A stretch of 64,000 bases of DNA from NCBI RefSeq assembly GCF_002804065.1, contig NZ_CP024955.1:2418001-2482000 (forward strand). The letters run 5' to 3'. The translations under genes were made by a program, and so were the position numbers. Below the pieces are notes generated by a model. It had not been told where the DNA came from. It saw nothing but the letters and a program-made list of their open reading frames with translations, and did not search any database. Positions within the stretch are counted from its first letter, which is position 1. Each line of letters starts with the position of its first letter. Below are positions 1 to 64,000 of this stretch, in pieces. Source of the stretch: Kyrpidia spormannii. GTDB lineage: Bacteria; Bacillota; Bacilli; Kyrpidiales; Kyrpidiaceae.

Positions 1-78
1 AGCTTATTGTTCGCATTATACCAAATTGAAATCATCCGGTCATGCATTTTTTGTGAAGATCGGGTGAAGCAATGCCGT

Positions 79-573
79 TTATTGGACCGACCCGGATTCC
101 CAATAATCCGCCGGAGCCTTATCGTGGGCGATTCGCGCCGAGGCCGCCGCCGCCAGGCCGGCCACCAGATCATCGAGAAACGTATGAATCGCCGGGCCCT
201 TTTCGTTTAATTTCGCCAGAATGCCCGTTTTCTCTTTATCAAGGTACCCGAAGCTGGTCAATCCGATCGACCCGTAAACGTTGGTAATGGCTAATGCCAT
301 AATCTCATCCACGCCGTACAGGGGCTCATCTCTTTCCATAATCGACTGCAAAGGCTCTGGCAGCAGCTTCTTCTCCGCCAATTCGTCCAAAGCAATTCCC
401 GTGTAAAGGGCGTGCTGCACCTCCCGCTTCTCCAACACCGTGAGCACACTTTCCACGCACTCTTCCAAAGTCAACTTCGGGTGAAACGGTTTTTGAAGCA
501 TGAGCACGATCTCGGCGATATCTTGGATTTGTACCCCCCGCCGAGCCAACAATTCCACCATTGAAGGCGCCAT
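79..573 (-). CDS. Phosphatidylglycerophosphatase A family protein (YutG-like)
   Basis: A 164-residue protein of the PgpA/YutG family, which dephosphorylates phosphatidylglycerophosphate in phospholipid synthesis or acts on related phosphates. The family core is visible: YGSIGLTSFGYLDKEK near the middle, then TFLDDLVAGLAAAASARIAH near the C-terminus, with conserved Asp pairs. The ATG at 573 was chosen because GGAGGAGGGG sits seven bases upstream; an earlier in-frame TTG at 591 has no comparable site. The gene starts about 20 bases after the dnaE stop and so probably closes the dnaE transcript. The exact substrate cannot be read from the sequence. Confidence 0.85.
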   Translation of the reverse strand: MAPSMVELLARRGVQIQDIAEIVLMLQKPFHPKLTLEECVESVLTVLEKREVQHALYTGIALDELAEKKLLPEPLQSIMERDEPLYGVDEIMALAITNVYGSIGLTSFGYLDKEKTGILAKLNEKGPAIHTFLDDLVAGLAAAASARIAHDKAPADYWESGSVQ

Positions 574-591
574 AAACGCCCCTCCTCCCAA

Positions 592-3500
592 CTAGGTCAA
601 ATGATACACGATGGAACTCTCTCCCAGCAACGCTTCCACATCCGATGTCAGTCCGGGACCGGGTTGCACCCGCCACCTGTCTCCGAGTTCCCGGACGTCC
701 CGGCTGGAACGAACCAGGCGAACCCGCCAGCTCCCGGGATGCCGGGCCAACACCTGCCCCAGTTGCTTCAGCGTCTCCGGCCCACCCCGCTTCACTCGGA
801 TGTAGACCCGGGCTCCGGTGAACGTCAGCCCCATCAACTCTTTTTCATGCCGAATTTTCTCCTGTTCATTCTCCGAACTCGCCCGGCGTCCGGGGCTCTC
901 CTCGCCAAAAAACGTCAACTGGGCACCGCCCCCGCCCCAGTGACTCTCCCGCTCTAAGCGGCCGAGCAATTCATCCCGGTTCTCACCCAGTTCATCGAAA
1001 GCACCGGCTCGAATCAGCGCCTCCACCGTCCGTCGATGGCACGCCCGGTGATCCACCCGGGACAGAAAATCCTCGAAAGAGTGAAACGGCCCCGCCCTCC
1101 GGGCGCCAAGCACCGCCTGGACCGCAGCTTGGCCCACATGTTTAATCGCTCCCAAGGCGAAACGGATCTTGCCATCTTCCCTCACCGTAAACCCCGCCCC
1201 GCTGGTTTGCACCGAAGGGGGCAATACCTCGATGCCCCGCTGAAAAGCCTCTTCCACGTATTGGGCCACCTTATCGGCCGAAGCCATGGCAGCGGACAGC
1301 AGGGAAGCGAAAAACTCCGCGGGGTAGTGCGCCTTGAGATACGCGGTACGCCAGGATAACACAGCGTATGCAACCGCGTGGGAGCGGTTGAACCCATAAT
1401 CGGCAAAGCGCACGATGAGGTCGTACAGTTCCTCGGCCAAATCCCTGGGATGTCCCTGCCTAAGGCATCCGGCCACAAAGGCCGCGCGCTGTTGTTCTAA
1501 AACCTCTCTTTTCTTCTTGCCCACCGCCCGGCGGAGAACATCGGCCTGGCCGAGCGTGAATCCCGCCATCCGCGAGGCGATCTGCATGATCTGCTCCTGA
1601 TACACCACAATTCCGTAGGTATCTCGGAGAATCGGTTCCAAATCCGGGTGGGGATAGTGGATCGGCACCCGACCGTGCTTGGCGTCGATGTATCGGCTGA
1701 TATTCTCCATCGGCCCCGGGCGGTACAAGGAGATCACCGCCACGATGTCTTCAAAACAGTTCGGCTGCAAGTCCCGCAAAACATGTTTTACCCCGGAAGA
1801 CTCGAGCTGAAAACACCCGTCCGTATCGCCCCGGCCCAGAAGTTCATAGGTTTTCGGATCGGTGTACTCCTCGTCGATTTCCACAGCATGCCCCAGGCGC
1901 TCCCCCGCCAACTCCCGGGTGTGCTCAATGATCGAAAGGGTGCGCAACCCCAGGAAATCCATTTTCAATAACCCCACGGCTTCAAGGGAAGCCATGTCGT
2001 ACTGGGTAATCAACCCTCCCTCCGGGGTGCGCTGCACCGGGACGATATCGGTCAAGGCCGAAGGGGCAATCACAACCCCGGCGGCGTGGGTCGACGTGTG
2101 ACGGGGCAACCCTTCCAGTCCCTTAGCCACCGTCAGCAACGTCCGGACCTGCTCATTCTCATCCTTCAACGCCCGAAGTCGGGGTTCCTCCACCAAAGCT
2201 TGGTCCAACGTGATTCCCAAGGAAGCCGGCACGAGTTTCGCCACCCGGTCCACCAAAGCCGGTGGGAGACCGGTCACCCGACCGGCGTCCCGAATGGCCG
2301 CCCGGGCCGCCATGGTTCCGAAGGTAATAATCTGGGCGACCCGATCCTGGCCGTATTTTTGGGCCACGTAATCAATGACTTCAAAACGGCGTTCATCTTC
2401 AAAATCGATGTCGATATCGGGCATGCTCACCCGCTCCGGGTTCAAGAAGCGCTCGAACAACAGGTGGTGGCGCACGGGATCCACCCCGGTAATCCCCAGG
2501 GCGTACGCCACCAAACTTCCCGCTGCCGATCCCCGCCCGGGGCCGGTGGCAATGCCGCGTTCCCGACTGTACCGAATAAAATCCCACACGATCAGAAAAT
2601 AGCTCGCAAATCCCATCCGGGCGATGACGCTGAGCTCGTGCTCCAATCGGTCCCGGTACGAAGTGGGTATGGGATCGCCCACCCGCTGTCGGAGGCCCTC
2701 CTGACATAACCGCCGGAGGTATCCATCCGGGCTCTCCCCTCCGGGCACGTCAAAAGAAGGCAGCAACACCCGGCCCAGAGGCAACTCCACCCGGCACCGC
2801 TCTGCAATCTCCAAAGCGGCGTTCACGGCCTGGGGGAGGTGTGCAAACCGTGCCCGCATCTCGGCGGAAGAGGCAAACCACTGAGGGGAAGGGGAGGGTG
2901 GCGGGGCCCCGTCATCCCCTTGCCGGAGGGCTTGCACCACCCGGGCCAGGGGCGCGTCCTCGGGGTCGATGTAATGCACGTCCGCCGTGGCGACCGGCAG
3001 GAGTCCATACTCTTCCCCGAGAGAAACCAACCGGTAGTGGCTCAAACGCCCCCTTTCACTTCCGTCGTCCTGCACTTCCAGCCACGCCCGGTTTGGCCCG
3101 AACACTTCGACAAACCGCCGCAGCCAGTCCCGGGCCCTTTCCGTATCGCCCCGGGCCAAAGCCGCATCCACCGGGCCCTCTGCGCCGCCGGAAAGCAAAA
3201 ACAGGCCGGGGGCGTGCGCTTTCACCGCCTCCCAGGACACCCCCACCTCCGGTCCGTCATGAGCCAGGCTCACCAGGCGAATCAGCCCTCGAAAACCCTC
3301 TTCCGACTCGGCCAAAAGAACCACGGCCGGCGGATCCCCTCTCGACGGCCTCTGAGGGCTTTCTTCGACCAGGGGAATCTGGGCTCCCAGGATCGGCCGG
3401 ATCCCCGCCTCCTTGGCCAATCGAACGAACCGAATCGCCGCGTACAAATTCGCCCAATCGGTGATGGCGACCCCAGGCATCCCTTCCGCCACGACCCGTT

Positions 3501-3636
3501 GGATCAAGGCTTCCAGGCGGCAAACACCCCGAAGCAAAGAATACGCGCTATGAACATGAAGATGCACAAAGGTGCCTTCTTGACCCGTATCCCTACACCT
3601 CCAAGCCTCGGGGACAAAAAAGGCCGCCTCAGCCAC
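592..3636 (-). CDS. dnaE: DNA polymerase III subunit alpha, DnaE type, short C-terminus
   Basis: Replicative C-family polymerase. The N-terminal PHP domain begins at HLHVHSAYSLL (about residue 25). The palm carries the catalytic triad PDIDIDF (Asp407, 409, 411), followed by the fingers and the helix-hairpin-helix region. Length is 1014 residues against roughly 1100-1160 for most DnaE. After KELMGLTFTGA (about residue 942) only 72 residues follow, and they resemble the extreme C-terminal domain, so the OB-fold that normally lies between appears missing. The start is uncertain: GTG at 3636 gives this length, while GTG at 3567 has a better ribosome site (AAGAAGG, 7-base spacing) and gives 991 residues. 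It lies 18 bases downstream of ytoI, as in Bacillus-like gene orders. Confidence 0.95.
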   Translation of the reverse strand: MAEAAFFVPEAWRCRDTGQEGTFVHLHVHSAYSLLRGVCRLEALIQRVVAEGMPGVAITDWANLYAAIRFVRLAKEAGIRPILGAQIPLVEESPQRPSRGDPPAVVLLAESEEGFRGLIRLVSLAHDGPEVGVSWEAVKAHAPGLFLLSGGAEGPVDAALARGDTERARDWLRRFVEVFGPNRAWLEVQDDGSERGRLSHYRLVSLGEEYGLLPVATADVHYIDPEDAPLARVVQALRQGDDGAPPPSPSPQWFASSAEMRARFAHLPQAVNAALEIAERCRVELPLGRVLLPSFDVPGGESPDGYLRRLCQEGLRQRVGDPIPTSYRDRLEHELSVIARMGFASYFLIVWDFIRYSRERGIATGPGRGSAAGSLVAYALGITGVDPVRHHLLFERFLNPERVSMPDIDIDFEDERRFEVIDYVAQKYGQDRVAQIITFGTMAARAAIRDAGRVTGLPPALVDRVAKLVPASLGITLDQALVEEPRLRALKDENEQVRTLLTVAKGLEGLPRHTSTHAAGVVIAPSALTDIVPVQRTPEGGLITQYDMASLEAVGLLKMDFLGLRTLSIIEHTRELAGERLGHAVEIDEEYTDPKTYELLGRGDTDGCFQLESSGVKHVLRDLQPNCFEDIVAVISLYRPGPMENISRYIDAKHGRVPIHYPHPDLEPILRDTYGIVVYQEQIMQIASRMAGFTLGQADVLRRAVGKKKREVLEQQRAAFVAGCLRQGHPRDLAEELYDLIVRFADYGFNRSHAVAYAVLSWRTAYLKAHYPAEFFASLLSAAMASADKVAQYVEEAFQRGIEVLPPSVQTSGAGFTVREDGKIRFALGAIKHVGQAAVQAVLGARRAGPFHSFEDFLSRVDHRACHRRTVEALIRAGAFDELGENRDELLGRLERESHWGGGGAQLTFFGEESPGRRASSENEQEKIRHEKELMGLTFTGARVYIRVKRGGPETLKQLGQVLARHPGSWRVRLVRSSRDVRELGDRWRVQPGPGLTSDVEALLGESSIVYHLT

Positions 3637-3653
3637 CGGCGGCGCACCCCGCG

Positions 3654-4961
3654 TTACCGTTCCAGCACCTGGGCGGTAAACAAGGCCTTTCCGACCAATT
3701 CCCCATTATGATAGAGCTCTACGTCGGCTTTGCCAAATTTCCGGCCCATGTCAATCGCCGCGGCCTTCACCGACAAGGTGCTGTCAATCTGGATCGGTTT
3801 GAGGAAATAGATGGAGACATTCTCGACCACCATGTCCGAGTGCCGACTACGGCGGATGGCACTGGACCCGGCTTCGGCGATGAGGGTCATCAACACCCCT
3901 GTGGACACACCGCCGAGCCGATTGCTCATCTGGGGGGTAATATCCCCGACCAACCATACGGTGCGATCAGGGCCTTTTTCTTCTTTAAATTGGCTGAGGA
4001 TGATATCCTCGATGGTCTGGCCGACCTGGGGCTGCTTTTGCATGTACTGCAGCGCCTTGATAACATCTTGACGGCTGATCACTCCCATCAGCCGGCGATT
4101 TTCAACCACGGGCAACAGCTCGATACCTTCCCACACCATGATATGAGCCGCCGAGGCCACCGACGTCTTGGGCGTCACCGTGATGGGATTCTTCGACATC
4201 AGCCGTTCCACCGGGGCTTCGTCTGGCTCCCCGGTAACGTCTTTGGACGTGAGCATCCCCACGACCCGGAACTGCGGATCCACCACCGGAAATCGGCTGT
4301 GCCCCGTCAGGTTCACCAAAGCCCGATAGTCCCCGGCCCGGGCGGACAGGGAGATGCTGACCGGCTTGGTATCCCCGATCAGATCTTCAACCAGAACGAT
4401 CTCTTTCTTGATCAGCCGGTCATAAATGGCGCGATTGATCAACGTCGCAATGGTGAAGGTATCGTAGGCCGAAGAGATCAGCGGCAATTCCCGCCGATCC
4501 GCCAGCTCCTTCACCTCGTCGTTGGTATCGAATCCCCCGGTAATCAACACCGCCGCCCCGTGCTCCAGGGAAGCCCGGTGCGCTTCTTCCCGGTTGCCGA
4601 CGATGAGCAGGCAATCCTTGTCGATATAGCGCAGCATCGCGTCGATCTCCATGGCGCCAATGACAAACTTCGTCAGCGTTTTGTGCAGCCCACCGCGGCC
4701 CGCGAGGACCGTACCATCCACGATATTGACCACTTCCGCAAAGGTCAAGCGCTCGATATTCTTCTTTTGCTGCTTTTCGATCCGGACCGTGCCCACGCGC
4801 TCGATGGTGCTGACGATCCCCCGCATCTCCGCCTCTTTGATCGCCCGATACGCCGTTCCTTCACTGACGTCCATCATCTTGGCAATCTGCCGGACGGAGA
4901 TCTTACTTCCCACGGCCAAATCCTCAATATGTTGTAAAATGAGTTCGTGTTTGGTCGCCAT
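3654..4961 (-). CDS. ytoI: HTH-DRTGG-CBS-hotdog regulator-like protein YtoI
   Basis: 435-residue multidomain protein matching Bacillus YtoI in architecture and length. In order: an N-terminal winged-helix-like HTH (about 1-70, with VRQIAKMMDVSEGTAYRAI), a DRTGG domain (about 75-190, containing ITGGFDTNDEV), two CBS repeats (about 195-310) and a C-terminal hotdog thioesterase-like domain (about 325-435). CBS pairs usually bind adenine nucleotides, so a nucleotide- or acyl-CoA-sensing regulator is inferred; the actual role is unknown. The ATG at 4961 has GGAGGCGGG six bases upstream, which outranks longer in-frame starts. It is divergent from a hotdog thioesterase gene and leads the ytoI-dnaE-pgpA-like transcript. 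Confidence 0.9.
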   Translation of the reverse strand: MATKHELILQHIEDLAVGSKISVRQIAKMMDVSEGTAYRAIKEAEMRGIVSTIERVGTVRIEKQQKKNIERLTFAEVVNIVDGTVLAGRGGLHKTLTKFVIGAMEIDAMLRYIDKDCLLIVGNREEAHRASLEHGAAVLITGGFDTNDEVKELADRRELPLISSAYDTFTIATLINRAIYDRLIKKEIVLVEDLIGDTKPVSISLSARAGDYRALVNLTGHSRFPVVDPQFRVVGMLTSKDVTGEPDEAPVERLMSKNPITVTPKTSVASAAHIMVWEGIELLPVVENRRLMGVISRQDVIKALQYMQKQPQVGQTIEDIILSQFKEEKGPDRTVWLVGDITPQMSNRLGGVSTGVLMTLIAEAGSSAIRRSRHSDMVVENVSIYFLKPIQIDSTLSVKAAAIDMGRKFGKADVELYHNGELVGKALFTAQVLER

Positions 4962-5074
4962 AACCCGCCTCCGTGACCGGCCATTTCTAAGCGTATTATA
5001 CTGTGAAACGGGCGTTGCTGACCAGTATGGATCATGAACACGACAACCTCCAACAGGGAAAGGAGACGACAAAG

Positions 5075-5524
5075 GTGCAAGTTTCTCTAGAAATCATCGT
5101 CCGCTCGACGGAGATCGATGTCAATGGGCATGTCAACAATGCCAAATATCTCGAGTATATGGAGTGGGGGCGGGAGGAATGGTACGAACGAGCTGATCTT
5201 CCCTACGACCGATTTTTGGCCATGGGTATCCAAACGGTAACGGTGAACATCAATATTAACTATCGCCGGGAATGTCGTCAAGGTGACCACCTGACGATTT
5301 GGACCAAACCATTGCGACGGGGACGAACGAGCTTCGTCCTGAAGCAGGAGATCCTCAATGAACGGGGAGAAGTGGCAGCCGATGCCGAAGTCACCAGCGT
5401 TTGCATGGACGTCGCCACCCGGCGATCCCGCCCGCTTCCCGACGAACTCGCCCGGTACTTTCCTACATATAATCCCGATGAATCTTCCGGGGGTCCGCAG
5501 GATCCCGCCGGGAAAGCTGAGTGA
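5075..5524 (+). CDS. Acyl-CoA thioesterase, 4HBT hotdog family
   Basis: 149-residue hotdog-fold protein of the 4-hydroxybenzoyl-CoA thioesterase type (YbgC/FadM-like). The family signature EIDVNGHVNNAKYLEYMEWG includes the catalytic-loop Asp of these enzymes, followed by the NININYRRECRQGD strand. It probably hydrolyses short or medium acyl-CoA in the cytoplasm; substrate unknown. The GTG at 5075 was chosen because AAAGGAG lies nine bases upstream; an ATG at 5003 would add 24 non-homologous residues. It diverges from ytoI, which also carries a hotdog domain, and its last 62 bases overlap the convergent small membrane-protein gene. Confidence 0.82.
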   Translation: MQVSLEIIVRSTEIDVNGHVNNAKYLEYMEWGREEWYERADLPYDRFLAMGIQTVTVNININYRRECRQGDHLTIWTKPLRRGRTSFVLKQEILNERGEVAADAEVTSVCMDVATRRSRPLPDELARYFPTYNPDESSGGPQDPAGKAE

Positions 5525-5768
5525 TCTGCCGGGACGCCGCCCGGCGAACGGCCAAGGGCACTTGGTCCGGCGCCCTTCGCTCCCGGTCCACCTCCATCAA
5601 TCGGTACAAAAAACTGCCCAAGGCCACGAGGGCAAGGGCCATCCACGCGGCGGCAAAGGTGGCCGCCTGGGGAGAATCCGGCTGGGGCAACCGGGGCAGA
5701 CCGTAGATCAAAAGTACCCCTGCACAGACCATACCCACAAAGGTCCAAAAGAAGGTTTTCGGCCGCAC
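5463..5768 (-). CDS. Small two-helix membrane protein, function unknown
   Basis: A 101-residue protein that I do not recognise. Two hydrophobic segments are visible, one right after the N-terminus (WTFVGMVCAGVLLIYGLP) and one around residues 35-60 (ATFAAAWMALALVALGSFLY), followed by a basic, charged tail. The GTG at 5768 is preceded by AAAGGAGGGG at a good distance, which supports real translation. The 3' end overlaps the convergent thioesterase gene by 62 bases, which is unusual, and the tail could be spurious if the reading frame is shorter in relatives. Confidence 0.6.
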   Translation of the reverse strand: MRPKTFFWTFVGMVCAGVLLIYGLPRLPQPDSPQAATFAAAWMALALVALGSFLYRLMEVDRERRAPDQVPLAVRRAASRQITQLSRRDPADPRKIHRDYM

Positions 5769-5962
5769 GTTGACCCCTCCTTTTGGTACAAGGCTATGCA
5801 CCCGTCCAATCCGATATGCGAAAAGCCACCGGTCCGCCCGGAGCACCACTGGCGGGCGCAACCGATGGGCAGGGTAAAATGGGGGCCGCATAGAGGGGCC
5901 CCACCGCGGCCACAATAACGCTGGGCAAACACCCAACCTTACGCCGAAGGGGGCGCAGACAC

Positions 5963-6211
5963 GTGCACGTTCTCGAGAACTTTGAGCAGTGGAAGAACTT
6001 CCTCGGCGACCGGGTTGATCAAGCGCAGGCGGCCGGGATGAGCACCGAGCAGATCCAGCAGATCGCTTATCGAATGGGGGACTTCCTGGCTCGGCAGGTG
6101 GATCCCCAAAACAAACAGGAGCGCCTTCTGCAGGAGATGTGGAAAGTGAGTTCCGAGCAGGACCAACAGGCGCTTGCCCGGATCATGGTCAACTTGGTCA
6201 ACAAAAGCTGA
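5963..6211 (+). CDS. DUF3243 family protein (YmfJ-like)
   Basis: 82-residue soluble, helical protein matching the DUF3243/YmfJ family over its full length: VLENFEQWKNFLGDRV at the start, then FLARQVDPQNKQE and IMVNLVNKS at the end. The function of this Firmicute family is not established. The GTG at 5963 has GAAGGGGG eight bases upstream. The gene stands alone and is followed by a perfect hairpin at 6234-6263. Confidence 0.85.
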   Translation: MHVLENFEQWKNFLGDRVDQAQAAGMSTEQIQQIAYRMGDFLARQVDPQNKQERLLQEMWKVSSEQDQQALARIMVNLVNKS

Positions 6212-6233
6212 CGATGCATGACCGAGAGGTTGA

Positions 6234-6263
6234 AAGGCCCTTCACCGCGGGGTGAAGGGCCTT
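6234..6263. terminator. Hairpin between convergent genes
   Basis: AAGGCCCTTCACC and GGTGAAGGGCCTT form a perfect 13-bp inverted repeat around a short loop. It lies between the DUF3243 gene (+) and ytkL (-). There is no strong T-run on either side, so termination efficiency is uncertain. Confidence 0.6.
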
Positions 6264-6302
6264 CCGCCAGATCTCGGGCCTGACCGCTGTTTGTACCTGC
6301 CG

Positions 6303-6986
6303 TCAGATTTCGAGGCTGCCTTCCACCTCGAGCACCTGGCAGGTAAACCCTTTCCCTCGCACCGCCGAGGCAAAAGCCTGCACATCCTGGGCGATGAGGG
6401 GGAAAGTATTGTAATGCATGGGGATCACCGTCCGGGGGCGGAGCAGTTCCACAGCGTATAATGCGTCTTCGGGGCCCATTGTAAAATTGTCGCCAATGGG
6501 CAAAGCCGCCGCGTCGATGGTGTGGCGATCCCCGATCAGCTTCATATCTCCGAACAGCGCCGTATCCCCGGCGTGATAAAACGTTCTCCCGCCCATCGTC
6601 ACCAAATAACCGCAAGGGTTGCCGCCTTCGTGCACGCCATCCTCGTCTTCGATGCCAGCCCCGTGAAATGCCAGGGTTAGCTTCACTTTTCCAAAGTCGA
6701 ACTGGTGGGATCCGCCCAAATGCATCCCGTGAACTTGGGCGCCTTTTTTTGCACAATACGCCGCCAGTTCAAAGGGAGCGATGATCGGGACATTCAATCG
6801 TTTCGCGATGGCGATGGCGTCCCCGAGATGATCCCCGTGTCCGTGGGTCAACAGCACCGCATCGACCTGTACATCTTCAGGCTTGATCTTGCTGACCGGG
6901 CTGCCGGAAAGGAATGGGTCGATGATCACCCGCTTTCCGTCGGCCTCCACCTCAAAACACGCATGCCCGTGATAGACCAGTTTCAT
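6303..6986 (-). CDS. ytkL: Metal-dependent hydrolase, UPF0173 / YtkL
   Basis: 227-residue metallo-beta-lactamase-fold hydrolase of the UPF0173 family. The metal-binding motif THGHGDHLGD is at about residues 47-56, with further ligands in FYHAGDTALFGDM and the C-terminal MHYNTFP. The protein starts with the family hallmark MKLVYHGHACF, so the ATG at 6986 (AGAGGGG upstream) is secure. It is cytoplasmic; substrate unknown. In Bacillus ytkL also lies near ytoI and dnaE, so the block keeps an ancestral order with local insertions. Confidence 0.92.
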   Translation of the reverse strand: MKLVYHGHACFEVEADGKRVIIDPFLSGSPVSKIKPEDVQVDAVLLTHGHGDHLGDAIAIAKRLNVPIIAPFELAAYCAKKGAQVHGMHLGGSHQFDFGKVKLTLAFHGAGIEDEDGVHEGGNPCGYLVTMGGRTFYHAGDTALFGDMKLIGDRHTIDAAALPIGDNFTMGPEDALYAVELLRPRTVIPMHYNTFPLIAQDVQAFASAVRGKGFTCQVLEVEGSLEI

Positions 6987-7077
6987 CGGATCACCCCTCT
7001 TGGCCCGCCGGACTTCGCCCTGCCGGCGGATGTATGTAAGCGGGAATCGAGACCCTTCTTCATTATAACGCGATTTT

Positions 7078-8619
7078 TTAAAGAAGTCCCATCGCCCGCG
7101 CCACCATCACCGCCATGTCACCCCGGGTTAAGGGTTGATCTGGATGAAACAGACCGTCCGGAAAACCGGCGATAATGCCTTTCGTTCGGAGTGCCGCCAC
7201 GGAGCCCTCGGCCCAGGATCCCTTCAGGTCGGGAAACCCGCTTTCACCGGACGCGGATAGCCCCAGGGTCTTGGCGATCATGGCCGCGCCCTCCGCCCGG
7301 GTCACCGCTCGATCCGGTTCAAACCTCCCGCCCCCAACGCCGTGTACCCAACCCGCCGCCTGAGCTCTGCCGATCACCTCATAGGCCCAGTGGCCCCGGG
7401 AAACATCCGAAAACCCCGCGAACCACGCCGGGGCCGGGCGCAGGGCGTTGACCAACATGGCTGTGGCTTCCGCTCGGCTCACCGCACGGTTCGGATGGAA
7501 CAAGCCGTCCGAATCACCATGAACCCAACTTTTCTCCCACAATTTTAGAATCGCAGGTTCAGCGCCAATATTGAAAATATCGGGAAATGGCCCTCCGCTC
7601 ATGGCGCGCCTGAAAATCCCCCATACCGAAGGGTCTTCTTGGCCCAAGCTCCAGGCAAATCCGCCTCTGAGGCCGTATTTCGCCACCAAAGACAATTTGG
7701 CGGCGATGGTCGTTCGATTGTCGTAATAAATGTCCACCCACCCTGCACCGGCAGAATACCCGTAATGCATGGTTTTCTGCACCGGATCGTAATTGGGTTC
7801 GCCCCCGATCTGGGAGACCAACCGGGAGATGGCAGGATAAGAAATCGAATCGCCGCCCCAGCCATTCACCCACCGCCTGCCGTACAGGGGAACTCCGAGC
7901 AGGAATTTGTCCCTGGGAATCTGGGTCAACATGTATTGGATCGACTGTTCCACCCAGGGATCACCGGCCACGGGACCCGGGGGATCGCCCTGAACCCTCT
8001 CGTCGTAGGTCATGACGGTGATGTAGTCACATAAAGCTGCAAGCGCCTGGTTGTCATAGGCTGCGACCCATCCGGACTGGACCGGCCCCTGAATAGCCGG
8101 CACCGTTGCCGCCAATTGTTTTGACGGGGGGAGATCGTTGCGAAGGGCCTGAACAAAGGCTGTCAAGGCACCCCGGTCTGCAACCGTCAGATTCTCCAGA
8201 TCGACGATGACCCCATCTAAGTTCCGCCCGCTCACAATCCCCGCGATTTGGGCCGCCAGGGCGGGCCCGTTCGCCAAAGCTCTTCGCCCGGCCTCCCGGT
8301 TCCAATCGTTTCCGATAAAAGGCACCACTTCAAGTCCGCGATCATGGGCCGCTTGCACCAGCCCATCGTCCACGTAATTCGCCAAACTTCCGTCCGGTTG
8401 AATTTGGAAGAAATCTGGAGACACCACATCCGCGTTCCCGGCGATCCGGTCCAGAAGCCCCAGTCGCGCCTCTCGACTGAAGCCCGACAGATACACGAGA
8501 GACACCGGGCTGCCGGGGCCCGCCGAAGCCGGAGCCACAGCACCGCCTGTGAAAATCGCCGCAATGGCCAGCACCACCGCCGCCAGCTCCAGGGCGATGC
8601 GCCTCACCTTCTCCCTCAC
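7078..8619 (-). CDS. Secreted GH18-family glycoside hydrolase with SLH repeats
   Basis: 513-residue exported protein. A signal peptide covers about residues 1-33 (basic MREKVRRI, hydrophobic core, ending APASAG). Residues about 38-345 form a GH18-like TIM barrel; the catalytic stretch NLDGVIVDLEN keeps Asp135, Asp140 and the acid Glu142. Three SLH-type repeats follow (about 350-513; for example FSDVSRGHWAYEVIGRAQ), which would anchor it to the wall polymer. Related domains occur in spore-cortex enzymes such as YaaH, so peptidoglycan or spore-coat remodelling is inferred. The GTG at 8619 has GGGGGTGA upstream. It is a single gene flanked by noncoding DNA. Confidence 0.88.
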   Translation of the reverse strand: MREKVRRIALELAAVVLAIAAIFTGGAVAPASAGPGSPVSLVYLSGFSREARLGLLDRIAGNADVVSPDFFQIQPDGSLANYVDDGLVQAAHDRGLEVVPFIGNDWNREAGRRALANGPALAAQIAGIVSGRNLDGVIVDLENLTVADRGALTAFVQALRNDLPPSKQLAATVPAIQGPVQSGWVAAYDNQALAALCDYITVMTYDERVQGDPPGPVAGDPWVEQSIQYMLTQIPRDKFLLGVPLYGRRWVNGWGGDSISYPAISRLVSQIGGEPNYDPVQKTMHYGYSAGAGWVDIYYDNRTTIAAKLSLVAKYGLRGGFAWSLGQEDPSVWGIFRRAMSGGPFPDIFNIGAEPAILKLWEKSWVHGDSDGLFHPNRAVSRAEATAMLVNALRPAPAWFAGFSDVSRGHWAYEVIGRAQAAGWVHGVGGGRFEPDRAVTRAEGAAMIAKTLGLSASGESGFPDLKGSWAEGSVAALRTKGIIAGFPDGLFHPDQPLTRGDMAVMVARAMGLL

Positions 8620-8747
8620 ATTCTCTCACCCCCTGACTCTTTCATCCTACCAGGGTGAGAGAATGCTAGCTTCAGGAACTGAGTGGGCGACCGCCCATAT
8701 TTTTTATGGGAATCCTCAATATTCCATGCGGTGTCCGGTCGTTTCGA

Positions 8748-9890
8748 TCATCCAAGGGTAGCCACCGCTGCCTGAGCAAGGCCAACGAGGCCGCCCAGCA
8801 CCGCCCCCATCCATGTGATCATCGCGAGTTCCTTCCGGGCCACATCCAGGATGAGCCGCTCGAGTTCGGGGAGGGGGAATCGATTCACCTGCTCTTCAAC
8901 CATTCGCGCCAGGGGGACACGGCGCCACAGGTGGGGGAGGAGGATATCCACGCGTGTCAAAATCCAGGTGCGCAACCGGGGTTCCCACCGATCGCGCCTC
9001 TTGTCAACCCACCGCCACGCCTCGCCCAGCTGGGCTTCCACCCACTCTCGGTCGGCCAACTGCTCACAGACGACTTCCCGGATCAAACGGGGGGCCGCGC
9101 CACTCGGTCGCTGTTCCAAAAGACCTGCCACACCCGGCAACAACTCCTTCACGACCCAGCCTTCCACAGCCCCGGCGGTACCCGGGGCGGTCAGCCAATC
9201 CCGCAACGCCCGGAGCAACTCTTCGGCCACCCGATCCTCGGCACTCAGGGCGCCGGCCAAACGGCCGAGCCACCCTTGGTGCTGCAACCAGCGCTGGATT
9301 TCCTCCGCAAGCCCCCGGCGCACTTTGAGGTCCTGGGTGGCAGCCGCGGCGAACTCGAGACCCCGGCCGATGAGTTCCCGGATCAGCGCCGCCCCTTCTA
9401 CACTGTCCGCCAACCGCCGGACAAGGCCGGGGACAAAACGGGCGAATAAGTCCCGGGAAACCCCGCCCCGTTCCACACCCGGGAACACGGCTTGTTCCGT
9501 TTCCGATTCCTCCGGTGCGTCCCGACGGCCGACGGATCGGCACCCCTCCGCCCAATCCGCGACCTCATTCGCCAGTCGGACCACCCCCTCCGCCTCTACC
9601 CATGCGGCCAGGTGATCCAACGCCTCACGAAACGCACCTTCCATATCCATCGTCCGCAAGGCCTTTTGCACGCTGTCCGCCGGAAGAAGATGTTCTTGGA
9701 CAATCTCGCCCAACCGATGGGCGATCTCCTCCCGACGCCGGGGAATCAGTCCGGGAGTCAGCGGCACCCGCCATCTTCCGATTCGCCACGGGTGCCACGG
9801 ACGAAACAACATCGCAATCGCCAAACCATTGGTCACCAGACCGATAAACGCCCCGGTGACCACCGACAAGACCACTTGGAAAAGGTGCAA
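8748..9890 (-). CDS. DUF445 family membrane protein (YheB-like)
   Basis: 380-residue protein of the DUF445/YheB family. An N-terminal membrane segment (VVLSVVTGAFIGLVTNGLAI) leads into the family motif MLFRPWHPWRIGRWRVPLTPGLIPRRR (in pieces: MLFRPWHPW, PLTPGLIPRRR). A long, Arg/Ala-rich helical middle follows, with a second membrane segment at the very C-terminus (MITWMGAVLGGLVGLAQA). Function unknown. The TTG at 9890 was chosen because CGGAG lies nine bases upstream and the length then matches YheB (377 aa); an ATG at 10001 would add 37 unrelated residues. Confidence 0.85.
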   Translation of the reverse strand: MHLFQVVLSVVTGAFIGLVTNGLAIAMLFRPWHPWRIGRWRVPLTPGLIPRRREEIAHRLGEIVQEHLLPADSVQKALRTMDMEGAFREALDHLAAWVEAEGVVRLANEVADWAEGCRSVGRRDAPEESETEQAVFPGVERGGVSRDLFARFVPGLVRRLADSVEGAALIRELIGRGLEFAAAATQDLKVRRGLAEEIQRWLQHQGWLGRLAGALSAEDRVAEELLRALRDWLTAPGTAGAVEGWVVKELLPGVAGLLEQRPSGAAPRLIREVVCEQLADREWVEAQLGEAWRWVDKRRDRWEPRLRTWILTRVDILLPHLWRRVPLARMVEEQVNRFPLPELERLILDVARKELAMITWMGAVLGGLVGLAQAAVATLG

Positions 9891-10094
9891 TGGGCTCCAC
9901 TCCGCATTCCTGAGTTGACCATCGATTTGATTGTACACGATGGAAGGCTTAACGACGAAGGTGAGACGGCGAACCGTGGCATTGCGACCCGGCAGGTTCA
10001 TTGATCTCCGACGCTTTTTCTGTCTACCCTTGGTCTAACCACCCATGTCGGATGTAAGAGAACATCAGAATCGCTGGGTTTACAAGGAGGATGG

Positions 10095-10655
10095 ATGAAC
10101 ATGGAGCGCCGACGAATCGCACTTCCAAACCGACTCGCCCTCCTGCGGAGGAGAGCTCATGGACAGGTCGCCGGCTTCACCGTTCAAGTGGGGGCGGAGG
10201 ATGCGGAGAGAATTAATGATTTAGTGGAAGAGTACCACAGCCGGATTCTCAGTCGAATTGAAGAAGAGTACAATCAGTCCACTACCGCTGGCGACCGGGC
10301 GGCTGATCGGATTACGGCCTTTGGAGGCAGTTGGAGATTCATTGGTATTTTTAGTCTCTTTTTGGTGTTGTGGATGATCTGGAACATACTGCGGCCTACC
10401 CCCCATTTTGACCCGTATCCATTTATCTTGTTGAACCTCGTGTTATCGTGTTTGGCAGCTTTCCAGGCCCCGATCATCATGATGAGCCAGAACCGCCAAG
10501 CGGCCAGGGACCGCCACGAATCGATTATCGATTTCGCCATCAACTACAAAGCACAACGGGAGATTGACGACATCCAGGGGCACCTGCACCGCATCGAACG
10601 GGACATCGCAGCCCTGAAAAGTCGGCTCGACGGATCGTCCGGGGCACCGAGATAA
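10095..10655 (+). CDS. DUF1003 family membrane protein
   Basis: 186-residue protein of the DUF1003 family. The diagnostic core is present: ADRITAFGGSWRFIGIF, then FDPYPFILLNLVLSCLAAFQ, then QAPIIMMSQNRQ, giving two membrane helices with a short loop. A C-terminal amphipathic or coiled-coil region (about 150-180) follows. Function unknown. AAGGAGG at 10084-10090 serves either ATG 10095 or ATG 10101; the second has more normal spacing. A strong hairpin follows the stop. Confidence 0.87.
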   Translation: MNMERRRIALPNRLALLRRRAHGQVAGFTVQVGAEDAERINDLVEEYHSRILSRIEEEYNQSTTAGDRAADRITAFGGSWRFIGIFSLFLVLWMIWNILRPTPHFDPYPFILLNLVLSCLAAFQAPIIMMSQNRQAARDRHESIIDFAINYKAQREIDDIQGHLHRIERDIAALKSRLDGSSGAPR

Positions 10656-10670
10656 ACACGAGGAATGTAA

Positions 10671-10714
10671 ACCAGGCGGTCTCTCCGGCCAGGACCGCGG
10701 CGAAACCGCCTGGT
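10671..10714. terminator. Probable bidirectional terminator
   Basis: ACCAGGCGGT and ACCGCCTGGT form a perfect 10-bp inverted repeat with an inner GC-rich loop. It lies exactly between the DUF1003 gene (+) and the acyl-CoA dehydrogenase gene (-). No long T-run is present. Confidence 0.6.
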
Positions 10715-10725
10715 GGTACCGTTCA

Positions 10726-11883
10726 TCAGTACGGCCGGAACTCCCGGCCGATCACCTCCCGGCCGATCACGATCTTCTGGGTGTGAGCGGTGCCATCGCC
10801 GATCTCCAAACCGATCACATCCCGGAGGCGCTGCTCAATAGGCAGATCCCGGGTGTAACCGTAATGTCCGTGAAGCAACAGACAATCGTGGATGGCCTCC
10901 GCCGCAAGCTTGGGGCCGAGCCACTTGCATGCCGCCGCCTCGGTGGTGTGCGGCAGGTTCTCGTCCCGAAGCCACAGGGCCCTATAACCGTACCAGCGGG
11001 CCATCTCCAGCTTGGCGTGGTGCTCGGCGATGGGGAATGATACACCCTCAAAGGCGGCCAACGGCTTTCCGAAAGCTTGTCGTTGTCTGACGTACTCCAC
11101 CGTTTCTTCCAGGGTCTTCTCCGCCGCTCCGATACACTGCAGAGCAATGAGCACTCGACTGAAGTCGAATCCGTTCATCGCCCCATAAAACCCCTGGCCT
11201 TCATCCCCCACCCGGTACTCCAGCGGGATTTCGACCCGATCGAAAAAAAGCGATCCCCGGCCGATGGGTCGGTTACCCATGTCCTGGTAAGCCGAACGGG
11301 CCACGCCCGGCGCGTCCAAGGGGACCAGGAAGGCGGTCACACCCCTGGAGCGCTGTTCCGGATCGGTCTTGGCAAAGACTACGGCCGCGTGGGCCACCGT
11401 CGCCAAACTGATCCCGGACTTTTCCCCGGCGATGATATAATGATCTCCTTCCCGTACCGCCGTGGTCTTGATGGCGGCGGCATCCGAGCCCGTTCCGGGT
11501 TCTGTAAGGGCAAGGGCGATGAGTTTTTCCCCCTTGGCCATGGGCAGGAGAAATTCCTTCTTTACCCGGTCCCCTCCGTGGCGCTCGAGGATCTCCCCCA
11601 CAAGCCCGTTCAGGATCACCGCGTAGGCACAGTTAAAATCCCCCCGCCCCACCTCCTCCGCCGCAATGCCGGCTTCCACGTACCCCATCCCGGCCCCGCC
11701 GTATTGTTCAGAGATCGTCATCCCCGTTAAACCAATCTCGGCCATTCGATTCCACTGCTCCCAGGGGAACTCCTCTTTGGCATCCCATTCCCGGTACCGG
11801 GGCAACAACACCGATTCGGCAAAATCCCGAAACAACCGCCGCATCGTCTCCTGTTCAGTCGAAAAGGAAAAGTCGAGCATCAT
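10726..11883 (-). CDS. Acyl-CoA dehydrogenase, cyclohexanecarboxyl-CoA dehydrogenase (AliB)-like
   Basis: 385-residue FAD-dependent acyl-CoA dehydrogenase. Substrate/FAD motifs ALTEPGTGSDAAAI and the C-terminal LLLHGHYGYTRDLPIEQRLRD are clear. Where many family members have the catalytic Glu in a YEGT motif, this protein has IGDGT, placing Asp363 there; the alternative helix-G position (GFDFSRVLIAL) is Ser. An Asp base has been described for alicyclic acyl-CoA dehydrogenases, which fits the neighbours. The start overlaps the ligase stop by four bases (ATGA), so translation is coupled. Inferred role: oxidation of cyclohexanecarboxyl-CoA to the 1-ene. The general family is certain, the substrate moderately so. 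Confidence 0.85.
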   Translation of the reverse strand: MMLDFSFSTEQETMRRLFRDFAESVLLPRYREWDAKEEFPWEQWNRMAEIGLTGMTISEQYGGAGMGYVEAGIAAEEVGRGDFNCAYAVILNGLVGEILERHGGDRVKKEFLLPMAKGEKLIALALTEPGTGSDAAAIKTTAVREGDHYIIAGEKSGISLATVAHAAVVFAKTDPEQRSRGVTAFLVPLDAPGVARSAYQDMGNRPIGRGSLFFDRVEIPLEYRVGDEGQGFYGAMNGFDFSRVLIALQCIGAAEKTLEETVEYVRQRQAFGKPLAAFEGVSFPIAEHHAKLEMARWYGYRALWLRDENLPHTTEAAACKWLGPKLAAEAIHDCLLLHGHYGYTRDLPIEQRLRDVIGLEIGDGTAHTQKIVIGREVIGREFRPY

Positions 11884-13535
11884 TGTTCTCCTTCACGTTG
11901 TAATTGTCGGGCGATTTCCTCTCGGAGCTTGAATTTTTGGATCTTCCCGCTGGCTGTCCTGGGGAATTCATCTACCACCTCCACCCGTTCGGGCCAATAG
12001 GGCTTGGCCACCCCTTTCTCCTGCAAAAACTGCTGCAGATCTGCCAAGGTCAAGGTCGCCCCGGACTTAAGAATCACAAAGGCACAAGCCCGCTCCTGGA
12101 GGTGGGGATCGGGCATCGCCACAATGGCCACCTGCTCAATATCCGGGTGCTCGTGAAGCACATTTTCCACATAAGTTACCGGGATATTCTCCCCGCCCCG
12201 GATGATAATATCTTTGGCCCGCCCCTCGATGCTCACATAACCCTCCTCATCGATGACCGCAAAATCCCCGGTGTCAAACCATTCCCCATCAAAACTGGCC
12301 CGGGTCAATTCCAGGCGTTTCGCATAACCCACGAACAGAAAGGGTCCTTTGCATTGGAGCCGCCCCGGTTGCCCAGGCGGCAGAAGGCGTCCGGACCCGT
12401 CCACCACCCGCACCTCCATCCCCGGAACGGGGAGGCCGTCGGTGGAAGTAATCTTTTCCTCGGAGTCGCCCATCCGGCTCAACGTCACCAAGGCGTCTTC
12501 CGTCTGCCCCCAACCGCCGAGCACCGCCACTCCAGGCAATCGCTTGCGCGCCTCGCGCAAGAGGGGCCGGGGGATCGGTGCACCCGCGCAGATGAAAACC
12601 CGCAAGGAACTCAGGTCATGTTGATCGAGATTGGGGGCCCTGACCAGATCATGAAGAAAGGGCGTTGCCCCCATGGTCATGTGAATCCCAAACTCCTCGA
12701 CCATTTCTACAAATCTATCCACATTCCAAATATCTTGGTAGATCCCCGTGCTCCCCAGGTAGGTCACCAGTCGGGGACCATACAGAAAACCGGTCTGGTG
12801 GGCGAAGGTCGAGGCCATGTGGATCACGGTGTCTGCGTCAAAATTCAGCAATCTGGCCGTGAGAACGTCTGTGGAAATGACCGTATTATGGGTGTGCAAC
12901 ACCCCTTTGGGCTCCCCTGTTGTTCCGGACGTAAAGATCAGTTCCGTCACCTCGTTGGCGTCCGGGCGCAAGGCTGCCAACTCCCCGGGATCTCGGATTT
13001 TCTCCCATTTCGTCTCCATAAAGGTTTTCCACGACTCTTGGCCCAGCGGCACCTCGTCCCCGACCACCAAGATGTGCCGAAGGAACGGCATGGACGGCCG
13101 GAGGCGCTCCATCATTTCCGGATATGAAAAATTTCGAAATCTATCGGGGATCACCATGATTTTCGGTTCAGCCAACCCCAACATAAAGCGGATTTCCCGG
13201 TCCCGGTAGATCGGCACGAGGGGGTTGCTAATCGCGCCGATCCGGGTCGCCGCAAAATGCGCGATGACCCATTCGTTCCAATTGGGCAATTGAAATGACA
13301 CCACGTCTCCCGGGCGCACCCCGAGTTCCAAGAACCCCAGGGCGCACCGGTCGACCAGTTGGCGCAGCTCCCGGTACGTGTACCGGGACCGCCCATCCAC
13401 CGCCGCAAGCTTGTCCGGCGTCTTCTCCGCCGCCTCATCCAGGAAATCGGTGATCACTTTGCTTCCCCAGTACCCTTCCCGGGTGTACCGTTCAATCTGT
13501 TCCCGGGTCAACAGCGTTTCGAACCCCATCCCCAT
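11880..13535 (-). CDS. AMP-forming acyl-CoA ligase (cyclohexanecarboxylate-CoA ligase, AliA-like)
   Basis: 551-residue ANL-superfamily ligase that activates a carboxylate to its CoA thioester using ATP. Visible motifs: P-loop-like LIFTSGTTGEPKGVLHTH, GGWGQTED, GEWFDTGDFAVIDEEGY, the hinge GRAKDIIIRGGENI, and the catalytic Lys in PRTASGKIQKFKLR near the C-terminus. It sits between the BadH-like SDR (six-base gap) and the AliB-like dehydrogenase (four-base overlap), so cyclohexanecarboxylate is the favoured substrate. ATG 13529 has better spacing from AGGGGG than ATG 13535, so the protein may be two residues shorter. Confidence 0.85.
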   Translation of the reverse strand: MGMGFETLLTREQIERYTREGYWGSKVITDFLDEAAEKTPDKLAAVDGRSRYTYRELRQLVDRCALGFLELGVRPGDVVSFQLPNWNEWVIAHFAATRIGAISNPLVPIYRDREIRFMLGLAEPKIMVIPDRFRNFSYPEMMERLRPSMPFLRHILVVGDEVPLGQESWKTFMETKWEKIRDPGELAALRPDANEVTELIFTSGTTGEPKGVLHTHNTVISTDVLTARLLNFDADTVIHMASTFAHQTGFLYGPRLVTYLGSTGIYQDIWNVDRFVEMVEEFGIHMTMGATPFLHDLVRAPNLDQHDLSSLRVFICAGAPIPRPLLREARKRLPGVAVLGGWGQTEDALVTLSRMGDSEEKITSTDGLPVPGMEVRVVDGSGRLLPPGQPGRLQCKGPFLFVGYAKRLELTRASFDGEWFDTGDFAVIDEEGYVSIEGRAKDIIIRGGENIPVTYVENVLHEHPDIEQVAIVAMPDPHLQERACAFVILKSGATLTLADLQQFLQEKGVAKPYWPERVEVVDEFPRTASGKIQKFKLREEIARQLQREGEQ

Positions 13536-13541
13536 CGCCCC

Positions 13542-14297
13542 CTAACACATGGTCAGTCCACCACTGACGCTGAGGGTCTGACCGGTGATATAGGCCGCTT
13601 CGTCCGATGCCAGAAACGCCACGGCATTGGCCAGATCCTCGGGAAGAGCCAGTCGACGGAAAGGAATCGCCCGGATCAAGGCGTCCCGGATTTTTGGATT
13701 GTACGACCCCACTTCGGCAAAAAGCGGTGTATCCGCCGGACCCGGACTCACGCAGTTCACATTGATGCGGTGTCGGGCCATCTCCCGGGCCAACGTCTTC
13801 GTAAAGGCGATCACTCCGCCTTTGGTGGCGGAATACACCGCTTCCCCGGTGGAGCCCACCCGGCCGGCGTCCGAACCGATGTTGACGATCTTTCCATACC
13901 CCTGTTCAATCATGTGCGGCAGGACCGCTTTGCAGCCAAAAAGCGTCCCGTACAGGTTGATCCGGATGATGCGGTCCCATACGGCGACGTCATTGTCGAT
14001 AAACGGCTCCACCTTGTCCCATCCCGCGTTGTTCACGAGAATGTCCACCCGACTAAAATACCTCACCGTCCGCTCCACCATCTCGTCCACCGACTCTTTG
14101 GATGTGACGTCCACAGGAATCGCGATGGCCTCGGCTCCCCGTGCCTTGAGGGCTTCCGCCGTCTCCCGGGCTGCGTCCTCCAGGATGTCCGCCACCACCA
14201 CCCGGGCTCCTTCAGATACGAATTTTTCTACGATTCCCCGGCCGATTCCCCGGGCGGAGCCGGTCACGATGGCCACCTTTTCTTCTAGCCTTTTCAT
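13542..14297 (-). CDS. badH: 2-hydroxycyclohexanecarboxyl-CoA dehydrogenase (BadH-like SDR)
   Basis: 251-residue short-chain dehydrogenase. The NAD-binding TGSARGIG is at residues 12-19, followed by LVNNAGWD. The active site is Ser142 with Tyr155 and Lys159 (SDAGRVGSTGEAVYSATKGG). The NNAGWDxxxPF, GEAVY and C-terminal TGQTLSVSGGLTM stretches resemble Rhodopseudomonas BadH as I recall it, and with a BadI-like gene nearby this points to oxidation of the 2-hydroxy ring to the 2-keto ring. GGAGGTG lies five bases upstream of the ATG, which overlaps the IclR stop by four bases. A generic 3-oxoacyl reductase cannot be excluded. Confidence 0.8.
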   Translation of the reverse strand: MKRLEEKVAIVTGSARGIGRGIVEKFVSEGARVVVADILEDAARETAEALKARGAEAIAIPVDVTSKESVDEMVERTVRYFSRVDILVNNAGWDKVEPFIDNDVAVWDRIIRINLYGTLFGCKAVLPHMIEQGYGKIVNIGSDAGRVGSTGEAVYSATKGGVIAFTKTLAREMARHRINVNCVSPGPADTPLFAEVGSYNPKIRDALIRAIPFRRLALPEDLANAVAFLASDEAAYITGQTLSVSGGLTMC

Positions 14298-15148
14298 TCC
14301 CGCACCTCCACACTTTGTTCCGACCTGCGGGGTTGCGATCCCGCTTCCTCATCTTCCGAAACTGCAAACAAGGACACCGGTACCCCAAGTTTGTCTAACG
14401 CCTCGCTGAGGTCCGCGGAAATGGCCCGGAGCCGCCTCCCCACCTCCTTCATCACGTCATCGGGCAGCGCCACCGAATTCCCGATCACGGCCAGCACAAA
14501 GGCGATGGTGCCTTTGCCAACGAATACCGGAGCGGCCACGCTGTGGAAACCAGGGGTGTGCTCGCCATAACTGACTGCGTACCCTTGGGCGCGGAATTGC
14601 TCCAACTGCCCCCGCAACGAGGCGAGGTCGGTGACCGTGCGTTCGGTAAACCGCTCGATGCCGTACCGATGGACGAGATCCTCCACGTCCTCCCACGGAA
14701 TGTGGCTGAGAAAACACTTTCCGAAAGCCGCACTGGTGATGGGAAACCGCCTTCCCAGGGACACGGTGACGCGAAAATTTCCCGGCGCTTCCTCTTTTGC
14801 CACGTAGGCCAGAGTATCCGGCTTCACGCGTTGAACCAGGACGCAGGTAAACCCCGTATCTTCTGCCGCCCGGCGGAGAAATGTCCGGGCGACGGTCAAA
14901 TAGTCGAGAAACTCCTTGGCCCGCTCCCCGAGCAACACCATTTGAATGCCGAGTGAATAGGTTTTGGTCTTGTCGTCGTAGCGCACCACCTGCCACGACT
15001 GAAACGTTTTGAGGATGCGAAACACCGTGGCTTTACTAATGCCCAGCTCCTGGGTGATGTGCGCAAGGGTGCTGTTGCGGTGCTTGTACCGACTCAACAG
15101 ATGCAGAATCTTCATCCCCGCGTCCACCGACGGTACCCGATAATCCAC
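14294..15148 (-). CDS. IclR-family transcriptional regulator of the ring-degradation locus
   Basis: 284-residue IclR-type regulator. The N-terminal winged HTH (about 1-70: STLAHITQELGISKATVFRIL) precedes a GAF-like effector domain (about 80-260: GRRFPITSAAFGKCFLSH and SVAAPVFVGKGTIAFVLAV). Regulators of this type often sense aromatic or alicyclic acids. It is the first gene of the minus-strand operon iclR-badH-aliA-aliB and is divergent from badI, so it likely controls both from the shared intergenic region. The GTG at 15148 has GGAAGGG ten bases upstream. The C-terminal tail of about 25 residues is charged and unconserved. Confidence 0.88.
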   Translation of the reverse strand: MDYRVPSVDAGMKILHLLSRYKHRNSTLAHITQELGISKATVFRILKTFQSWQVVRYDDKTKTYSLGIQMVLLGERAKEFLDYLTVARTFLRRAAEDTGFTCVLVQRVKPDTLAYVAKEEAPGNFRVTVSLGRRFPITSAAFGKCFLSHIPWEDVEDLVHRYGIERFTERTVTDLASLRGQLEQFRAQGYAVSYGEHTPGFHSVAAPVFVGKGTIAFVLAVIGNSVALPDDVMKEVGRRLRAISADLSEALDKLGVPVSLFAVSEDEEAGSQPRRSEQSVEVRE

Positions 15149-15184
15149 TCCTCACAATCCCTTCCAGCATTTTTGTTGACAATC

Positions 15185-15200
15185 GTTTCGCGGGTGAAAC
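15185..15200. promoter_or_regulatory. Candidate IclR operator
   Basis: GTTTCGCGGGTGAAAC is a 5-6-5 inverted repeat (GTTTC/GAAAC) in the iclR-badI intergenic region, centred about 53 bp upstream of the predicted badI start site. A related half-site, GTGAAAT, overlaps the badI -35. Binding by the adjacent IclR protein is inferred only. Confidence 0.4.
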
Positions 15201-15210
15201 AGTGGTTCTA

Positions 15211-15239
15211 TTGTGAAATCTACAAGTTCATATTATAAT
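15211..15239 (+). promoter_or_regulatory. Sigma-A promoter of badI
   Basis: TTGTGA (15211-15216), a 17-bp spacer and a perfect TATAAT (15234-15239) point toward badI. Transcription would start near 15246, about 50 bases before the chosen start codon. Confidence 0.75.
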
Positions 15240-15295
15240 GGAACTGTCCGGTTTGACAAGCCTTTTCTCACATTTCTAGAAAGGTGGGGCATCCC

Positions 15296-16093
15296 GTGGA
15301 ATTCCAAGACATTCTCTACGAAAAACACCAAGGTGTTGCCAAGATTACGATCAATCGGCCCGAAGTACTCAACGCCTTTCGCGATGTGACCGTGAGGGAA
15401 ATGATCGCCGCTTTTGAAGATGCTTGGGATGATCAAGAGGTGGGGGTTGTGGTCCTCACCGGGGCCGGGGATCGGGCCTTCTGCGTGGGAGGAGATCAAA
15501 AGGTGCGGGAGAAGGGCGGGTACGGCGGCACCCGGGGCCGGGACATGGGGATCGGCCTGGATGTGATGGGATTGCACGAGATCATGAGGAATATTCCCAA
15601 ACCGGTGATCGCCGCGGTGAACGGGTATGCCATCGGGGGCGGCCATGTCCTCCACGTGCTCTGCGATCTGACCATCGCCGCGGAACACGCAGTTTTCGGC
15701 CAGGTCGGCCCCAAAGTGGGAAGCTTTGACGCGGGCTACGGCTCGGCCTATCTCGCCCGGGTGGTCGGGGAAAAGCGGGCCCGGGAGATCTGGTACCTGT
15801 GCCGCCGCTACTCCGCCCAAGAAGCCCACCAGATGGGGCTCGTCAACAAAGTGGTCCCTAAGGAAGAACTGATGACAGAGGTCGACCGCTGGGCCCAGGA
15901 ACTTCTGGAGCGCAGCCCCTACGCCCTCCGCATCCTCAAAGCCTCCTTTAATGCCGACACCGCCCATATCAAGGGCATCGACGAATTGGCCATGGGTGCC
16001 CTGGCACTTTATTACGATACGGAAGAATCCATGGAAGGGCGCAACGCTTTCCTCGAAAAACGCAAACCGGATTTTCGAAAATTTTACCGTTGA
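15296..16093 (+). CDS. badI: 2-ketocyclohexanecarboxyl-CoA hydrolase (BadI-like)
   Basis: 265-residue crotonase-fold enzyme of the MenB/BadI subgroup, which hydrolytically opens the ring of 2-ketocyclohexanecarboxyl-CoA to pimelyl-CoA. Close agreement with the Rhodopseudomonas BadI sequence as I recall it is visible in [59 protein letters not shown] and the C-terminal [13 protein letters not shown] 15296 was chosen (AAGGTGGGG six bases upstream), giving MEFQDILYE, which aligns with the BadI N-terminus; GTG 15284 is poorer. Transcribed alone from its own promoter, opposite the iclR operon. MenB (naphthoate synthase) is the main alternative, but the neighbours argue against it. Confidence 0.85.
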
Positions 16094-16111
16094 TGGGCCC
16101 GGGACCGCGAT

Positions 16112-16129
16112 GCCGCCCTGGGGGGCGGC
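16112..16129. terminator. GC-rich hairpin between badI and the ThDP gene
   Basis: GCCGCCC and GGGCGGC form a perfect seven-bp stem with a four-base loop, located between convergent genes. There is no T-run, so function as a terminator is tentative. Confidence 0.4.
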
Positions 16130-16169
16130 GCCGGGGACCGGAGTGGAAAATAGCGCACTTGCCGCTTCT

Positions 16170-17894
16170 TCAATACGTATCCACCGGGCTGTCGTCCACC
16201 TCCCACAACCGGCGATCCCTCAGGGGAAAAGCCCGCCAGAGATTTGCCGGGAGATCTTGCCATGCCATTTTTTGATACGCAAAACCAAAAGCACCGGCCA
16301 GTTGTTCCATGTTTGGGCCGGGCAGTTCCACATAGGCCGTGCGCCCGTAGGCCTTGCGCTGATTATCCCTGACGGAGCCGTAAGCCCGGTTGTTGAAAAC
16401 CACCACCAGTAGGGGAACGTCTTCCTGAACGGCGGTGGCCAACTCCGGGAGCGTGAACATCAAACTCCCGTCCCCGGTGAGGGCTACCGCCTGCCCCGCG
16501 CCGCCCAGCGCCGCCCCTATTGCCACGGGTACGGCGAAACCCAGGGAGCAATACTGCATCGGGTACAAAAACCCGCCCGGGTTTAACACAGGCAGATACC
16601 GGGCCATGGCGATACCCACCAGACAACTGTCTACGGCCAGCAGGGCGTCGATAGGGAGGGCGTGGCGCACGGCCCGAAGCCACAGATCAAACTCCGGGAC
16701 CACTCGCTCCGCCTCTGCAGCGGCCGCGGTCCGGGCCAGATGGGCGCGGTGAGCTTGGGTGCCGTCCCTGGCCGCCGCTTCCTCCCAGGGCAAGTCTTCG
16801 AGCAGGCTCCGGAGCACGGCATCGAGTGGACCCGCCACCACCGCGGACAGCGCGGCATCCGGTCGCACTGCCCGGGGATCGGGGGTAATCAGCACCGTTT
16901 CCGCTCCGGGCCTTTGCTCCCGGTGCCAGTCCCGCAGGGACCATCGGGTGCCGATGGCCAGGAGCCCATCGCAGCCGGCAAGAAGTTTCTCAACTCCTGG
17001 CGTCCAAGTGGTACCCGCGAACCACGGATCACTTCCGGAGATGACCCCCTTTGCCGCAACGGTGGTCAAAGCCGGTACCCCCCACCGGCTGACCAATTCC
17101 CGACAAAGCGGGGCAACGGCTGCGGCCTCGGGACCCACCACCACCGCCGGGCGCTTCCAAGAGCGGACTTTCCCTTCCAGAAGTCCCAGCCAAGGGGACG
17201 GGTTCCCGTCGCCCGCGAAGTAGACGGGCCAGGGAAAGGAAGGCTCTCCTGAGCGATTGTCACGGAACAGCAGATCGTCCGGTCCGGCACTCCCCGTTTC
17301 AGACGGAACATCGGGCTCAGGCGAGACACCGGCCCGAGGTACACCGGTCTCCCCGGCCTCCCCGGCTGGCGGGGAGATTTCGGAGACCTCCGCATCGAGC
17401 AAGTCATAAGGAATATCGATATACAGCGGCGCAGCACGCCCGACAAATCGCGTGTCGAGGACCTCTTGCATCATTCGGGCGGCCTCCTCGGGACGGGGCA
17501 CCGTGAGGGAGAACTTCACTAACCCTTCGACCAGAGCACTCTGGTCGGGCAACTCGTGAAGAGCTCCCCGGCCTTGCCCCACGTCTCGGGAGCGCGGCAA
17601 AGTGGACACGACGATCATCCCCGAAGAGCCCCCCTCGGCTTCGGCAATGCCGGTCAAGGCATTGGTCAGCCCGGGGCCCGTGATCAGGAGCACCAGGGCG
17701 TATTTACCAGTGGTCCGATAGTACCCGTCTGCCATGTACGCCGCGCCCAGTTCGTGCCGGGCGATTACCGTGCGGATCCTCCCATCCCTTTTCAATGCAT
17801 CGAAGAGCGCCATGTTGTGGACACCGGGAATCCCGAAGGCGATCTCGATTCCCGCCGCAGCCCATTGTTCGACCCATAGATCCGCAACCCGCAT
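16170..17894 (-). CDS. Thiamine-diphosphate-dependent enzyme, acetolactate synthase-like
   Basis: 574-residue three-domain ThDP enzyme. The PYR domain carries the catalytic Glu in [14 protein letters not shown] (about residue 48). The central domain is preceded by a Pro/Ser/Gly-rich insert (about 172-215) and the C-terminal PP domain has the ThDP/Mg motif [18 protein letters not shown] followed by NN. This pattern fits acetohydroxyacid synthase-like, benzoylformate decarboxylase-like and related enzymes. No small regulatory subunit lies beside it, so a biosynthetic AHAS is unlikely, and the reaction remains open. The ATG at 17894 has GAGAGGGA upstream. Convergent with badI and 28 bases downstream of gluQ, so gluQ may be cotranscribed. 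Confidence 0.8.
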
Positions 17895-17922
17895 CGGCCA
17901 TCCCTCTCTTCTATCTATTCAT

Positions 17923-18891
17923 CTATCGCTCCTGCACCACAATCCTCCCCGGCCACCGCCGGCCCACCTTGGCCAAATCCAGCAAGCCGATCAGTTCCCC
18001 CGGTCGACAGGGCTCCGGCCGTTCGACACATCCCGCCCAGGCTGCCAGGCGCCCGATCACCGCCTCCGGCTTCACCCCGCTACGGCGCAACTCCCGCAAG
18101 GCCAGCGCCCCGTGCCGCTTGGAAAGACGCCGGCCCGCCGAGTCCACCAGCAGGGGGACATGGGCGTACCGGGGCACTGGAAGGCCCAGGGTCCCGAACA
18201 GATCCCGCTGGATCGGGGTGGCGGTCAACAGGTCATCACCCCGCAGCACGTCGGTGATCTGCATTTCCCCGTCATCCACCACCACCGCCAGCATATACCC
18301 AAACGTTCCATCCCGCCGGCGAAGGATGGGATCCCAATTTCCCTCGCCCCTCTCCCAGCTCTGATGTCCGCGACAGCCATCCTCCCACTCGTCCCGGCTC
18401 CGCCGGACCCGGTACCGCCAATGGGGACGCTCCCCCTCCGCCACGAGGCGCCGTCGCTCTCTCTCCGGGCGCTCCGCACACCGGCCCGGACATCCTTTAA
18501 GGGGGCCGTGGGGCGCCAGGGCTGCCCCCCGCTCCGCTTCCCGGACGCGACTGCGGGTGCAAAAACAGGGGTACACCTCTCCTCGTTCCCGCAGCGCCCG
18601 AAACGCCGCTTCATACCGATCCACCCGCTCGCTCTGCCGATAAGGAGCATGAAGCCCCCCAACTCCGAAACCCTCATCCGGATCAAGTCCCAGCCACGTG
18701 AGATCCTCCCTCAACGCCTCCGCGTACACATCCCGGCTGCGATCGGGATCCAAATCCTCCACCCGCAGAACCCAACTCCCGCCGGACCCGCGAACCTGCA
18801 GCCAACTGAGCAGGGCCACCCAGGCGTGGCCCAGGTGCAGAAAACCTGTCGGGCTCGGGGCAAACCGGCCCCGGATCCCCTCCGCCATCAC
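17923..18891 (-). CDS. gluQ: Glutamyl-Q tRNA(Asp) synthetase
   Basis: Truncated glutamyl-tRNA synthetase paralogue that transfers glutamate to queuosine in tRNA(Asp). It has the class I signature [15 protein letters not shown] and the KMSKS equivalent RLSKRHGA, a zinc-type cluster (YPCFCTRSR and CPGRC), and only about 322 residues with no anticodon-binding domain, which is diagnostic. The start is uncertain: GTG 18891 has GGTGGAG nine bases upstream; ATG 18888 and TTG 18909 are alternatives. It is divergent from pckA. Confidence 0.9.
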
Positions 18892-18975
18892 CGCGCTCAT
18901 CTCCACCAACGGACAAATAGGATGTTACATTTTGTCGAATTCGTATGTCACTTATATCAAGATCCGGGAAAAGTA

Positions 18976-19004
18976 TTGCGCCCCAATCCCCACCTCGGTA
19001 CAAT
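18976..19004 (+). promoter_or_regulatory. Sigma-A promoter of pckA
   Basis: TTGCGC (18976-18981), a 17-bp spacer and TACAAT (18999-19004) precede pckA, with a start site predicted about 28 bases before its ATG. Confidence 0.65.
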
Positions 19005-19038
19005 AAGAACAACATTTGGTTCCGGGAAAGGATGCGCT

Positions 19039-20622
19039 ATGAAAACGGATACGCTGGAAAAGAATCTCCTTCGCCTGGTCCAAGGTCCGGGGGCACAACA
19101 CCAGCTTGCCGTGCCCCAACTGATCGAGGCAGCCCTGCGCAATGGGGAGGCCGTCCTCACCGCTTCCGGCGCCTTGGCGGCGACCACCGGGAAATATACC
19201 GGGCGTTCCCCCAAAGACAAGTTTATCGTAAGAGAGCCCGGCAGTGAAACCCATATCCACTGGGGCACTGTCAACCAGCCCTTCGATCGCGACCGTTTTG
19301 AGGAGCTGGTCGATCGGGTGACCGATTATTTGACTGACAAAAACCGGTATGTGTTCGACGGATTCGCGGGCGCGGACCCGCGCTACCGGCTGCCCATTCG
19401 GGTAATCACCGAGCGGGCGTGGCACAACCTGTTCGCCCACCAACTGTTTATTCGCCCTTCCAGCGAGGAACTCAGTGGACATCAACCGGAGTTCACCGTA
19501 ATTTCCGCTCCGGGCTTTCAAGCGGTACCCGAGCGGGACGGCACTCGCTCCGAGGCGGCAATCATCATCAGTTTTGAACACCGTCTGGTCCTCATCTGTG
19601 GCACCGAGTACGCCGGCGAGATCAAAAAGTCGATTTTTAGCGTGATGAATTATCTCTTGCCCCAACGGGGCGTCCTGTCCATGCACTGCTCGGCCAATGT
19701 CGGTCAAGAAGGGGACACGGCGCTCTTTTTTGGCCTTTCGGGCACGGGGAAAACCACCCTGTCCGCCGATCCGGAGAGAGAGTTGATCGGAGACGACGAA
19801 CACGGCTGGTCCGAGGACGGCGTGTTCAACATCGAGGGCGGTTGTTACGCCAAATGCATCGACTTGTCCAGGGAGTTGGAGCCCCAGATCTGGGGAGCGA
19901 TCCGGTACGGTGCAGTGTTGGAGAACGTGGTCCTCGATCCCGCCACCCGGGAGGAGTTGTACGACCGGCGGGATCTCACCGAGAACACCCGGGCCGCTTA
20001 TCCGGTGCACCATATCGCCAACGCCCGGATCCCGGGTACCGCAGGTCACCCGCAAACGGTGATCTTCCTCACCGCCGACGCCTACGGGGTTCTGCCCCCC
20101 ATCTCCCGGTTGAACCGGGAACAGGCGATGTTTCATTTCTTATCCGGCTACACGAGCAAATTGGCCGGGACCGAACGCGGGGTCACCGAACCGGAAGCCA
20201 CCTTCTCCACCTGTTTCGGCGCCCCCTTCCTGCCCCTGCGCCCCTCGGTGTACGCAGAGATGTTGGGGCAGAAAATCGACCGGCACGGGGTGCGGGTGTT
20301 CTTAGTCAACACCGGTTGGACCGGCGGTCCTTACGGGGTGGGATCCCGGATGAAGCTAGCCTACACCCGGGCAATGGTGCGCGCGGCGCTTTCGGGCGCC
20401 TTGGACCGGGTGGAATACGTCCAAGAACCCTATTTCGGCCTGTCGGTGCCCAAGACTTGTCCGGATGTGCCCTCGGAGGTTCTGTTGCCCAAAAACACGT
20501 GGGCAGATCCCGAGGCCTATGACGCGAAAGCCCGGGAGTTGGCACGGCATTTCCGGGAGAACATCCGCAAGATGGATGGGGTACCGGCCGCCGTACTGGC
20601 CGCCGCACCTCCTATAAAATAG
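19039..20622 (+). CDS. pckA: Phosphoenolpyruvate carboxykinase (ATP)
   Basis: 527-residue ATP-dependent PEP carboxykinase, the gluconeogenic enzyme converting oxaloacetate to PEP. The P-loop is [16 protein letters not shown], followed by [19 protein letters not shown], and the N-terminal [13 protein letters not shown] region binds substrate. Length equals the Bacillus enzyme. The ATG at 19039 is supported by GGAAAGGA upstream, a 17-bp-spaced promoter and the alignment start; the frame stays open far upstream, but that part overlaps gluQ and is not coding. A two-hairpin terminator follows. It would serve growth on acetone or fatty acids, both supported by other genes here. Confidence 0.96.
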
Positions 20623-20641
20623 GCGGGTTTTCCCCGGGGCA

Positions 20642-20673
20642 TTTTGTACGTGCTTGTGCATCGTCGTACAAAA
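20642..20673. terminator. Inverted repeat after pckA
   Basis: TTTTGTACG and CGTACAAAA form a nine-bp stem with a 14-base loop just after pckA, immediately before a stronger terminator. Confidence 0.5.
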
Positions 20674-20675
20674 AC

Positions 20676-20714
20676 GCGCCGCACCCTCTTGATGAAGGCC
20701 GCGGCGCATTTTTT
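20676..20714 (+). terminator. Rho-independent terminator of pckA
   Basis: GCGCCGC (20676-20682) pairs with GCGGCGC (20701-20707) and is followed by ATTTTTT. The next 195 bases, up to the small gene ending at 20910, hold no recognisable feature. Confidence 0.8.
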
Positions 20715-20909
20715 CCATTAGAATGATCGCCCACTCATCTTTCCGGAGATCCCTCCGATACCCGGGGATTCCGGGATCTACATCGCCCCATTTTTGACCT
20801 GAATGGCTGGGCGCCCCATCACCCAGTACCCAAATGAGGCGCCCGGTTACCCTGACTCCCGGGGCGCATCCGTTTGACACCGATCTGAAGGCATGGCGGC
20901 GGGTGCACC

Positions 20910-21131
20910 TCACCCCCGCTTAAACCGGATGCTCCTCGCTTTTTCGTTGGTCCGTTCCCACACCCACCCTTGGGCTTCCCAGTCGGCGATAGTTTGTCGA
21001 ATCGCTTCCTCAGACCACTGATCGGCAGGCAAATACACCACCTTGCCGCGAATGTGGTTGGTCCAAATATACCCCCCGACAAAAAGGATCGTCAGGCCGA
21101 GAAAAACAGATAGAAGAATCAAGAATTGCAT
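20910..21131 (-). CDS. Small single-span membrane protein, function unknown
   Basis: 73-residue protein that I do not recognise. The N-terminus is one hydrophobic helix (MQFLILLSVFLGLTILFVGG), followed by a soluble charged part with aromatic residues (WEAQGWVWER). The ATG at 21131 has AGAAAGGA nine bases upstream, which supports translation. It lies between pckA and the cobalamin transporter, on the same strand as the latter but 65 bases downstream of it, so it may be the tail of the btu transcript. Confidence 0.6.
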   Translation of the reverse strand: MQFLILLSVFLGLTILFVGGYIWTNHIRGKVVYLPADQWSEEAIRQTIADWEAQGWVWERTNEKARSIRFKRG

Positions 21132-21196
21132 GACATTCGTTCCTTTCTATTGCCGCCGGGCATCGGGTCCGGTGTTGTCGCCCATTGTGCGCCACC

Positions 21197-22042
21197 TCAT
21201 CCGCCTGCACTGCTCCACCCCTGGACATCCAAAGCACTCCAGGGCGGGGCCGGCAGCAGGATCTGAGGCACCCCCGCATCCGGATGGCGCAAGACCCGGG
21301 GTCGAATGCCGTACACCGACTCGATGTGATCTTCGGTCAGCACCTCCGCCGGCGATCCATAGGCCTCGGTGCTCCCGGCCCTCAACAACAAAGTCCGGTG
21401 TGCGTAGAGTGCAGCGAGATTGAGATCGTGAAGCACGAGAATCACCGCCGGCCTCCTGCCTTCCCTTCCCCGCCCCGCCGTGCCCCCGCATAGAAGGTTC
21501 AGAATCTGCATTTGGTGGCCAATGTCGAGGAAAGTGGTGGGCTCGTCCAGGATGAGCACGTCGGGCTCCTGGGCCAACACCATCGCCAGAGCCACGATCT
21601 GCCGTTGGCCGCCACTCAGATGGTTCACGGTCACCCCGGCGAGATCATTCAGCCCGGTTTCCCACAAAATTCGTTCAACCACCTGCCGGTCGTGGTTTGT
21701 TTCGCCGCGCCACGGCCTCAGGTGCGGATGGCGCCCCATCATGACCGTATCGTACACCGAAAACCCGCCGGCCACCAGGGGGGTCTGGGGCAATACCGCC
21801 ATCCGCCGGGCCAACTGCCTTCTGGAATACGACGATACCGGCACTCCGTCCAGACTCACCCGGCCGCGATCCGGGGGCTCTATCCCCGTCACCAGGCGGA
21901 CCAAGGTGCTCTTGCCCGCCCCATTTGGCCCGATTATCGCCAGGACCGTCCCCGGGGTCACGGAAAACGAAACATCCCGGAGAACCTCCCGGTCTCCGTA
22001 TGATTTACAAAGCCCGATCGCTTCTAATCTCGCCCCGTCCAT
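21197..22042 (-). CDS. btuD: Cobalamin ABC transporter ATP-binding protein
   Basis: 281-residue ABC ATPase of the BtuD/FhuC class. Walker A is IIGPNGAGKSTL (about 35-46), the Q-loop lies in VLPQTPL, the signature is LSGGQRQ, Walker B is DVLILDEPTTFLD, and the H-loop is LVLHDLN. The ATG at 22042 has AGAAGGGGG upstream. It is the third gene of btuF-btuC-btuD, downstream of a cobalamin riboswitch, which makes vitamin B12 or a cobinamide the most likely cargo rather than heme or siderophores. The last 30 residues after ILLPAPP are not conserved. Confidence 0.88.
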   Translation of the reverse strand: MDGARLEAIGLCKSYGDREVLRDVSFSVTPGTVLAIIGPNGAGKSTLVRLVTGIEPPDRGRVSLDGVPVSSYSRRQLARRMAVLPQTPLVAGGFSVYDTVMMGRHPHLRPWRGETNHDRQVVERILWETGLNDLAGVTVNHLSGGQRQIVALAMVLAQEPDVLILDEPTTFLDIGHQMQILNLLCGGTAGRGREGRRPAVILVLHDLNLAALYAHRTLLLRAGSTEAYGSPAEVLTEDHIESVYGIRPRVLRHPDAGVPQILLPAPPWSALDVQGWSSAGG

Positions 22043-22092
22043 CTCGCGCCCCCTTCTCCGCACCCCAATTCGTCGACCCTGCCGCCCCCTCG

Positions 22093-23121
22093 CTACCGCC
22101 CCTGCCGGTGAAGCAGATACGCAAAAAATGGCGCCCCGCAAAAAGCGGTGATCGCCCCGATGGGGATCTCTTGCCCGGGAATCAAGGTGCGGGCGGCGTT
22201 ATCCGCCCAGAGTAAAAATACGCCGCCCCCCAGGGCAGACAGCGGCAGCAAAGTACGGTGGTCCGGTCCAGCCAGGATGCGAAGCACATGAGGGACCACC
22301 AAGCCGACAAACCCGATGATCCCGGCTACGGACACCGCTGCCGCCGTCATGAGGGAGGACGCCCCCAAAATCACCAGCCGGGCAGCCCCCACGTCCACCC
22401 CGAGATGTGCCGCTTCCTCTTCACCCAGGGTCAGGACATTCAGGTTCCGCGCTTCCCACCAAACCATCGTCAACCCCAGGACAGTGGCGGGAACCAAACT
22501 CCAGATCAGCCGAGGATCCCGATTGGCCAGGCTTCCCAACAGCCATAGCATCACATTGGGCAGTCGGTTTGATGCGGCCACCATCAATACGGTGAGGATG
22601 GCTCCAAAAAACGATTGGACCACTACCCCGGCGAGAATCAGCGTATTGTTCCGGGAACCCGGCCCCCGGATCGAGCCCAGCCAAAACACCGCCGCCAACC
22701 CGACAAGGCCGCCGACAAAAGCCAGCCCCGGGACGGCAAACAAGCCGTACAGGCCCACCTGTCCCCCGAACAGAATACCCGCCACCGCCCCCAGGGCCGC
22801 CCCGGAAGACACGCCGAGGATAAAAGGGTCCGCCAGGGGGTTGCGTAACACCCCTTGATAAGCCGCGCCCGCGGCCCCGAGAGCCGCCCCGACCAAAAGG
22901 GCCAGAACCGCCCGGGGGAAGCGGATCTCCCATACCACCGCCTGAACCCAGCCCCCGGCAGCCTCCGGGGCTTTGGCACCCGGTCCCGCCAGTATCGCCC
23001 GCCAGAGGCTGTCCAGATCCGTGGCGGTCGGACCGATGGCCACACTGGCGGCCAGGGACAAGGCGACGGCGGCCAACCAGACCCCGACCCACATCCATGA
23101 CCGACGACGATCTTTTCTCAT
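22093..23121 (-). CDS. btuC: Cobalamin ABC transporter permease
   Basis: 342-residue FecCD/BtuC-type permease with about ten hydrophobic segments. Family motifs include RFPRAVLALLVGAALGAAG, YQGVLRNPLADPFILGVSSGA, the coupling region near LGEEEAAHLGVDV, and FVGLVVPHVLRIL. The ATG at 23121 lies nine bases after the btuF stop with only a weak ribosome site, so translation probably depends on btuF. It forms the membrane channel for BtuF-delivered cobalamin. Confidence 0.9.
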   Translation of the reverse strand: MRKDRRRSWMWVGVWLAAVALSLAASVAIGPTATDLDSLWRAILAGPGAKAPEAAGGWVQAVVWEIRFPRAVLALLVGAALGAAGAAYQGVLRNPLADPFILGVSSGAALGAVAGILFGGQVGLYGLFAVPGLAFVGGLVGLAAVFWLGSIRGPGSRNNTLILAGVVVQSFFGAILTVLMVAASNRLPNVMLWLLGSLANRDPRLIWSLVPATVLGLTMVWWEARNLNVLTLGEEEAAHLGVDVGAARLVILGASSLMTAAAVSVAGIIGFVGLVVPHVLRILAGPDHRTLLPLSALGGGVFLLWADNAARTLIPGQEIPIGAITAFCGAPFFAYLLHRQGR

Positions 23122-23130
23122 GGCTGCGGC

Positions 23131-24102
23131 TCAGGGTTGGAACAACTGCGGATAGAAGAGCTTGGCCAGGGTTTCCGCTCCGTCGACGATCCGGGGGCCC
23201 GGGCGACTCACCAAGTCCGAGTCAACGGAATACACCCGGTTATTGCGCACGGCATCCACGACTTGCCACCCGGGCCGCTGTTTCGGCTTGTCCACGGCAT
23301 CCGGCACGTAATATCCGTAGGTCACCACGATCACCTGGGGATTCTTTTGGATCAACATTTCGGCGTTCATCGGCTGCCACCCGTTTAGATCCGACGCCAC
23401 GTTGATGCCTCCGGCCAGACGGATCAGCTCGTCCATAAACGTGTGGCTCCCCGCCGTATATAATTGGTTCGGATCGGCCTCCACGTAGACCCTCACCCGT
23501 TTGTCCGGTGGGATTTGCGACACTTTGGCCGCAATGGCCGAAGCTTTGGTCTTCATTTGATTGACCAAGGCCGCGGCCTGGGATGTACGGTTCGTGATCT
23601 CGCCCAGTGCCTGGATAGTCTGATAAACCGCCTCCAGACTTTGAGGGTCGTACACCACGGCAGTTAGCCCAGCGTTTCTCACCGTCTGAACAATGCTCTC
23701 ATTGTGAGAACCGAGCACCACCAGGTCGGGGTGAAGGGCCACCAGCCGCTCGATGGGCGGGTTCAATCCGTCCAGGACCGCTTCCACCTTTTTTTGAACC
23801 CCCGGAGGATAGTTGTCCCACGTCGTGACGCCCACCACCCTCCGATCCAGACCCAGGGCAAACAGGATCTCCGTATGACTGGGGATCAAAGAGACGATCC
23901 GCCGGGGTTCCCGGGCAATGGTCACCGATGTCCCGCTGTCATCTTTGATCGTGAGCGGATAGTGGGTGACTGCCGGCGGACTCGCCCCTCCTTGGGGCGA
24001 CGCGGAAGGAGCCGCCCCAGTTCCGCAGGAAGAAAGAATCAAGATCACCGCGAAAAGAACGAGGACCGTCCAGAACTTTCGCTTCCCATCCATTCGGACC
24101 AT
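23131..24102 (-). CDS. btuF: Cobalamin-binding lipoprotein
   Basis: 323-residue class III substrate-binding protein. The N-terminus has a lipoprotein signal peptide with lipobox ILSSC, so the mature protein would be tethered to the outer face of the membrane. The mature part has the two-lobe BtuF pattern: REPRRIVSLIPSHTEILFALGL early, HPDLVVLGSHNE at the hinge, and VVTYGYYVPDAV in lobe two. The ATG at 24102 is supported by GGGAGG seven bases upstream. The frame stays open upstream, but that sequence is the riboswitch leader, not protein. Confidence 0.9.
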   Translation of the reverse strand: MVRMDGKRKFWTVLVLFAVILILSSCGTGAAPSASPQGGASPPAVTHYPLTIKDDSGTSVTIAREPRRIVSLIPSHTEILFALGLDRRVVGVTTWDNYPPGVQKKVEAVLDGLNPPIERLVALHPDLVVLGSHNESIVQTVRNAGLTAVVYDPQSLEAVYQTIQALGEITNRTSQAAALVNQMKTKASAIAAKVSQIPPDKRVRVYVEADPNQLYTAGSHTFMDELIRLAGGINVASDLNGWQPMNAEMLIQKNPQVIVVTYGYYVPDAVDKPKQRPGWQVVDAVRNNRVYSVDSDLVSRPGPRIVDGAETLAKLFYPQLFQP

Positions 24103-24221
24103 GTCCGAGCCTCCCTCATCTCCGAATGTGCCTTCTCCTCCGGGGGAGGGGCCGGGGAAAGGCTGTCTCCGAAGCAGGGCCGGGATATGCCCGGCCGGGC
24201 TCTTGACTGATTCCCGAAGCC

Positions 24222-24249
24222 CAAAAAGAAAACCCGGCTTTCGCCGGGG
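24222..24249 (-). terminator. Riboswitch-linked intrinsic terminator
   Basis: On the minus strand CCCGGC-GAAA-GCCGGG is followed by TTTTCTTTTT. It lies after the cobalamin aptamer and about 120 bases before btuF, the position expected for premature termination when cobalamin is bound. Confidence 0.8.
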
Positions 24250-24324
24250 CGATACTGTTCGGGCGGCAGGGTCTTTACGTCCTTCCCCTCGCCGCCTCCC
24301 CCCGGCCTTTCCGCGAAGGCCCCT

Positions 24325-24510
24325 CGGGAGTTCGACCGGGTAGGTCTCCTGGCTTCCGGGTCTTCGCGCGCTTTCGCCTTCCCCGCGATGGGCGAGTGGC
24401 ATCTTGAAAACGCACTCTCCGGTTACAGTGGCGGGACCGCCCGGGATTCTCACCCGGTTCCCCGTTACGCCCCGAAGGGCACCCGGCCTGTCTCCGTTGC
24501 ACAATACATG
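24325..24510 (-). ncRNA. Cobalamin riboswitch
   Basis: On the minus strand the leader contains the conserved aptamer core GGGTGAGAATCCCGGGC, then GCCACTGTAACCGG, and the B12 box AGCCAGGAGACCTACC (24339-24355). The order and spacing match the AdoCbl riboswitch class. A sigma-A promoter lies directly upstream and a terminator downstream, so expression of btuFCD would fall when cobalamin is abundant. Confidence 0.93.
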
Positions 24511-24523
24511 AATCCGCATCCCC

Positions 24524-24552
24524 AGTATAACGACTCCCGCCTTGCCCGGCAA
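24524..24552 (-). promoter_or_regulatory. Sigma-A promoter of the btu riboswitch operon
   Basis: Reading the minus strand, TTGCCG (24547-24552) and TATACT (24524-24529) are separated by exactly 17 bp. Transcription would start near 24517, just ahead of the aptamer. Confidence 0.7.
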
Positions 24553-24585
24553 GCTGGCCTCCTTCTCAAACGACCGTTTGGATGA

Positions 24586-24591
24586 TATACT
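24586..24591 (+). promoter_or_regulatory. Possible -10 element of the acyl-CoA dehydrogenase gene
   Basis: TATACT lies 60 bases before the ATG at 24651. The matching -35 (TTCTCA, 17-bp spacing) is poor, so an activator or an extended -10 may be needed. Confidence 0.4.
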
Positions 24592-24650
24592 CAACCTGTC
24601 CCCGAAGCCTCGGAGAGCAATCCCATTCACACGAAAGGAGACACGGCACC

Positions 24651-25796
24651 ATGCATCCATTCACCCGCGAGCACGATGAACTGCGCAGTGCCATTCGGCA
24701 ATTCCTGCAGAAAGAGATCGCCCCCCATGTCGACGAGTGGGAGCGGGCGGAGCAGGTGCCCCGGACCGTGCTGCGCAAGATGGGCGAACTCGGCTATTTT
24801 GGCTTGAATATTGCGGAAGAGTATGGAGGAAGTGGGGAAAATCCCTTGGCGGAAGCGGTGCTGCATGAAGAACTCGGCCGGCTCAACGCTTCGGGATTCG
24901 CCAATACCGTGGGCGTCCACATCGGCATCGCCATGCGCCCGGTCTATCGCTTCGGCACCGAAGAACAAAAACAAGCCTATGTGGTCCCCGGGGTTCAAGG
25001 AGAAAAAATCGGGGCCTTGGCCATCACCGAACCCGGGGCGGGATCGGACGTGGCGGCCATCAGCACCCGGGCGGTGCGGGAAGGCGACAGTTACGTCCTT
25101 TCCGGAAACAAAATTTTTATCACCAACGGGGTCTATGCGGATTTTTACGTGGTGGCGGCAAAAACCGATCCCCAGGCAGGGCATCGGGGTGTGACCTTAT
25201 TTATCGTCGAGCGGGATGACGCAGGATTTCACGTGCAGCGCAAGTTAGAAAAAGTAGGAAACCACGCTTCGGATACGGCAGAACTCTTTTTCGATGAGTG
25301 CCGAATTCCTGCACACCGCAAGCTCGGGGAGGAAAATAAAGGATTTTATCTGGTGATGCACAATTTTCAATGGGAAAGGCTGATGATCGCCCTGCAAACC
25401 CTGGGGACCGCCCAGGCGGCCTTAGATATGGCTGTGGAGTACGCGAAAACCCGTCAGCAGTTCGGCGGCCCCCTCACCCAGTTCCAGGTCATTCGCCACC
25501 GGTTGGTCGACATGGCGGTGGAGGTGGAAAAGGCGCGCCAGTTGACCTATCACGCCCTGGACCTGTTCGCCCAAGGGGTGGATGCAGTGGCTGAAACCTC
25601 CATGGCCAAGCTCACCGCCACGGAAACGGCCTGCAAAGTGGCGGATGAAGCGCTGCAGATTCACGGCGGATATGGGTACATGGGCGAATATCCGATCCAG
25701 CGGGCTTGGCGGGACATGCGCGTAACCCGGATCTACGGCGGAACGAGCGAAATCATGAAAGAGATTATCGCCAAGCGGATGGGGCTTCTCCCCTAA
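24651..25796 (+). CDS. Acyl-CoA dehydrogenase
   Basis: 381-residue FAD-linked acyl-CoA dehydrogenase, first step of beta-oxidation or of branched-chain acyl-CoA oxidation. Motifs: ALAITEPGAGSDVAAI, ITNGVYADFYVV, and the C-terminal QIHGGYGYMGEYPIQRAWRD. The YEGT position is Gly (IYGGTSEI), but the helix-G position carries Glu242 (NFQWERLMIAL), the arrangement known from isovaleryl-CoA and long-chain enzymes. This differs from the Asp-type paralogue at 10726-11883. ATG with AAAGGAG ten bases upstream. Single gene, convergent with recD2; substrate unknown. Confidence 0.88.
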   Translation: MHPFTREHDELRSAIRQFLQKEIAPHVDEWERAEQVPRTVLRKMGELGYFGLNIAEEYGGSGENPLAEAVLHEELGRLNASGFANTVGVHIGIAMRPVYRFGTEEQKQAYVVPGVQGEKIGALAITEPGAGSDVAAISTRAVREGDSYVLSGNKIFITNGVYADFYVVAAKTDPQAGHRGVTLFIVERDDAGFHVQRKLEKVGNHASDTAELFFDECRIPAHRKLGEENKGFYLVMHNFQWERLMIALQTLGTAQAALDMAVEYAKTRQQFGGPLTQFQVIRHRLVDMAVEVEKARQLTYHALDLFAQGVDAVAETSMAKLTATETACKVADEALQIHGGYGYMGEYPIQRAWRDMRVTRIYGGTSEIMKEIIAKRMGLLP

Positions 25797-25837
25797 AAGC
25801 AGCGGAGAGGGGGATGTGACCAGACCCTCAACGGTAG

Positions 25838-28063
25838 TCACGGATCCCCCGGATCTGCCCCTCGCCCCCTGCTGTATACTTGAATCTTCTCGGTCAGCCG
25901 GGTGTTGCGCAACACCGGCCGAGTGTTGCGCACCGCCAGGCCCAGGGCCCGGGGCATGCCGATCAACCCACAGAGCTTCTTCGCCCGGGTGATCCCCGTA
26001 TAGAGGAGATTTCGGTACAAGAGGATGTAGTGGCTCGTGGTCATGGGGATCAGCACCACGGGATATTCGCCGCCCTGGCTTTTGTGAATCGTAATCGCAT
26101 AGGCGTGGCGCAACTGATCCCACTCATCCCGTTCGTATTCGTGCAGGGCGTCGCCGAATCGAATCAGCAACACGCCTTCCTCGGGATCCACGTCTTCGAT
26201 CACGCCGATTTCGCCGTTAAACACCTCTTTCTCATAATCGTTGCGCATCTGTATCACTTTGTCGCCCACCCGCCAAGCCCGCTCGCCTTTGCGACCGAAG
26301 GGGATTTCCTTTTTGCCCATCTGCCGGGGGTTCATCAGCTGCTGCAGTCGAATGTTCAACGCCTCGGTGCCAAGCTCCCCCTTTTTGGTGGGACTCAGCA
26401 CCTGGATGTCGGCAGGCGAGTAGCCCTCCGCCAGGAGATTTTGCACCGCCTGCTCCAGACGAACGGCGATGGCCGCATTCGTTTCAGCCGTCGTGGCCCC
26501 GGATACCTCGACAAACCAAAAGTCCCCGCCCTGGCGAGGCAACTCCCCTTGGAGCACCCGGTGGGCATTGACCACGATGTTGCTCTCCCTGGCCTGTCGG
26601 AAAATCACATCGAGCCGGACGCTCGGCACTCCGGCCTGAATCAGGTCGTGCAACACATGCCCCGGACCCACCGACGGCAATTGGTCCACATCCCCGACCA
26701 GAATCACCCCGGCGTCCCCGGCGGCCCGGACCAATTTGTCCGCCAACAGGATATCCATCATGGACGTCTCATCGACGATAATCAGGTCATAGGGGAGGGG
26801 ATTCTCCTCGTCAAACTGAGCGATTCCCTCCACCCGCATGCCCAGGAGACGGTGCACAGTAGCAGCCGAAAATCCCGAGACTTCTTCCAGCCTTCGGGCG
26901 GCCCGTCCCGTGGGCGCCGCCATGCCCACCTTGGTCTGGGGATTCAATTGTTGCCGGCACCACAGGATCGCCCGAACCGTCGTGGTCTTCCCGGTTCCCG
27001 GCCCTCCGGTCAAAATCAACAGCGGACTGGCCATGGCGGTTCGAACCGCTTCCCGCTGGGTGAACGACAGGGTCACCCCGGACTCCCGCTCATAAGACTG
27101 GATCAAATCATCCAGCCCGGCTGAATGCAGAGCGGCCACCCGGAGCCGATCCGCCGCCCACCGGGCCACCTGCTCCTCGGCTTCCCACAAAGATGCCAGA
27201 TAGACCCGATCCTCTTCTTGCCGGATCTGCCCCTCCCGCGCCAAGGTCCCGGCGGCTTCCTCGAACTGATCGGCCTCCCACGGATCCCCGTCTATGCCGG
27301 CCAGCATCTCCGCCGTCTTCGCCAGCCAAAAGGCCCGGTCTAACCAACAGTGGCCTTCGGTGGTTGAGCCCGCCAGGGTATGCAACAGCGCACTTTGAAG
27401 GCGAAATGGACTGTCGGCCGGGATGCCCAACCTCCGGGCGACCCCGTCCGCCTGGCCAAACCCGATGCCGGCCACCCCCGCCAAGAGGTACGGATTGCGC
27501 CGGATATCCTCGAGACACCCTTCCCCCAACACTCGGTATACCCGCATGGCGGCACCCGGGCTAATGCCCAGGGCCATCAATTGCCCGAGCACCTTTTGGA
27601 CCCCGTGATGGGCCCGGACCTGCTGGACGATCGACTGCGCCTTCTCCGGCGACAACCCTTGAATCCCCGCCAAGGCTGCCTCTCCGTGATCGAGGATGGC
27701 ATCCACCGCCCCGGGGCCGAGGGCGGCGACGATCCTTCGGGCCACTCGCCTGCCCACCCCCTCCAGGCGCCGGAACAACTGGATGGCCACCTCCCGGTCG
27801 GTGGGCACCGGTTTACTCCATCCCGTAACCTGAAGTTGCCGGCCGTAGCGCGGATGCTCCGTCCAGTGCCCCGTCACCTCCAGGGCCTCTCCTTCGCCTT
27901 GGGAAAAATATACATACCCTGTGCAACTGATCACGCCCCCGGAGGTTTTCAGGCGGAACACGGCAAATCCCGTCTCTTCATTTCGGAAGACCACCCGCTC
28001 CACCGTACCGGAAGCGGTCACCTCCTCGGCTTCCGGGCGGGCCAATCGATCCTCTCCGTTCAA
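25838..28063 (-). CDS. recD2: RecD2-type ATP-dependent 5'-3' DNA helicase
   Basis: 741-residue SF1B helicase of the RecD2 (YrrC/TraA-like) type that acts without RecBC. The N-terminus has an OB-like domain (GTVERVVFRNEETGFAVF) and tandem helix-hairpin-helix elements (about 95-240: LEGVGRRVARRIV, VAGIGFGQADGVA). The motor has motif I LTGGPGTGKTTTV, motif II IIVDETSMMD, LVGDVDQLPSVGPG, and near the end YAITIHKSQGGEYPVV. The start is TTG 28063 inside the stop of the upstream gene (TTGA overlap), with AGGAGG ten bases upstream. Role in DNA repair and mismatch tolerance is known for the family. Confidence 0.9.
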   Translation of the reverse strand: MNGEDRLARPEAEEVTASGTVERVVFRNEETGFAVFRLKTSGGVISCTGYVYFSQGEGEALEVTGHWTEHPRYGRQLQVTGWSKPVPTDREVAIQLFRRLEGVGRRVARRIVAALGPGAVDAILDHGEAALAGIQGLSPEKAQSIVQQVRAHHGVQKVLGQLMALGISPGAAMRVYRVLGEGCLEDIRRNPYLLAGVAGIGFGQADGVARRLGIPADSPFRLQSALLHTLAGSTTEGHCWLDRAFWLAKTAEMLAGIDGDPWEADQFEEAAGTLAREGQIRQEEDRVYLASLWEAEEQVARWAADRLRVAALHSAGLDDLIQSYERESGVTLSFTQREAVRTAMASPLLILTGGPGTGKTTTVRAILWCRQQLNPQTKVGMAAPTGRAARRLEEVSGFSAATVHRLLGMRVEGIAQFDEENPLPYDLIIVDETSMMDILLADKLVRAAGDAGVILVGDVDQLPSVGPGHVLHDLIQAGVPSVRLDVIFRQARESNIVVNAHRVLQGELPRQGGDFWFVEVSGATTAETNAAIAVRLEQAVQNLLAEGYSPADIQVLSPTKKGELGTEALNIRLQQLMNPRQMGKKEIPFGRKGERAWRVGDKVIQMRNDYEKEVFNGEIGVIEDVDPEEGVLLIRFGDALHEYERDEWDQLRHAYAITIHKSQGGEYPVVLIPMTTSHYILLYRNLLYTGITRAKKLCGLIGMPRALGLAVRNTRPVLRNTRLTEKIQVYSRGRGADPGDP

Positions 28064-28875
28064 CCGACCAGCGCCTCCTGAATGCGCCGCAATTTGTCCA
28101 AATCGTTCTCATAGGCAATGAGGACCCCGTCCGCATAGGCCGCCCCCACCCGGGCGGCCTTCACCAGTTTCGCCTCTTCAACGCCGAGACCATAGACCTC
28201 CAGATACCAGGGGTGCCCCCCGAGCCGATCTTGGAATCCTTGGGCCAGGACTTCCAGCCAGTACGTCGTCGTGTAGGCCAGATCATAGATGGGCACCACA
28301 AACACGTCCACCCACTGCTTCATCCGGTCCACGTCGATGCCGAATCGCCTCTCCAGATGCCCGGGATAAGGATCGGGAAACAGCGTAAAATACAGCTTCC
28401 CGGCCACCGACGACCGCGCCCGGGCGACAAAATCCGCTAACCTAGCCATCCGATAGGTCTCCAGGTCCAGGCCGGCTTTCCGGCGTCCGGCCTCGCAGGC
28501 CGCGCACTGACAGTAACCCTCCCGGGCAAAGGTCACATCGTCCAGCCGAAAGCCCTCTGGACCCGACTGCGCCGCCGCGTCCCTCACCCACTCCAGGGCC
28601 AGGGCCTCCACTTCGGGCCGGCTCGGACAAAGGCAGTCCCAGTCAAAATATGGCTGGTCTCTCGTCGCCCGCTGTCCTCCCGGACCCACCTGGACCCACT
28701 CGGGATGCGCTTTTGCCACCCGATTGTCGGCAAAACAACTCACCATAGGAATCGATCCCGCCACCGGCTCCCGGTGAGCCCCGCCGACGTCTTTGACTTC
28801 CCAGAAAGCCGGCCGGAACTGGCCGACGTGATCCGCATACCGGGTGACCACCCCGAACACCTTTTGATTCCCCAT
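28060..28875 (-). CDS. Hypothetical protein, TIM-barrel glycoside-hydrolase-like
   Basis: 271-residue protein that I do not assign to a named family. The pattern resembles alpha-amylase/GH10-like TIM barrels: FGVVTRYADHVGQFRPAFWEV near the N-terminus (in parts FGVVTRYADH, AFWEVKDVGG), RLDDVTFAREGYCQCAACE in the middle, LYFTLFPDPYPGHLE, and repeated strands ending in WYLEVYGLG. CQCAAC looks like a possible metal or structural cysteine site. No signal peptide. The ATG at 28875 has GGAGGTG five bases upstream. It overlaps recD2 by four bases and follows pepF by 79 bases, so the three probably share a transcript. Function unknown. Confidence 0.6.
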   Translation of the reverse strand: MGNQKVFGVVTRYADHVGQFRPAFWEVKDVGGAHREPVAGSIPMVSCFADNRVAKAHPEWVQVGPGGQRATRDQPYFDWDCLCPSRPEVEALALEWVRDAAAQSGPEGFRLDDVTFAREGYCQCAACEAGRRKAGLDLETYRMARLADFVARARSSVAGKLYFTLFPDPYPGHLERRFGIDVDRMKQWVDVFVVPIYDLAYTTTYWLEVLAQGFQDRLGGHPWYLEVYGLGVEEAKLVKAARVGAAYADGVLIAYENDLDKLRRIQEALVG

Positions 28876-28954
28876 TCTCGCACCTCCGCGCCGTCCCGCA
28901 CCGGGCGGGATCTTCCCCTTCTCCCGCCCTGGCGATCTGTGCGGTTTCCCTGCC

Positions 28955-30757
28955 TCAGGACCCGGCAAAACTTTTTTCCAACTCGGCCACCGTTTCCTCA
29001 AACACCTGCAGCGCCTGGCGCACCGGTTCCGGGGATCTCATATCTACCCCGGCCTTCGCCAAGACCTCCAGGGGATAGTCGGAACTCCCGGCGGACAGGA
29101 AATCGAGATAACGCCGGACGGCCGGCTCCCCTTCCTCCAGAATCCGCCTTGACAGGGCCGTGGCCGCCGAGAAGCCCGTGGCGTATTTGTACACGTAGAA
29201 TGCTGTGTAAAAGTGCGGAATCCGGGCCCATTCCCAGGCAATCTGATCATCGATCACCACTTCGGCCCCGTAGTAGGTTTCATTCAGCCGACGATACGTG
29301 TCGCACATCCAGTCTGAAGTCAGGGCGTGGCCCGCTTCCACCGCCTCGTGGGTGAGCTTTTCGAACTCCGCAAACATCACCTGGCGAAACACCGTGGTGC
29401 GGAATTGCTCGAGGTGGTGGTTCAACAAATACCTCCGCATCGCCTCATCCGGGGTATTTTTTAAGAGATGATGCAGCAGCAACGATTCGTTGCAGGTCGA
29501 TGCAACTTCGGCGACAAAGATGGAGTACCCGCCGTACACGTACGGTTGATGCGCATACGTATAATGGCTGTGCATCGCGTGGCCCATTTCGTGGGCGAGG
29601 GTGAACACGTTGTCGATGTTCGGCTGCCAATTCAACAGCACGTAAGGATGGGTGCCGTACGCCCCCCATGAATAGGCGCCCCCTCGCTTGCCCCGGTTCT
29701 CGTGAACATCGACCCAGCGAGAGGCGAAAGCATCCCGCATCACGCCGAGGTACTCCTCCCCCATGGGCGCAAGCCCTTCCAACACCGTCTTTTTCGCCTC
29801 ATCGAAGGAGACCTCCCGGTGGATCTCGGGCACAAGGGGCACATACAGATCGTACATGTGTAGATCATTTAGGCCCAGCACTTTTTTGCGCAAGCGCAGG
29901 TATCGGTGAAGGGCCGGCAAAAACTCGTGCACGGCGGCGATCAAGCTGTCGTACACCTCCACCGGGACCCGGTCATCGTCCAGAGCCGCTTCCAGGGAAG
30001 AACCGTATTTCCTCACCCGGGCGTAAAAGACATCTTTTTTGACACTGGCGTGATACGTCGCTGACAGGGTGTTCAGACGCTCTTTGTACGCCGCATAAAA
30101 AGCGGTAAAGGCGTCTTGCCGGACCCGGCGGTCCTGGCTCTCCAGGAACTGACTGTAGCGGCCCTTGGTCAATTCCACCTCCTGGCCCTGCTCGTCCCGG
30201 ATCGTCGGCAGACGCAGGTCCGCATCGTCCACCATACTGAAAATCGTCGTCGGGCCCTGGGCGATTTCGCTGACCTGAGCGAGGATGGCCTCTTCTGCCG
30301 CTGAGAGTACATGGGGCTTTCGCCGGAGAATATCGTCCAGTTTGTGTCGATACAAGGCCAAATCCGAGTGACTGTCGATGTAGCCCTGCACCACCCCGGC
30401 ATCCCCGGCGAGAATCTCGGGCACGACAAAGGAGAAGGCCCCGGCCAGGCGGGCGGCGAGCCCCTGGGCTCGGTCAGCCAGGGCGAGATATGTACTGTTG
30501 GTGGTATCCTCGTCTTTGCGCATATGGGAATAGGCATAAAGCCTTTCCAACTTGAGGGACAGATCGTCTTCCAGGCGAAGAACGGCGAGGAGGGTCTCCG
30601 CCGATTCCAAGACCCGCCCGCGAAAAGCCTCCACTTCCCCTAAGCGGCTCTGCACATCCTGAAACTCCCGCTCCCAGGCCTGATCATCGGGATACAGATC
30701 TTCCAGTTTCCACGTATCCTCCACCGGAATTTCCGCCCGTGACCGCACTGTCGTCAT
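28955..30757 (-). CDS. pepF: Oligoendopeptidase F
   Basis: 600-residue M3-family zinc metallopeptidase that degrades short peptides in the cytoplasm. The zinc motif is FTLAHEMGHAMHSHY (HExxH), with the third ligand Glu in VAEVASTCNE about 25 residues later. The N-terminal helical domain (EIPVEDTWKLEDLYPDD onwards) and the C-terminal FYVYKYATGFSAA are typical, and the length fits. ATG 30757 has GGGAGGG upstream; in-frame sequence beyond this lacks homology. Confidence 0.94.
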   Translation of the reverse strand: MTTVRSRAEIPVEDTWKLEDLYPDDQAWEREFQDVQSRLGEVEAFRGRVLESAETLLAVLRLEDDLSLKLERLYAYSHMRKDEDTTNSTYLALADRAQGLAARLAGAFSFVVPEILAGDAGVVQGYIDSHSDLALYRHKLDDILRRKPHVLSAAEEAILAQVSEIAQGPTTIFSMVDDADLRLPTIRDEQGQEVELTKGRYSQFLESQDRRVRQDAFTAFYAAYKERLNTLSATYHASVKKDVFYARVRKYGSSLEAALDDDRVPVEVYDSLIAAVHEFLPALHRYLRLRKKVLGLNDLHMYDLYVPLVPEIHREVSFDEAKKTVLEGLAPMGEEYLGVMRDAFASRWVDVHENRGKRGGAYSWGAYGTHPYVLLNWQPNIDNVFTLAHEMGHAMHSHYTYAHQPYVYGGYSIFVAEVASTCNESLLLHHLLKNTPDEAMRRYLLNHHLEQFRTTVFRQVMFAEFEKLTHEAVEAGHALTSDWMCDTYRRLNETYYGAEVVIDDQIAWEWARIPHFYTAFYVYKYATGFSAATALSRRILEEGEPAVRRYLDFLSAGSSDYPLEVLAKAGVDMRSPEPVRQALQVFEETVAELEKSFAGS

Positions 30758-30845
30758 TCGGATCCCTCCCGTCGATTTTGCCAAACCTTTCTTTTCGGCC
30801 GACACCTCTAGTGTAACGCTGGAGCGGGGATGAATGCGGAAGCTG

Positions 30846-31709
30846 TCAAGGCTTGGGGCCCCGAGCCACCGGGCGGCCGGGGTCCGCGCACCACTCGCTC
30901 CAACTGCCCACATACACCCGGGCACCGGAGATCCCGGCGATTTCCAGAGCCAACAGGTTGGCACAGGCGGTTACCCCAGAACCGCAATAGACGATAAGTT
31001 CCCGCTCTCCAGTGACGCCGGAGAACCGGCGGCGCTGCTCTTCGGGACTTTTCCACCGCCCGTCCTCGTCGACGCCGTCTTTCCAGTAGATGTTGACAGC
31101 CCCGGGGATATGACCGCCCACCGGATCAATGGTCTCCTGTTCCCCAGTGTACCGCTCGGGAGCCCGGGAGTCGATCAAGAGGGCCCCAGGGGCTTGCCCA
31201 GATACCACCCGGGACACGTACTCCGCGTCCACCGTCAACTCTGGCCGCATCCGGGGGACGAAACTCGCCGGGGATGGCGTCGGAATCTCCAGGGTAACCG
31301 GATACCCCGCCCTTTGCCACTCCGCATAGCCGCCATCCAACACCCGAACCTGCTCATGACCAAGGTAGCGAAGCGTCCACCACAACCGGGCCGCGAATTC
31401 ACCGGTTTGGTCGTCGTAGGCCACAACTACAGTCCCGGAGCCGATCCCCGCCTCGCTGAACACCCGGGCCAGCCGGTCCGGGTCCGCCAATGGGTGGCGC
31501 CCACCCTGTCCTTTCGGTCCGCACAGATCGCGCTCCAGGTGAAGGTACACCGCACCAGGAATGTGCCCCTCGCGATACCGCGCCTCCCCGGCGTCCGGCT
31601 CGTTCAACGTAAACCGGCAGTCTATCACGGCCACATCCGGGCTTCCGATCCGCTCTTTTAGCCACTGGACGCTCACCAGAGGCCCACCGTTCAAAGACCC
31701 TGTACTCAT
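30846..31709 (-). CDS. Sulfurtransferase, two-domain rhodanese (SseA-like)
   Basis: 287-residue tandem rhodanese. The first domain (about 10-135) begins VIDCRFTLNE and keeps GHIPGAVYLHLERDL; the second (about 155-280) has the catalytic loop VYCGSGVTACANLLAL with the active Cys and the CRSG-like motif of thiosulfate or 3-mercaptopyruvate sulfurtransferases. It transfers sulfane sulfur to cyanide or thiols in the cytoplasm. AGAGGGGGA precedes the ATG. It is separated by 16 bases from the dynamin gene on the same strand. A link to the sulfur locus at 54-63 kb is possible but not shown. Confidence 0.88.
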   Translation of the reverse strand: MSTGSLNGGPLVSVQWLKERIGSPDVAVIDCRFTLNEPDAGEARYREGHIPGAVYLHLERDLCGPKGQGGRHPLADPDRLARVFSEAGIGSGTVVVAYDDQTGEFAARLWWTLRYLGHEQVRVLDGGYAEWQRAGYPVTLEIPTPSPASFVPRMRPELTVDAEYVSRVVSGQAPGALLIDSRAPERYTGEQETIDPVGGHIPGAVNIYWKDGVDEDGRWKSPEEQRRRFSGVTGERELIVYCGSGVTACANLLALEIAGISGARVYVGSWSEWCADPGRPVARGPKP

Positions 31710-31725
31710 CTCACGTCCCCCTCTC

Positions 31726-34700
31726 TCATACAGTGGACCAAGGCCGAGGTAAGCGGCGTAAAGCTTCCTCCAAGCGTTCGGGCGGCAAGGTGTGATCCAG
31801 GGCGGCCATCATCCCGGCGGCGTACTCCCGGGCAGATTCCTTGGCCGCCCGCCGGTCCGATTCCAATACCGGCCGGCCGCACTGCCGGGCCCAATCCCCC
31901 ATGGTCTTTCGCAACCCATCCACGAACCCGCGAACCTGGGGTAGGACCGCCTCCCACAACGCCTCCCGCATCTCATCCATCCCCGGCCCAAGCCATCGTT
32001 TCATCCCCGGGAATAACTTTGGCCCGAGACTCCGAATGGTCTCCCCTACCCCATTTCCAATGAGTTGGGCTGGAATCTCCCACGGTTCCACAGCCTCGGG
32101 CTCCCAGGACCACCCGGCCAAATCTCCGGACGCCGCCGAAACCCTCTCCGTCCAAATCTCCGTCCGGCGGTCCCGGAACCAGCGCTCGGCGCGCAGAGCC
32201 GCAGCTTTCCACTCCTGGCTCAATTCGTCTTCCAACCACTCGGCCAAATCCGCGGCGCAAGCGGCCACCGCCTCCCGGCGGCCGTCCTCAAGAGCCGCCA
32301 CAGAGAAGGACTCCCGAAAACGATCCTGGTAACGGATCCACAGGCGGCGCTCAATGTGATCGCACAACTCCGCAATCTCGCCTTCCAGTCCCCGCAAAAG
32401 CGGCTCGTCCTCCACCTGGGACAGCGAAGCTTCCACCCGCGCCGCCCCGGCGGACCACACCTGGCGGCGTTCCTCCCGCTTCACCCCCTCCGCCCGGGCC
32501 TCCATCACCCACCGCCGCAGCCGCTCCTCGGCCCGCCTCAGGTCCCCCCAGGCCCGCCCCAGAGCCATCTCCGCCCAGTCCCGCCGAAGTAAGGAAGAGA
32601 AATCCCGGTAGAATCCCGCGAATCCAGTCACCTCCAGTGCTTCGGAGAGGGAGGGTAGAGGCCCCGCGGAAACCTTGAGACAAGTGCGAAGCCAAGCCTC
32701 TTCCCCCGGGGATAACGAACTGGTCTCCGCCTTGCGCGCCAACAAGGCCCCCCGGCTCGACAAGGGGTAGATCCGGGGGCGCACTATGCCGAGGTTCGTC
32801 AAATTGCGCCGAACATGTTGCACGACGCCCTGAAGTTCCTGCTCATTGGCAGCCAGGTCACCGGCATTGACGACGAAAAATATCTTTTCGAAATCAAAGG
32901 TCTCCTGCATCTTCCCGAGCTGCGTCAAGAATGCCTCGTCAGCCCGGGAAAAAGCATGATTGTAGTAGGTCACGAACACCACCGCGTCGCTGTGACGGAT
33001 GGACTCAAAGGCCGTGTCGGTATGGCGCCCGTGGACCGAATCCACCCCGGGGGTGTCCACCAGTACCCATCCTCCTGCCGTGAACGGACAATCCCAAAAA
33101 ATATCCAAGTGCGAGAAATAGGCCGCCCACCGTTCTTCCGCGGTTACCTGGCGAACCCGGGACCAATGCGCCCGCAAGGCCTGGCCGAAATAGGGTTCGA
33201 TTTCCTTCCAATGCTGCCGAATGGCGGTGCACGCTTCTTCCTCGCCCCGGCACTCCAACTCCTCCAGCACCTTCTCCATCTCCGAACGGGCGCGGATATG
33301 AAGGACGGCGGTGCCATGCGGGTGCCCACCCTCCGGAGCCCGAACCCGTTGTACAGCGGCGGTGGTCGGATTGGGAGATGAGGGGAGAACCGCGGATCCC
33401 AACATGGCGTTGGCGAGGGAAGACTTTCCCGCACTAAAGGCCCCGAAGAGCGCCACGGTGAACTCCCGCTCTTCAAGCCGGGCGGCCCTCTCCAGGAGGG
33501 CCGAGGTCATCTTCGCGGTTCCCGGCAGAATCGCCAGAATTTCGGCAGCCTGGCGCAACTGCTCCGCCGCAGCGAGGAGCCGGGGATCACCGGTTCGCCT
33601 TGGGCCCGGTCCCACACTCGGAACCCCATTTTCCCCTTCCACGGCGACCTCCACCTCCACCTCGGCATCGGCCAACCATCCCGAGGGCACATCTACCGAA
33701 CACGAAACACCCGCGACATTCGCATCATCTGTTGCAACTTTTTCTGATGCAATCTCTGCAACATCTACAACCTCCTCAGCCGGCGGGACATCCCCAGCAT
33801 GGCCGGCATTGGTCCGGGGCATCTCCTTTGCAACGTCCAGGGCTGTCGCGGCCTCCTCGGCGGAACTCGGCGATTCACCATCCCCCTCAAGAAACGGGAT
33901 CCGCTCCCACAGGGCCGTCCGCCGGCGTTCTTCCTCCCCCCGCAGGATCTCCAACTGATCCCTCGCATTGGCATACGGGGCCAGACGCCCCCTCTCCTCG
34001 GATATCGCCGCCAGGGCCGCCTCCCGCCTCTCCCGGATAGCCTGTTCGATCATCTCCAGCAAACGGCGGCCCAGTTTCCGATATCGTTCTTTGCCCGCCG
34101 TCTCGAGATCCCGGAGATAGGTCTGCACATATCCAGCTTCGACCACCGCGCCGGGCTTGACCAACGCCGCCACCTCTGACGTCGACAGCAAGATGGGCGC
34201 CCCGTCTATGCGGTCCAACAGATCCCCATTCGCCACACCCCAGGCTGCCGCCAAATCCCGGGCCCAGCTTCGCACATGGCGATCGAGTTCCGTCTCAAGC
34301 CGCCGTCCAAAAGCCTCCGACAGCGCCGCCGCCCGGGCCTCCCGCTCTTTCTCCGTCCGTCCCCGACCTCCAAACCACCCTCCGGGCCGGAAACCCGGGC
34401 GCAGACTGTCGAGATAAGCCCTGGCCATCTCCCCGATCTCATAAGGGGTGATCCGGGCATTCTCCACCATGCGCACCAACTCCGGCCAGTGTACCGCCTC
34501 CAGATGCCCCTCGGGATCTTGCCAACGCCGCTCCTCCTCAGACAGTTGATCAAAGCGCTCCACCCGCTCCCGGGCGTGTTCCTCTCCAAGCAGCGCCCGA
34601 GCTGCTTCGATCTCCTCCCGGTGCCCGGCCCGCCAAGCTTTCAGGTGATCCTCGACAATGCCCCGAAGGGCCCGTCCGACGGACCCGCGATACCAGCGGG

Positions 34701-35490
34701 GTGCTTCGGCCATAAACTCCGACACATCTTCCCGCAACTCCTGAAACTGATGATACGGATGTTGCGGATCGCGCAGGGACACGTAGTAGATCCGCTTATC
34801 GGGTATTCCGAAGGCTTTGAAAATCTGTGCGGTTTCATATTGAAATTGCAAAAAAGGCAGTTCGTCCTCGGCGTGTTTATCGATCTGATTAATCACCAAG
34901 AAAACGGGAACGCCACCATCGGTCAGCCGGCGCAAAAAAGTCAGATTGGCCTCGGCCTGCACATGGTTGTAATCCATCGTATAAACCACGGCGTCCGCCA
35001 GGTGAAGGACCGCCTCGGTCATCTCCCGATGGGCGGGATCCGTCGAATCCACCCCCGGCGTATCCAGGAAAGCCGCTCCTTCGGGAAGGGGGATTGACGG
35101 ATTCCCCACCTCCACCAGACGAACGTCCTCTTCGGATGTGCACCACCGAGAGAGTTCTTCAGACGCATTGTTCGCTTCCAGCTGCCGGACCACCCCGTGT
35201 CGATCGCAAATCCGCAGGCCCGGCGCGCCCCGGCGGATCAAAACCCCCGCCGCCGTTGTGGGCACGGGCCGGCTGGGCAGGACGTCCTCCCCGAGCCACT
35301 TGTTGATCAACGTGGATTTACCGGCGGAAAAATGTCCGCAAAACGCGACGATCACCTCTCGCCGCGCGTATTTTTCAGCCACTTCCCGAACCCGGGCCGC
35401 CCGGACCCCATCCCCCCACTCCTCCATCAGTCGCGCCAAGGACTCCACGAGCGCCAAATCTCGTTCAAATGATGTCACGACTTGTGCCAC
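31726..35490 (-). CDS. dynA: Tandem-GTPase dynamin-family protein (DynA)
   Basis: 1254-residue bacterial dynamin-like protein with two GTPase modules in one chain, like Bacillus DynA (YpbR). Module one: P-loop FCGHFSAGKSTLINKWLG near residue 45, switch LDTPGVDSTDP, and NQIDKH. Module two: FGAFSAGKSSLANAMLG (about residue 680), LVDTPGVDSVHG. Each is followed by long helical stalk-like regions rich in Glu/Arg; an acidic, Val/Glu-rich linker (about 560-640) joins them. Such proteins tether and fuse membranes after damage. GTG 35490 was chosen for GGAGGG six bases upstream. Next to bpsA/bpsB as in Bacillus. Confidence 0.92.
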   Translation of the reverse strand: MAQVVTSFERDLALVESLARLMEEWGDGVRAARVREVAEKYARREVIVAFCGHFSAGKSTLINKWLGEDVLPSRPVPTTAAGVLIRRGAPGLRICDRHGVVRQLEANNASEELSRWCTSEEDVRLVEVGNPSIPLPEGAAFLDTPGVDSTDPAHREMTEAVLHLADAVVYTMDYNHVQAEANLTFLRRLTDGGVPVFLVINQIDKHAEDELPFLQFQYETAQIFKAFGIPDKRIYYVSLRDPQHPYHQFQELREDVSEFMAEAPRWYRGSVGRALRGIVEDHLKAWRAGHREEIEAARALLGEEHARERVERFDQLSEEERRWQDPEGHLEAVHWPELVRMVENARITPYEIGEMARAYLDSLRPGFRPGGWFGGRGRTEKEREARAAALSEAFGRRLETELDRHVRSWARDLAAAWGVANGDLLDRIDGAPILLSTSEVAALVKPGAVVEAGYVQTYLRDLETAGKERYRKLGRRLLEMIEQAIRERREAALAAISEERGRLAPYANARDQLEILRGEEERRRTALWERIPFLEGDGESPSSAEEAATALDVAKEMPRTNAGHAGDVPPAEEVVDVAEIASEKVATDDANVAGVSCSVDVPSGWLADAEVEVEVAVEGENGVPSVGPGPRRTGDPRLLAAAEQLRQAAEILAILPGTAKMTSALLERAARLEEREFTVALFGAFSAGKSSLANAMLGSAVLPSSPNPTTAAVQRVRAPEGGHPHGTAVLHIRARSEMEKVLEELECRGEEEACTAIRQHWKEIEPYFGQALRAHWSRVRQVTAEERWAAYFSHLDIFWDCPFTAGGWVLVDTPGVDSVHGRHTDTAFESIRHSDAVVFVTYYNHAFSRADEAFLTQLGKMQETFDFEKIFFVVNAGDLAANEQELQGVVQHVRRNLTNLGIVRPRIYPLSSRGALLARKAETSSLSPGEEAWLRTCLKVSAGPLPSLSEALEVTGFAGFYRDFSSLLRRDWAEMALGRAWGDLRRAEERLRRWVMEARAEGVKREERRQVWSAGAARVEASLSQVEDEPLLRGLEGEIAELCDHIERRLWIRYQDRFRESFSVAALEDGRREAVAACAADLAEWLEDELSQEWKAAALRAERWFRDRRTEIWTERVSAASGDLAGWSWEPEAVEPWEIPAQLIGNGVGETIRSLGPKLFPGMKRWLGPGMDEMREALWEAVLPQVRGFVDGLRKTMGDWARQCGRPVLESDRRAAKESAREYAAGMMAALDHTLPPERLEEALRRLPRPWSTV

Positions 35491-35602
35491 ATCGGTCCCT
35501 CCATGACAAATCCCGCACAACTGCGATCTTTTTCATTCTACCACGGGACGATAGGTGTGAGAATCCGATACAATGGAAGAATAAGTATCCGGAGGGTTGC
35601 CC

Positions 35603-36025
35603 ATGACGGCTTTTTATATCATTCTCGCCTTTCATCTGGCTGCGGTAGCGGTGAAATTGGGAGTGTTGCTCTATGTCCCCCGCCTCAAAGAGGTGGGCCA
35701 GGTTCGGGCGTTTCTATCCACCTATCGCCGACTGGACTGGATCACCGACTGGGTACTCTGGCTGACCGGGGCGGGATTTTTCCTCGTCACATCCTGGCGC
35801 TATCTGCTCCAGCTCTGGCTGCTCGTCTCCATGCTGATCTACATGATCATTTTTATCCTCATCAAAGTCGTGGTGGTGGGCGGGATGAAAAAGGTAGCCG
35901 CCACCAAGAAGTTGCACGCTTATGAGGAAGTCAGCAAGCTCCGTTTTGAAAATGTCTGCACCATTGTGTCGGTGGTGGGACTTTTGGGAATCATCGCCTA
36001 CTTGATGGTGACCAAGCCCTTTTGA
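35603..36025 (+). CDS. Four-helix integral membrane protein, function unknown
   Basis: 140-residue hydrophobic protein with about four membrane segments: FYIILAFHLAAVAVKLGVLL, then WVLWLTGAGFFLVTSW, WLLVSMLIYMIIFILIKVVV and a last one near IVSVVGLLGIIAYLM. A conserved-looking Lys/Glu-rich loop lies between the third and fourth. It loosely resembles DUF2269-type predicted membrane proteins, but I cannot assign it. ATG 35603 has GGAGGG six bases upstream. Divergent from dynA, same direction as bpsA. Confidence 0.65.
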   Translation: MTAFYIILAFHLAAVAVKLGVLLYVPRLKEVGQVRAFLSTYRRLDWITDWVLWLTGAGFFLVTSWRYLLQLWLLVSMLIYMIIFILIKVVVVGGMKKVAATKKLHAYEEVSKLRFENVCTIVSVVGLLGIIAYLMVTKPF

Positions 36026-36132
36026 TCCCGGGCCATACCGAGCTCCCTGCGGTCGGTGCATGAAACGATACCCGGAGGGGGATCCTCACGGAGACGGGTT
36101 TCGTTTTCGCCAGACAGAGAGGAGAGGTGCCC

Positions 36133-37206
36133 GTGCCCTTTCTCGTCCACATCGCCACCACAACACCCCCTCACCGGTACAGCCAAGAGGAAGTCCGGAC
36201 GATGTCCAGGGAATTGTTTCGGACGAGCTTCCGGGACATCGACCGCCTGCTCCGCACCTTCGACACCGCGGGTATCGAGTGGCGGCATTTTTGCCGGCCG
36301 GCGGAATGGTATATCCAGGGCCGCCCCTTTTCCGCCCGCAACGCCGTGTATCAGGAGGAAGCTGTCGCCTTGGGGACGGAGGCGGCCCGGACATGCTTGA
36401 CCCAAACCGGCGTCGACCCCCGGGCGATCACCGACCTGTGGTGGGTCTCCTCTACGGGCCTGGCCACGCCGAGTCCGGATATGCGGATCGCCCAGCGCCT
36501 TGGCTTGTCCGGGAAAATCAGGCGCACGCCGATCTGGGGGCTGGGATGCGCCGGGGGCGCCGTGGGACTGAGCCGGGGCCTGGCCAGCGCCGCCGCTGAT
36601 CCCGATGCCCACGTCTTGGTCGTGATCGTGGAACTGTGCAGCCTGACCTTTTTGGCGAGAGACCAGCGAAAAAGCAATCTCATCGCCACGGTGTTGTTTG
36701 CCGACGGAGCGGGCGCGGCATTGATCCTGGGGGATCGGGCCTATGAGCGGTGGAGCAAAAGGGTCCAAGAGCGTGCGGGGTCGTCCGGAGCATGGGAATG
36801 GAAGGGCTCCCACAGCATCCACTGGCCGGATACCGAAGATATGATGGGTTGGGACGTGGGAGACGACGGGTGGCGGGTCGTGTTCTCCCGGGACATCCCG
36901 GAATTCCTTCGTCGGCAAAAACGTGAACACTTTGCCCCGGCTGAAGAAAAAATCGACCACTGGGTGGTACACCCGGGCGGGGCGAAGGTTTTGGCCGCCT
37001 ATGAAGAGGTGCTTGGCTTGAACCAGGAGAGCCTGGAGTCTGCCCATGAGACGTTGAGACAGTATGGCAACATGTCGGCCCCCACCGTTTTGTTCGTCTT
37101 AAAGGACCTGGCTGAGCGGCGTTCTCTCCGGTCCGGGGACCGGACGGCTCTCCTGGCCCTGGGTCCGGGATTCTCCAGTGAACGGGTGATGCTCCAATGG
37201 AGGTAG
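36133..37206 (+). CDS. bpsA: Type III polyketide synthase (alkylpyrone synthase, BpsA-like)
   Basis: 357-residue chalcone-synthase-fold enzyme that extends long-chain acyl-CoA with malonyl units to make alkylpyrones. The catalytic triad is visible: Cys139 in WGLGCAGGAVGLS, His in WVVHPGGAKVL and Asn in YGNMSAPTVLF. GTG 36133 has GGAG eight bases upstream; the earlier GTG at 36127 is too close. The downstream methyltransferase gene overlaps by ten bases, and dynA is nearby, as in the Bacillus ypbR-ypbQ-bcsA region. Products are likely membrane triketide pyrones. Confidence 0.9.
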   Translation: MPFLVHIATTTPPHRYSQEEVRTMSRELFRTSFRDIDRLLRTFDTAGIEWRHFCRPAEWYIQGRPFSARNAVYQEEAVALGTEAARTCLTQTGVDPRAITDLWWVSSTGLATPSPDMRIAQRLGLSGKIRRTPIWGLGCAGGAVGLSRGLASAAADPDAHVLVVIVELCSLTFLARDQRKSNLIATVLFADGAGAALILGDRAYERWSKRVQERAGSSGAWEWKGSHSIHWPDTEDMMGWDVGDDGWRVVFSRDIPEFLRRQKREHFAPAEEKIDHWVVHPGGAKVLAAYEEVLGLNQESLESAHETLRQYGNMSAPTVLFVLKDLAERRSLRSGDRTALLALGPGFSSERVMLQWR

Positions 37207-37907
37207 GACAGCTTTTCCCCTGGCTGATCGGTGGGGTGATCGCCCAGCGCCTGGCGGAGTTGGGCCTCGCCCGTCATAACGCCCGCTGGATCCGGGCCCG
37301 GGGTGGTTTTGAAATCGGGCGGGAACACTATCCCTGGATTGTTCTTTTGCACGTGTCCTTTTTTGCCGGTATGGTGGCGGAAGTCCGGATTCGCGGATTG
37401 GCGGGCCTTCCCGTGTGGTGGCCCGCCCTCGCCCTTTTTGCCGCCAGCCAGGGACTCCGCTACTGGTCTTTGCGCAGCCTCGGCCATTATTGGAACACCC
37501 GGATCTTCGTGGTCCCGGGCCACCCTCCGGTACGACGCGGCCCCTACCGGTGGTTGAGACACCCCAATTACCTCGCCGTCATGGTGGAGCTCGTAAGCCT
37601 GCCTTTAGCCTTTCACGCCCATTGGACGGCCCTTCTGGTGTCGATGGCCAATGCCCCGCTGCTCGCTTTGCGCATTCGGGTGGAGGAGGGAGCTTTACGT
37701 CACCCGGCTCGAACCCGGCTGGAAGTGCGTGGAGAGATGCGGGGCGGCCCATCGAGTTTAAAACCCTCGACGAGCCCGGCCGAAGAAAATGAGCGGACCG
37801 GAGACGAATCCCCGGCCGCTCCCGCAACTTCCGTGGCCCAATCCTTGTCTGCTACGAGCTCGCCCCCTGTCGCTACTGCGTCTGAACATAGCGGGGAGAC
37901 GACGTGA
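37197..37907 (+). CDS. bpsB: Isoprenylcysteine methyltransferase-family protein (BpsB/YpbQ-like)
   Basis: 236-residue membrane methyltransferase of the ICMT family; in Bacillus the homologue O-methylates alkylpyrones. Motifs are LGHYWNTRIFVVPGHPPVRRGPYRWLRHPNYLAV (in parts: LGHYWNTRI, GPYRWLRHPNYLAV), with several membrane helices before and after. Its first ten bases overlap bpsA. Beyond about residue 170 an unusual 60-residue Ser/Pro/Thr/Ala-rich tail follows, which the family normally lacks. The tail overlaps the convergent NlpC gene by 35 bases. Confidence 0.88.
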   Translation: MEVGQLFPWLIGGVIAQRLAELGLARHNARWIRARGGFEIGREHYPWIVLLHVSFFAGMVAEVRIRGLAGLPVWWPALALFAASQGLRYWSLRSLGHYWNTRIFVVPGHPPVRRGPYRWLRHPNYLAVMVELVSLPLAFHAHWTALLVSMANAPLLALRIRVEEGALRHPARTRLEVRGEMRGGPSSLKPSTSPAEENERTGDESPAAPATSVAQSLSATSSPPVATASEHSGETT

Positions 37908-38730
37908 GATACCCCACAGTGCCGTCTGACAGCCGTACCTTGTACCACCAATCGTTAACCGTGGCCAGTCGTTCCGCCGACTCCCCGAGATGAAGCACGG
38001 CGACCCGCGGCGCCAAAGTCGAGGGAGCGCTGCGCACCGAGACCCACCCCTTGACGGGGGTCACCCGATCCGTAGCACCGGAAGGAGCTGAAGCCACCGC
38101 CGAACCCGGGGAATCGGTCACCGGAGCTGCCGGCGGGCTTTGCACCGGCGTGGACGGGGTGGAGGCTGCCCGCACGTGGTTCAAAGGTCGACGCGCGTAC
38201 AGAAAATGTGACGTCCACCATTTATTATTCGTGTAATCATACTCACCCAGGGGCACCTTTGGTGAGTATGTGTGGATAATTTTCAATGTCCCATCTTCCA
38301 GGGCAATTCCCACGTGACCCACCTTCCCCCCGGAGTTCGAGGTAGAGAAAAAGAGCAGGTCCCCGGCTTTAATATCCCGAATGTTGTAATAAACCCCCCA
38401 GTCCCGATACTGATTTAAATCCCCTTGATTTTTTGAACCCGAGGAAAATCGGTACCCCACAGCCGTTTGATACACGTACTGGGTAAAATTCGAGCAGTCA
38501 AAGGTAGAATCGCCGCGAAGTTTGTTGGTTCCCCATTTATATGGAGTGCCGATCTGCGTCTCCGCCGTGTCGATCACCTTTTGCACCAGCGGATCCGCAT
38601 AGTGGGACGGATGCGCCACGTGTCCGCTGACCGGAGCCGTATCCTGGGCCAGCACCCCTGGCACTCCTGCAACTAGGCTTGTCCCAAAAAGAAACGCAAC
38701 AAGGGCCAGTTTAACATGATTACGATGCAT
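37873..38730 (-). CDS. Secreted NlpC/P60 peptidoglycan endopeptidase with SH3 domain
   Basis: 285-residue exported cell-wall hydrolase. The signal peptide spans about 1-29 (MHRNHVKLALVAFLFG, ending VLAQ). The NlpC/P60 domain (about 45-190) has catalytic Cys79 in STFDCSNFTQYVY, His in GKVGHVGIAL and a third polar residue in IIHTYS. A Pro/Ser/Thr linker (about 205-235) leads to a C-terminal SH3b domain (VKGWVSVRSAPSTLAPRV onward) for wall binding. It would cleave gamma-D-Glu-mDAP stem peptides. ATG 38730 has AAAGGGG nine bases upstream. Confidence 0.9.
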   Translation of the reverse strand: MHRNHVKLALVAFLFGTSLVAGVPGVLAQDTAPVSGHVAHPSHYADPLVQKVIDTAETQIGTPYKWGTNKLRGDSTFDCSNFTQYVYQTAVGYRFSSGSKNQGDLNQYRDWGVYYNIRDIKAGDLLFFSTSNSGGKVGHVGIALEDGTLKIIHTYSPKVPLGEYDYTNNKWWTSHFLYARRPLNHVRAASTPSTPVQSPPAAPVTDSPGSAVASAPSGATDRVTPVKGWVSVRSAPSTLAPRVAVLHLGESAERLATVNDWWYKVRLSDGTVGYLTSSPRYVQTQ

Positions 38731-38838
38731 CTCCTCTCGCCCCTTTCCTGGTCGTCGCCCGCCCACATTCACGGTACCATAGGCAACAACCATTTGGGCA
38801 CCCGGAGGTTGGTGGATCGCATTCCTGCATCTGACAAA

Positions 38839-38940
38839 TCACCAGGCCCCCATACGGAAAAAACGCAAATAGATTGCGCCGCACATGGTTGTGATGATGA
38901 GAACCAAAATGCCCAGGGGAATCATTGGACGCAACAACAT
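38839..38940 (-). CDS. Small hydrophobic ORF (33 aa), copy 1
   Basis: A possible 33-residue single-span protein: hydrophobic core PMIPLGILVLIITTMCG followed by a basic, aromatic tail (LRFFRMGAW). GGGAAGG lies just upstream; TTG 38934 has better spacing than ATG 38940. The core resembles a second small ORF near 48.75 kb (MVPLGILAIVIITICT), which is the main evidence that it is real. It sits in 383 bases of otherwise featureless DNA between the NlpC gene and yfhH. I do not recognise a family. Confidence 0.4.
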   Translation of the reverse strand: MLLRPMIPLGILVLIITTMCGAIYLRFFRMGAW

Positions 38941-39113
38941 GCCTTCCCGCCCGGTCAAGTTTGTGATAGAAGCAGCGAGAGCGACGCGCGACGGAGATTC
39001 CATGGTCAAATTGGAGGCTGTGTCCGGTCGCACATAGTACCCCCTCGCTCTGATCCAACGGCCACTGGGTCGTGGTATCATGAATACAAAACCACTGTGC
39101 GGAGGGAGTCGCC

Positions 39114-39458
39114 ATTTATAAACTGATGTGGCAAATGAGCCAAGAAGAACTGTTGGCGGAGATGGAGCGGTTGCAGAAAGAGGCGGAACGGTGCCGTGAG
39201 GAAGGGCGCTGGAACGAATGGGAAGTCCTGAAGCGCAGATACGACGTCGCCCGCTCCCACCTGGTGGAGGCGGGAACGGTACGAGTGGGGGGCCAATACC
39301 GCGTGGAGGATCACGAGGGGCTATTCACCGTCACCCGGGTGCGGGGGATCATGGCCTTTGGGTATTTCACGCCGCCGGGCAACGACCCGACACAAGAAGA
39401 ACAAGCTTTTCTGGTGGCCCTGCTGCATCCGCCGGGGGACGACCCCGATGAAAAATGA
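39114..39458 (+). CDS. yfhH: DUF1811 family protein (YfhH-like)
   Basis: Small soluble protein of the DUF1811/YfhH family: SQEELLAEMERLQKEAERC, then NEWEVLKRRYDVARSHLVEAG, and a C-terminal beta part (QYRVEDHEGLFTVTRVRG, FGYF). Function unknown. The first ATG (39126) lies 18 bases from the only ribosome site, GGAGGGA at 39101-39107. An in-frame ATT at 39114 is six bases from it and yields IYKLMWQMSQEEL, which lines up with the longer N-terminus of Bacillus YfhH. I therefore place the start at ATT with moderate confidence (114 residues); the conventional start gives 110. Confidence 0.8.
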   Translation: MYKLMWQMSQEELLAEMERLQKEAERCREEGRWNEWEVLKRRYDVARSHLVEAGTVRVGGQYRVEDHEGLFTVTRVRGIMAFGYFTPPGNDPTQEEQAFLVALLHPPGDDPDEK

Positions 39459-39545
39459 CCTTCCGCCGGGAACATGTCCGGATCTTTTCGAGCCTGCAAG
39501 ATGCCCTTCGGGCCGGATTCCGCCCCTGCAGACGAGCCGGCCCGG

Positions 39546-40019
39546 TCACGAATCCTCCGTCCCGAATACGCCTCCGGGCTCGTCTTCTTCCGAGTAGACC
39601 GGGATGCCGTGGCGCTCCAAGAGAGCAGCCGTCACCCCGCGCCCGGGGCGCATATTTCCGGTAAAGGTGCCGTCATAGATCGCGCCGCACCCGCAAGACG
39701 GGCTCCTCTGCTTCAACACGGCGGCCGATGCACCGACCAAACGGGCGAAGTGAAGAGCTTCTTCGGCGCCCCGCACAAAGGACTCGGATACGTCCTCGCC
39801 CTCTTGAGTCAGTACTTTGGCCCGCCCATCCAACACATCCCCGCCTTCGCCACCGACAATCTGGGCCGGCGGCCTCGGGGTGGGAAGACCGCCGAGCTGC
39901 TCCGGGCAGACGGGGATGGCCCGGCCTTGGGCCACCCACTCCTCAATCCACGACAACCCCCGGCTGGAGCCGTCGTATCGACAATGACAACCCGCCAGAC
40001 ACGCCGAGACCAGAATCAT
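39546..40019 (-). CDS. DUF523 family protein
   Basis: 157-residue protein of the DUF523 family. The Cys-rich signature is clear: MILVSACLAGCHCRYDG at the N-terminus, IPVCPEQLGGLPTPRPP, and KQRSPSCGCGAIYDGTFTG, with conserved Cys residues that could hold a metal or persulfide. Function unknown. ATG overlaps the ogt stop by four bases (ATGA), and GGAAGGGG lies ten bases upstream, so it is translationally coupled to ogt. Confidence 0.85.
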   Translation of the reverse strand: MILVSACLAGCHCRYDGSSRGLSWIEEWVAQGRAIPVCPEQLGGLPTPRPPAQIVGGEGGDVLDGRAKVLTQEGEDVSESFVRGAEEALHFARLVGASAAVLKQRSPSCGCGAIYDGTFTGNMRPGRGVTAALLERHGIPVYSEEDEPGGVFGTEDS

Positions 40020-40507
40020 TCCGCCAGCGCCCCTTCCAATCGCAGTAAATGGGCTTTCAGATCGGTCCGGGACCCGGCATATCCCACCAAGTCCCCTTTT
40101 TTCCCCACCACTCGGTGACACGGGATAAAAATCGGCAAGGGGTTGGCCCGATTGGCTTGGCCCACGGCCCGCACCGCCCGGGGGTTCCCGATGGCCGCGG
40201 CGATCTCCCCGTAACTTCGCACCTGACCATAGGGGATCTCACGAAGAGCGGCCCATACCCGCCGGCGAAACGGACTGTCCTCGGGGAGCGACAAGGCCAC
40301 GTCAAAGGCGCGACGGCGCCCGGAAAAATACTCTTCGAGCTGGCGGACGGCATCGCGACAGGACTCCGGATCCCGGACGAGGTCGTGAAACTCCTGCTGG
40401 ATCTCTCCCCAATCCTCCTCGGTCAGCGCCACCCGGCTCACGCCGACCAAATCCATGACCACACGAAGGGTCCCAAGAGGCGTTTCCAGTTCATCATACA
40501 CGGCCAC
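40016..40507 (-). CDS. ogt: Methylated-DNA--protein-cysteine methyltransferase
   Basis: 163-residue O6-alkylguanine repair protein. The acceptor site is IPCHRVVG near residue 130, preceded by the helix-turn-helix region YGQVRSYGEIAAAIGNPRAVRAVG that flips the base, and followed by the Asn/Gly-rich GYAG loop. GTG 40507 was chosen because GGAGGG lies seven bases upstream and VYDELETPLG is the usual N-terminus. The frame stays open to 40777, but that part shows no family similarity. Coupled to the DUF523 gene. Confidence 0.9.
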   Translation of the reverse strand: MAVYDELETPLGTLRVVMDLVGVSRVALTEEDWGEIQQEFHDLVRDPESCRDAVRQLEEYFSGRRRAFDVALSLPEDSPFRRRVWAALREIPYGQVRSYGEIAAAIGNPRAVRAVGQANRANPLPIFIPCHRVVGKKGDLVGYAGSRTDLKAHLLRLEGALAE

Positions 40508-40786
40508 AGTCCATCCCTCCCCGATCACAGATTTTATCGCTTCACGATCGCCCGGTGGGAATGCCTTCGTCCCGGGTGATACCTGCAGAACGGCCCGCCT
40601 CCCGCCAAAGGGGCGGTGGTAGTCTGCCCAGGATTTGAAGACGCGAAGTGATTCCGCGTCGACACTCACTTCCCAGGACCACACTGAACTGCCCGATTCC
40701 ACTCGCAAATAAGGCGCCCGCCAATGAGCCCAGTCGGTGACAAAGAATTCGCGCTCGCATGAAGCTATTATAAACACACAAATCCC

Positions 40787-40992
40787 ATGTCACAACCGGC
40801 TCCCTCCCGGCTTCATTCAAAGCGCAGGTCGTTCTGGAACTTCTTACGGAAGAGAAGACCATTGCACAACTGGCCTCGGAGTACGGGGTTCATCCAACCA
40901 TGCTGCACCGGTGGAAGAAGACGGCTGTGGATAACCTGTCCAGCCTGTTTGCAAAGGTGCCCTGTGAAGGTCTGACGTACGCCAGTACGTAG
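40787..40992 (+). pseudogene. IS3-family transposase OrfA remnant
   Basis: Residues FKAQVVLELLTEEKTIAQL, then ASEYGVHPTMLHRWKK and NLSSLFAK (40816-40992) match the HTH of IS3/IS911-type OrfA. The first residues are in a different frame (MSQPAPSR from 40787), the normal N-terminus is missing and the frame stops early, with no OrfB or clear terminal repeats. It is a decayed fragment. The surrounding 40508-41320 region, about 810 bases, contains nothing else that I can support. Confidence 0.75.
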
Positions 40993-41320
40993 CATGGGCA
41001 TTTGCCCTTAATTGCCCCTTGCCAGAGGGAGGAGGAGCTGCAAGGGAGGACCGAAGGCCCAGCGACAGCGGCCCTTGACAGCCTGACGACCGATGGCAAT
41101 TTCTAGATGAAGGCAAAGGCCGTAGCAAGACTGCGCAACAGCTCAATATCGGGAGCATGTGTCCAATCTGCGGGGGTTAATCCGCTTCACCAGCCACCTG
41201 AGTACCTGTTCAACACCGACCCATTTTCATCCTTCTGCTGGTGTCGCACCGGCGGCATGGGGGTCTACTACTTTAAGTTTACACGCTCGGTGGGGAGACC
41301 TGACAGGAAGAGCGGCACAC

Positions 41321-43303
41321 TCACTCCGTCAGGGCCTCCAGTGCTTCTGGGTTCTCCAGGCTGCTGAGATCCCCGGGATTCAGACCGAGAAGTTTCGCTT
41401 TGATCACGCGGCGGACGATTTTTCCACTCCGAGTCTTCGGCAAGTCCCGGACAAACCGAATCTCTTCCGGCCTCAGCGCCTTCCCGAGGAACCCGGCGAC
41501 CCAGTCCCTCAATTCTGTACGCAACTCTTCCGAAGGAGCGGCGCCGGGCGCCAACCGGACCAAACCGACAATCCCTTCCCCCTTCACCGCATGAGGGACG
41601 CCGATCGCAGCCGCTTCCGCCACCGCCGGATGAGCGACCAGAACCGATTCGATTTCGGCCGGTCCGATGCGTTTGCCGGCCACTTTCAGGGTGTCGTCGG
41701 AACGCCCTTCGATGTACCAGTACCCATGTTCATCGATTCGCACCCAGTCTCCGTGGAACCAGATCCCCGGGACCCGGGACCAGTAAGTCTGTTCGTACCG
41801 CTCCGGATCGTTCCAGAACCCCCGCGTCATCCCGACCCACGGCCCCAGGATGCACAGTTCTCCCACCTGTCCCCGCTCCACCGGCCTCCCCTCTTCATCG
41901 AGAACGGCGGCATGCATTCCGGGAATCGGCCCCGCAAAGGAACACGGAGCAATGGGTTCACCTACAAAACAGCCGAGGATGCCGCCGGAGATTTCCGTTC
42001 CCCCCGAATAATTGATGATCGGACAGCGCTTTTCCCCGACTTTATCAAAAAACCACATATAGGGATCTGGGTTCCACGGTTCGCCCGTCGATCCCAGCAC
42101 CCGGAGCGACGAAAGGTCTACCCGTTCGACCCAATGGTCTCCTTGGGTCATGAGGGAACGGATCACGGTGGGAGCTAGACCCAAATGGGTTACCCGGTGC
42201 CGTTCCACCAATCGCCACAGCCGGTCCGGCGAAGGATAGTCGGGGGCCCCATCGTACAGCAGAACGGTCGCCCCCAGTGCAAACCCTCCGAAAACAGCCC
42301 ACGGCCCCATCATCCACCCCATGTCAGTGAACCAAAACAGGGTGTCCGTATCCCGCAAATCAAAGCAATGGGCCAAATCTTGCGCCGCTTTCAAGCAGAA
42401 GCCGACATGCGTGTGCACCGCTCCCTTCGGCTTGCCGGTCGTCCCAGAGGTGTAGATGATCATCAGGGGAGTTTCACTGTCCAGCACCTCCGTGGCGACC
42501 TCCGCCGAGACCTCTCTCAACAACCGGTCCGCCGCCAAAAGACGCGCGCGGCCGGGCTCCTCCCCTCTTCCCCCGTCCGCTTCCGGTCCCGCTCCAACCC
42601 GGGACACCACCACCACGTGGCGAAGGTGATCCAATCCCTCCACAGCCCGGGTGGCCTCGGACAACATGGCCACCACCTTGCCCCGCCGGTAAAAGCCGTC
42701 CGCCGTGATCAGAATCTTGGCCCCGCTGTCGGCCAGCCTCGACCGCACCGCCTCCGCCCCGTACCCGCTGAAAACGGGGGTGAAAATCGCGCCAACTTTG
42801 GCACAGGCAAGAAGAACCGCCGCCGTATCCGGCAGCATGGGAAGATAGACGCCCACCACATCCCCCTTGCCGACCCCCAGGCGATGGAACACCGCCGCCC
42901 AACGCCCTACGCGATCGGCCAGTTCCTCGTACGTCCATTGAAGCGAAGAACCGTCTTCCCCTTCCCAAATCAGGGCTTTTTCCCGATCCTTTTCCGTCCC
43001 CACGTGCCGGTCCACACAGGCAGCCGCCGCGTTGGTTTTCCCGCCAACAAACCATTTGGCCCAAGCGACCCCCCGGGACACGTCGAGCACTTGCCCATAC
43101 GGTTCAAACCACGGCCATCGAAGATCGTCGGCCACCTCCTTCCAAAACCAAGCTGGATTCCGTGCCGCCCCTTCCCTCAATTCATTGAGGGACGACACCC
43201 CGACCCGCCGCATAAAGAACCAAAGCCGAGTTCTTTTTCGCTCCGCTTCTTCCGGCTTCCAAATAGCCGGGTCTTGGCGGCCTGTTCCGCGTCCATCCGA
43301 CAC
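41321..43303 (-). CDS. Acyl-CoA synthetase of the acetyl-CoA/acetoacetyl-CoA synthetase type
   Basis: 660-residue AMP-forming short-chain acyl-CoA synthetase with the N-terminal ACAS-type domain (about 35-95) and motifs MIIYTSGTTGKPKGAVHTH, WFTDMGWMMGPW, NYSGGTEISGGI, GDWVRIDEHGYWYIEGR and the catalytic Lys in PKTRSGKIVRRVIK. Given its position after the acetone carboxylase genes on the same strand, acetoacetate activation to acetoacetyl-CoA is the likely job; acetate or propionate are alternatives. GTG 43303 has GGGGGGA six bases upstream. A strong terminator (43353-43397) separates it from acxC, so it may be expressed by read-through or independently. Confidence 0.85.
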   Translation of the reverse strand: MSDGRGTGRQDPAIWKPEEAERKRTRLWFFMRRVGVSSLNELREGAARNPAWFWKEVADDLRWPWFEPYGQVLDVSRGVAWAKWFVGGKTNAAAACVDRHVGTEKDREKALIWEGEDGSSLQWTYEELADRVGRWAAVFHRLGVGKGDVVGVYLPMLPDTAAVLLACAKVGAIFTPVFSGYGAEAVRSRLADSGAKILITADGFYRRGKVVAMLSEATRAVEGLDHLRHVVVVSRVGAGPEADGGRGEEPGRARLLAADRLLREVSAEVATEVLDSETPLMIIYTSGTTGKPKGAVHTHVGFCLKAAQDLAHCFDLRDTDTLFWFTDMGWMMGPWAVFGGFALGATVLLYDGAPDYPSPDRLWRLVERHRVTHLGLAPTVIRSLMTQGDHWVERVDLSSLRVLGSTGEPWNPDPYMWFFDKVGEKRCPIINYSGGTEISGGILGCFVGEPIAPCSFAGPIPGMHAAVLDEEGRPVERGQVGELCILGPWVGMTRGFWNDPERYEQTYWSRVPGIWFHGDWVRIDEHGYWYIEGRSDDTLKVAGKRIGPAEIESVLVAHPAVAEAAAIGVPHAVKGEGIVGLVRLAPGAAPSEELRTELRDWVAGFLGKALRPEEIRFVRDLPKTRSGKIVRRVIKAKLLGLNPGDLSSLENPEALEALTE

Positions 43304-43352
43304 TTTCCATCCCCCCATCGCGATGCGATTTGGCCCATGAGCCATCCGCCAC

Positions 43353-43397
43353 AAAAAAGTTGGTGCAGCGCAATGGAACGAGGCCATTGCGCTGCAC
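43353..43397 (-). terminator. Strong terminator downstream of acxC
   Basis: GTGCAGCGCAATGG and CCATTGCGCTGCAC form a perfect 14-bp stem, followed on the minus strand by AACTTTTTTG. It lies between acxC and the CoA synthetase gene and should end most acxABC transcripts. Confidence 0.85.
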
Positions 43398-43405
43398 ACC
43401 TTTGC

Positions 43406-43906
43406 TCACTTTTCTGTCGGCAGCGGTAGCTTCAACCACTCGCGATAGAACGCTTCGATGTCCGGCTCCCAGTTATGGATCACCGGATACCAAGGCGTGG
43501 GCGCTTCCACTTCCAGAAGCGTGCCGCAGCTGGGGCAGTAAAACTCCCGGAACACCTGCCAATTCGGGTCCGGCGCCATCAGCTTTGGATAGATTTCGCT
43601 CATCGCTTCCTCCGTGTCCCGGACGTAGATGAGCGCATGAAGCTTCCAGTTCTCTCGATAGTCGCAAAATTCATGGCCACAATCGCACTTGATGACCCAC
43701 GCGCCGGTGTCTTTTTTCTCGACGACGTAAAGATGATATTGATAGGGGAGGAGGATGCGGTCCTCCCACGGCACCCGTTCCTGCAAGATCTCAAGATAGA
43801 CCTGAAAGCGTTCAGGATCTTTGGGCTCCGAAAGCATGCGATGCTGCGTCTCCCAATCGATGGTCCCGTCGATCAATTCTTCAATTTTCTTTCGATCGTA
43901 CCCCAT
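43406..43906 (-). CDS. acxC: Acetone carboxylase gamma subunit
   Basis: 166-residue small subunit of the heterohexameric acetone carboxylase, which converts acetone, bicarbonate and ATP to acetoacetate. It is Cys/Trp-rich with a zinc-ribbon-like pattern: VIKCDCGHEFCDYRENW (about 80-95) and FYCPSCGTLLEVE (about 125-137). The ending SPxxPEIEAFYREWL-type motif appears as EPDIEAFYREWLKL. ATG 43906 has GAGGAGG nine bases upstream. It lies 33 bases after acxB and before a terminator, so it closes the acx operon. Confidence 0.92.
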   Translation of the reverse strand: MGYDRKKIEELIDGTIDWETQHRMLSEPKDPERFQVYLEILQERVPWEDRILLPYQYHLYVVEKKDTGAWVIKCDCGHEFCDYRENWKLHALIYVRDTEEAMSEIYPKLMAPDPNWQVFREFYCPSCGTLLEVEAPTPWYPVIHNWEPDIEAFYREWLKLPLPTEK

Positions 43907-43939
43907 CTGCGCCGACCTCCTCACCTAATCTGTACTTCC

Positions 43940-46255
43940 TTACTCTTCGACAAGCACAAGGCGCTTCACGTCGGGAAGCTGTTCTACGCTCATGCGATGT
44001 TTTGAGCCGAAGGTGGGAGTCTCAAGCTCCTCTTCGGTCAAGTTCCAATTCTCAGGAAGATCCCAGAATCGCTTGAATTCCGCCAAAAAATTGGGGCTAA
44101 GCTGGAAGCTCGTCGCGAACATGTGACGGACCTGCACCGAAGCTTCCTTGCGCAGGATGCGCTCCCGCTCTTCCTTCATCCACTCTTGCGTCGGCTTGGC
44201 CCGTGCGATGCGCTCCTTGCGGATCTCCTCCCGGCGCTTTTGGGTCGCCTCCCGATCCACATGCCAGTGGCCCTGCTCATCTTGATAGACGACCGCTCCA
44301 TACACCTTTTCCGCATAGCGGGGGAGCAAGTAGCCGCCGTTGAGGTCCGCTTCGATCTTCGCGGGATCGCGCTCAATTGGGTCACCGAAGCCAGGACCGC
44401 CGCGCAAGTAGTTCTGGTAGAAATCGTAGTTCTCAAAGATCGTCTCTGTGGTCATGGTTTGCTTATCCCGCTTGATGGTGCGGGCCTTCATGACCTTCTC
44501 GTAATCGGGGTGATCGGGATCGGCGTCGGGCCCAAGCGGAAGCGGTAGTCCTTGCTCGATCCTTTCTTTCAGATCGGTACCGTGGGCTTCAAATCGATAA
44601 CCGGTGGCCGCGGGATAGCCGCCCATCAAACCCCAATCGCTGACCATATACCCGTTCCCCATGAAGAACATGGTCCAGTCCTTGGCATTGTAAACCATGC
44701 GGAGAGTCTCGTAGCCGCACCCGCCGCGATACTTTCCATAACCGCCGGTGTTGGCCTTTACATTGCGCCCCAAGTAGATCAGCGGCTCCGCCAACTCCCA
44801 AATCTCCATGTCGCCCATGTCGCCTTCGGGGTTCCAGATCGCCGCCGCATGATCCAGACCGTCTTTCACAGCAGTAGCCCCCGTACCTTCGGAAGCCGCC
44901 TCAAAGCTGTTGACGGCGTGAATCTCGTCGTACTGGTTGAAACCGCCGCCTTGGAGCCAGTTGGACGTATTGGCGTTTCCGGCGTTGACCTCTTCGAGAT
45001 AACCGCGCGCAAAGTAGGCCGTGCTAAGGCTCCTCCAGATGGCGCTCCACGCGGAGACCAGGAAGTGCCAGGAGTAAGAGTGGGCCGTTCGCCGGTCGTC
45101 CGGATTCTGCCACGTGCCCCGCGGCAGGCGAAATTGCGTCGCATAATAGGCGCCGTCATTGATGAGTTCCGTCGGGATCAAGGTTTGCGTCATCATGACC
45201 CAGATACCGCTGGTAAACGAAACCGGTTGAGCATTAAACGAATGCCAACCCCAACGGCTCGAACCGTCAAAATCGAGCTTCCATGTGCCGTCCGTCTTGA
45301 TCGTGATTTCATGCGGCGCATGCATGATCGTGTCGACCTTCGCATAGGGCGGGACGTTAACGTCCGGATGGTCATAACCGACGTCGACAAACGCCACCGC
45401 CCGGTACTTACCCGGCACCGTCATCGACTTAATCCTCCGGATCAGGCTGCGGTGCCCGTCCTCCACGATCTCATAGGCAAACTTCATATAGTTTTCGACT
45501 CCGACTTCACGAATGAGATCGAGCACCAGATCGCGGATCATATGGCAGCCTGCAATGCGGGTGCGCTCATCGAGCAGCCAGTAACGCGTCGTGCGGATCG
45601 ACCTCTGGCTTTCATGGAGCCAGTCGCGGAGCGGCCGGTCATTTTCTCCGGTTTTCCGGCAGGTGATCTGGTAACCGTCACCGAACCGTTGTACTGGCCC
45701 CATGGTCATCGATCCGGGTCCGAGGGCGCCCGTATCGATAACGTGCGTCACGCCACCGACCCAACCGACCAGCCGGTCTTCCCAGAAGATGGGGATGATC
45801 GTATGCACATCACACGGGTGAACATTCCCCAACATGCAGTCGTTGTTGGTAAAAATGTCGCCCGGCCGAATCCCGGGGTTTTCTTCCCATCCGTTTTCGA
45901 TCATGTATTTGATGCCCGCGCCCATGGTCCCTACGTGGATGATAATGCCCGTAGAGGTCATCAGAGAATCGCCTGCGGGGTTGTAAAGCGTAAAGCAGAG
46001 CTCACCCTCTTGCTCGACGATCGGAGAAGCGGCGATCCGCTTCGCCGTCTCGCGGGCATGCACAACGCCGGCACGAAGCCGCGAGAACATTTTGTTGTAT
46101 AAGATCGGGTCGCTCTCTTTGAGCTCGAAGTTCGTCAAACCGGCATAATGCCCCGTCTCCCGCGTGAGCCGCAACACCTCATCGCGGTGTTCTTTGAGCG
46201 TCTGTCCCTGGAGCTTCAGCGGGCTAAAATTTACGCCCAGTCGGGTTTTTGCCAT
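43940..46255 (-). CDS. acxB: Acetone carboxylase alpha subunit (hydantoinase B family)
   Basis: 771-residue catalytic subunit. The metal site known from the Xanthobacter enzyme (two His and one Asp with spacings of 3 and 22) appears here as His146, Asp149 and His171 in LGNVHPCDVH and GGVTHVID. Other recognisable stretches are GDIFTNNDCMLGN and GGYGKYRGGCGYETL. It receives the phosphorylated acetone and bicarbonate from the beta subunit. ATG 46255 has AAGGAGG nine bases upstream. Sits 31 bases after acxA, translated in the same operon. Confidence 0.93.
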   Translation of the reverse strand: MAKTRLGVNFSPLKLQGQTLKEHRDEVLRLTRETGHYAGLTNFELKESDPILYNKMFSRLRAGVVHARETAKRIAASPIVEQEGELCFTLYNPAGDSLMTSTGIIIHVGTMGAGIKYMIENGWEENPGIRPGDIFTNNDCMLGNVHPCDVHTIIPIFWEDRLVGWVGGVTHVIDTGALGPGSMTMGPVQRFGDGYQITCRKTGENDRPLRDWLHESQRSIRTTRYWLLDERTRIAGCHMIRDLVLDLIREVGVENYMKFAYEIVEDGHRSLIRRIKSMTVPGKYRAVAFVDVGYDHPDVNVPPYAKVDTIMHAPHEITIKTDGTWKLDFDGSSRWGWHSFNAQPVSFTSGIWVMMTQTLIPTELINDGAYYATQFRLPRGTWQNPDDRRTAHSYSWHFLVSAWSAIWRSLSTAYFARGYLEEVNAGNANTSNWLQGGGFNQYDEIHAVNSFEAASEGTGATAVKDGLDHAAAIWNPEGDMGDMEIWELAEPLIYLGRNVKANTGGYGKYRGGCGYETLRMVYNAKDWTMFFMGNGYMVSDWGLMGGYPAATGYRFEAHGTDLKERIEQGLPLPLGPDADPDHPDYEKVMKARTIKRDKQTMTTETIFENYDFYQNYLRGGPGFGDPIERDPAKIEADLNGGYLLPRYAEKVYGAVVYQDEQGHWHVDREATQKRREEIRKERIARAKPTQEWMKEERERILRKEASVQVRHMFATSFQLSPNFLAEFKRFWDLPENWNLTEEELETPTFGSKHRMSVEQLPDVKRLVLVEE

Positions 46256-46286
46256 TCGGACCATCCTCCTTCATGATCGTGATTTC

Positions 46287-48422
46287 TTAGCGGTGCTTGA
46301 GATGGAACAGACGGTGTGCATCCAACGTCGTGCTCCAACCCGGTGGAACGACAAGCGTCGTCGCCGGGGCCTCGATAATCGCGGGACCCTCAATTTGATT
46401 GCCCGCCCGCAGGGTGTCCATATCCCAGATGTCGGCGTTAACCCACTTTCCGCGAAAGTAGAAAGGTCTCTGTCCGCGAAGCGCTTCTTTAGGCGGTGTT
46501 GCACCGTTGAGCGGTTCTTCCGGAATACGCGGCTTGACGCTGGGCACAATGCCGCGCATGATTGCACCCGTAATGGTAAAGCCCAATTCGGGACTGCGGG
46601 CGGCTTTTGCGTAAACGCGGGCATACGTCTCTTCAAAAGCCTCCGTCAACTGATCCCAGTCCCCGGCCTTTTCGACACGGTTGAGCGGAGAATTGATCTC
46701 GAGATCGTTGAGCTGACCGCGGTACATCATGCGGTAACCCGGAAACAGCATGACGCTTTCCGGCGAATAGCCGTTGAGGCGGAACTCTTCGATCACCTTT
46801 TCGGCCAGTTCGCTCCAGGCGCTCTGAAGCACTTGTACGGCTTCGAGCTTTTCGGCCGCCCCGGCGTCCGGCGCCACGTTGATGTCGAGGCTCTTGTCAT
46901 AGCGGTACTCAAATTCCGCCGCGGCACAACCGAATGCGGAAAAACCGGCCGCCCAAGCGGGAACTATGATGTCCTCGAAGTCGAGCCCTTCGGTATAACC
47001 GTACGTGTGCACCGGGCCGGCGCCGCCGTAAGAGAAGCAGACGAATTCGGAGGGATGATAACCTTTCCCGCTGATCATCGCCCGCAAATGATCGCGGAGG
47101 CGCGTATCGAGCAGCTCAATCACACCCGCGGCAGCTTCCTCCACCGTGAGCCCCAACGGACGGGCGACTTGCTCCTCAATTGCTTTTCGGGCCCGTTCGG
47201 GATCCAGCTTAACTTGCCCACCGAGGAAATTATCCGGATTGATGTATCCGAGCACGACGTGACAGTCGGATATGGTGACGGTTTCTACTCCGCTTTCCGG
47301 CCAGCAGACGCCGACGCGATATCCCACGCTATCCGGGCCAATCCGAATCGCATGCGTATACGGATCGATGCGCACGTAGCTGCCGGCACCAGACCCCACG
47401 CTGTCCATTTGCACGAGCGGCAAAGATAAAACCAGCCGGGCCATATCCGGATCGTGTTGGATGGTGAACTGACCTTGAACGATTAGCGCCATGTCAAAAC
47501 TCGTACCGCCGATATCGGTGGCAGCGATATTGCGGTAGCCCAGACGTTCGCCGAGCGAGCGCGCTCCGATCACACCGCCGATCGGTCCGGATACGACTGT
47601 CCGAGCCAGCTCTTTTGCCTTCCAGCCGATTGTCCCGCCGTGGCTGGCCATCACCCGCAAGTCAAACCGGGCACCGAGTTCTTTAAACCGCTCGTTAATT
47701 CGGACCAACGTCTTACGCGACGGTTCTGCGGCATACGCTTCGAGGATAGTGGTATTGGTGCGGTGTGACTCTTTGCGCACGGGATAATAGTCTGAAGAGG
47801 CAAAGACCGGAATATTCTTCCCGGCTTCACGCACCACCTCGAGAACGATGTCTCGCACCCGCCGTTCATGAACGGGGTTCTTGTAAGAATGAAGGAAACT
47901 GATGACAATGCCTTCCACGTTTAGATCCACAAGCTTTCGCGCCGCCTCATACGCTTCATTTTCCCGCAGCGGGATGACGATGTTGCCGAACATGTCGATC
48001 CGTTCGGTGATACCAAAGGTCAGCTCCCTCGGGACCAAGGGCGGATCATAGCGATGGGTATTAAGGTGCAAGCGATCTTCGTAAGAATAGCCCAGGTACG
48101 ATTGAATCGACCGCCCCATGCGATGGAAATCTTCCATCCCGCGATTGACGATCAATCCGACGCGTAAGCCTTTCCGCTGTACGATGCGGTTGAGCATGGC
48201 CGTCCCGGAATACACGGCCGTCACCAACTGCGGAAAGACTTCTTCGACAGTGAGATTCCACTGCGCAAGCGCGTCGGTCGATGAGTTGATCAAGCCGACC
48301 GACTCGTCATACGGTGTGCTTTGCGCCTTGCCGACAACGAAGTTTCCTTCAGCATCCACGAAAAAGGTATCCGTCATCGTTCCGCCGGCATCGATACCCA
48401 GCACCTGAATATGGCTCGCCAT
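46287..48422 (-). CDS. acxA: Acetone carboxylase beta subunit (hydantoinase A family)
   Basis: 711-residue ATP-binding subunit with two actin/ASKHA-like phosphate loops: VLGIDAGGTMTDTFFVD at the N-terminus and AATDIGGTSFDMALI near residue 300. It phosphorylates acetone and bicarbonate with ATP (ATP to AMP plus two phosphates in studied enzymes). The length matches the family (about 715). ATG 48422 has AGGGAGG seven bases upstream. First gene of the acxABC operon, driven by a sigma-54 promoter about 45 bases upstream, with an AcoR-type activator gene divergent to it. Confidence 0.94.
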   Translation of the reverse strand: MASHIQVLGIDAGGTMTDTFFVDAEGNFVVGKAQSTPYDESVGLINSSTDALAQWNLTVEEVFPQLVTAVYSGTAMLNRIVQRKGLRVGLIVNRGMEDFHRMGRSIQSYLGYSYEDRLHLNTHRYDPPLVPRELTFGITERIDMFGNIVIPLRENEAYEAARKLVDLNVEGIVISFLHSYKNPVHERRVRDIVLEVVREAGKNIPVFASSDYYPVRKESHRTNTTILEAYAAEPSRKTLVRINERFKELGARFDLRVMASHGGTIGWKAKELARTVVSGPIGGVIGARSLGERLGYRNIAATDIGGTSFDMALIVQGQFTIQHDPDMARLVLSLPLVQMDSVGSGAGSYVRIDPYTHAIRIGPDSVGYRVGVCWPESGVETVTISDCHVVLGYINPDNFLGGQVKLDPERARKAIEEQVARPLGLTVEEAAAGVIELLDTRLRDHLRAMISGKGYHPSEFVCFSYGGAGPVHTYGYTEGLDFEDIIVPAWAAGFSAFGCAAAEFEYRYDKSLDINVAPDAGAAEKLEAVQVLQSAWSELAEKVIEEFRLNGYSPESVMLFPGYRMMYRGQLNDLEINSPLNRVEKAGDWDQLTEAFEETYARVYAKAARSPELGFTITGAIMRGIVPSVKPRIPEEPLNGATPPKEALRGQRPFYFRGKWVNADIWDMDTLRAGNQIEGPAIIEAPATTLVVPPGWSTTLDAHRLFHLKHR

Positions 48423-48463
48423 CTGTGAACCTCCCTTGTATCTTGTTGTCCCCCTCCCTATCT

Positions 48464-48479
48464 CGCAAAGATTGTGCCA
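48464..48479 (-). promoter_or_regulatory. Sigma-54 (-24/-12) promoter of acxABC
   Basis: On the minus strand TGGCAC-AATCT-TTGCG matches the -24/-12 consensus (TGGCAC N5 TTGC) with correct spacing. The start site would be near 48454, some 30 bases before acxA. The divergent activator with GAFTGA supports it. Confidence 0.88.
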
Positions 48480-48560
48480 TCTCTGAGATCCAGGAAATAA
48501 CCCGAAATCTTGGTCTATGAAGCAGAAAAGTTGTAGCCCCCTGTTGCGCCTCCACCAGGA

Positions 48561-48608
48561 TGTATACAGGTGTAGCGGTGCAAGTGTAGCGATGTAAATG
48601 TAGTGCCC
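48561..48608. repeat. TGTAGCG direct repeats, candidate activator sites
   Basis: TGTA-headed units start at 48561, 48571, 48585 and 48599. The second and third are TGTAGCGGTGCAAG and TGTAGCGATGTAAA, 14 bp each, and the fourth begins TGTAGTG. They lie about 107-154 bp upstream of the sigma-54 start site, a usual place for enhancer-binding activators. Confidence 0.6.
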
Positions 48609-48705
48609 TAGTAGGTGTTGGCGACGGTACAGTAGTACCTTGATTTCTTTGCTGCCGCCAGCAAGACGAGGGCTGCGAGCACTCGTCAATGATAATAGAC
48701 TATAT

Positions 48706-48765
48706 TCAAATGCCTCTAGTACAGATGGTGATAATCACAATGGCCAGGATGCCGAGCGGAACCAT
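48706..48765 (-). other. Small hydrophobic ORF, copy 2 (possibly broken)
   Basis: MVPLGILAIVIITICTRGI (19 residues) resembles the core of the small ORF at 38839-38940. There is no ribosome site at its ATG. An ATG 26 bases further upstream, preceded by GCGGGA, would read into the same frame only if one T of the T8 run (48773-48780) were skipped. It may be decayed, or expressed by slippage. Confidence 0.3.
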
Positions 48766-48814
48766 TCGGCGTAAAAAAAAGAGTTACCCCCATTCCCGCT
48801 TAGCCGAAATTTAG

Positions 48815-48820
48815 TATAAT
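48815..48820 (+). promoter_or_regulatory. Possible -10 element of the acoR-like gene
   Basis: TATAAT lies 55 bases upstream of the start codon of the activator gene. No convincing -35 is present at 16-18 bp, so this is weak. Confidence 0.3.
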
Positions 48821-48874
48821 AGTGCAAAACCCTAGACAGCTCTGACGTGACTCCAAAAAAGTGGGGTGTAACCG

Positions 48875-51001
48875 TTGTATCACGCACATCGCACGGTGTT
48901 GTCCCCCGAGGAACTCAGAAAGCAGCGCCGACGATTGGAGGAAAGTTGGGACCACTTTTTACGCGATCCCCGGGCAGCCGGAAGCTCTTCCATTCGTTCC
49001 GTCGTTTTGGAGTCCTGGAGCCGATGTGTGCAGTCCGGGGTTGATCCGCGCCGCAAAGCGACGGATATTTCCCTGAAAGAAGACCAAATCAAAGATATTC
49101 TTCAATATTCTCAGTTATATGAACTGTCTTTCCCGGTTTTGCAGGATTTATCTTTGCAGGTGAAGGAGACGGGCTATCTGGTCACCCTCTGCGATCCAAA
49201 GGGGCACATCCTGTTCCTGGACGGGGACCACCAAGTACTCAAGAAAGCGGAACGGATGAACTTCGTGGTGGGAGCCGACTGGAGCGAGCAATCCATCGGG
49301 ACCAACGCCATCGGCACCTGTTTGGAAGTGGGCCAGCCGGTTCAGATTTTCGCTGCCGAACACTTTTGTGTGGGGGTGCAGGATTGGACCTGTTCTTCGG
49401 CGCCGATTCGGGATCCCATCTCCCGAGAGATCATCGGGGTGGTGGATGTCACCGGTTTGTGGCGGGACATTCAGCCCCACACCTTGAGCATGGTCACTAT
49501 GGCTTGCGGGACCATTCAATCTCGGATGAACCAACAGATTGCAGGAGCACGGTTCGAACTTTCTGAACGGTATCAACGGGCGCACCGGCGATACCCGGGA
49601 AACGGCGTGATGGCTCTGGACGCCGCCTTCCATCCAGTGGCCGTCAATGAAGAGGCCAGGCAGATTTTGCGGCGGCATTCCGGTCGGGAAGTGGAGCAGT
49701 GGTGGGACAATGAACGAATCCACGCCGCACTGTTCGCAGCTCGCAGCCCCTCCGGAGACGAGGGGATGTACGAGGTTACCTTAGAGGAATGTGGGATTCG
49801 CGTGGTCGTTGAGGAGGTCCAGTGGTCCGGCCGGCGGGTTGGCTACCTCCTGATCCTTCGGCCCATGGGTTCCCAAAAAGCGGCGGGCCCAACGGTGGCC
49901 TGGGGAGGTGTGATCGGGCGAAGTCCGGAGATTCTCTCGGTCATCTCCCGCTGCGACGTGGTGGCCCACACCGACGTGCCGGTCTTGCTGCTCGGGGAAA
50001 GCGGAACCGGAAAGGAATTGTTTGCCCGGGGGATCCACCAAGCCGGCCCCCGCCGGAACGGCCCTTTCATTGCCGTTAACTGCGGGGCTCTGCAAAAGGA
50101 TCTTTTGGCCAGTGAACTGTTCGGTTACGCCCCCGGGGCCTTTACCGGCGCCTCGAAAACGGGGAAGCCCGGGAAGTTCGAAGAGGCCCAAAACGGCACG
50201 TTGTTTTTGGATGAGATCGGCGAAATGCCACCTGAATTTCAGGTTCATCTTCTTCGGGTGCTCCAAGAGCGTGAAGTGGTTCGGCTGGGATCCTCTCAAC
50301 CGATTCCCGTCAACGCCCGGATCATCGCCGCAACCCACCGAAATCTGGAGGAGATGATAAGAAGAGGGGAATTCCGGGAAGATTTGTATTTCCGTCTCCA
50401 CGTGGTCAGCTTGACGATTCCACCGCTTCGCGACCGCCGCGGGGACATTCCCTTGCTCATCGACCACATCTTGGATCAGTTATCCAAACGCTACCACATT
50501 CCCAGACCGGGATTGGAGCCTGATGTGTTCGACTTCTTCGCCCATCGCTACCCTTGGCCAGGAAACGTGCGGGAACTCAAGCACGCCTTGGAGTATGCCG
50601 TCCTTTTCTGCAACCGGGTCATCACCTGGCGGGATTTGCCCGAAACCCTGCGCAAAGCCGGGCTCGGCGATTCGGATCGACCCCTCGCACCAAAGAATGC
50701 CGATCCGCCGGTCACATCCGGCGATCACCGTCTCGCTGTGGGGAGATCCACCCTGGCTTCACCAAGGCAGTCCTTGCCCGGACCGGTCAAATCCACGCCG
50801 GTCTCAAGATTGGAACCGGACCCCGACGTCGCCAATGCCGAGCCCGGGGGCACCGGAGCCGACCGTGAGCAACTGTTGCAGCTACTGGAGGAAGTGGGGG
50901 GCAACCTTTCCGAGGCCGCCAGAAGGCTACGCATCGCCCGCACCACCCTGTACCGCCGACTTGACCGATACGGTATCCGCAAACGCCTCAAGATCGAATA
51001 G
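48875..51001 (+). CDS. acxR: Sigma-54-dependent activator, AcoR/AcxR type
   Basis: 708-residue enhancer-binding protein. In order: an N-terminal GAF-like sensor region (about 60-230: VLESWSRCVQSGVDP at the start), a PAS-like middle, the AAA+ domain (about 345-575) with Walker A GESGTGKE (374-381), the sigma-54 loop GAFTGA (421-426), and a C-terminal Fis-type HTH (about 665-700: LSEAARRLRIARTTLYRRL). Such proteins drive acetone or acetoin operons; the divergent acxABC with a -24/-12 promoter is the obvious target. TTG 48875 has GGGGTG six bases upstream. A Pro/Ser-rich linker precedes the HTH. The symbol is by analogy. Confidence 0.9.
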   Translation: MYHAHRTVLSPEELRKQRRRLEESWDHFLRDPRAAGSSSIRSVVLESWSRCVQSGVDPRRKATDISLKEDQIKDILQYSQLYELSFPVLQDLSLQVKETGYLVTLCDPKGHILFLDGDHQVLKKAERMNFVVGADWSEQSIGTNAIGTCLEVGQPVQIFAAEHFCVGVQDWTCSSAPIRDPISREIIGVVDVTGLWRDIQPHTLSMVTMACGTIQSRMNQQIAGARFELSERYQRAHRRYPGNGVMALDAAFHPVAVNEEARQILRRHSGREVEQWWDNERIHAALFAARSPSGDEGMYEVTLEECGIRVVVEEVQWSGRRVGYLLILRPMGSQKAAGPTVAWGGVIGRSPEILSVISRCDVVAHTDVPVLLLGESGTGKELFARGIHQAGPRRNGPFIAVNCGALQKDLLASELFGYAPGAFTGASKTGKPGKFEEAQNGTLFLDEIGEMPPEFQVHLLRVLQEREVVRLGSSQPIPVNARIIAATHRNLEEMIRRGEFREDLYFRLHVVSLTIPPLRDRRGDIPLLIDHILDQLSKRYHIPRPGLEPDVFDFFAHRYPWPGNVRELKHALEYAVLFCNRVITWRDLPETLRKAGLGDSDRPLAPKNADPPVTSGDHRLAVGRSTLASPRQSLPGPVKSTPVSRLEPDPDVANAEPGGTGADREQLLQLLEEVGGNLSEAARRLRIARTTLYRRLDRYGIRKRLKIE

Positions 51002-51033
51002 CCCGGCGTGTAGAGCGCCGGGCTGGCATTTTT
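51000..51033 (+). terminator. Terminator of the activator gene
   Basis: AGCCCGGCG and CGCCGGGCT form a perfect nine-bp stem with a seven-base loop, followed by GGCATTTTT. The stem overlaps the stop codon. Confidence 0.85.
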
Positions 51034-51081
51034 CGACCTCATAAAATCGTTTAGAATCGTTTCCAGAACGCAAACCGCCCA

Positions 51082-52380
51082 TCAACTGCCGATGGAGGGC
51101 ATCGGGCCGCCCAAGGCTTGATAGATCAGCAGCACATTCAGCAGCGTCACCACCGTGGCCACTGCGCTGGCCACCCAGGTCGTCAGCGGCCGGTTCACCA
51201 GGATTCCCATGATGTCTTTTCTGCGGGCAAAATAGATCAAGGTGATAACCGGAACCGGCAGGACCAAACTCAGCACCACCTGACTGATCACGAGCGTCCG
51301 GGTGGGATCGACCCCCAAAGCCACCACGATGACGGCGGGGATCATCGTCACCACCCGCCGCAGCCACACCGGAATCGTAAACCCCACGAATCCCTGCATG
51401 ATCACCTGTCCGGCCATCGTCCCCACTGTCGAACTGGATAATCCCGAGGCCAGGAGGGAGATCAAAAACACCGTCGCCGCCGCCGGTCCCAAAAGAGGGG
51501 TCAATGTCTGGTAGGCCGTAGTGATGTCGGCCACCGCGGTATGACCGCTGGCGTAAAACACCGAAGCCGCCATGTACATCATCGAGAGATTGATCAGCCC
51601 GGCAATCCCCATGGCGATCACCACTTCTTTGACACTGAACCGATTGATCATCCGCTTTTCGCGGTCGTCCCGGGGAATGATCCGGCGCTGGGTCAACCCG
51701 GAATGCAGGTACACCACATGGGGCATCACCGTGGCCCCGATCACCCCCACCGCCAACATGACACTTTCTTGGGGTCCGAGCCATGGCACGACACTGTGGT
51801 AAACGACCTGGCCCCACTCTGGCCTGGAAAAGATCGTCTCCACCAGATAACTCAGTCCAATCACAGCCACCAATCCGGCGATGACCTTTTCCAAAGGTCG
51901 AAATCCGAATCGTTCCAGAGTGAGAAGGAGGTAGGTCGCCACCCCGGTGATCAGGACCGCCGCCAGCATCGGAATGTGAAAAAGCAAATGCAAAGCCAGA
52001 GTCGCCCCGAGGAATTCTGCCAAATCCGTGGCCATGGCGGCCAACTCCGACACGATCCATAAGGTGACGGAAACGCCTTTTGGAACATGTTCCCTGCACA
52101 ATTCCGGCAGGTTTTTCCCCGTTGCGATGCCCAACTTCGCGGACATGCTCTGGATCAGCATGGCCATTAAGTTCGCCATCACCACCACCCAGAGCATCTG
52201 GTACCCGAACTGAGATCCACTTTCAATGTTGGTGGCGTAGTTTCCGGGATCCATGTAGGCCACCGACGCGACGAAGGCCGGCCCGACAAAGGGCAGGAGT
52301 GCCCGAAGGCCTTTTGTTTTCCCGCTCATTGCCATCCTGGCCGCGGCCACCGCCTTGTGATCGCGAACCCCAACCGACAT
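51082..52380 (-). CDS. mntH: Manganese/divalent metal transporter, Nramp family
   Basis: 432-residue proton-coupled Mn2+ importer with about 11 membrane segments. The metal-site motif DPGNYATN is in the first segment (YMDPGNYATNIESG), and MPHVVYLHSGL carries the second half of the binding site. Candidate starts are ATG 52380 (GGAGG eight bases upstream), GTG 52389 and GTG 52398. The upstream region has a TATAAT-type -10 and an MntR-like box, consistent with repression by manganese. Convergent with the acxR gene. Confidence 0.93.
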   Translation of the reverse strand: MSVGVRDHKAVAAARMAMSGKTKGLRALLPFVGPAFVASVAYMDPGNYATNIESGSQFGYQMLWVVVMANLMAMLIQSMSAKLGIATGKNLPELCREHVPKGVSVTLWIVSELAAMATDLAEFLGATLALHLLFHIPMLAAVLITGVATYLLLTLERFGFRPLEKVIAGLVAVIGLSYLVETIFSRPEWGQVVYHSVVPWLGPQESVMLAVGVIGATVMPHVVYLHSGLTQRRIIPRDDREKRMINRFSVKEVVIAMGIAGLINLSMMYMAASVFYASGHTAVADITTAYQTLTPLLGPAAATVFLISLLASGLSSSTVGTMAGQVIMQGFVGFTIPVWLRRVVTMIPAVIVVALGVDPTRTLVISQVVLSLVLPVPVITLIYFARRKDIMGILVNRPLTTWVASAVATVVTLLNVLLIYQALGGPMPSIGS

Positions 52381-52446
52381 CTCGGCCACCTCCGTCACCT
52401 CCCCTTTTCTTTACAGCTGAAACAAATTGTCAAAGCGGACAATATG

Positions 52447-52463
52447 TTGGCTTAGGGAAACTT
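52447..52463. promoter_or_regulatory. MntR-like operator
   Basis: TTGGCTTAGGGAAACTT closely resembles the Bacillus MntR box (TTTGCCTTAAGGAAACT-type). It lies just downstream of the mntH -10 element, where bound repressor would block transcription. Confidence 0.6.
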
Positions 52464-52472
52464 GTCGTTATT

Positions 52473-52478
52473 ATTATA
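52473..52478 (-). promoter_or_regulatory. -10 element of mntH
   Basis: TATAAT on the minus strand about 95 bases upstream of the mntH start. The -35 (TTTCAA at 17 bp) is weak. The rest of 52500-52620 shows nothing recognisable. Confidence 0.45.
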
Positions 52479-52623
52479 CGACACGCGCTCCAGTTTTGAA
52501 AGTCCCACCCTATTCCTGGCGCGCAAATCCCCCTTGGAGGGCCGACAACACCCGGTACCCGGCGGCCCCGAAACCACCTATCCCGAGACCGCCTGGCTCA
52601 GCCGGAGTGTACCCCACAGGGAT

Positions 52624-53499
52624 TTAACTGCCCGTGATCACGCCGCCGTTGACATGGATCACCTGACCAGTGACAAAAGCCGAGTCGCCGGATGCCAGGT
52701 ACACGTAGGCCGGAGCCAGATCTGCCGGCTGCCCCGGCCGATCCATGGGACTGTGGCTTCCGAAAGAAGCGACCATCTCCGGTGTAAACGATGAAGGAAT
52801 GAGCGGCGTCCAGACTTCACCGGGGGCCACGGCGTTGACCCGGATACCGTAAGGGACCAGGGACAAGGCGAGGGATCGGGTAAACCCCACCACCGCGGCC
52901 TTGGTCGCCGCATAGTCGATCATTGTGGAAAAACCCTCATAAGCGGTGATGGAGGTGGTGTTCACGATGGCACTACCCCTTTTCATGTAGGGGAGCGCCG
53001 CTTTGGTGAGGTAAAACATGGCAAAAATATTCGTCCGAAAGGTGCGCTGCATCTGAGCGTCAGTAACCTGAAGGAGCGTGGGCTGCACATGCTGTTCACC
53101 CGCGTTGTTAACGAGCACATCCAAGCGCCCAAAAGCCGTAACCACGGATTGGACTACATGAAAACAGTGTTCCTCCGATCCAATATCACCGGGGAGGAGA
53201 AGGCACCTTCGGCCCAGGGCCTGAATATAGCCTCGTGTCTCCTCCGCGTCGCCATGCTCATCCAGGTATGCGATGGCCACGTCCGCCCCTTCTTTCGCGA
53301 AGGCGACGGCGACGGCCCGGCCAATCCCGCTGTCGCCCCCGGTAATCAGGCACACTTTTCCTTGGAGCTTTCCGCTCGGCCTGTAGTGGGGGTTGTCAAA
53401 TATCGGGCGGGGCCGCATGATCGATTCGATCCCCGGCTGCCGGGGCTGGGTCTGGGGCGGCACCCGACGGGGATAAAAGGCGTCCACCGGAAGTTCCAC
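52624..53499 (-). CDS. SDR-family oxidoreductase (YhdF-like)
   Basis: 291-residue short-chain dehydrogenase of the stress-associated YhdF/YhxC group, recognised by the long N-terminal extension ending in MRPRPIFDNPHYRPSGKL before the Rossmann motif ITGGDSGIGRAVA. NAD-site LVNNAGEQHVQ, active site Ser in NTTSITAYEG with Tyr and Lys in MIDYAATKAAVVGF, and a C-terminal GQVIHVNGG. Substrate unknown. GTG 53499 has GGAGGG nine bases upstream. Confidence 0.87.
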   Translation of the reverse strand: MELPVDAFYPRRVPPQTQPRQPGIESIMRPRPIFDNPHYRPSGKLQGKVCLITGGDSGIGRAVAVAFAKEGADVAIAYLDEHGDAEETRGYIQALGRRCLLLPGDIGSEEHCFHVVQSVVTAFGRLDVLVNNAGEQHVQPTLLQVTDAQMQRTFRTNIFAMFYLTKAALPYMKRGSAIVNTTSITAYEGFSTMIDYAATKAAVVGFTRSLALSLVPYGIRVNAVAPGEVWTPLIPSSFTPEMVASFGSHSPMDRPGQPADLAPAYVYLASGDSAFVTGQVIHVNGGVITGS

Positions 53500-53681
53500 G
53501 GGGTCACACCCTCCTTTTTCCCATGGAGATGAGTCCTATGTGTCAACACCTCTGCCTTTGCATCCTATGTGAAGGGCCTGGGCGAGGTGCCGCAACCCCG
53601 CTGCCGACGGTGCGAATCCTTCTCTATTGTTCGGCAAATGTAAAAGGTAAAAAGTATTATGTGATCCCGGGTATCTTGTGC

Positions 53682-53750
53682 TAGAATACCCCTAGAGGTA
53701 GAGGCATTCCCGGCACTCTCGTTCGGGTCACACGAAAGCCAACCTCTCAC
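53682..53750 (+). promoter_or_regulatory. Possible promoter and structured leader of the molybdoenzyme genes
   Basis: TAGAAT (53682-53687) could be a -10 element; no good -35 is seen. The presumed transcript start (near 53694) opens with AGAGGT, which pairs with ACCTCT at 53742-53747. A competing pairing joins ATTCCCGG (53706-53713) with CCGGGTAAT (53750-53758). The remaining leader up to 53943 shows nothing else clear. Function is not known. Confidence 0.35.
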
Positions 53751-53943
53751 CGGGTAATGTCCGAAAAGGGGAACGATCGCCCGTTCTTGGATTCATGCCG
53801 GTTTCGGGCCATTTCAAAGTCGTCAAAATACGCTGTCATCCTCACCACGTATGGGTCGTCCCCTGTTTCCCCGGACCGGAGCCCGGTTTCGGCGCAACGT
53901 CCTCGCGCCCATCATCATTTTATCGTCAGGAGGGATGTGATTG

Positions 53944-55503
53944 ATGATCGAGCTCGAAACAGCGCCCAGAGAACGCCCCCCGGTGAAATGGGGCAAAGTG
54001 TTCAACCAGGACGCCTGTATCGGCTGCCACGCCTGCAGCACCGCGTGTAAGTCGGAACACCTGGTGCCCCTCGGCGTGAACCGGACCTATGTCAAACAGG
54101 TGGAAGTGGGCATCTACCCCGAGGTGAGCCGGCAGTTTCAAATCACCCGGTGCAATCAGTGCGAGGATCCTCCCTGTGTCGCCATCTGTCCGGTGTCCGC
54201 AATGTTTCAGCGGCCCGACGGCATCGTGGATTTTGACCGCGAGGTCTGCATCGGCTGCAAAGCGTGCATGGCGGCCTGTCCTTATGATGCCATTTACATT
54301 CATCCGGATATCCACAGTGCGGAAAAATGCAATTTTTGCGCACACCGGATCGATCAGGGGCTGGAGCCGGCCTGTGTGGCCGTCTGTCCGGTAGAGGCGA
54401 TCGTGGTCGGCGACCTCAACGACCCCGAGAGTGAGGTTTCCCAGCTCATCGCCCGGAATAAAGTCGACGTCCGCAAGCCCGAGAAAGGCACCAATCCAAA
54501 AGTTTTTTACGTCGGAGCCAGCGATTATACTCTCAATCCGACCAAGAGCAGTTACGAGTCGATGCACGTGTACGCCGAACAAAAAGAAGGCTATCCGGTC
54601 GGCCGAAAGCCCCAGAAGGAGGAAGGCGGCTCCCGGTCGGTGGCCGCAGCTCGGCTGGCCTACGATGTCAACCATCACTCCCCGTGGCACTGGGAGGTCT
54701 CCTTGTACACCTGGACAAAGTCCATTGCGGCGGGAGTGTTCATTCTATTTGCGATTCTCACCTTTGCCGGACAAACCCTGCCCCCGGCCTGGGGGATCGC
54801 CAACGCAGTGGTCGGGGGTGCTTTTCTGGGCCTGACCGGTTTGCTGTTGATCGCAGACCTGGAGCACCCCGGACGGTTCCTTCGCCTGTTTACCCGGCCC
54901 CAGTGGAGATCATGGCTGGTCCGGGGGTCGATGATCATTTCCGGCTACAGCATTGTGCTTTTGATTCAATTTGTGCTCAGCCTGGCGGGCGTGACCGCCG
55001 CCAACACCGTATTGTCCGTTTTCGGCCTGGTACTTGGGGCCTTTACCGCTATGTACACCGCTTTCTTGTTCGCCCAGGCCAAAGGGCGGGATCTCTGGCA
55101 GAATCCGAGCCTGCCGGTGCACCTGTTGTCCCAGGCCGGGCTGAGCGGCGCGGCGGTTTACCTGCTGTTGAACCTGTTTCTGCCGCTGCCCGAAGGGGCC
55201 GTGCCCCTGGTTCAGATCACCCTGATCATCTCTTTGGGCTTGCACCTGGCCCTGGTGCTCAGCGAATGGGTGATCCCCCACACGTCCGAAGGGGCCAGAA
55301 TCGCCGCCGAGCACATGTTCCACGGGCGGTACAAAGGTTATTACTGGACCGGGGTGATCCTCGGGGCGGTGATCCCGTTCATTCTCTCGTGGTTTACCGG
55401 GATTCCCGCACTGCCGGTTCTCGCGGGAGTACTCGGCCTCATCGGCCTGTTGGCTTATGAACACGCCTATGTGCAAGCGGGGCAATCGGTGCCATTAAGT
55501 TAA
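53944..55503 (+). CDS. Fused 4Fe-4S ferredoxin / NrfD membrane subunit of a molybdoenzyme complex
   Basis: 519-residue fusion of two normally separate subunits. Residues about 15-190 form a DmsB/PsrB/NrfC-type electron-transfer domain with four Cys clusters (first CIGCHACSTACKSEH; others RCNQCEDPPCVAICP, EVCIGCKACMAACP and KCNFCAHR...CVAVCP). Residues about 245-519 form an NrfD/PsrC-type quinone-interacting membrane domain with about eight to nine helices, including LLIADLEHPGRFLRLF. It would carry electrons between a cytoplasmic molybdenum subunit and the quinone pool. ATG 53944 has GGAGGG nine bases upstream. Followed after 16 bases by the catalytic gene. Confidence 0.88.
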   Translation: MIELETAPRERPPVKWGKVFNQDACIGCHACSTACKSEHLVPLGVNRTYVKQVEVGIYPEVSRQFQITRCNQCEDPPCVAICPVSAMFQRPDGIVDFDREVCIGCKACMAACPYDAIYIHPDIHSAEKCNFCAHRIDQGLEPACVAVCPVEAIVVGDLNDPESEVSQLIARNKVDVRKPEKGTNPKVFYVGASDYTLNPTKSSYESMHVYAEQKEGYPVGRKPQKEEGGSRSVAAARLAYDVNHHSPWHWEVSLYTWTKSIAAGVFILFAILTFAGQTLPPAWGIANAVVGGAFLGLTGLLLIADLEHPGRFLRLFTRPQWRSWLVRGSMIISGYSIVLLIQFVLSLAGVTAANTVLSVFGLVLGAFTAMYTAFLFAQAKGRDLWQNPSLPVHLLSQAGLSGAAVYLLLNLFLPLPEGAVPLVQITLIISLGLHLALVLSEWVIPHTSEGARIAAEHMFHGRYKGYYWTGVILGAVIPFILSWFTGIPALPVLAGVLGLIGLLAYEHAYVQAGQSVPLS

Positions 55504-55519
55504 CAAAGGGGGACGGGGC

Positions 55520-58504
55520 ATGAGCGTTCGCGAAGAAAAACTTTCAGCCATTCAGGGATACGGCGGTCTCAAGAGCCATCCGGATCCCGACCAGTGGGAT
55601 GATTGGCGGGAACTGGACTCCCGGTCTTGGCCGCGAAAACAGTACAAACATTACCAATTGGTCCCTACGGTGTGTTTCAATTGTGAAGCGGCCTGTGGGC
55701 TGGTGGCCTACATCGATAAGGAAACGGGGGAGATCCGGAAACTAGAAGGCAACCCCCTGCACCCGGCAAGCCGGGGTCGCAACTGCGCCAAAGGCCCGGC
55801 CACCCTGGTCCAGGTGACCAACCCGGACCGGATTCTGTATCCGCTCAAACGCGCTGCGGGCCGGGGGGAGGGCAAATGGGAACGGGTCAGCTGGGACGAG
55901 GCCCTGAACGACATCTCCGGGCGGATTCGCAAAGCCATTCTTGATGGGCGAAAGGATGAAATCGTCTATCACGTCGGCCGCCCGGGGGAAGATGAGTACA
56001 CCGAGCGCGTTCTGAAAGCTTGGGGGGTGGACGGCCACTCCTCCCATACCAATGTCTGCTCTTCGGGGGCCCGGACGGGGTACGCTTTCTGGATGGGCAT
56101 CGACCGCCCGGCTCCGGATTATGAGAATGCCCGGTTTATCCTGATGATGAGTTCCCACCTGGAGAGCGGCCATTATTTCAATCCCAACGCCCAGCGCATC
56201 ATCAAAGCCCAGCAGAGCGGGGCGAAGGTGTGCGTCATCGACACCCGGCTGTCCAACACCGCTTCGAAGGCGGATTATTGGCTCTCCCCGTGGCCTGGGA
56301 CGGAAACGGCGTTCTTGCTGGCGGTGGCGAATCAACTGATTCAAACGGAACGCTTCAACCGGACTTTCGTCGAAGAGTGGGTGAACTGGAGACAATTCAT
56401 GGAAGACCGGGACTACCTGGAGGATCTCCAGCGACGGGGTTTTTTGGAACGGGTGCCAGAAGGCCGGAGCTTCGAGGATTTTGTTTCCGTGCTGAAAGAT
56501 CTCTATAAGGACTACACACCGGAGTTTGCCGAAGCGGAGACGGGAATCGCGGCGCGCTGGGTCAAGGTGGTGGCCGACGAAATCGCCCGGGCCGGTACGG
56601 CATTCTCGTCTAATATCTGGCGCAATGCCGCCGCCGGCAACCGCGGGGGGTGGATGATCACCCGGGCGCTCATGTTCCTCAACGTGTTGATGGGCGCCGT
56701 GGGCGAGCCGGGAAGCATGATCCCCAACGCCTGGGTCAAGTTTGTCCCCCGGCGCAACACCATGCCGGATCCCATTCAGATGTGGAATGAAAACCATTGG
56801 CCGAGGGAGTATCCGCTGACATACTTTGAACTCAGCTATGCCCTTCCCCACATCCTGAAGCGGCGGAACAAGCGGCTTGAAGTGTATTTTGCCCGGGTGG
56901 TCAACCCGGTGTGGACCTTCCCGGATGGATTCACGTGGATCGAGTTCCTGAAGGATCCCGAGCGACTCGGCTGCCACGTCGTCCTCTCCCCCACCTGGTC
57001 GGAAACCGCCCAGTACGCCGATTATGTCTTGCCGGTGGGCCTGGCGCCTGAGCGGCACGATCTGCACAGCTACGAAACCCACGCCTCCCAGTGGATCGGG
57101 TTTCGCCAGCCGGTCAAGCGCGCCGCCCGGGAGCGGGCGGGCATCCCGGTGCAGGACACCCGGGACGTCAACCCCGGGGAGGTCTGGGAAGAAAATGAGT
57201 TCTGGATTGAGCTGTCTTGGCGGATCGATCCGGACGGGTCCCTGGGTATTCGCAAACATTTTGAATCCCCGTACCGCCCGGGAGAGAAAATCACAGTCAG
57301 CGAGTACTACCGTTGGATTTTTGAAAATGCCGTCCCCGGACTGCCGGAAGCCGCCGCCCGGGAGGGGATTGCGCCCCTGGAGTACATGCAAAAATACGGG
57401 GTGTTCGAGGTCACCAAAGACGTGTATCGCCAGGACCTCACCCCGGTCCCGGAAGAGGTCCTTCGGGATGCGGTCATTGTGCCCGAAGAGGCCGAGGACC
57501 GGGTGGACGACGGCGAAGAGCCGGGGATCTGGGTGGATCATCCCGTGCACGGGGCAAACCACCGGGCCTACCCGGGGCCGTTCAAAAACCGCCGGGGGCA
57601 GTTCCGGGCCGGGATTATGGTGAAGGGCCGCGCGGTTCAGGGTTGGCCGACGCCCTCGGGAAAACTGGAGTTTTTCTCCACGACCCTGAGGGATTGGGGA
57701 TGGCCGGAATACGCCATTCCCATATATCCGCGCAACGAGGCGGAGCGTCGGCAGATGGTCCACATCGTCAGCCAGGTGCACCCGAAAACCCTCGACCGGA
57801 GCCAAAACGAATTCGTGCTCTTGCCCACCTTCCGGCTGCCGATGCTCATCCACAGCCGGACGAACGGGGCGAAGTGGCTGCATGAGATCGCCCACGTCAA
57901 TCCCGTGTGGATGAATCCCATCGACGCCCAGCGCCTCGGGGTGGACACCGGGGATCTGGTCAAAGTCTCGACCGAGACCGGTTATTTTGTCGACAAGGTC
58001 TGGGTCACCGAGGGCATTCGCCCGGGCGTGGTGGCCTGTTCCCATCACCTTGGCCGCTGGCGGCTACAAGAGGACCACGGCAGCGACCGCTGGAGTTCGT
58101 CCCTGGTTTCCATCAAGGAAGTGGAACCGGGAAAATGGAGCATGCGGCAAAAACACGGGCCCCGGCCCTTTGAGAGCACCGATCCTGACTCCGGGCGGAT
58201 CTGGTGGTCAGACGGGGGGGTGCACCAGAATATCGTGTTCCCGATCCAGCCCGATCCCATCAGCGGCATGCACTGTTGGCACCAGCGGGTGCGGGTGGAG
58301 AAAGCGGGGCCGAGTGACCGATATGCCGACATCGCCGTGGACACGAAGAAAGCATACGAGGTGTTCGAGCGGTGGCTGCAACTCACCCGCCCAGCGCCGG
58401 GCCCGGGAGGGCTGTACCGGCCGCTGTGGATGCTTCGGGTGCTCAAACCACATCCGGACGCTTACGTGATGCCCGAAGCGCAGACGGAACCTGTCAAATC
58501 GTGA
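55520..58504 (+). CDS. Molybdopterin oxidoreductase catalytic subunit, cytoplasmic (SoeA-like)
   Basis: 994-residue DMSO-reductase-superfamily enzyme. The N-terminal 4Fe-4S cluster ligands are Cys52, Cys55, Cys59 and Cys89. A Cys ligand to molybdenum is likely at Cys180 in HTNVCSSGAR. Mo-bis-MGD binding motifs and the C-terminal dinucleotide domain (WMNPIDAQRLGVDTGDLVKV) are present. No twin-arginine signal, so it should stay in the cytoplasm, as do sulfite dehydrogenases of the SoeA type and some polysulfide or tetrathionate-related enzymes. With the fused FeS/NrfD partner, TauE and SoxB nearby, sulfite oxidation is the favoured but unproven role. ATG with AAAGGGGG upstream. Confidence 0.85.
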   Translation: MSVREEKLSAIQGYGGLKSHPDPDQWDDWRELDSRSWPRKQYKHYQLVPTVCFNCEAACGLVAYIDKETGEIRKLEGNPLHPASRGRNCAKGPATLVQVTNPDRILYPLKRAAGRGEGKWERVSWDEALNDISGRIRKAILDGRKDEIVYHVGRPGEDEYTERVLKAWGVDGHSSHTNVCSSGARTGYAFWMGIDRPAPDYENARFILMMSSHLESGHYFNPNAQRIIKAQQSGAKVCVIDTRLSNTASKADYWLSPWPGTETAFLLAVANQLIQTERFNRTFVEEWVNWRQFMEDRDYLEDLQRRGFLERVPEGRSFEDFVSVLKDLYKDYTPEFAEAETGIAARWVKVVADEIARAGTAFSSNIWRNAAAGNRGGWMITRALMFLNVLMGAVGEPGSMIPNAWVKFVPRRNTMPDPIQMWNENHWPREYPLTYFELSYALPHILKRRNKRLEVYFARVVNPVWTFPDGFTWIEFLKDPERLGCHVVLSPTWSETAQYADYVLPVGLAPERHDLHSYETHASQWIGFRQPVKRAARERAGIPVQDTRDVNPGEVWEENEFWIELSWRIDPDGSLGIRKHFESPYRPGEKITVSEYYRWIFENAVPGLPEAAAREGIAPLEYMQKYGVFEVTKDVYRQDLTPVPEEVLRDAVIVPEEAEDRVDDGEEPGIWVDHPVHGANHRAYPGPFKNRRGQFRAGIMVKGRAVQGWPTPSGKLEFFSTTLRDWGWPEYAIPIYPRNEAERRQMVHIVSQVHPKTLDRSQNEFVLLPTFRLPMLIHSRTNGAKWLHEIAHVNPVWMNPIDAQRLGVDTGDLVKVSTETGYFVDKVWVTEGIRPGVVACSHHLGRWRLQEDHGSDRWSSSLVSIKEVEPGKWSMRQKHGPRPFESTDPDSGRIWWSDGGVHQNIVFPIQPDPISGMHCWHQRVRVEKAGPSDRYADIAVDTKKAYEVFERWLQLTRPAPGPGGLYRPLWMLRVLKPHPDAYVMPEAQTEPVKS

Positions 58505-58518
58505 CACACGCAAAAATC

Positions 58519-58560
58519 GAGCCCCGGGGCTGGCCGCCCGGCCGACCCCTGGGCTCTTTC
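58519..58560. terminator. Bidirectional terminator
   Basis: GAGCCCCGGGG and CCCCTGGGCTC form a long stem, followed by CTTTC on the plus strand and CGATTTTTG on the minus strand. It lies between the molybdoenzyme gene and the convergent TauE gene. Confidence 0.75.
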
Positions 58561-58622
58561 AGTTTGCATCTGCATGACGGTCGCGTCCGAATCTTTTCCC
58601 CTGTGGGTATGCACTTGTTGGC

Positions 58623-59405
58623 TTATGGGAGTAGGATGCCGGTCCAAATCTTCACGGTCACGGCGATGATGACCACCCCGAGGACGGCCCGGAGCACCCG
58701 AACGTCCATCATCCGGCCGACCTTCACTCCTAAAGGGGCCACGACGACGCTCGCCACCACCACGATGGCCGCCGCCGTCCAAGGAATGCCTCCGGCCAAT
58801 ACCTTCCCTACGGAGGACCCAATGGACGACAGGAACGTAATCGCCAGAGAGGAAGCGATGGTGACTCGGGTGGGGATCTTCAGAATCTGCAGCATGACCG
58901 GAACGAGCAGAAAGGCCCCTCCGGCCCCGACAATCCCCGCCGCCAAACCCACCGTCAGAGACGAAACGACGGCCACCGTTTTATTAAACTCAATCTCGTG
59001 GAGGGCGAGGTCTTCTGAACCCCGTTTGGGAAGGGACATGAGGATTGCAGCGGCAGTCGCCAGAATGGCGTAGATGATGTTGACAATATTCCCCGACAAA
59101 AACTTCGCTCCGTACCCTCCGAGAAAACTGCCCACCAACACCGAGATCCCCATGATCAGCACCAGTTGCCTGTGGATCACTTCATCCCCGCGTTGGGCGA
59201 TCACGGCGGACAACGTGGAAAACAGCACCTGAAGCGCCACGATCCCGGCCACTTCATGGGGGTTGTACCCCGGGAGCCCAAGCATAGGCGGAATGTACAG
59301 GATCATCGGGTAATTCACAATCGCTCCGCCAATCCCGAGCATACCGGATAACAAAGCCCCGATCACGCCAATGACAATTAATGTAGTAGCGAGCTCAATG
59401 GTCAC
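58623..59405 (-). CDS. TauE/SafE family anion (sulfite) exporter
   Basis: 260-residue TauE/SafE transporter with about eight membrane segments. Two related halves each begin with a Gly-rich motif: GALLSGMLGIGGAIVNYPMI near residue 20 and GLAAGIVGAGGAFLLVPVML near residue 145. Members export sulfite, sulfoacetate or related anions; next to SoxB and a molybdoenzyme, a sulfur oxyanion is likely. GTG 59405 (GGGGG nine bases upstream) is preferred to ATG 59414, which abuts the ribosome site. Confidence 0.88.
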   Translation of the reverse strand: MTIELATTLIVIGVIGALLSGMLGIGGAIVNYPMILYIPPMLGLPGYNPHEVAGIVALQVLFSTLSAVIAQRGDEVIHRQLVLIMGISVLVGSFLGGYGAKFLSGNIVNIIYAILATAAAILMSLPKRGSEDLALHEIEFNKTVAVVSSLTVGLAAGIVGAGGAFLLVPVMLQILKIPTRVTIASSLAITFLSSIGSSVGKVLAGGIPWTAAAIVVVASVVVAPLGVKVGRMMDVRVLRAVLGVVIIAVTVKIWTGILLP

Positions 59406-59517
59406 ATCGCGCATCCCCCTTTTCAGAATGCGGTCTACCCGGATCAGAAAGAGATAGTTGTTTCAAACGATTCGCAAGAACACTTTCTTTACATACCCTC
59501 CGGGGTTCCCTATTCTC

Positions 59518-59548
59518 ATTATAGCGGAAATATCGCCTTTGATGTCAA
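59518..59548 (-). promoter_or_regulatory. Promoter of the TauE gene with a long spacer
   Basis: On the minus strand TTGACA (59543-59548) and TATAAT (59518-59523) are both perfect but 19 bp apart, longer than the usual 17. A leader of about 105 bases follows. Such spacing often needs MerR-type or other DNA-distorting activators. Confidence 0.5.
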
Positions 59549-59578
59549 GGATGCTGGGAAATTGCTGATTTCGAAAAT

Positions 59579-61282
59579 TTAGTGAAAAGTGTATGTTGTC
59601 CCCGGCAATTGTGACAATACAAATCCATGGGCATCCGTGGCCTTGACCCGGCCCTCGATCTCGTACTGAACCGGCCCTTTCTTTTTCAAGAAATTTTCAA
59701 TCGCTTGAAACACGTCAAGGTCAAGGATATGGGGGTCACGCACATTTTTAAACCGACACAAAACGGTGGGGTCCTCCCCTTCCCGGACACAAGCTGCGAT
59801 GGTGTAGGTCTTATTCGGCTGCAGCGGTTCTCCCCCGATGGTAATCGATTGTACGCGCTTGCCATACGGGTTCGCGATCGTCATCGTCACTTGCATTCCG
59901 GAAAAACGAACCACCCATCCCCCCACCCGCTTCGCCGGATCGGGAGAAAACACGTTTTCCAATTCTTTTTCCATCCAGTCCCAGATCTGCTTTCCCGTCA
60001 CTCTCCCGATTTCCAGTTGCGAATTCGTGGGCAGAATGCTGTACAGATGCTCCACAGTGAGATCACCTGGCGGGATCGGCGGACTGAAGCGGAATCCATT
60101 GGAAAAACCAATATCGGCGCCTGTGGCGTCCCGGATGGCATCGGTGATCAAATTATCCATAGGCGTTTCCAGCACATTGTAACGGTACAAGTAGCCTTTG
60201 GTTTCGCCAATTTTGCGTTCCATGACAGGAAGGTAGGGTTTCCGCTCCGCTTCCACTACACTTTTGATCGCCGGATCTTCGGGGTACTGGTTCTCCTCCA
60301 CAACCAAGAGCTTGTAAGTGTAGTCCTTGATTCTGCCGTCCTCCACCACCACATCCAGCCGACCGACGAAAGACCCAAAAGACCCCGGCTCCACCACCGG
60401 GCAATGGCCGCCTAAGATGGGTTCGTAAGTCCGCTCGTGGGTATCCCCGCCGAACAGGAAGTCCACCCCTTGACATTGGGGCTGTTTCGCGAGGTATACC
60501 TGTTGAGTCAGGCCCAGGTGGCAAAGCATCATCACAAGCTGACATTTGTAATTGTTGCGCAAGATGTCGACCAGCCGGGGTATCGAATCGGTCGGGAGGC
60601 CGAACTGGATTTCCTTCGACCAGGCCGGCGACTGCCGAACTTTGGTTAACGGGTCGTTATAACCGATGAAACCAATTCGCACCCCTCCAAGTTCTTTGAT
60701 ATAATATTCCGGAAACAGATCCCGATTCGGCTGGGGGCCTTGCCCGTTCCACACCATATTGGAACAAATCACGGGGAAATTGTAGCTTCGCGATAAGTCC
60801 ACCAAAGCTTTGGACCCGTAGACCACTTCCCAATTTCCAGGAATCGCCAGGTCGTACCCCATGCGGTTCATGATCCGCACCATTGCCCGGCCCTTGCTGA
60901 GGGCCGCCAGGGCTGAACCCTGATAACAGTCCCCGGTGTCGATGATAAACACGTTACCGGGGTTCTCGGCTCGGACTCGTTGGAACAAGGTGGCAATCCG
61001 GCTCATGCCCCCTGTCCGGCGAAAGACGATCGTGTTATTCTCCCAAAAGAATTCGGGATGTGTGAGCACCTGGCCATGAATGTCGGTGGTTTGAAGAAAG
61101 GTCAAACGTTTGACGCGGCTCGAGGTGGCCGCAATCTCCCGGTCCCGGTTGAGGCCGGAAGCCAGTCCTGTAACCAGGGGAAACATCCCCAGCCCCAGCC
61201 CGAAGGCTCCCATGTACTTTAACATGTCTCTGCGGGAAATTTTCTTTTCCACATGAGTGTCGTCGCCGCACTTTTGACACAT
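59579..61282 (-). CDS. soxB: SoxB-like thiosulfohydrolase (5'-nucleotidase family), Tat-exported
   Basis: 567-residue calcineurin-type metallohydrolase plus a C-terminal 5'-nucleotidase domain. The Tat signal SRRDMLKYMGAFGLGLG (about 16-32) implies export. Metal ligands appear in TTDIHGQ (Asp67, His69), IDTGDCYQGS and FGGDTHERTYEP. The position that is NHE in nucleotidases reads GNWEVVYG (Asn150-Trp151-Glu152), the Trp variant seen in SoxB. SoxB hydrolyses sulfonate sulfate from SoxY-bound thiosulfate and carries two manganese ions. A nucleotidase of odd type is the alternative. Starts ATG 61282, only six bases after the upstream stop. Confidence 0.8.
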   Translation of the reverse strand: MCQKCGDDTHVEKKISRRDMLKYMGAFGLGLGMFPLVTGLASGLNRDREIAATSSRVKRLTFLQTTDIHGQVLTHPEFFWENNTIVFRRTGGMSRIATLFQRVRAENPGNVFIIDTGDCYQGSALAALSKGRAMVRIMNRMGYDLAIPGNWEVVYGSKALVDLSRSYNFPVICSNMVWNGQGPQPNRDLFPEYYIKELGGVRIGFIGYNDPLTKVRQSPAWSKEIQFGLPTDSIPRLVDILRNNYKCQLVMMLCHLGLTQQVYLAKQPQCQGVDFLFGGDTHERTYEPILGGHCPVVEPGSFGSFVGRLDVVVEDGRIKDYTYKLLVVEENQYPEDPAIKSVVEAERKPYLPVMERKIGETKGYLYRYNVLETPMDNLITDAIRDATGADIGFSNGFRFSPPIPPGDLTVEHLYSILPTNSQLEIGRVTGKQIWDWMEKELENVFSPDPAKRVGGWVVRFSGMQVTMTIANPYGKRVQSITIGGEPLQPNKTYTIAACVREGEDPTVLCRFKNVRDPHILDLDVFQAIENFLKKKGPVQYEIEGRVKATDAHGFVLSQLPGTTYTFH

Positions 61283-61288
61283 GCCTGA

Positions 61289-63172
61289 TCACGCTCCCGA
61301 AGATTGCACCGTTGGATCAATTTTGCTTAGGGGAATGGCCTGGATCCAGTCGTAGGAATTCCCCAGATACATCGTTTTGCCCACAATAACGGGGTTGACG
61401 ATCCCAAACCGGCCCCCCGGTTCATAAGACCCGAGTTCCTTGCCCGTTTTGGGATCCAGGGCGTAGACTTTTGGTCCCGCCGCTACCCACAGCCTGTCGT
61501 AGGCGTACACGGCACTGCCCCGCCCGGCCCCGGCCGGCCCGGAGTTTTGAAAATGAAAGGTCCACAAAACGTGGCCGGTTTTCTCATCCAAGGCATAGTA
61601 ACGGGAGGTCGCCGGACTGCCGACATAGACCACGCCGTCGTGCACCATGGCCACCCCGGCTTTGTAAGCAGGAGGACTGCTCCCCCGGCCGAGCTTCGTG
61701 CTCCAGACCATTTTCCCGGTTCTCGCGTCCATGGCATAGATGGCCAAGTCCACCGTGTTGGTCTTCGGGTCGTTGTCCACCACCGAATCCTGAAACACCA
61801 AGCCATTCTCCTGGTCCACCGTAGGTGTATTGTCGCCCATACCGGTGTTAAAGATGTTCAGGGTCGTGGGTTGTTTCCACAACACCTTTCCGGTTTGGGC
61901 ATCCACCGCCACCACGTTGTTCGCATCGGAGACCCCGACGATGATTTCCACCCGCCCGGTCTCGGGATCCCGCCAGTAGTTGGTCGACGACATACTGTCG
62001 AAGCCGCCGAGATCTGTCGTCCACAAAGATTTCCCGGTTTTCGAATCGAAGGCGTAGAGATGCCCGTCTCCAGTCGCTTCGTAAACGGCATGGTCCACCA
62101 GGGCCGGGCTGGGCATCGCGTTGCCCTGAAAATCCTGTCTCCACACCAGCCGCCCGGATTTCTGGTCGTAAGCATAGATGGCTGAGTAGGTCAGACCCCT
62201 GACCAACTGCATTTTGCCCTGGGACAGCATGAATTTGAGCACTTGGGAAAAGGAAAAGCCTGTGTCGCCAGCGGTGACATACACCAGCCCATCCCCCACG
62301 ATGGGATTGCCCATGAGGGCGTTCACAGTGGGACCCGCCTGCCACAACAATTGACCCGTTTTTGCATCCAGAGCGTAGAGGTGCGCATCATCCGACTCCG
62401 CGTAGATCACTCCGTCCACCGCCGTAACGCCGCACGCATTGCCAAGGCTCTGGGTCATTTTCACTGGCGCCCCCCGCATGCCCAACTGGCGCAGATCAGG
62501 AAATTCTTGAGACAACGGCACGGCCGCTTTTTCTGGAAAGTTCCACATCACCCCTTCTTTTTCCCAGCTTGGGGCAGAATCGGGGACGGGATAAAAGGGA
62601 TTGTGGGCCTGATCCCCGGCGTAAGTGGTCCATTTCCCGGGAAATCCCGGAGCGTCCGATGGAGAGGGAAAAGGTGGGGCCACGATATTCTGAACTTCAC
62701 TCAATAATGCAGACGCCGAATCCGTGCGCAAATCCTGGACAGCGTATCCTAAGCTCTCTAACTGGTTGACCAATGATCCCGACAGGGAATCCTTTGTACC
62801 GACCAAATACACTTTTGGCTTGCCCGGAGCTGGTTGGTAGGGCTGCACATCACCAATCGGGTTTGCATCAGGTACGGACAGTTGCGACAGAGATTGAAGC
62901 GTGTTCGGGCCCAGTTCCACCGCACTTTGGGTGAGTAACAGAGGGGCGGATAAATACGCGGCAAGTGCCTGGCCAGCTACCAGGTCCGACCGTTCACTTT
63001 TTGGATCTCCGGAACAAAGAATCACCGCCGACGAACCGCTGGGAAACATTCGGACCGCCATTTGCGCCGCCGACGTCGCCGTCGTCGGGACCTCACCTGC
63101 CGCCGACGCCATGCCCGCCCCAAGCAGAACTCCCGCCGCCGCCACCGCGGACCATTTTCGTCCGACTTTCAT
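61289..63172 (-). CDS. Secreted PQQ-type beta-propeller protein with wall-binding domain
   Basis: 627-residue exported protein. Signal peptide about 1-24 (KWSAVAAAGVLLGAGMASA). Residues about 30-145 resemble a cell-wall binding repeat 2 (CWB2) module (FPSGSSAVILCSGDPK, PLLLTQSAVELGPNTLQSL). From about 165 on, an eight-bladed PQQ-like propeller shows repeated blades with DAKTGQLLWQ, DSKTGKSLWTT, DAQTGKVLWKQ, DARTGKMVWST, DEKTGHVLWTF and DPKTGKELGS. Quinoprotein dehydrogenases share this fold, but no obvious catalytic Asp/Ca site can be asserted, so it may be an enzyme or a scaffold. GGAGGTG lies six bases upstream of ATG 63172. Directly precedes soxB. Confidence 0.8.
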   Translation of the reverse strand: MKVGRKWSAVAAAGVLLGAGMASAAGEVPTTATSAAQMAVRMFPSGSSAVILCSGDPKSERSDLVAGQALAAYLSAPLLLTQSAVELGPNTLQSLSQLSVPDANPIGDVQPYQPAPGKPKVYLVGTKDSLSGSLVNQLESLGYAVQDLRTDSASALLSEVQNIVAPPFPSPSDAPGFPGKWTTYAGDQAHNPFYPVPDSAPSWEKEGVMWNFPEKAAVPLSQEFPDLRQLGMRGAPVKMTQSLGNACGVTAVDGVIYAESDDAHLYALDAKTGQLLWQAGPTVNALMGNPIVGDGLVYVTAGDTGFSFSQVLKFMLSQGKMQLVRGLTYSAIYAYDQKSGRLVWRQDFQGNAMPSPALVDHAVYEATGDGHLYAFDSKTGKSLWTTDLGGFDSMSSTNYWRDPETGRVEIIVGVSDANNVVAVDAQTGKVLWKQPTTLNIFNTGMGDNTPTVDQENGLVFQDSVVDNDPKTNTVDLAIYAMDARTGKMVWSTKLGRGSSPPAYKAGVAMVHDGVVYVGSPATSRYYALDEKTGHVLWTFHFQNSGPAGAGRGSAVYAYDRLWVAAGPKVYALDPKTGKELGSYEPGGRFGIVNPVIVGKTMYLGNSYDWIQAIPLSKIDPTVQSSGA

Positions 63173-63298
63173 GGTTTCACCTCCAGGAACTTCTAAGTAT
63201 TCTGATTCACCTGGCTCCACCATACATGGGGCGGCGGCTGAAATTCTATTCCTCGATCTTCTTATTTTTTCTAAACAGGCGGTTAAAACGCGACTTTT

Positions 63299-64000
63299 CT
63301 AAGAATCTTGACTTGCGGCGTCGGAACCGCCAGCGCTCTCCGGTCCCGCGTCCCCCTGGCCACGAAAAACGAGACAATGTTTCCGGGCCCAAACGGTGAG
63401 TTCCTCTCGGCTATGTACTTGAGTCTTGCGCATCATCCCGGCAACATGGGCCCGGACCGTACCTTCACTGATTTGTAAATGTTGTGCGATTTGGCGATAT
63501 GACTTATTTTCTGATAATAGACAGAGAACTTCAAACTCTCTGGGAGTAAAAAGTTGAAAAGCCTCCTGTCGACGGGCGATGATCCGAGCCAGCGTTCGCC
63601 CCGCCTCCTCACCTTTCGATCGACTTGCTGTCTGACACAGTTCTTCCAGTAAAACCCGTATCTGTTCTTGCTTGAGCACACTCTTTTCGATTCCCATCGG
63701 CGACATCATCGTCGCGAGCAACTCGGACAGCGCTTCTTTCAAGGCGTGGCGCTGGCGGTTTATCCCCTCCTGGAGCTCGTTCAGCCGAGCGATGGTATAG
63801 CCGAGAAGGCCCATGAGAAGCGTCGCGGAGGCAATACCCACCGCCCAGCCAGGATGAATCCAGCCTTCGGGCCCACGGTTGATCGTCGCCATGCGAAGAG
63901 CCAAGAGCAATGCTTCAGCACCGATCGCCCAAATAAAGCCGCGGGCACCGAAAGCGAGAAACACCTCAGCCAACACGGGTGGGGCGAGGAGCAGGGCGGG
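63299..64000 (-). CDS. Membrane-linked LuxR-family transcriptional regulator (5' partial)
   Basis: At least 233 residues; the frame is open to the window edge, so the N-terminus is missing. The visible N-terminal part has membrane helices (FLAFGARGFIWAIGAEALLLAL and WAVGIASATLLMGLLGYTIA), then a coiled-coil-like stretch (RLNELQEGINRQRHALKEAL) and a C-terminal LuxR HTH (FTPREFEVLCLLSENKSYRQIAQHL, ISEGTVRAHVAGMM). It is likely a membrane sensor with its own DNA-binding domain, and by position a candidate regulator of the sox-like genes downstream. The 126 bases between it and the propeller gene show no clear terminator. Confidence 0.8.
   Translation of the reverse strand, partial: PALLLAPPVLAEVFLAFGARGFIWAIGAEALLLALRMATINRGPEGWIHPGWAVGIASATLLMGLLGYTIARLNELQEGINRQRHALKEALSELLATMMSPMGIEKSVLKQEQIRVLLEELCQTASRSKGEEAGRTLARIIARRQEAFQLFTPREFEVLCLLSENKSYRQIAQHLQISEGTVRAHVAGMMRKTQVHSREELTVWARKHCLVFRGQGDAGPESAGGSDAASQDS

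Follow-up and report, generated by a model that had tools for sequence, protein, structure and literature searches.

The acx operon and its divergent regulator

The window, a 64-kb stretch of the Kyrpidia spormannii genome, carries an acxABC cluster on the minus strand and, pointing away from it, the gene for an AcxR-type bacterial enhancer-binding protein (bEBP) (Table 1). The host is a heat-loving, hydrogen-using Gram-positive, and its assignment to the Firmicutes in the original prediction holds, with K. tusciae (G398) as a genome of the same genus. AcxA and AcxB score far better against the acetone carboxylase chains of solved structures (5m45, 5svb) than against the acetophenone enzyme, and all three subunit genes are present, including a PF08882-type gamma subunit. 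Judged from these matches, the acxABC operon encodes a genuine acetone carboxylase. The acyl-CoA synthetase gene starts only 6 nt past acxC and so probably closes the operon, its product probably serving in acetoacetate activation.

The expected activator divergent to acxA is encoded by an open reading frame with Sigma54_activat, AAA lid and HTH_8 domains, and thus combines an AAA+ module bearing an intact GAFTGA loop with a Fis-type helix-turn-helix. A Pfam search up to E 10 assigns no family to its N-terminal residues 1-342, whereas a Xanthobacter regulator (L204) does match GAF.

Table 1 Features of the acx locus, in window coordinates.
Feature	Position	Strand	Basis or remark
AMP-forming acyl-CoA synthetase, 692 aa	41321..43399	minus	best NCBIfam acetate--CoA ligase models, below cut-offs
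acxC, acetone carboxylase gamma subunit, 172 aa	43406..43924	minus	PF08882, E 2.4e-53
acxB, acetone carboxylase alpha subunit, 774 aa	43940..46264	minus	chain 5m45_A, 1290 bits
acxA, acetone carboxylase beta subunit, 711 aa	46287..48422	minus	chain 5m45_B, 1185 bits
Promoter segment	48430..48591		about 91% identity to G400 (same family, other genus); unalignable to K. tusciae
-24/-12 sigma-54 promoter element, TGGCAC-AATCT-TTGC	48465..48479	minus	sequence match
Candidate upstream activator sequence (UAS), TGTWGCG-type repeats	48532..48605	plus	sequence motif
AcxR-type bEBP, 708 aa, GAFTGA, Fis-type HTH	48875..51001	plus	divergent from acxA

A -24/-12 element precedes acxA

The TGGCAC-N5-TTGC motif that had been placed directly upstream of acxA is present as an exact copy, TGGCACAATCTTTGC, running from 48479 to 48465 on the minus strand and ending 42 nt before the acxA ATG (48422), which is itself preceded by AGGGAGG. 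The element has GG at -24 and GC at -12 at the fixed spacing. The base beyond it (48464), the final consensus position, is G, where the sigma-54 consensus has A or T, and its score of about 14.9, on a matrix set by hand from the consensus, lies below those of most relatives. It is the sole zero-mismatch copy in the window. Dinucleotide shuffles of the 452-nt intergenic region contained an exact copy in 25 of 20,000 cases, and a matrix score of at least 14.8 was reached in 3 of 2000 shuffles of that region; the exact motif before acxA is far above chance expectation and so unlikely by chance. From the usual spacing, transcription of acxA is predicted to start near 48453. A consensus scan, which is weak evidence for such promoters, found no sigma-70-type site in 48400-48900. 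Relaxed forms of the motif were left unused, as only the exact form is informative: with up to two mismatches it occurs 66 times in the window against 62.8 expected, and with one mismatch it is at or near chance in the whole genome.

The host genome has a probable sigma-54 network

The search for rpoN that the original prediction had named as a check found the gene, a 453-aa open frame matching PF04552 at E 2.3e-66, so the first of that prediction's refuting conditions does not apply. Sigma-54 activator domains give 21 full and 3 weak matches in the genome. The genome contains the pattern TGGCAYN5TTGC 42 times and its reversed form 7 times. With five copies of a single repeated sequence set aside, 37 exact sites remain, of which 19 are no more than 3 kb from a full bEBP gene; random placement gave a mean of 1.4 and at most 7 in 5000 draws. 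Conversely, 13 of the 21 full bEBPs have an exact site within 3 kb and 8 have none. The motif excess and its clustering near activator genes therefore outline a working-looking sigma-54 network in a Gram-positive. The five repeated copies, TGGCACGTAGTTTGC at G000:C1 9681, 105908, 376301, 1877326 and 2307133, probably lie within a repeated element and were not counted as promoters.

PF08882 matches fall at five places in the genome, the window locus included; the four others are gamma genes of acetone- or acetophenone-carboxylase type (G000:C1 2076103, 2088054, 3273677 and 1188746; L071-L076). Two adjoining acx clusters at 2.08-2.09 Mb and an acetophenone-type cluster at 3.27 Mb each adjoin a bEBP gene and have sites just upstream that score 18.6, 18.6 and 15.6, and the 1.19 Mb cluster has neither a bEBP nor a site within its 20 kb. 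The second 2.08-2.09 Mb cluster is broken by an ORF pair (491 and 252 aa), which we take to be of insertion-sequence type and which recurs upstream of the 1.19 Mb cluster.

The element and the loop-bearing regulator are conserved at Bacillota acx loci

Of 41 genomes, 13 have AcxA matches at E 1e-40, counting paralogs, and from at least 447 confirmed loci 80 named ones were retained. A site scoring 13 or more is found in 44 of these 80, against none in each of two controls. Fifteen Bacillota loci are of the close acxABC type: G000, G398, G400, G419, G428, G401, G410, one of G422, ZC4RG03, three Alicyclobacillus, Thermoflavimicrobium and two Brevibacillus, with acxB and acxC checked in some of them and just the start of acxA on the G400 contig. 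All fifteen have a sigma-54 site upstream of acxA (scores 13.1-19.0), and a loop-bearing regulator adjoins acx in 14, Thermoflavimicrobium having no regulator within the locus DNA examined. The regulator is divergent in five of these 14 loci and convergent in nine. In Bacillota AcxR orthologs L133-L136, L138, L165, L228, L229, L232 and L236, GTFTGG or GTFTGA replaces GAFTGA and strong sigma-54 sites are kept. Brevibacterium has neither site nor regulator at its acx locus, and its phylum is not known to carry rpoN.

Across the named loci, 67 of 80 have a regulator in the DNA examined, the other 13 being set aside. At a score of 11 or more, a cut-off chosen after the scores were seen, 46 of 48 loci with a loop-bearing regulator have a site, against none of 19 with a loopless one. 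The two exceptions are Noviherbaspirillum denitrificans (10.8) and Elizabethkingia (4.4), whose loop-bearing regulator has no site within its 10 kb. The loopless AcxR-like set comes from Rhodobacterales, Paracoccus, Acidocella and others, with the regulators near acx, and the four of the 19 that were scanned retain the AAA+ core, lid and HTH. The correlation is strong, but loop loss and site loss map to one event on the AcxA tree, so it amounts to few independent tests; an independent-pairs test had one pair, too few for significance. The loopless lineage apparently made a single switch away from sigma-54. Loci that have lost the loop and have no -24/-12 element are L176, L179, L180, L182, L187, L191, L195, L196, L198-L200, L202, L207, L211, L214, L215, L217, L218 and L226.

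TGTWGCG repeats form a candidate activator site

Upstream of the element, the window has one TGTTGCG (48542-48548) and two TGTAGCG (48571-48577, 48585-48591), placing the exact TGTWGCG copies 63-112 nt above -24, with weaker copies at 48532-48537 and 48599-48605. The motif was drawn after viewing the window, K. tusciae, G400 and G419, which hold 3, 3, 5 and 3 copies, respectively, in the 250 nt above -24 (complement included). Ten further Bacillota loci hold 26 copies against 0.76 in shuffles (largest 3 in 300 shuffles), and four paralogous-type loci hold none. Overall, TGTWGCG is present in 12 of the 15 Bacillota acxABC loci, with a single copy in Thermoflavimicrobium and none within 250 nt above -24 in G401, ZC4RG03 and A. 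macrosporangiidus. The window, K. tusciae and G400 regulators have almost the same recognition helix. These repeats are likely the binding site of the activator. Elsewhere in the genome a tandem TGTWGCG-type pattern occurs once, at 1821573.

The locus appears to be a mosaic

Over the 3.9 kb from 48773 rightward, the window matches K. tusciae at 88% identity, and the regulator proteins are 91% identical. To the left, the relationships differ: the window and K. tusciae AcxA share only 66% identity, while identity to G419, which belongs to another family, reaches 88% across acxABC (about 43436-48439). G400 matches window 48210-48591 at 93% identity but has a regulator that shares only 68%, and its aligned copy of the -24/-12 element reads TGGCACAATCTTTGCA. 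Against plasmids, the promoter segment gave 31-nt matches at chance level only. On the tree, window AcxA groups with Proteobacteria (support 100; quick trees, simple model), and forcing 14 Bacillota AcxA together is rejected (p-AU 0.024, for a group named after the tree was seen). By these comparisons the regulator appears native to the genus, and acxABC with its promoter (43436-48591) appears to have been exchanged between lineages. Both promoter versions, that of the window and that of K. tusciae, carry a site and TGTWGCG repeats despite the lack of alignment between them.

Shared or parallel wiring

The original prediction read the locus as parallel wiring in a Gram-positive. The sigma-54 control in that reading has good support from the conservation of the element, the UAS motif and the co-occurring loop-bearing activator, but "parallel" fares less well. 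Bacillota AcxR form a clade of their own (support 100; quick trees, simple model), yet a tree uniting 14 Bacillota with 32 Proteobacterial regulators in a joint clade is not rejected and has a slightly higher likelihood than the free tree (p-AU 0.636; loopless regulators excluded, 15 rows named for thinning, and usable ORFs taken from 20 of 30 added bEBP loci, one a duplicate). Common descent or ancient transfer therefore fits equally well. A truly parallel origin, in which Bacillota recruited a different bEBP for acx independently of Proteobacteria, would suit the separate regulator clades, the mixed regulator orientation in Bacillota and a TGTWGCG motif seen at Bacillota loci; set against the likelihood of the joint clade, we consider it rather unlikely.

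A model for sigma-54 control of the operon

Very probably, acxABC and the acyl-CoA synthetase gene form an acetone-catabolic operon under sigma-54 and an AcxR-type activator, a wiring that would have been kept through replacement of the genes it governs. The DNA itself shows the element and rpoN, the operon, the conserved repeats, and an activator with its domains and loop. In the model, the N-terminal region of the activator would sense acetone or a related compound as inducing ligand, and the activator, made from the divergent gene, would bind the TGTWGCG repeats. Once activated, it would contact sigma-54 through its GAFTGA loop and open the promoter by ATP hydrolysis, so that sigma-54 RNA polymerase would transcribe the operon from the -24/-12 element. 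Recombination beside the resident regulator would have put the present acx genes and promoter in place of the version that the genus had before. On the other side, the word acetone does not occur in the main texts of two Kyrpidia papers (PMC3236038, PMC7248562).

The wiring may be right and the natural signal or substrate another ketone, such as butanone or one derived from an alcohol. The regulator's sensor region belongs to no Pfam family, several acx-like clusters share the genome, and propanol and butanol support growth of K. spormannii FAVT5, the isomer not being given in the available part of the report (PMC7248562). Against this, AcxA and AcxB are matched best by acetone carboxylase chains and AcxC by the acetone carboxylase gamma family, and we regard another ketone as a possible but doubtful inducer. 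It is very improbable that a sigma-A promoter does most of the transcription of the operon and that the -24/-12 element is a relic or serves as a minor promoter. Consensus scans can miss housekeeping promoters, which are degenerate, and Rhodobacterales acx loci with loopless regulators do without the element, but the scan of 48400-48900 found no site, the element (15/15) and the UAS (12/15) are kept in Bacillota, and the neighbouring activator's loop is intact.

Returning to sigma-54 control by AcxR, we lean towards a broader reading of the mosaic. In it, acxABC and a promoter from another lineage came to lie beside a resident regulator; as the old and the new promoter both have the -24/-12 element and TGTWGCG, sigma-54 wiring may be a selected, portable property across phyla, given up together with the loop in one alphaproteobacterial lineage. 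The apparent natural swap of enzyme and promoter and the natural loss of the loop offer ways to study the retention and loss of an enhancer-dependent switch. The locus would add Bacillota to the groups with ketone carboxylation under sigma-54 and offers a testable activator site.

Comparison with known systems

As the original prediction stated, sigma-54 control of ketone carboxylation has precedents in Proteobacteria, namely Cupriavidus and Xanthobacter, in the available parts of PMC2864759 and PMC2244623. The latter describes sigma-54/AcxR control of Xanthobacter acx, from which H. pylori differs. According to the portion of PMC2864759 at hand, Cupriavidus AcxR carries GAFTGA, its site is TGGCATGNNNNTTGC and its gene is divergent as in Xanthobacter, and at the Azorhizobium locus the regulator runs in the same direction. 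Among Gram-positives, AcoR of B. subtilis and Clostridium provides sigma-54 control of acetoin catabolism (PMC6615313, in part); the main text of this Clostridiales study never uses the word acetone. In the open-access literature we found no report of a sigma-54-controlled acetone carboxylase in Bacillota, the related matches being to Helicobacter.

The Kyrpidia locus resembles AcoR-type Bacillota activators in its sigma-54 control but differs in its target, an acetone carboxylase operon rather than acetoin catabolism. With acxRABC of Xanthobacter autotrophicus Py2 and Cupriavidus metallidurans, as given in the available part of PMC2864759, it shares the enzyme subunits, a Fis/AAA+ GAFTGA regulator, a -24/-12 element before acxA and the divergent order. 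It differs in its phylum, in an AcxR clade of its own, in the Bacillota TGTWGCG motif and in the acyl-CoA synthetase gene that stands in line with acxABC. That the Kyrpidia locus is a new Gram-positive member of the wiring known from Xanthobacter and Cupriavidus is well supported.
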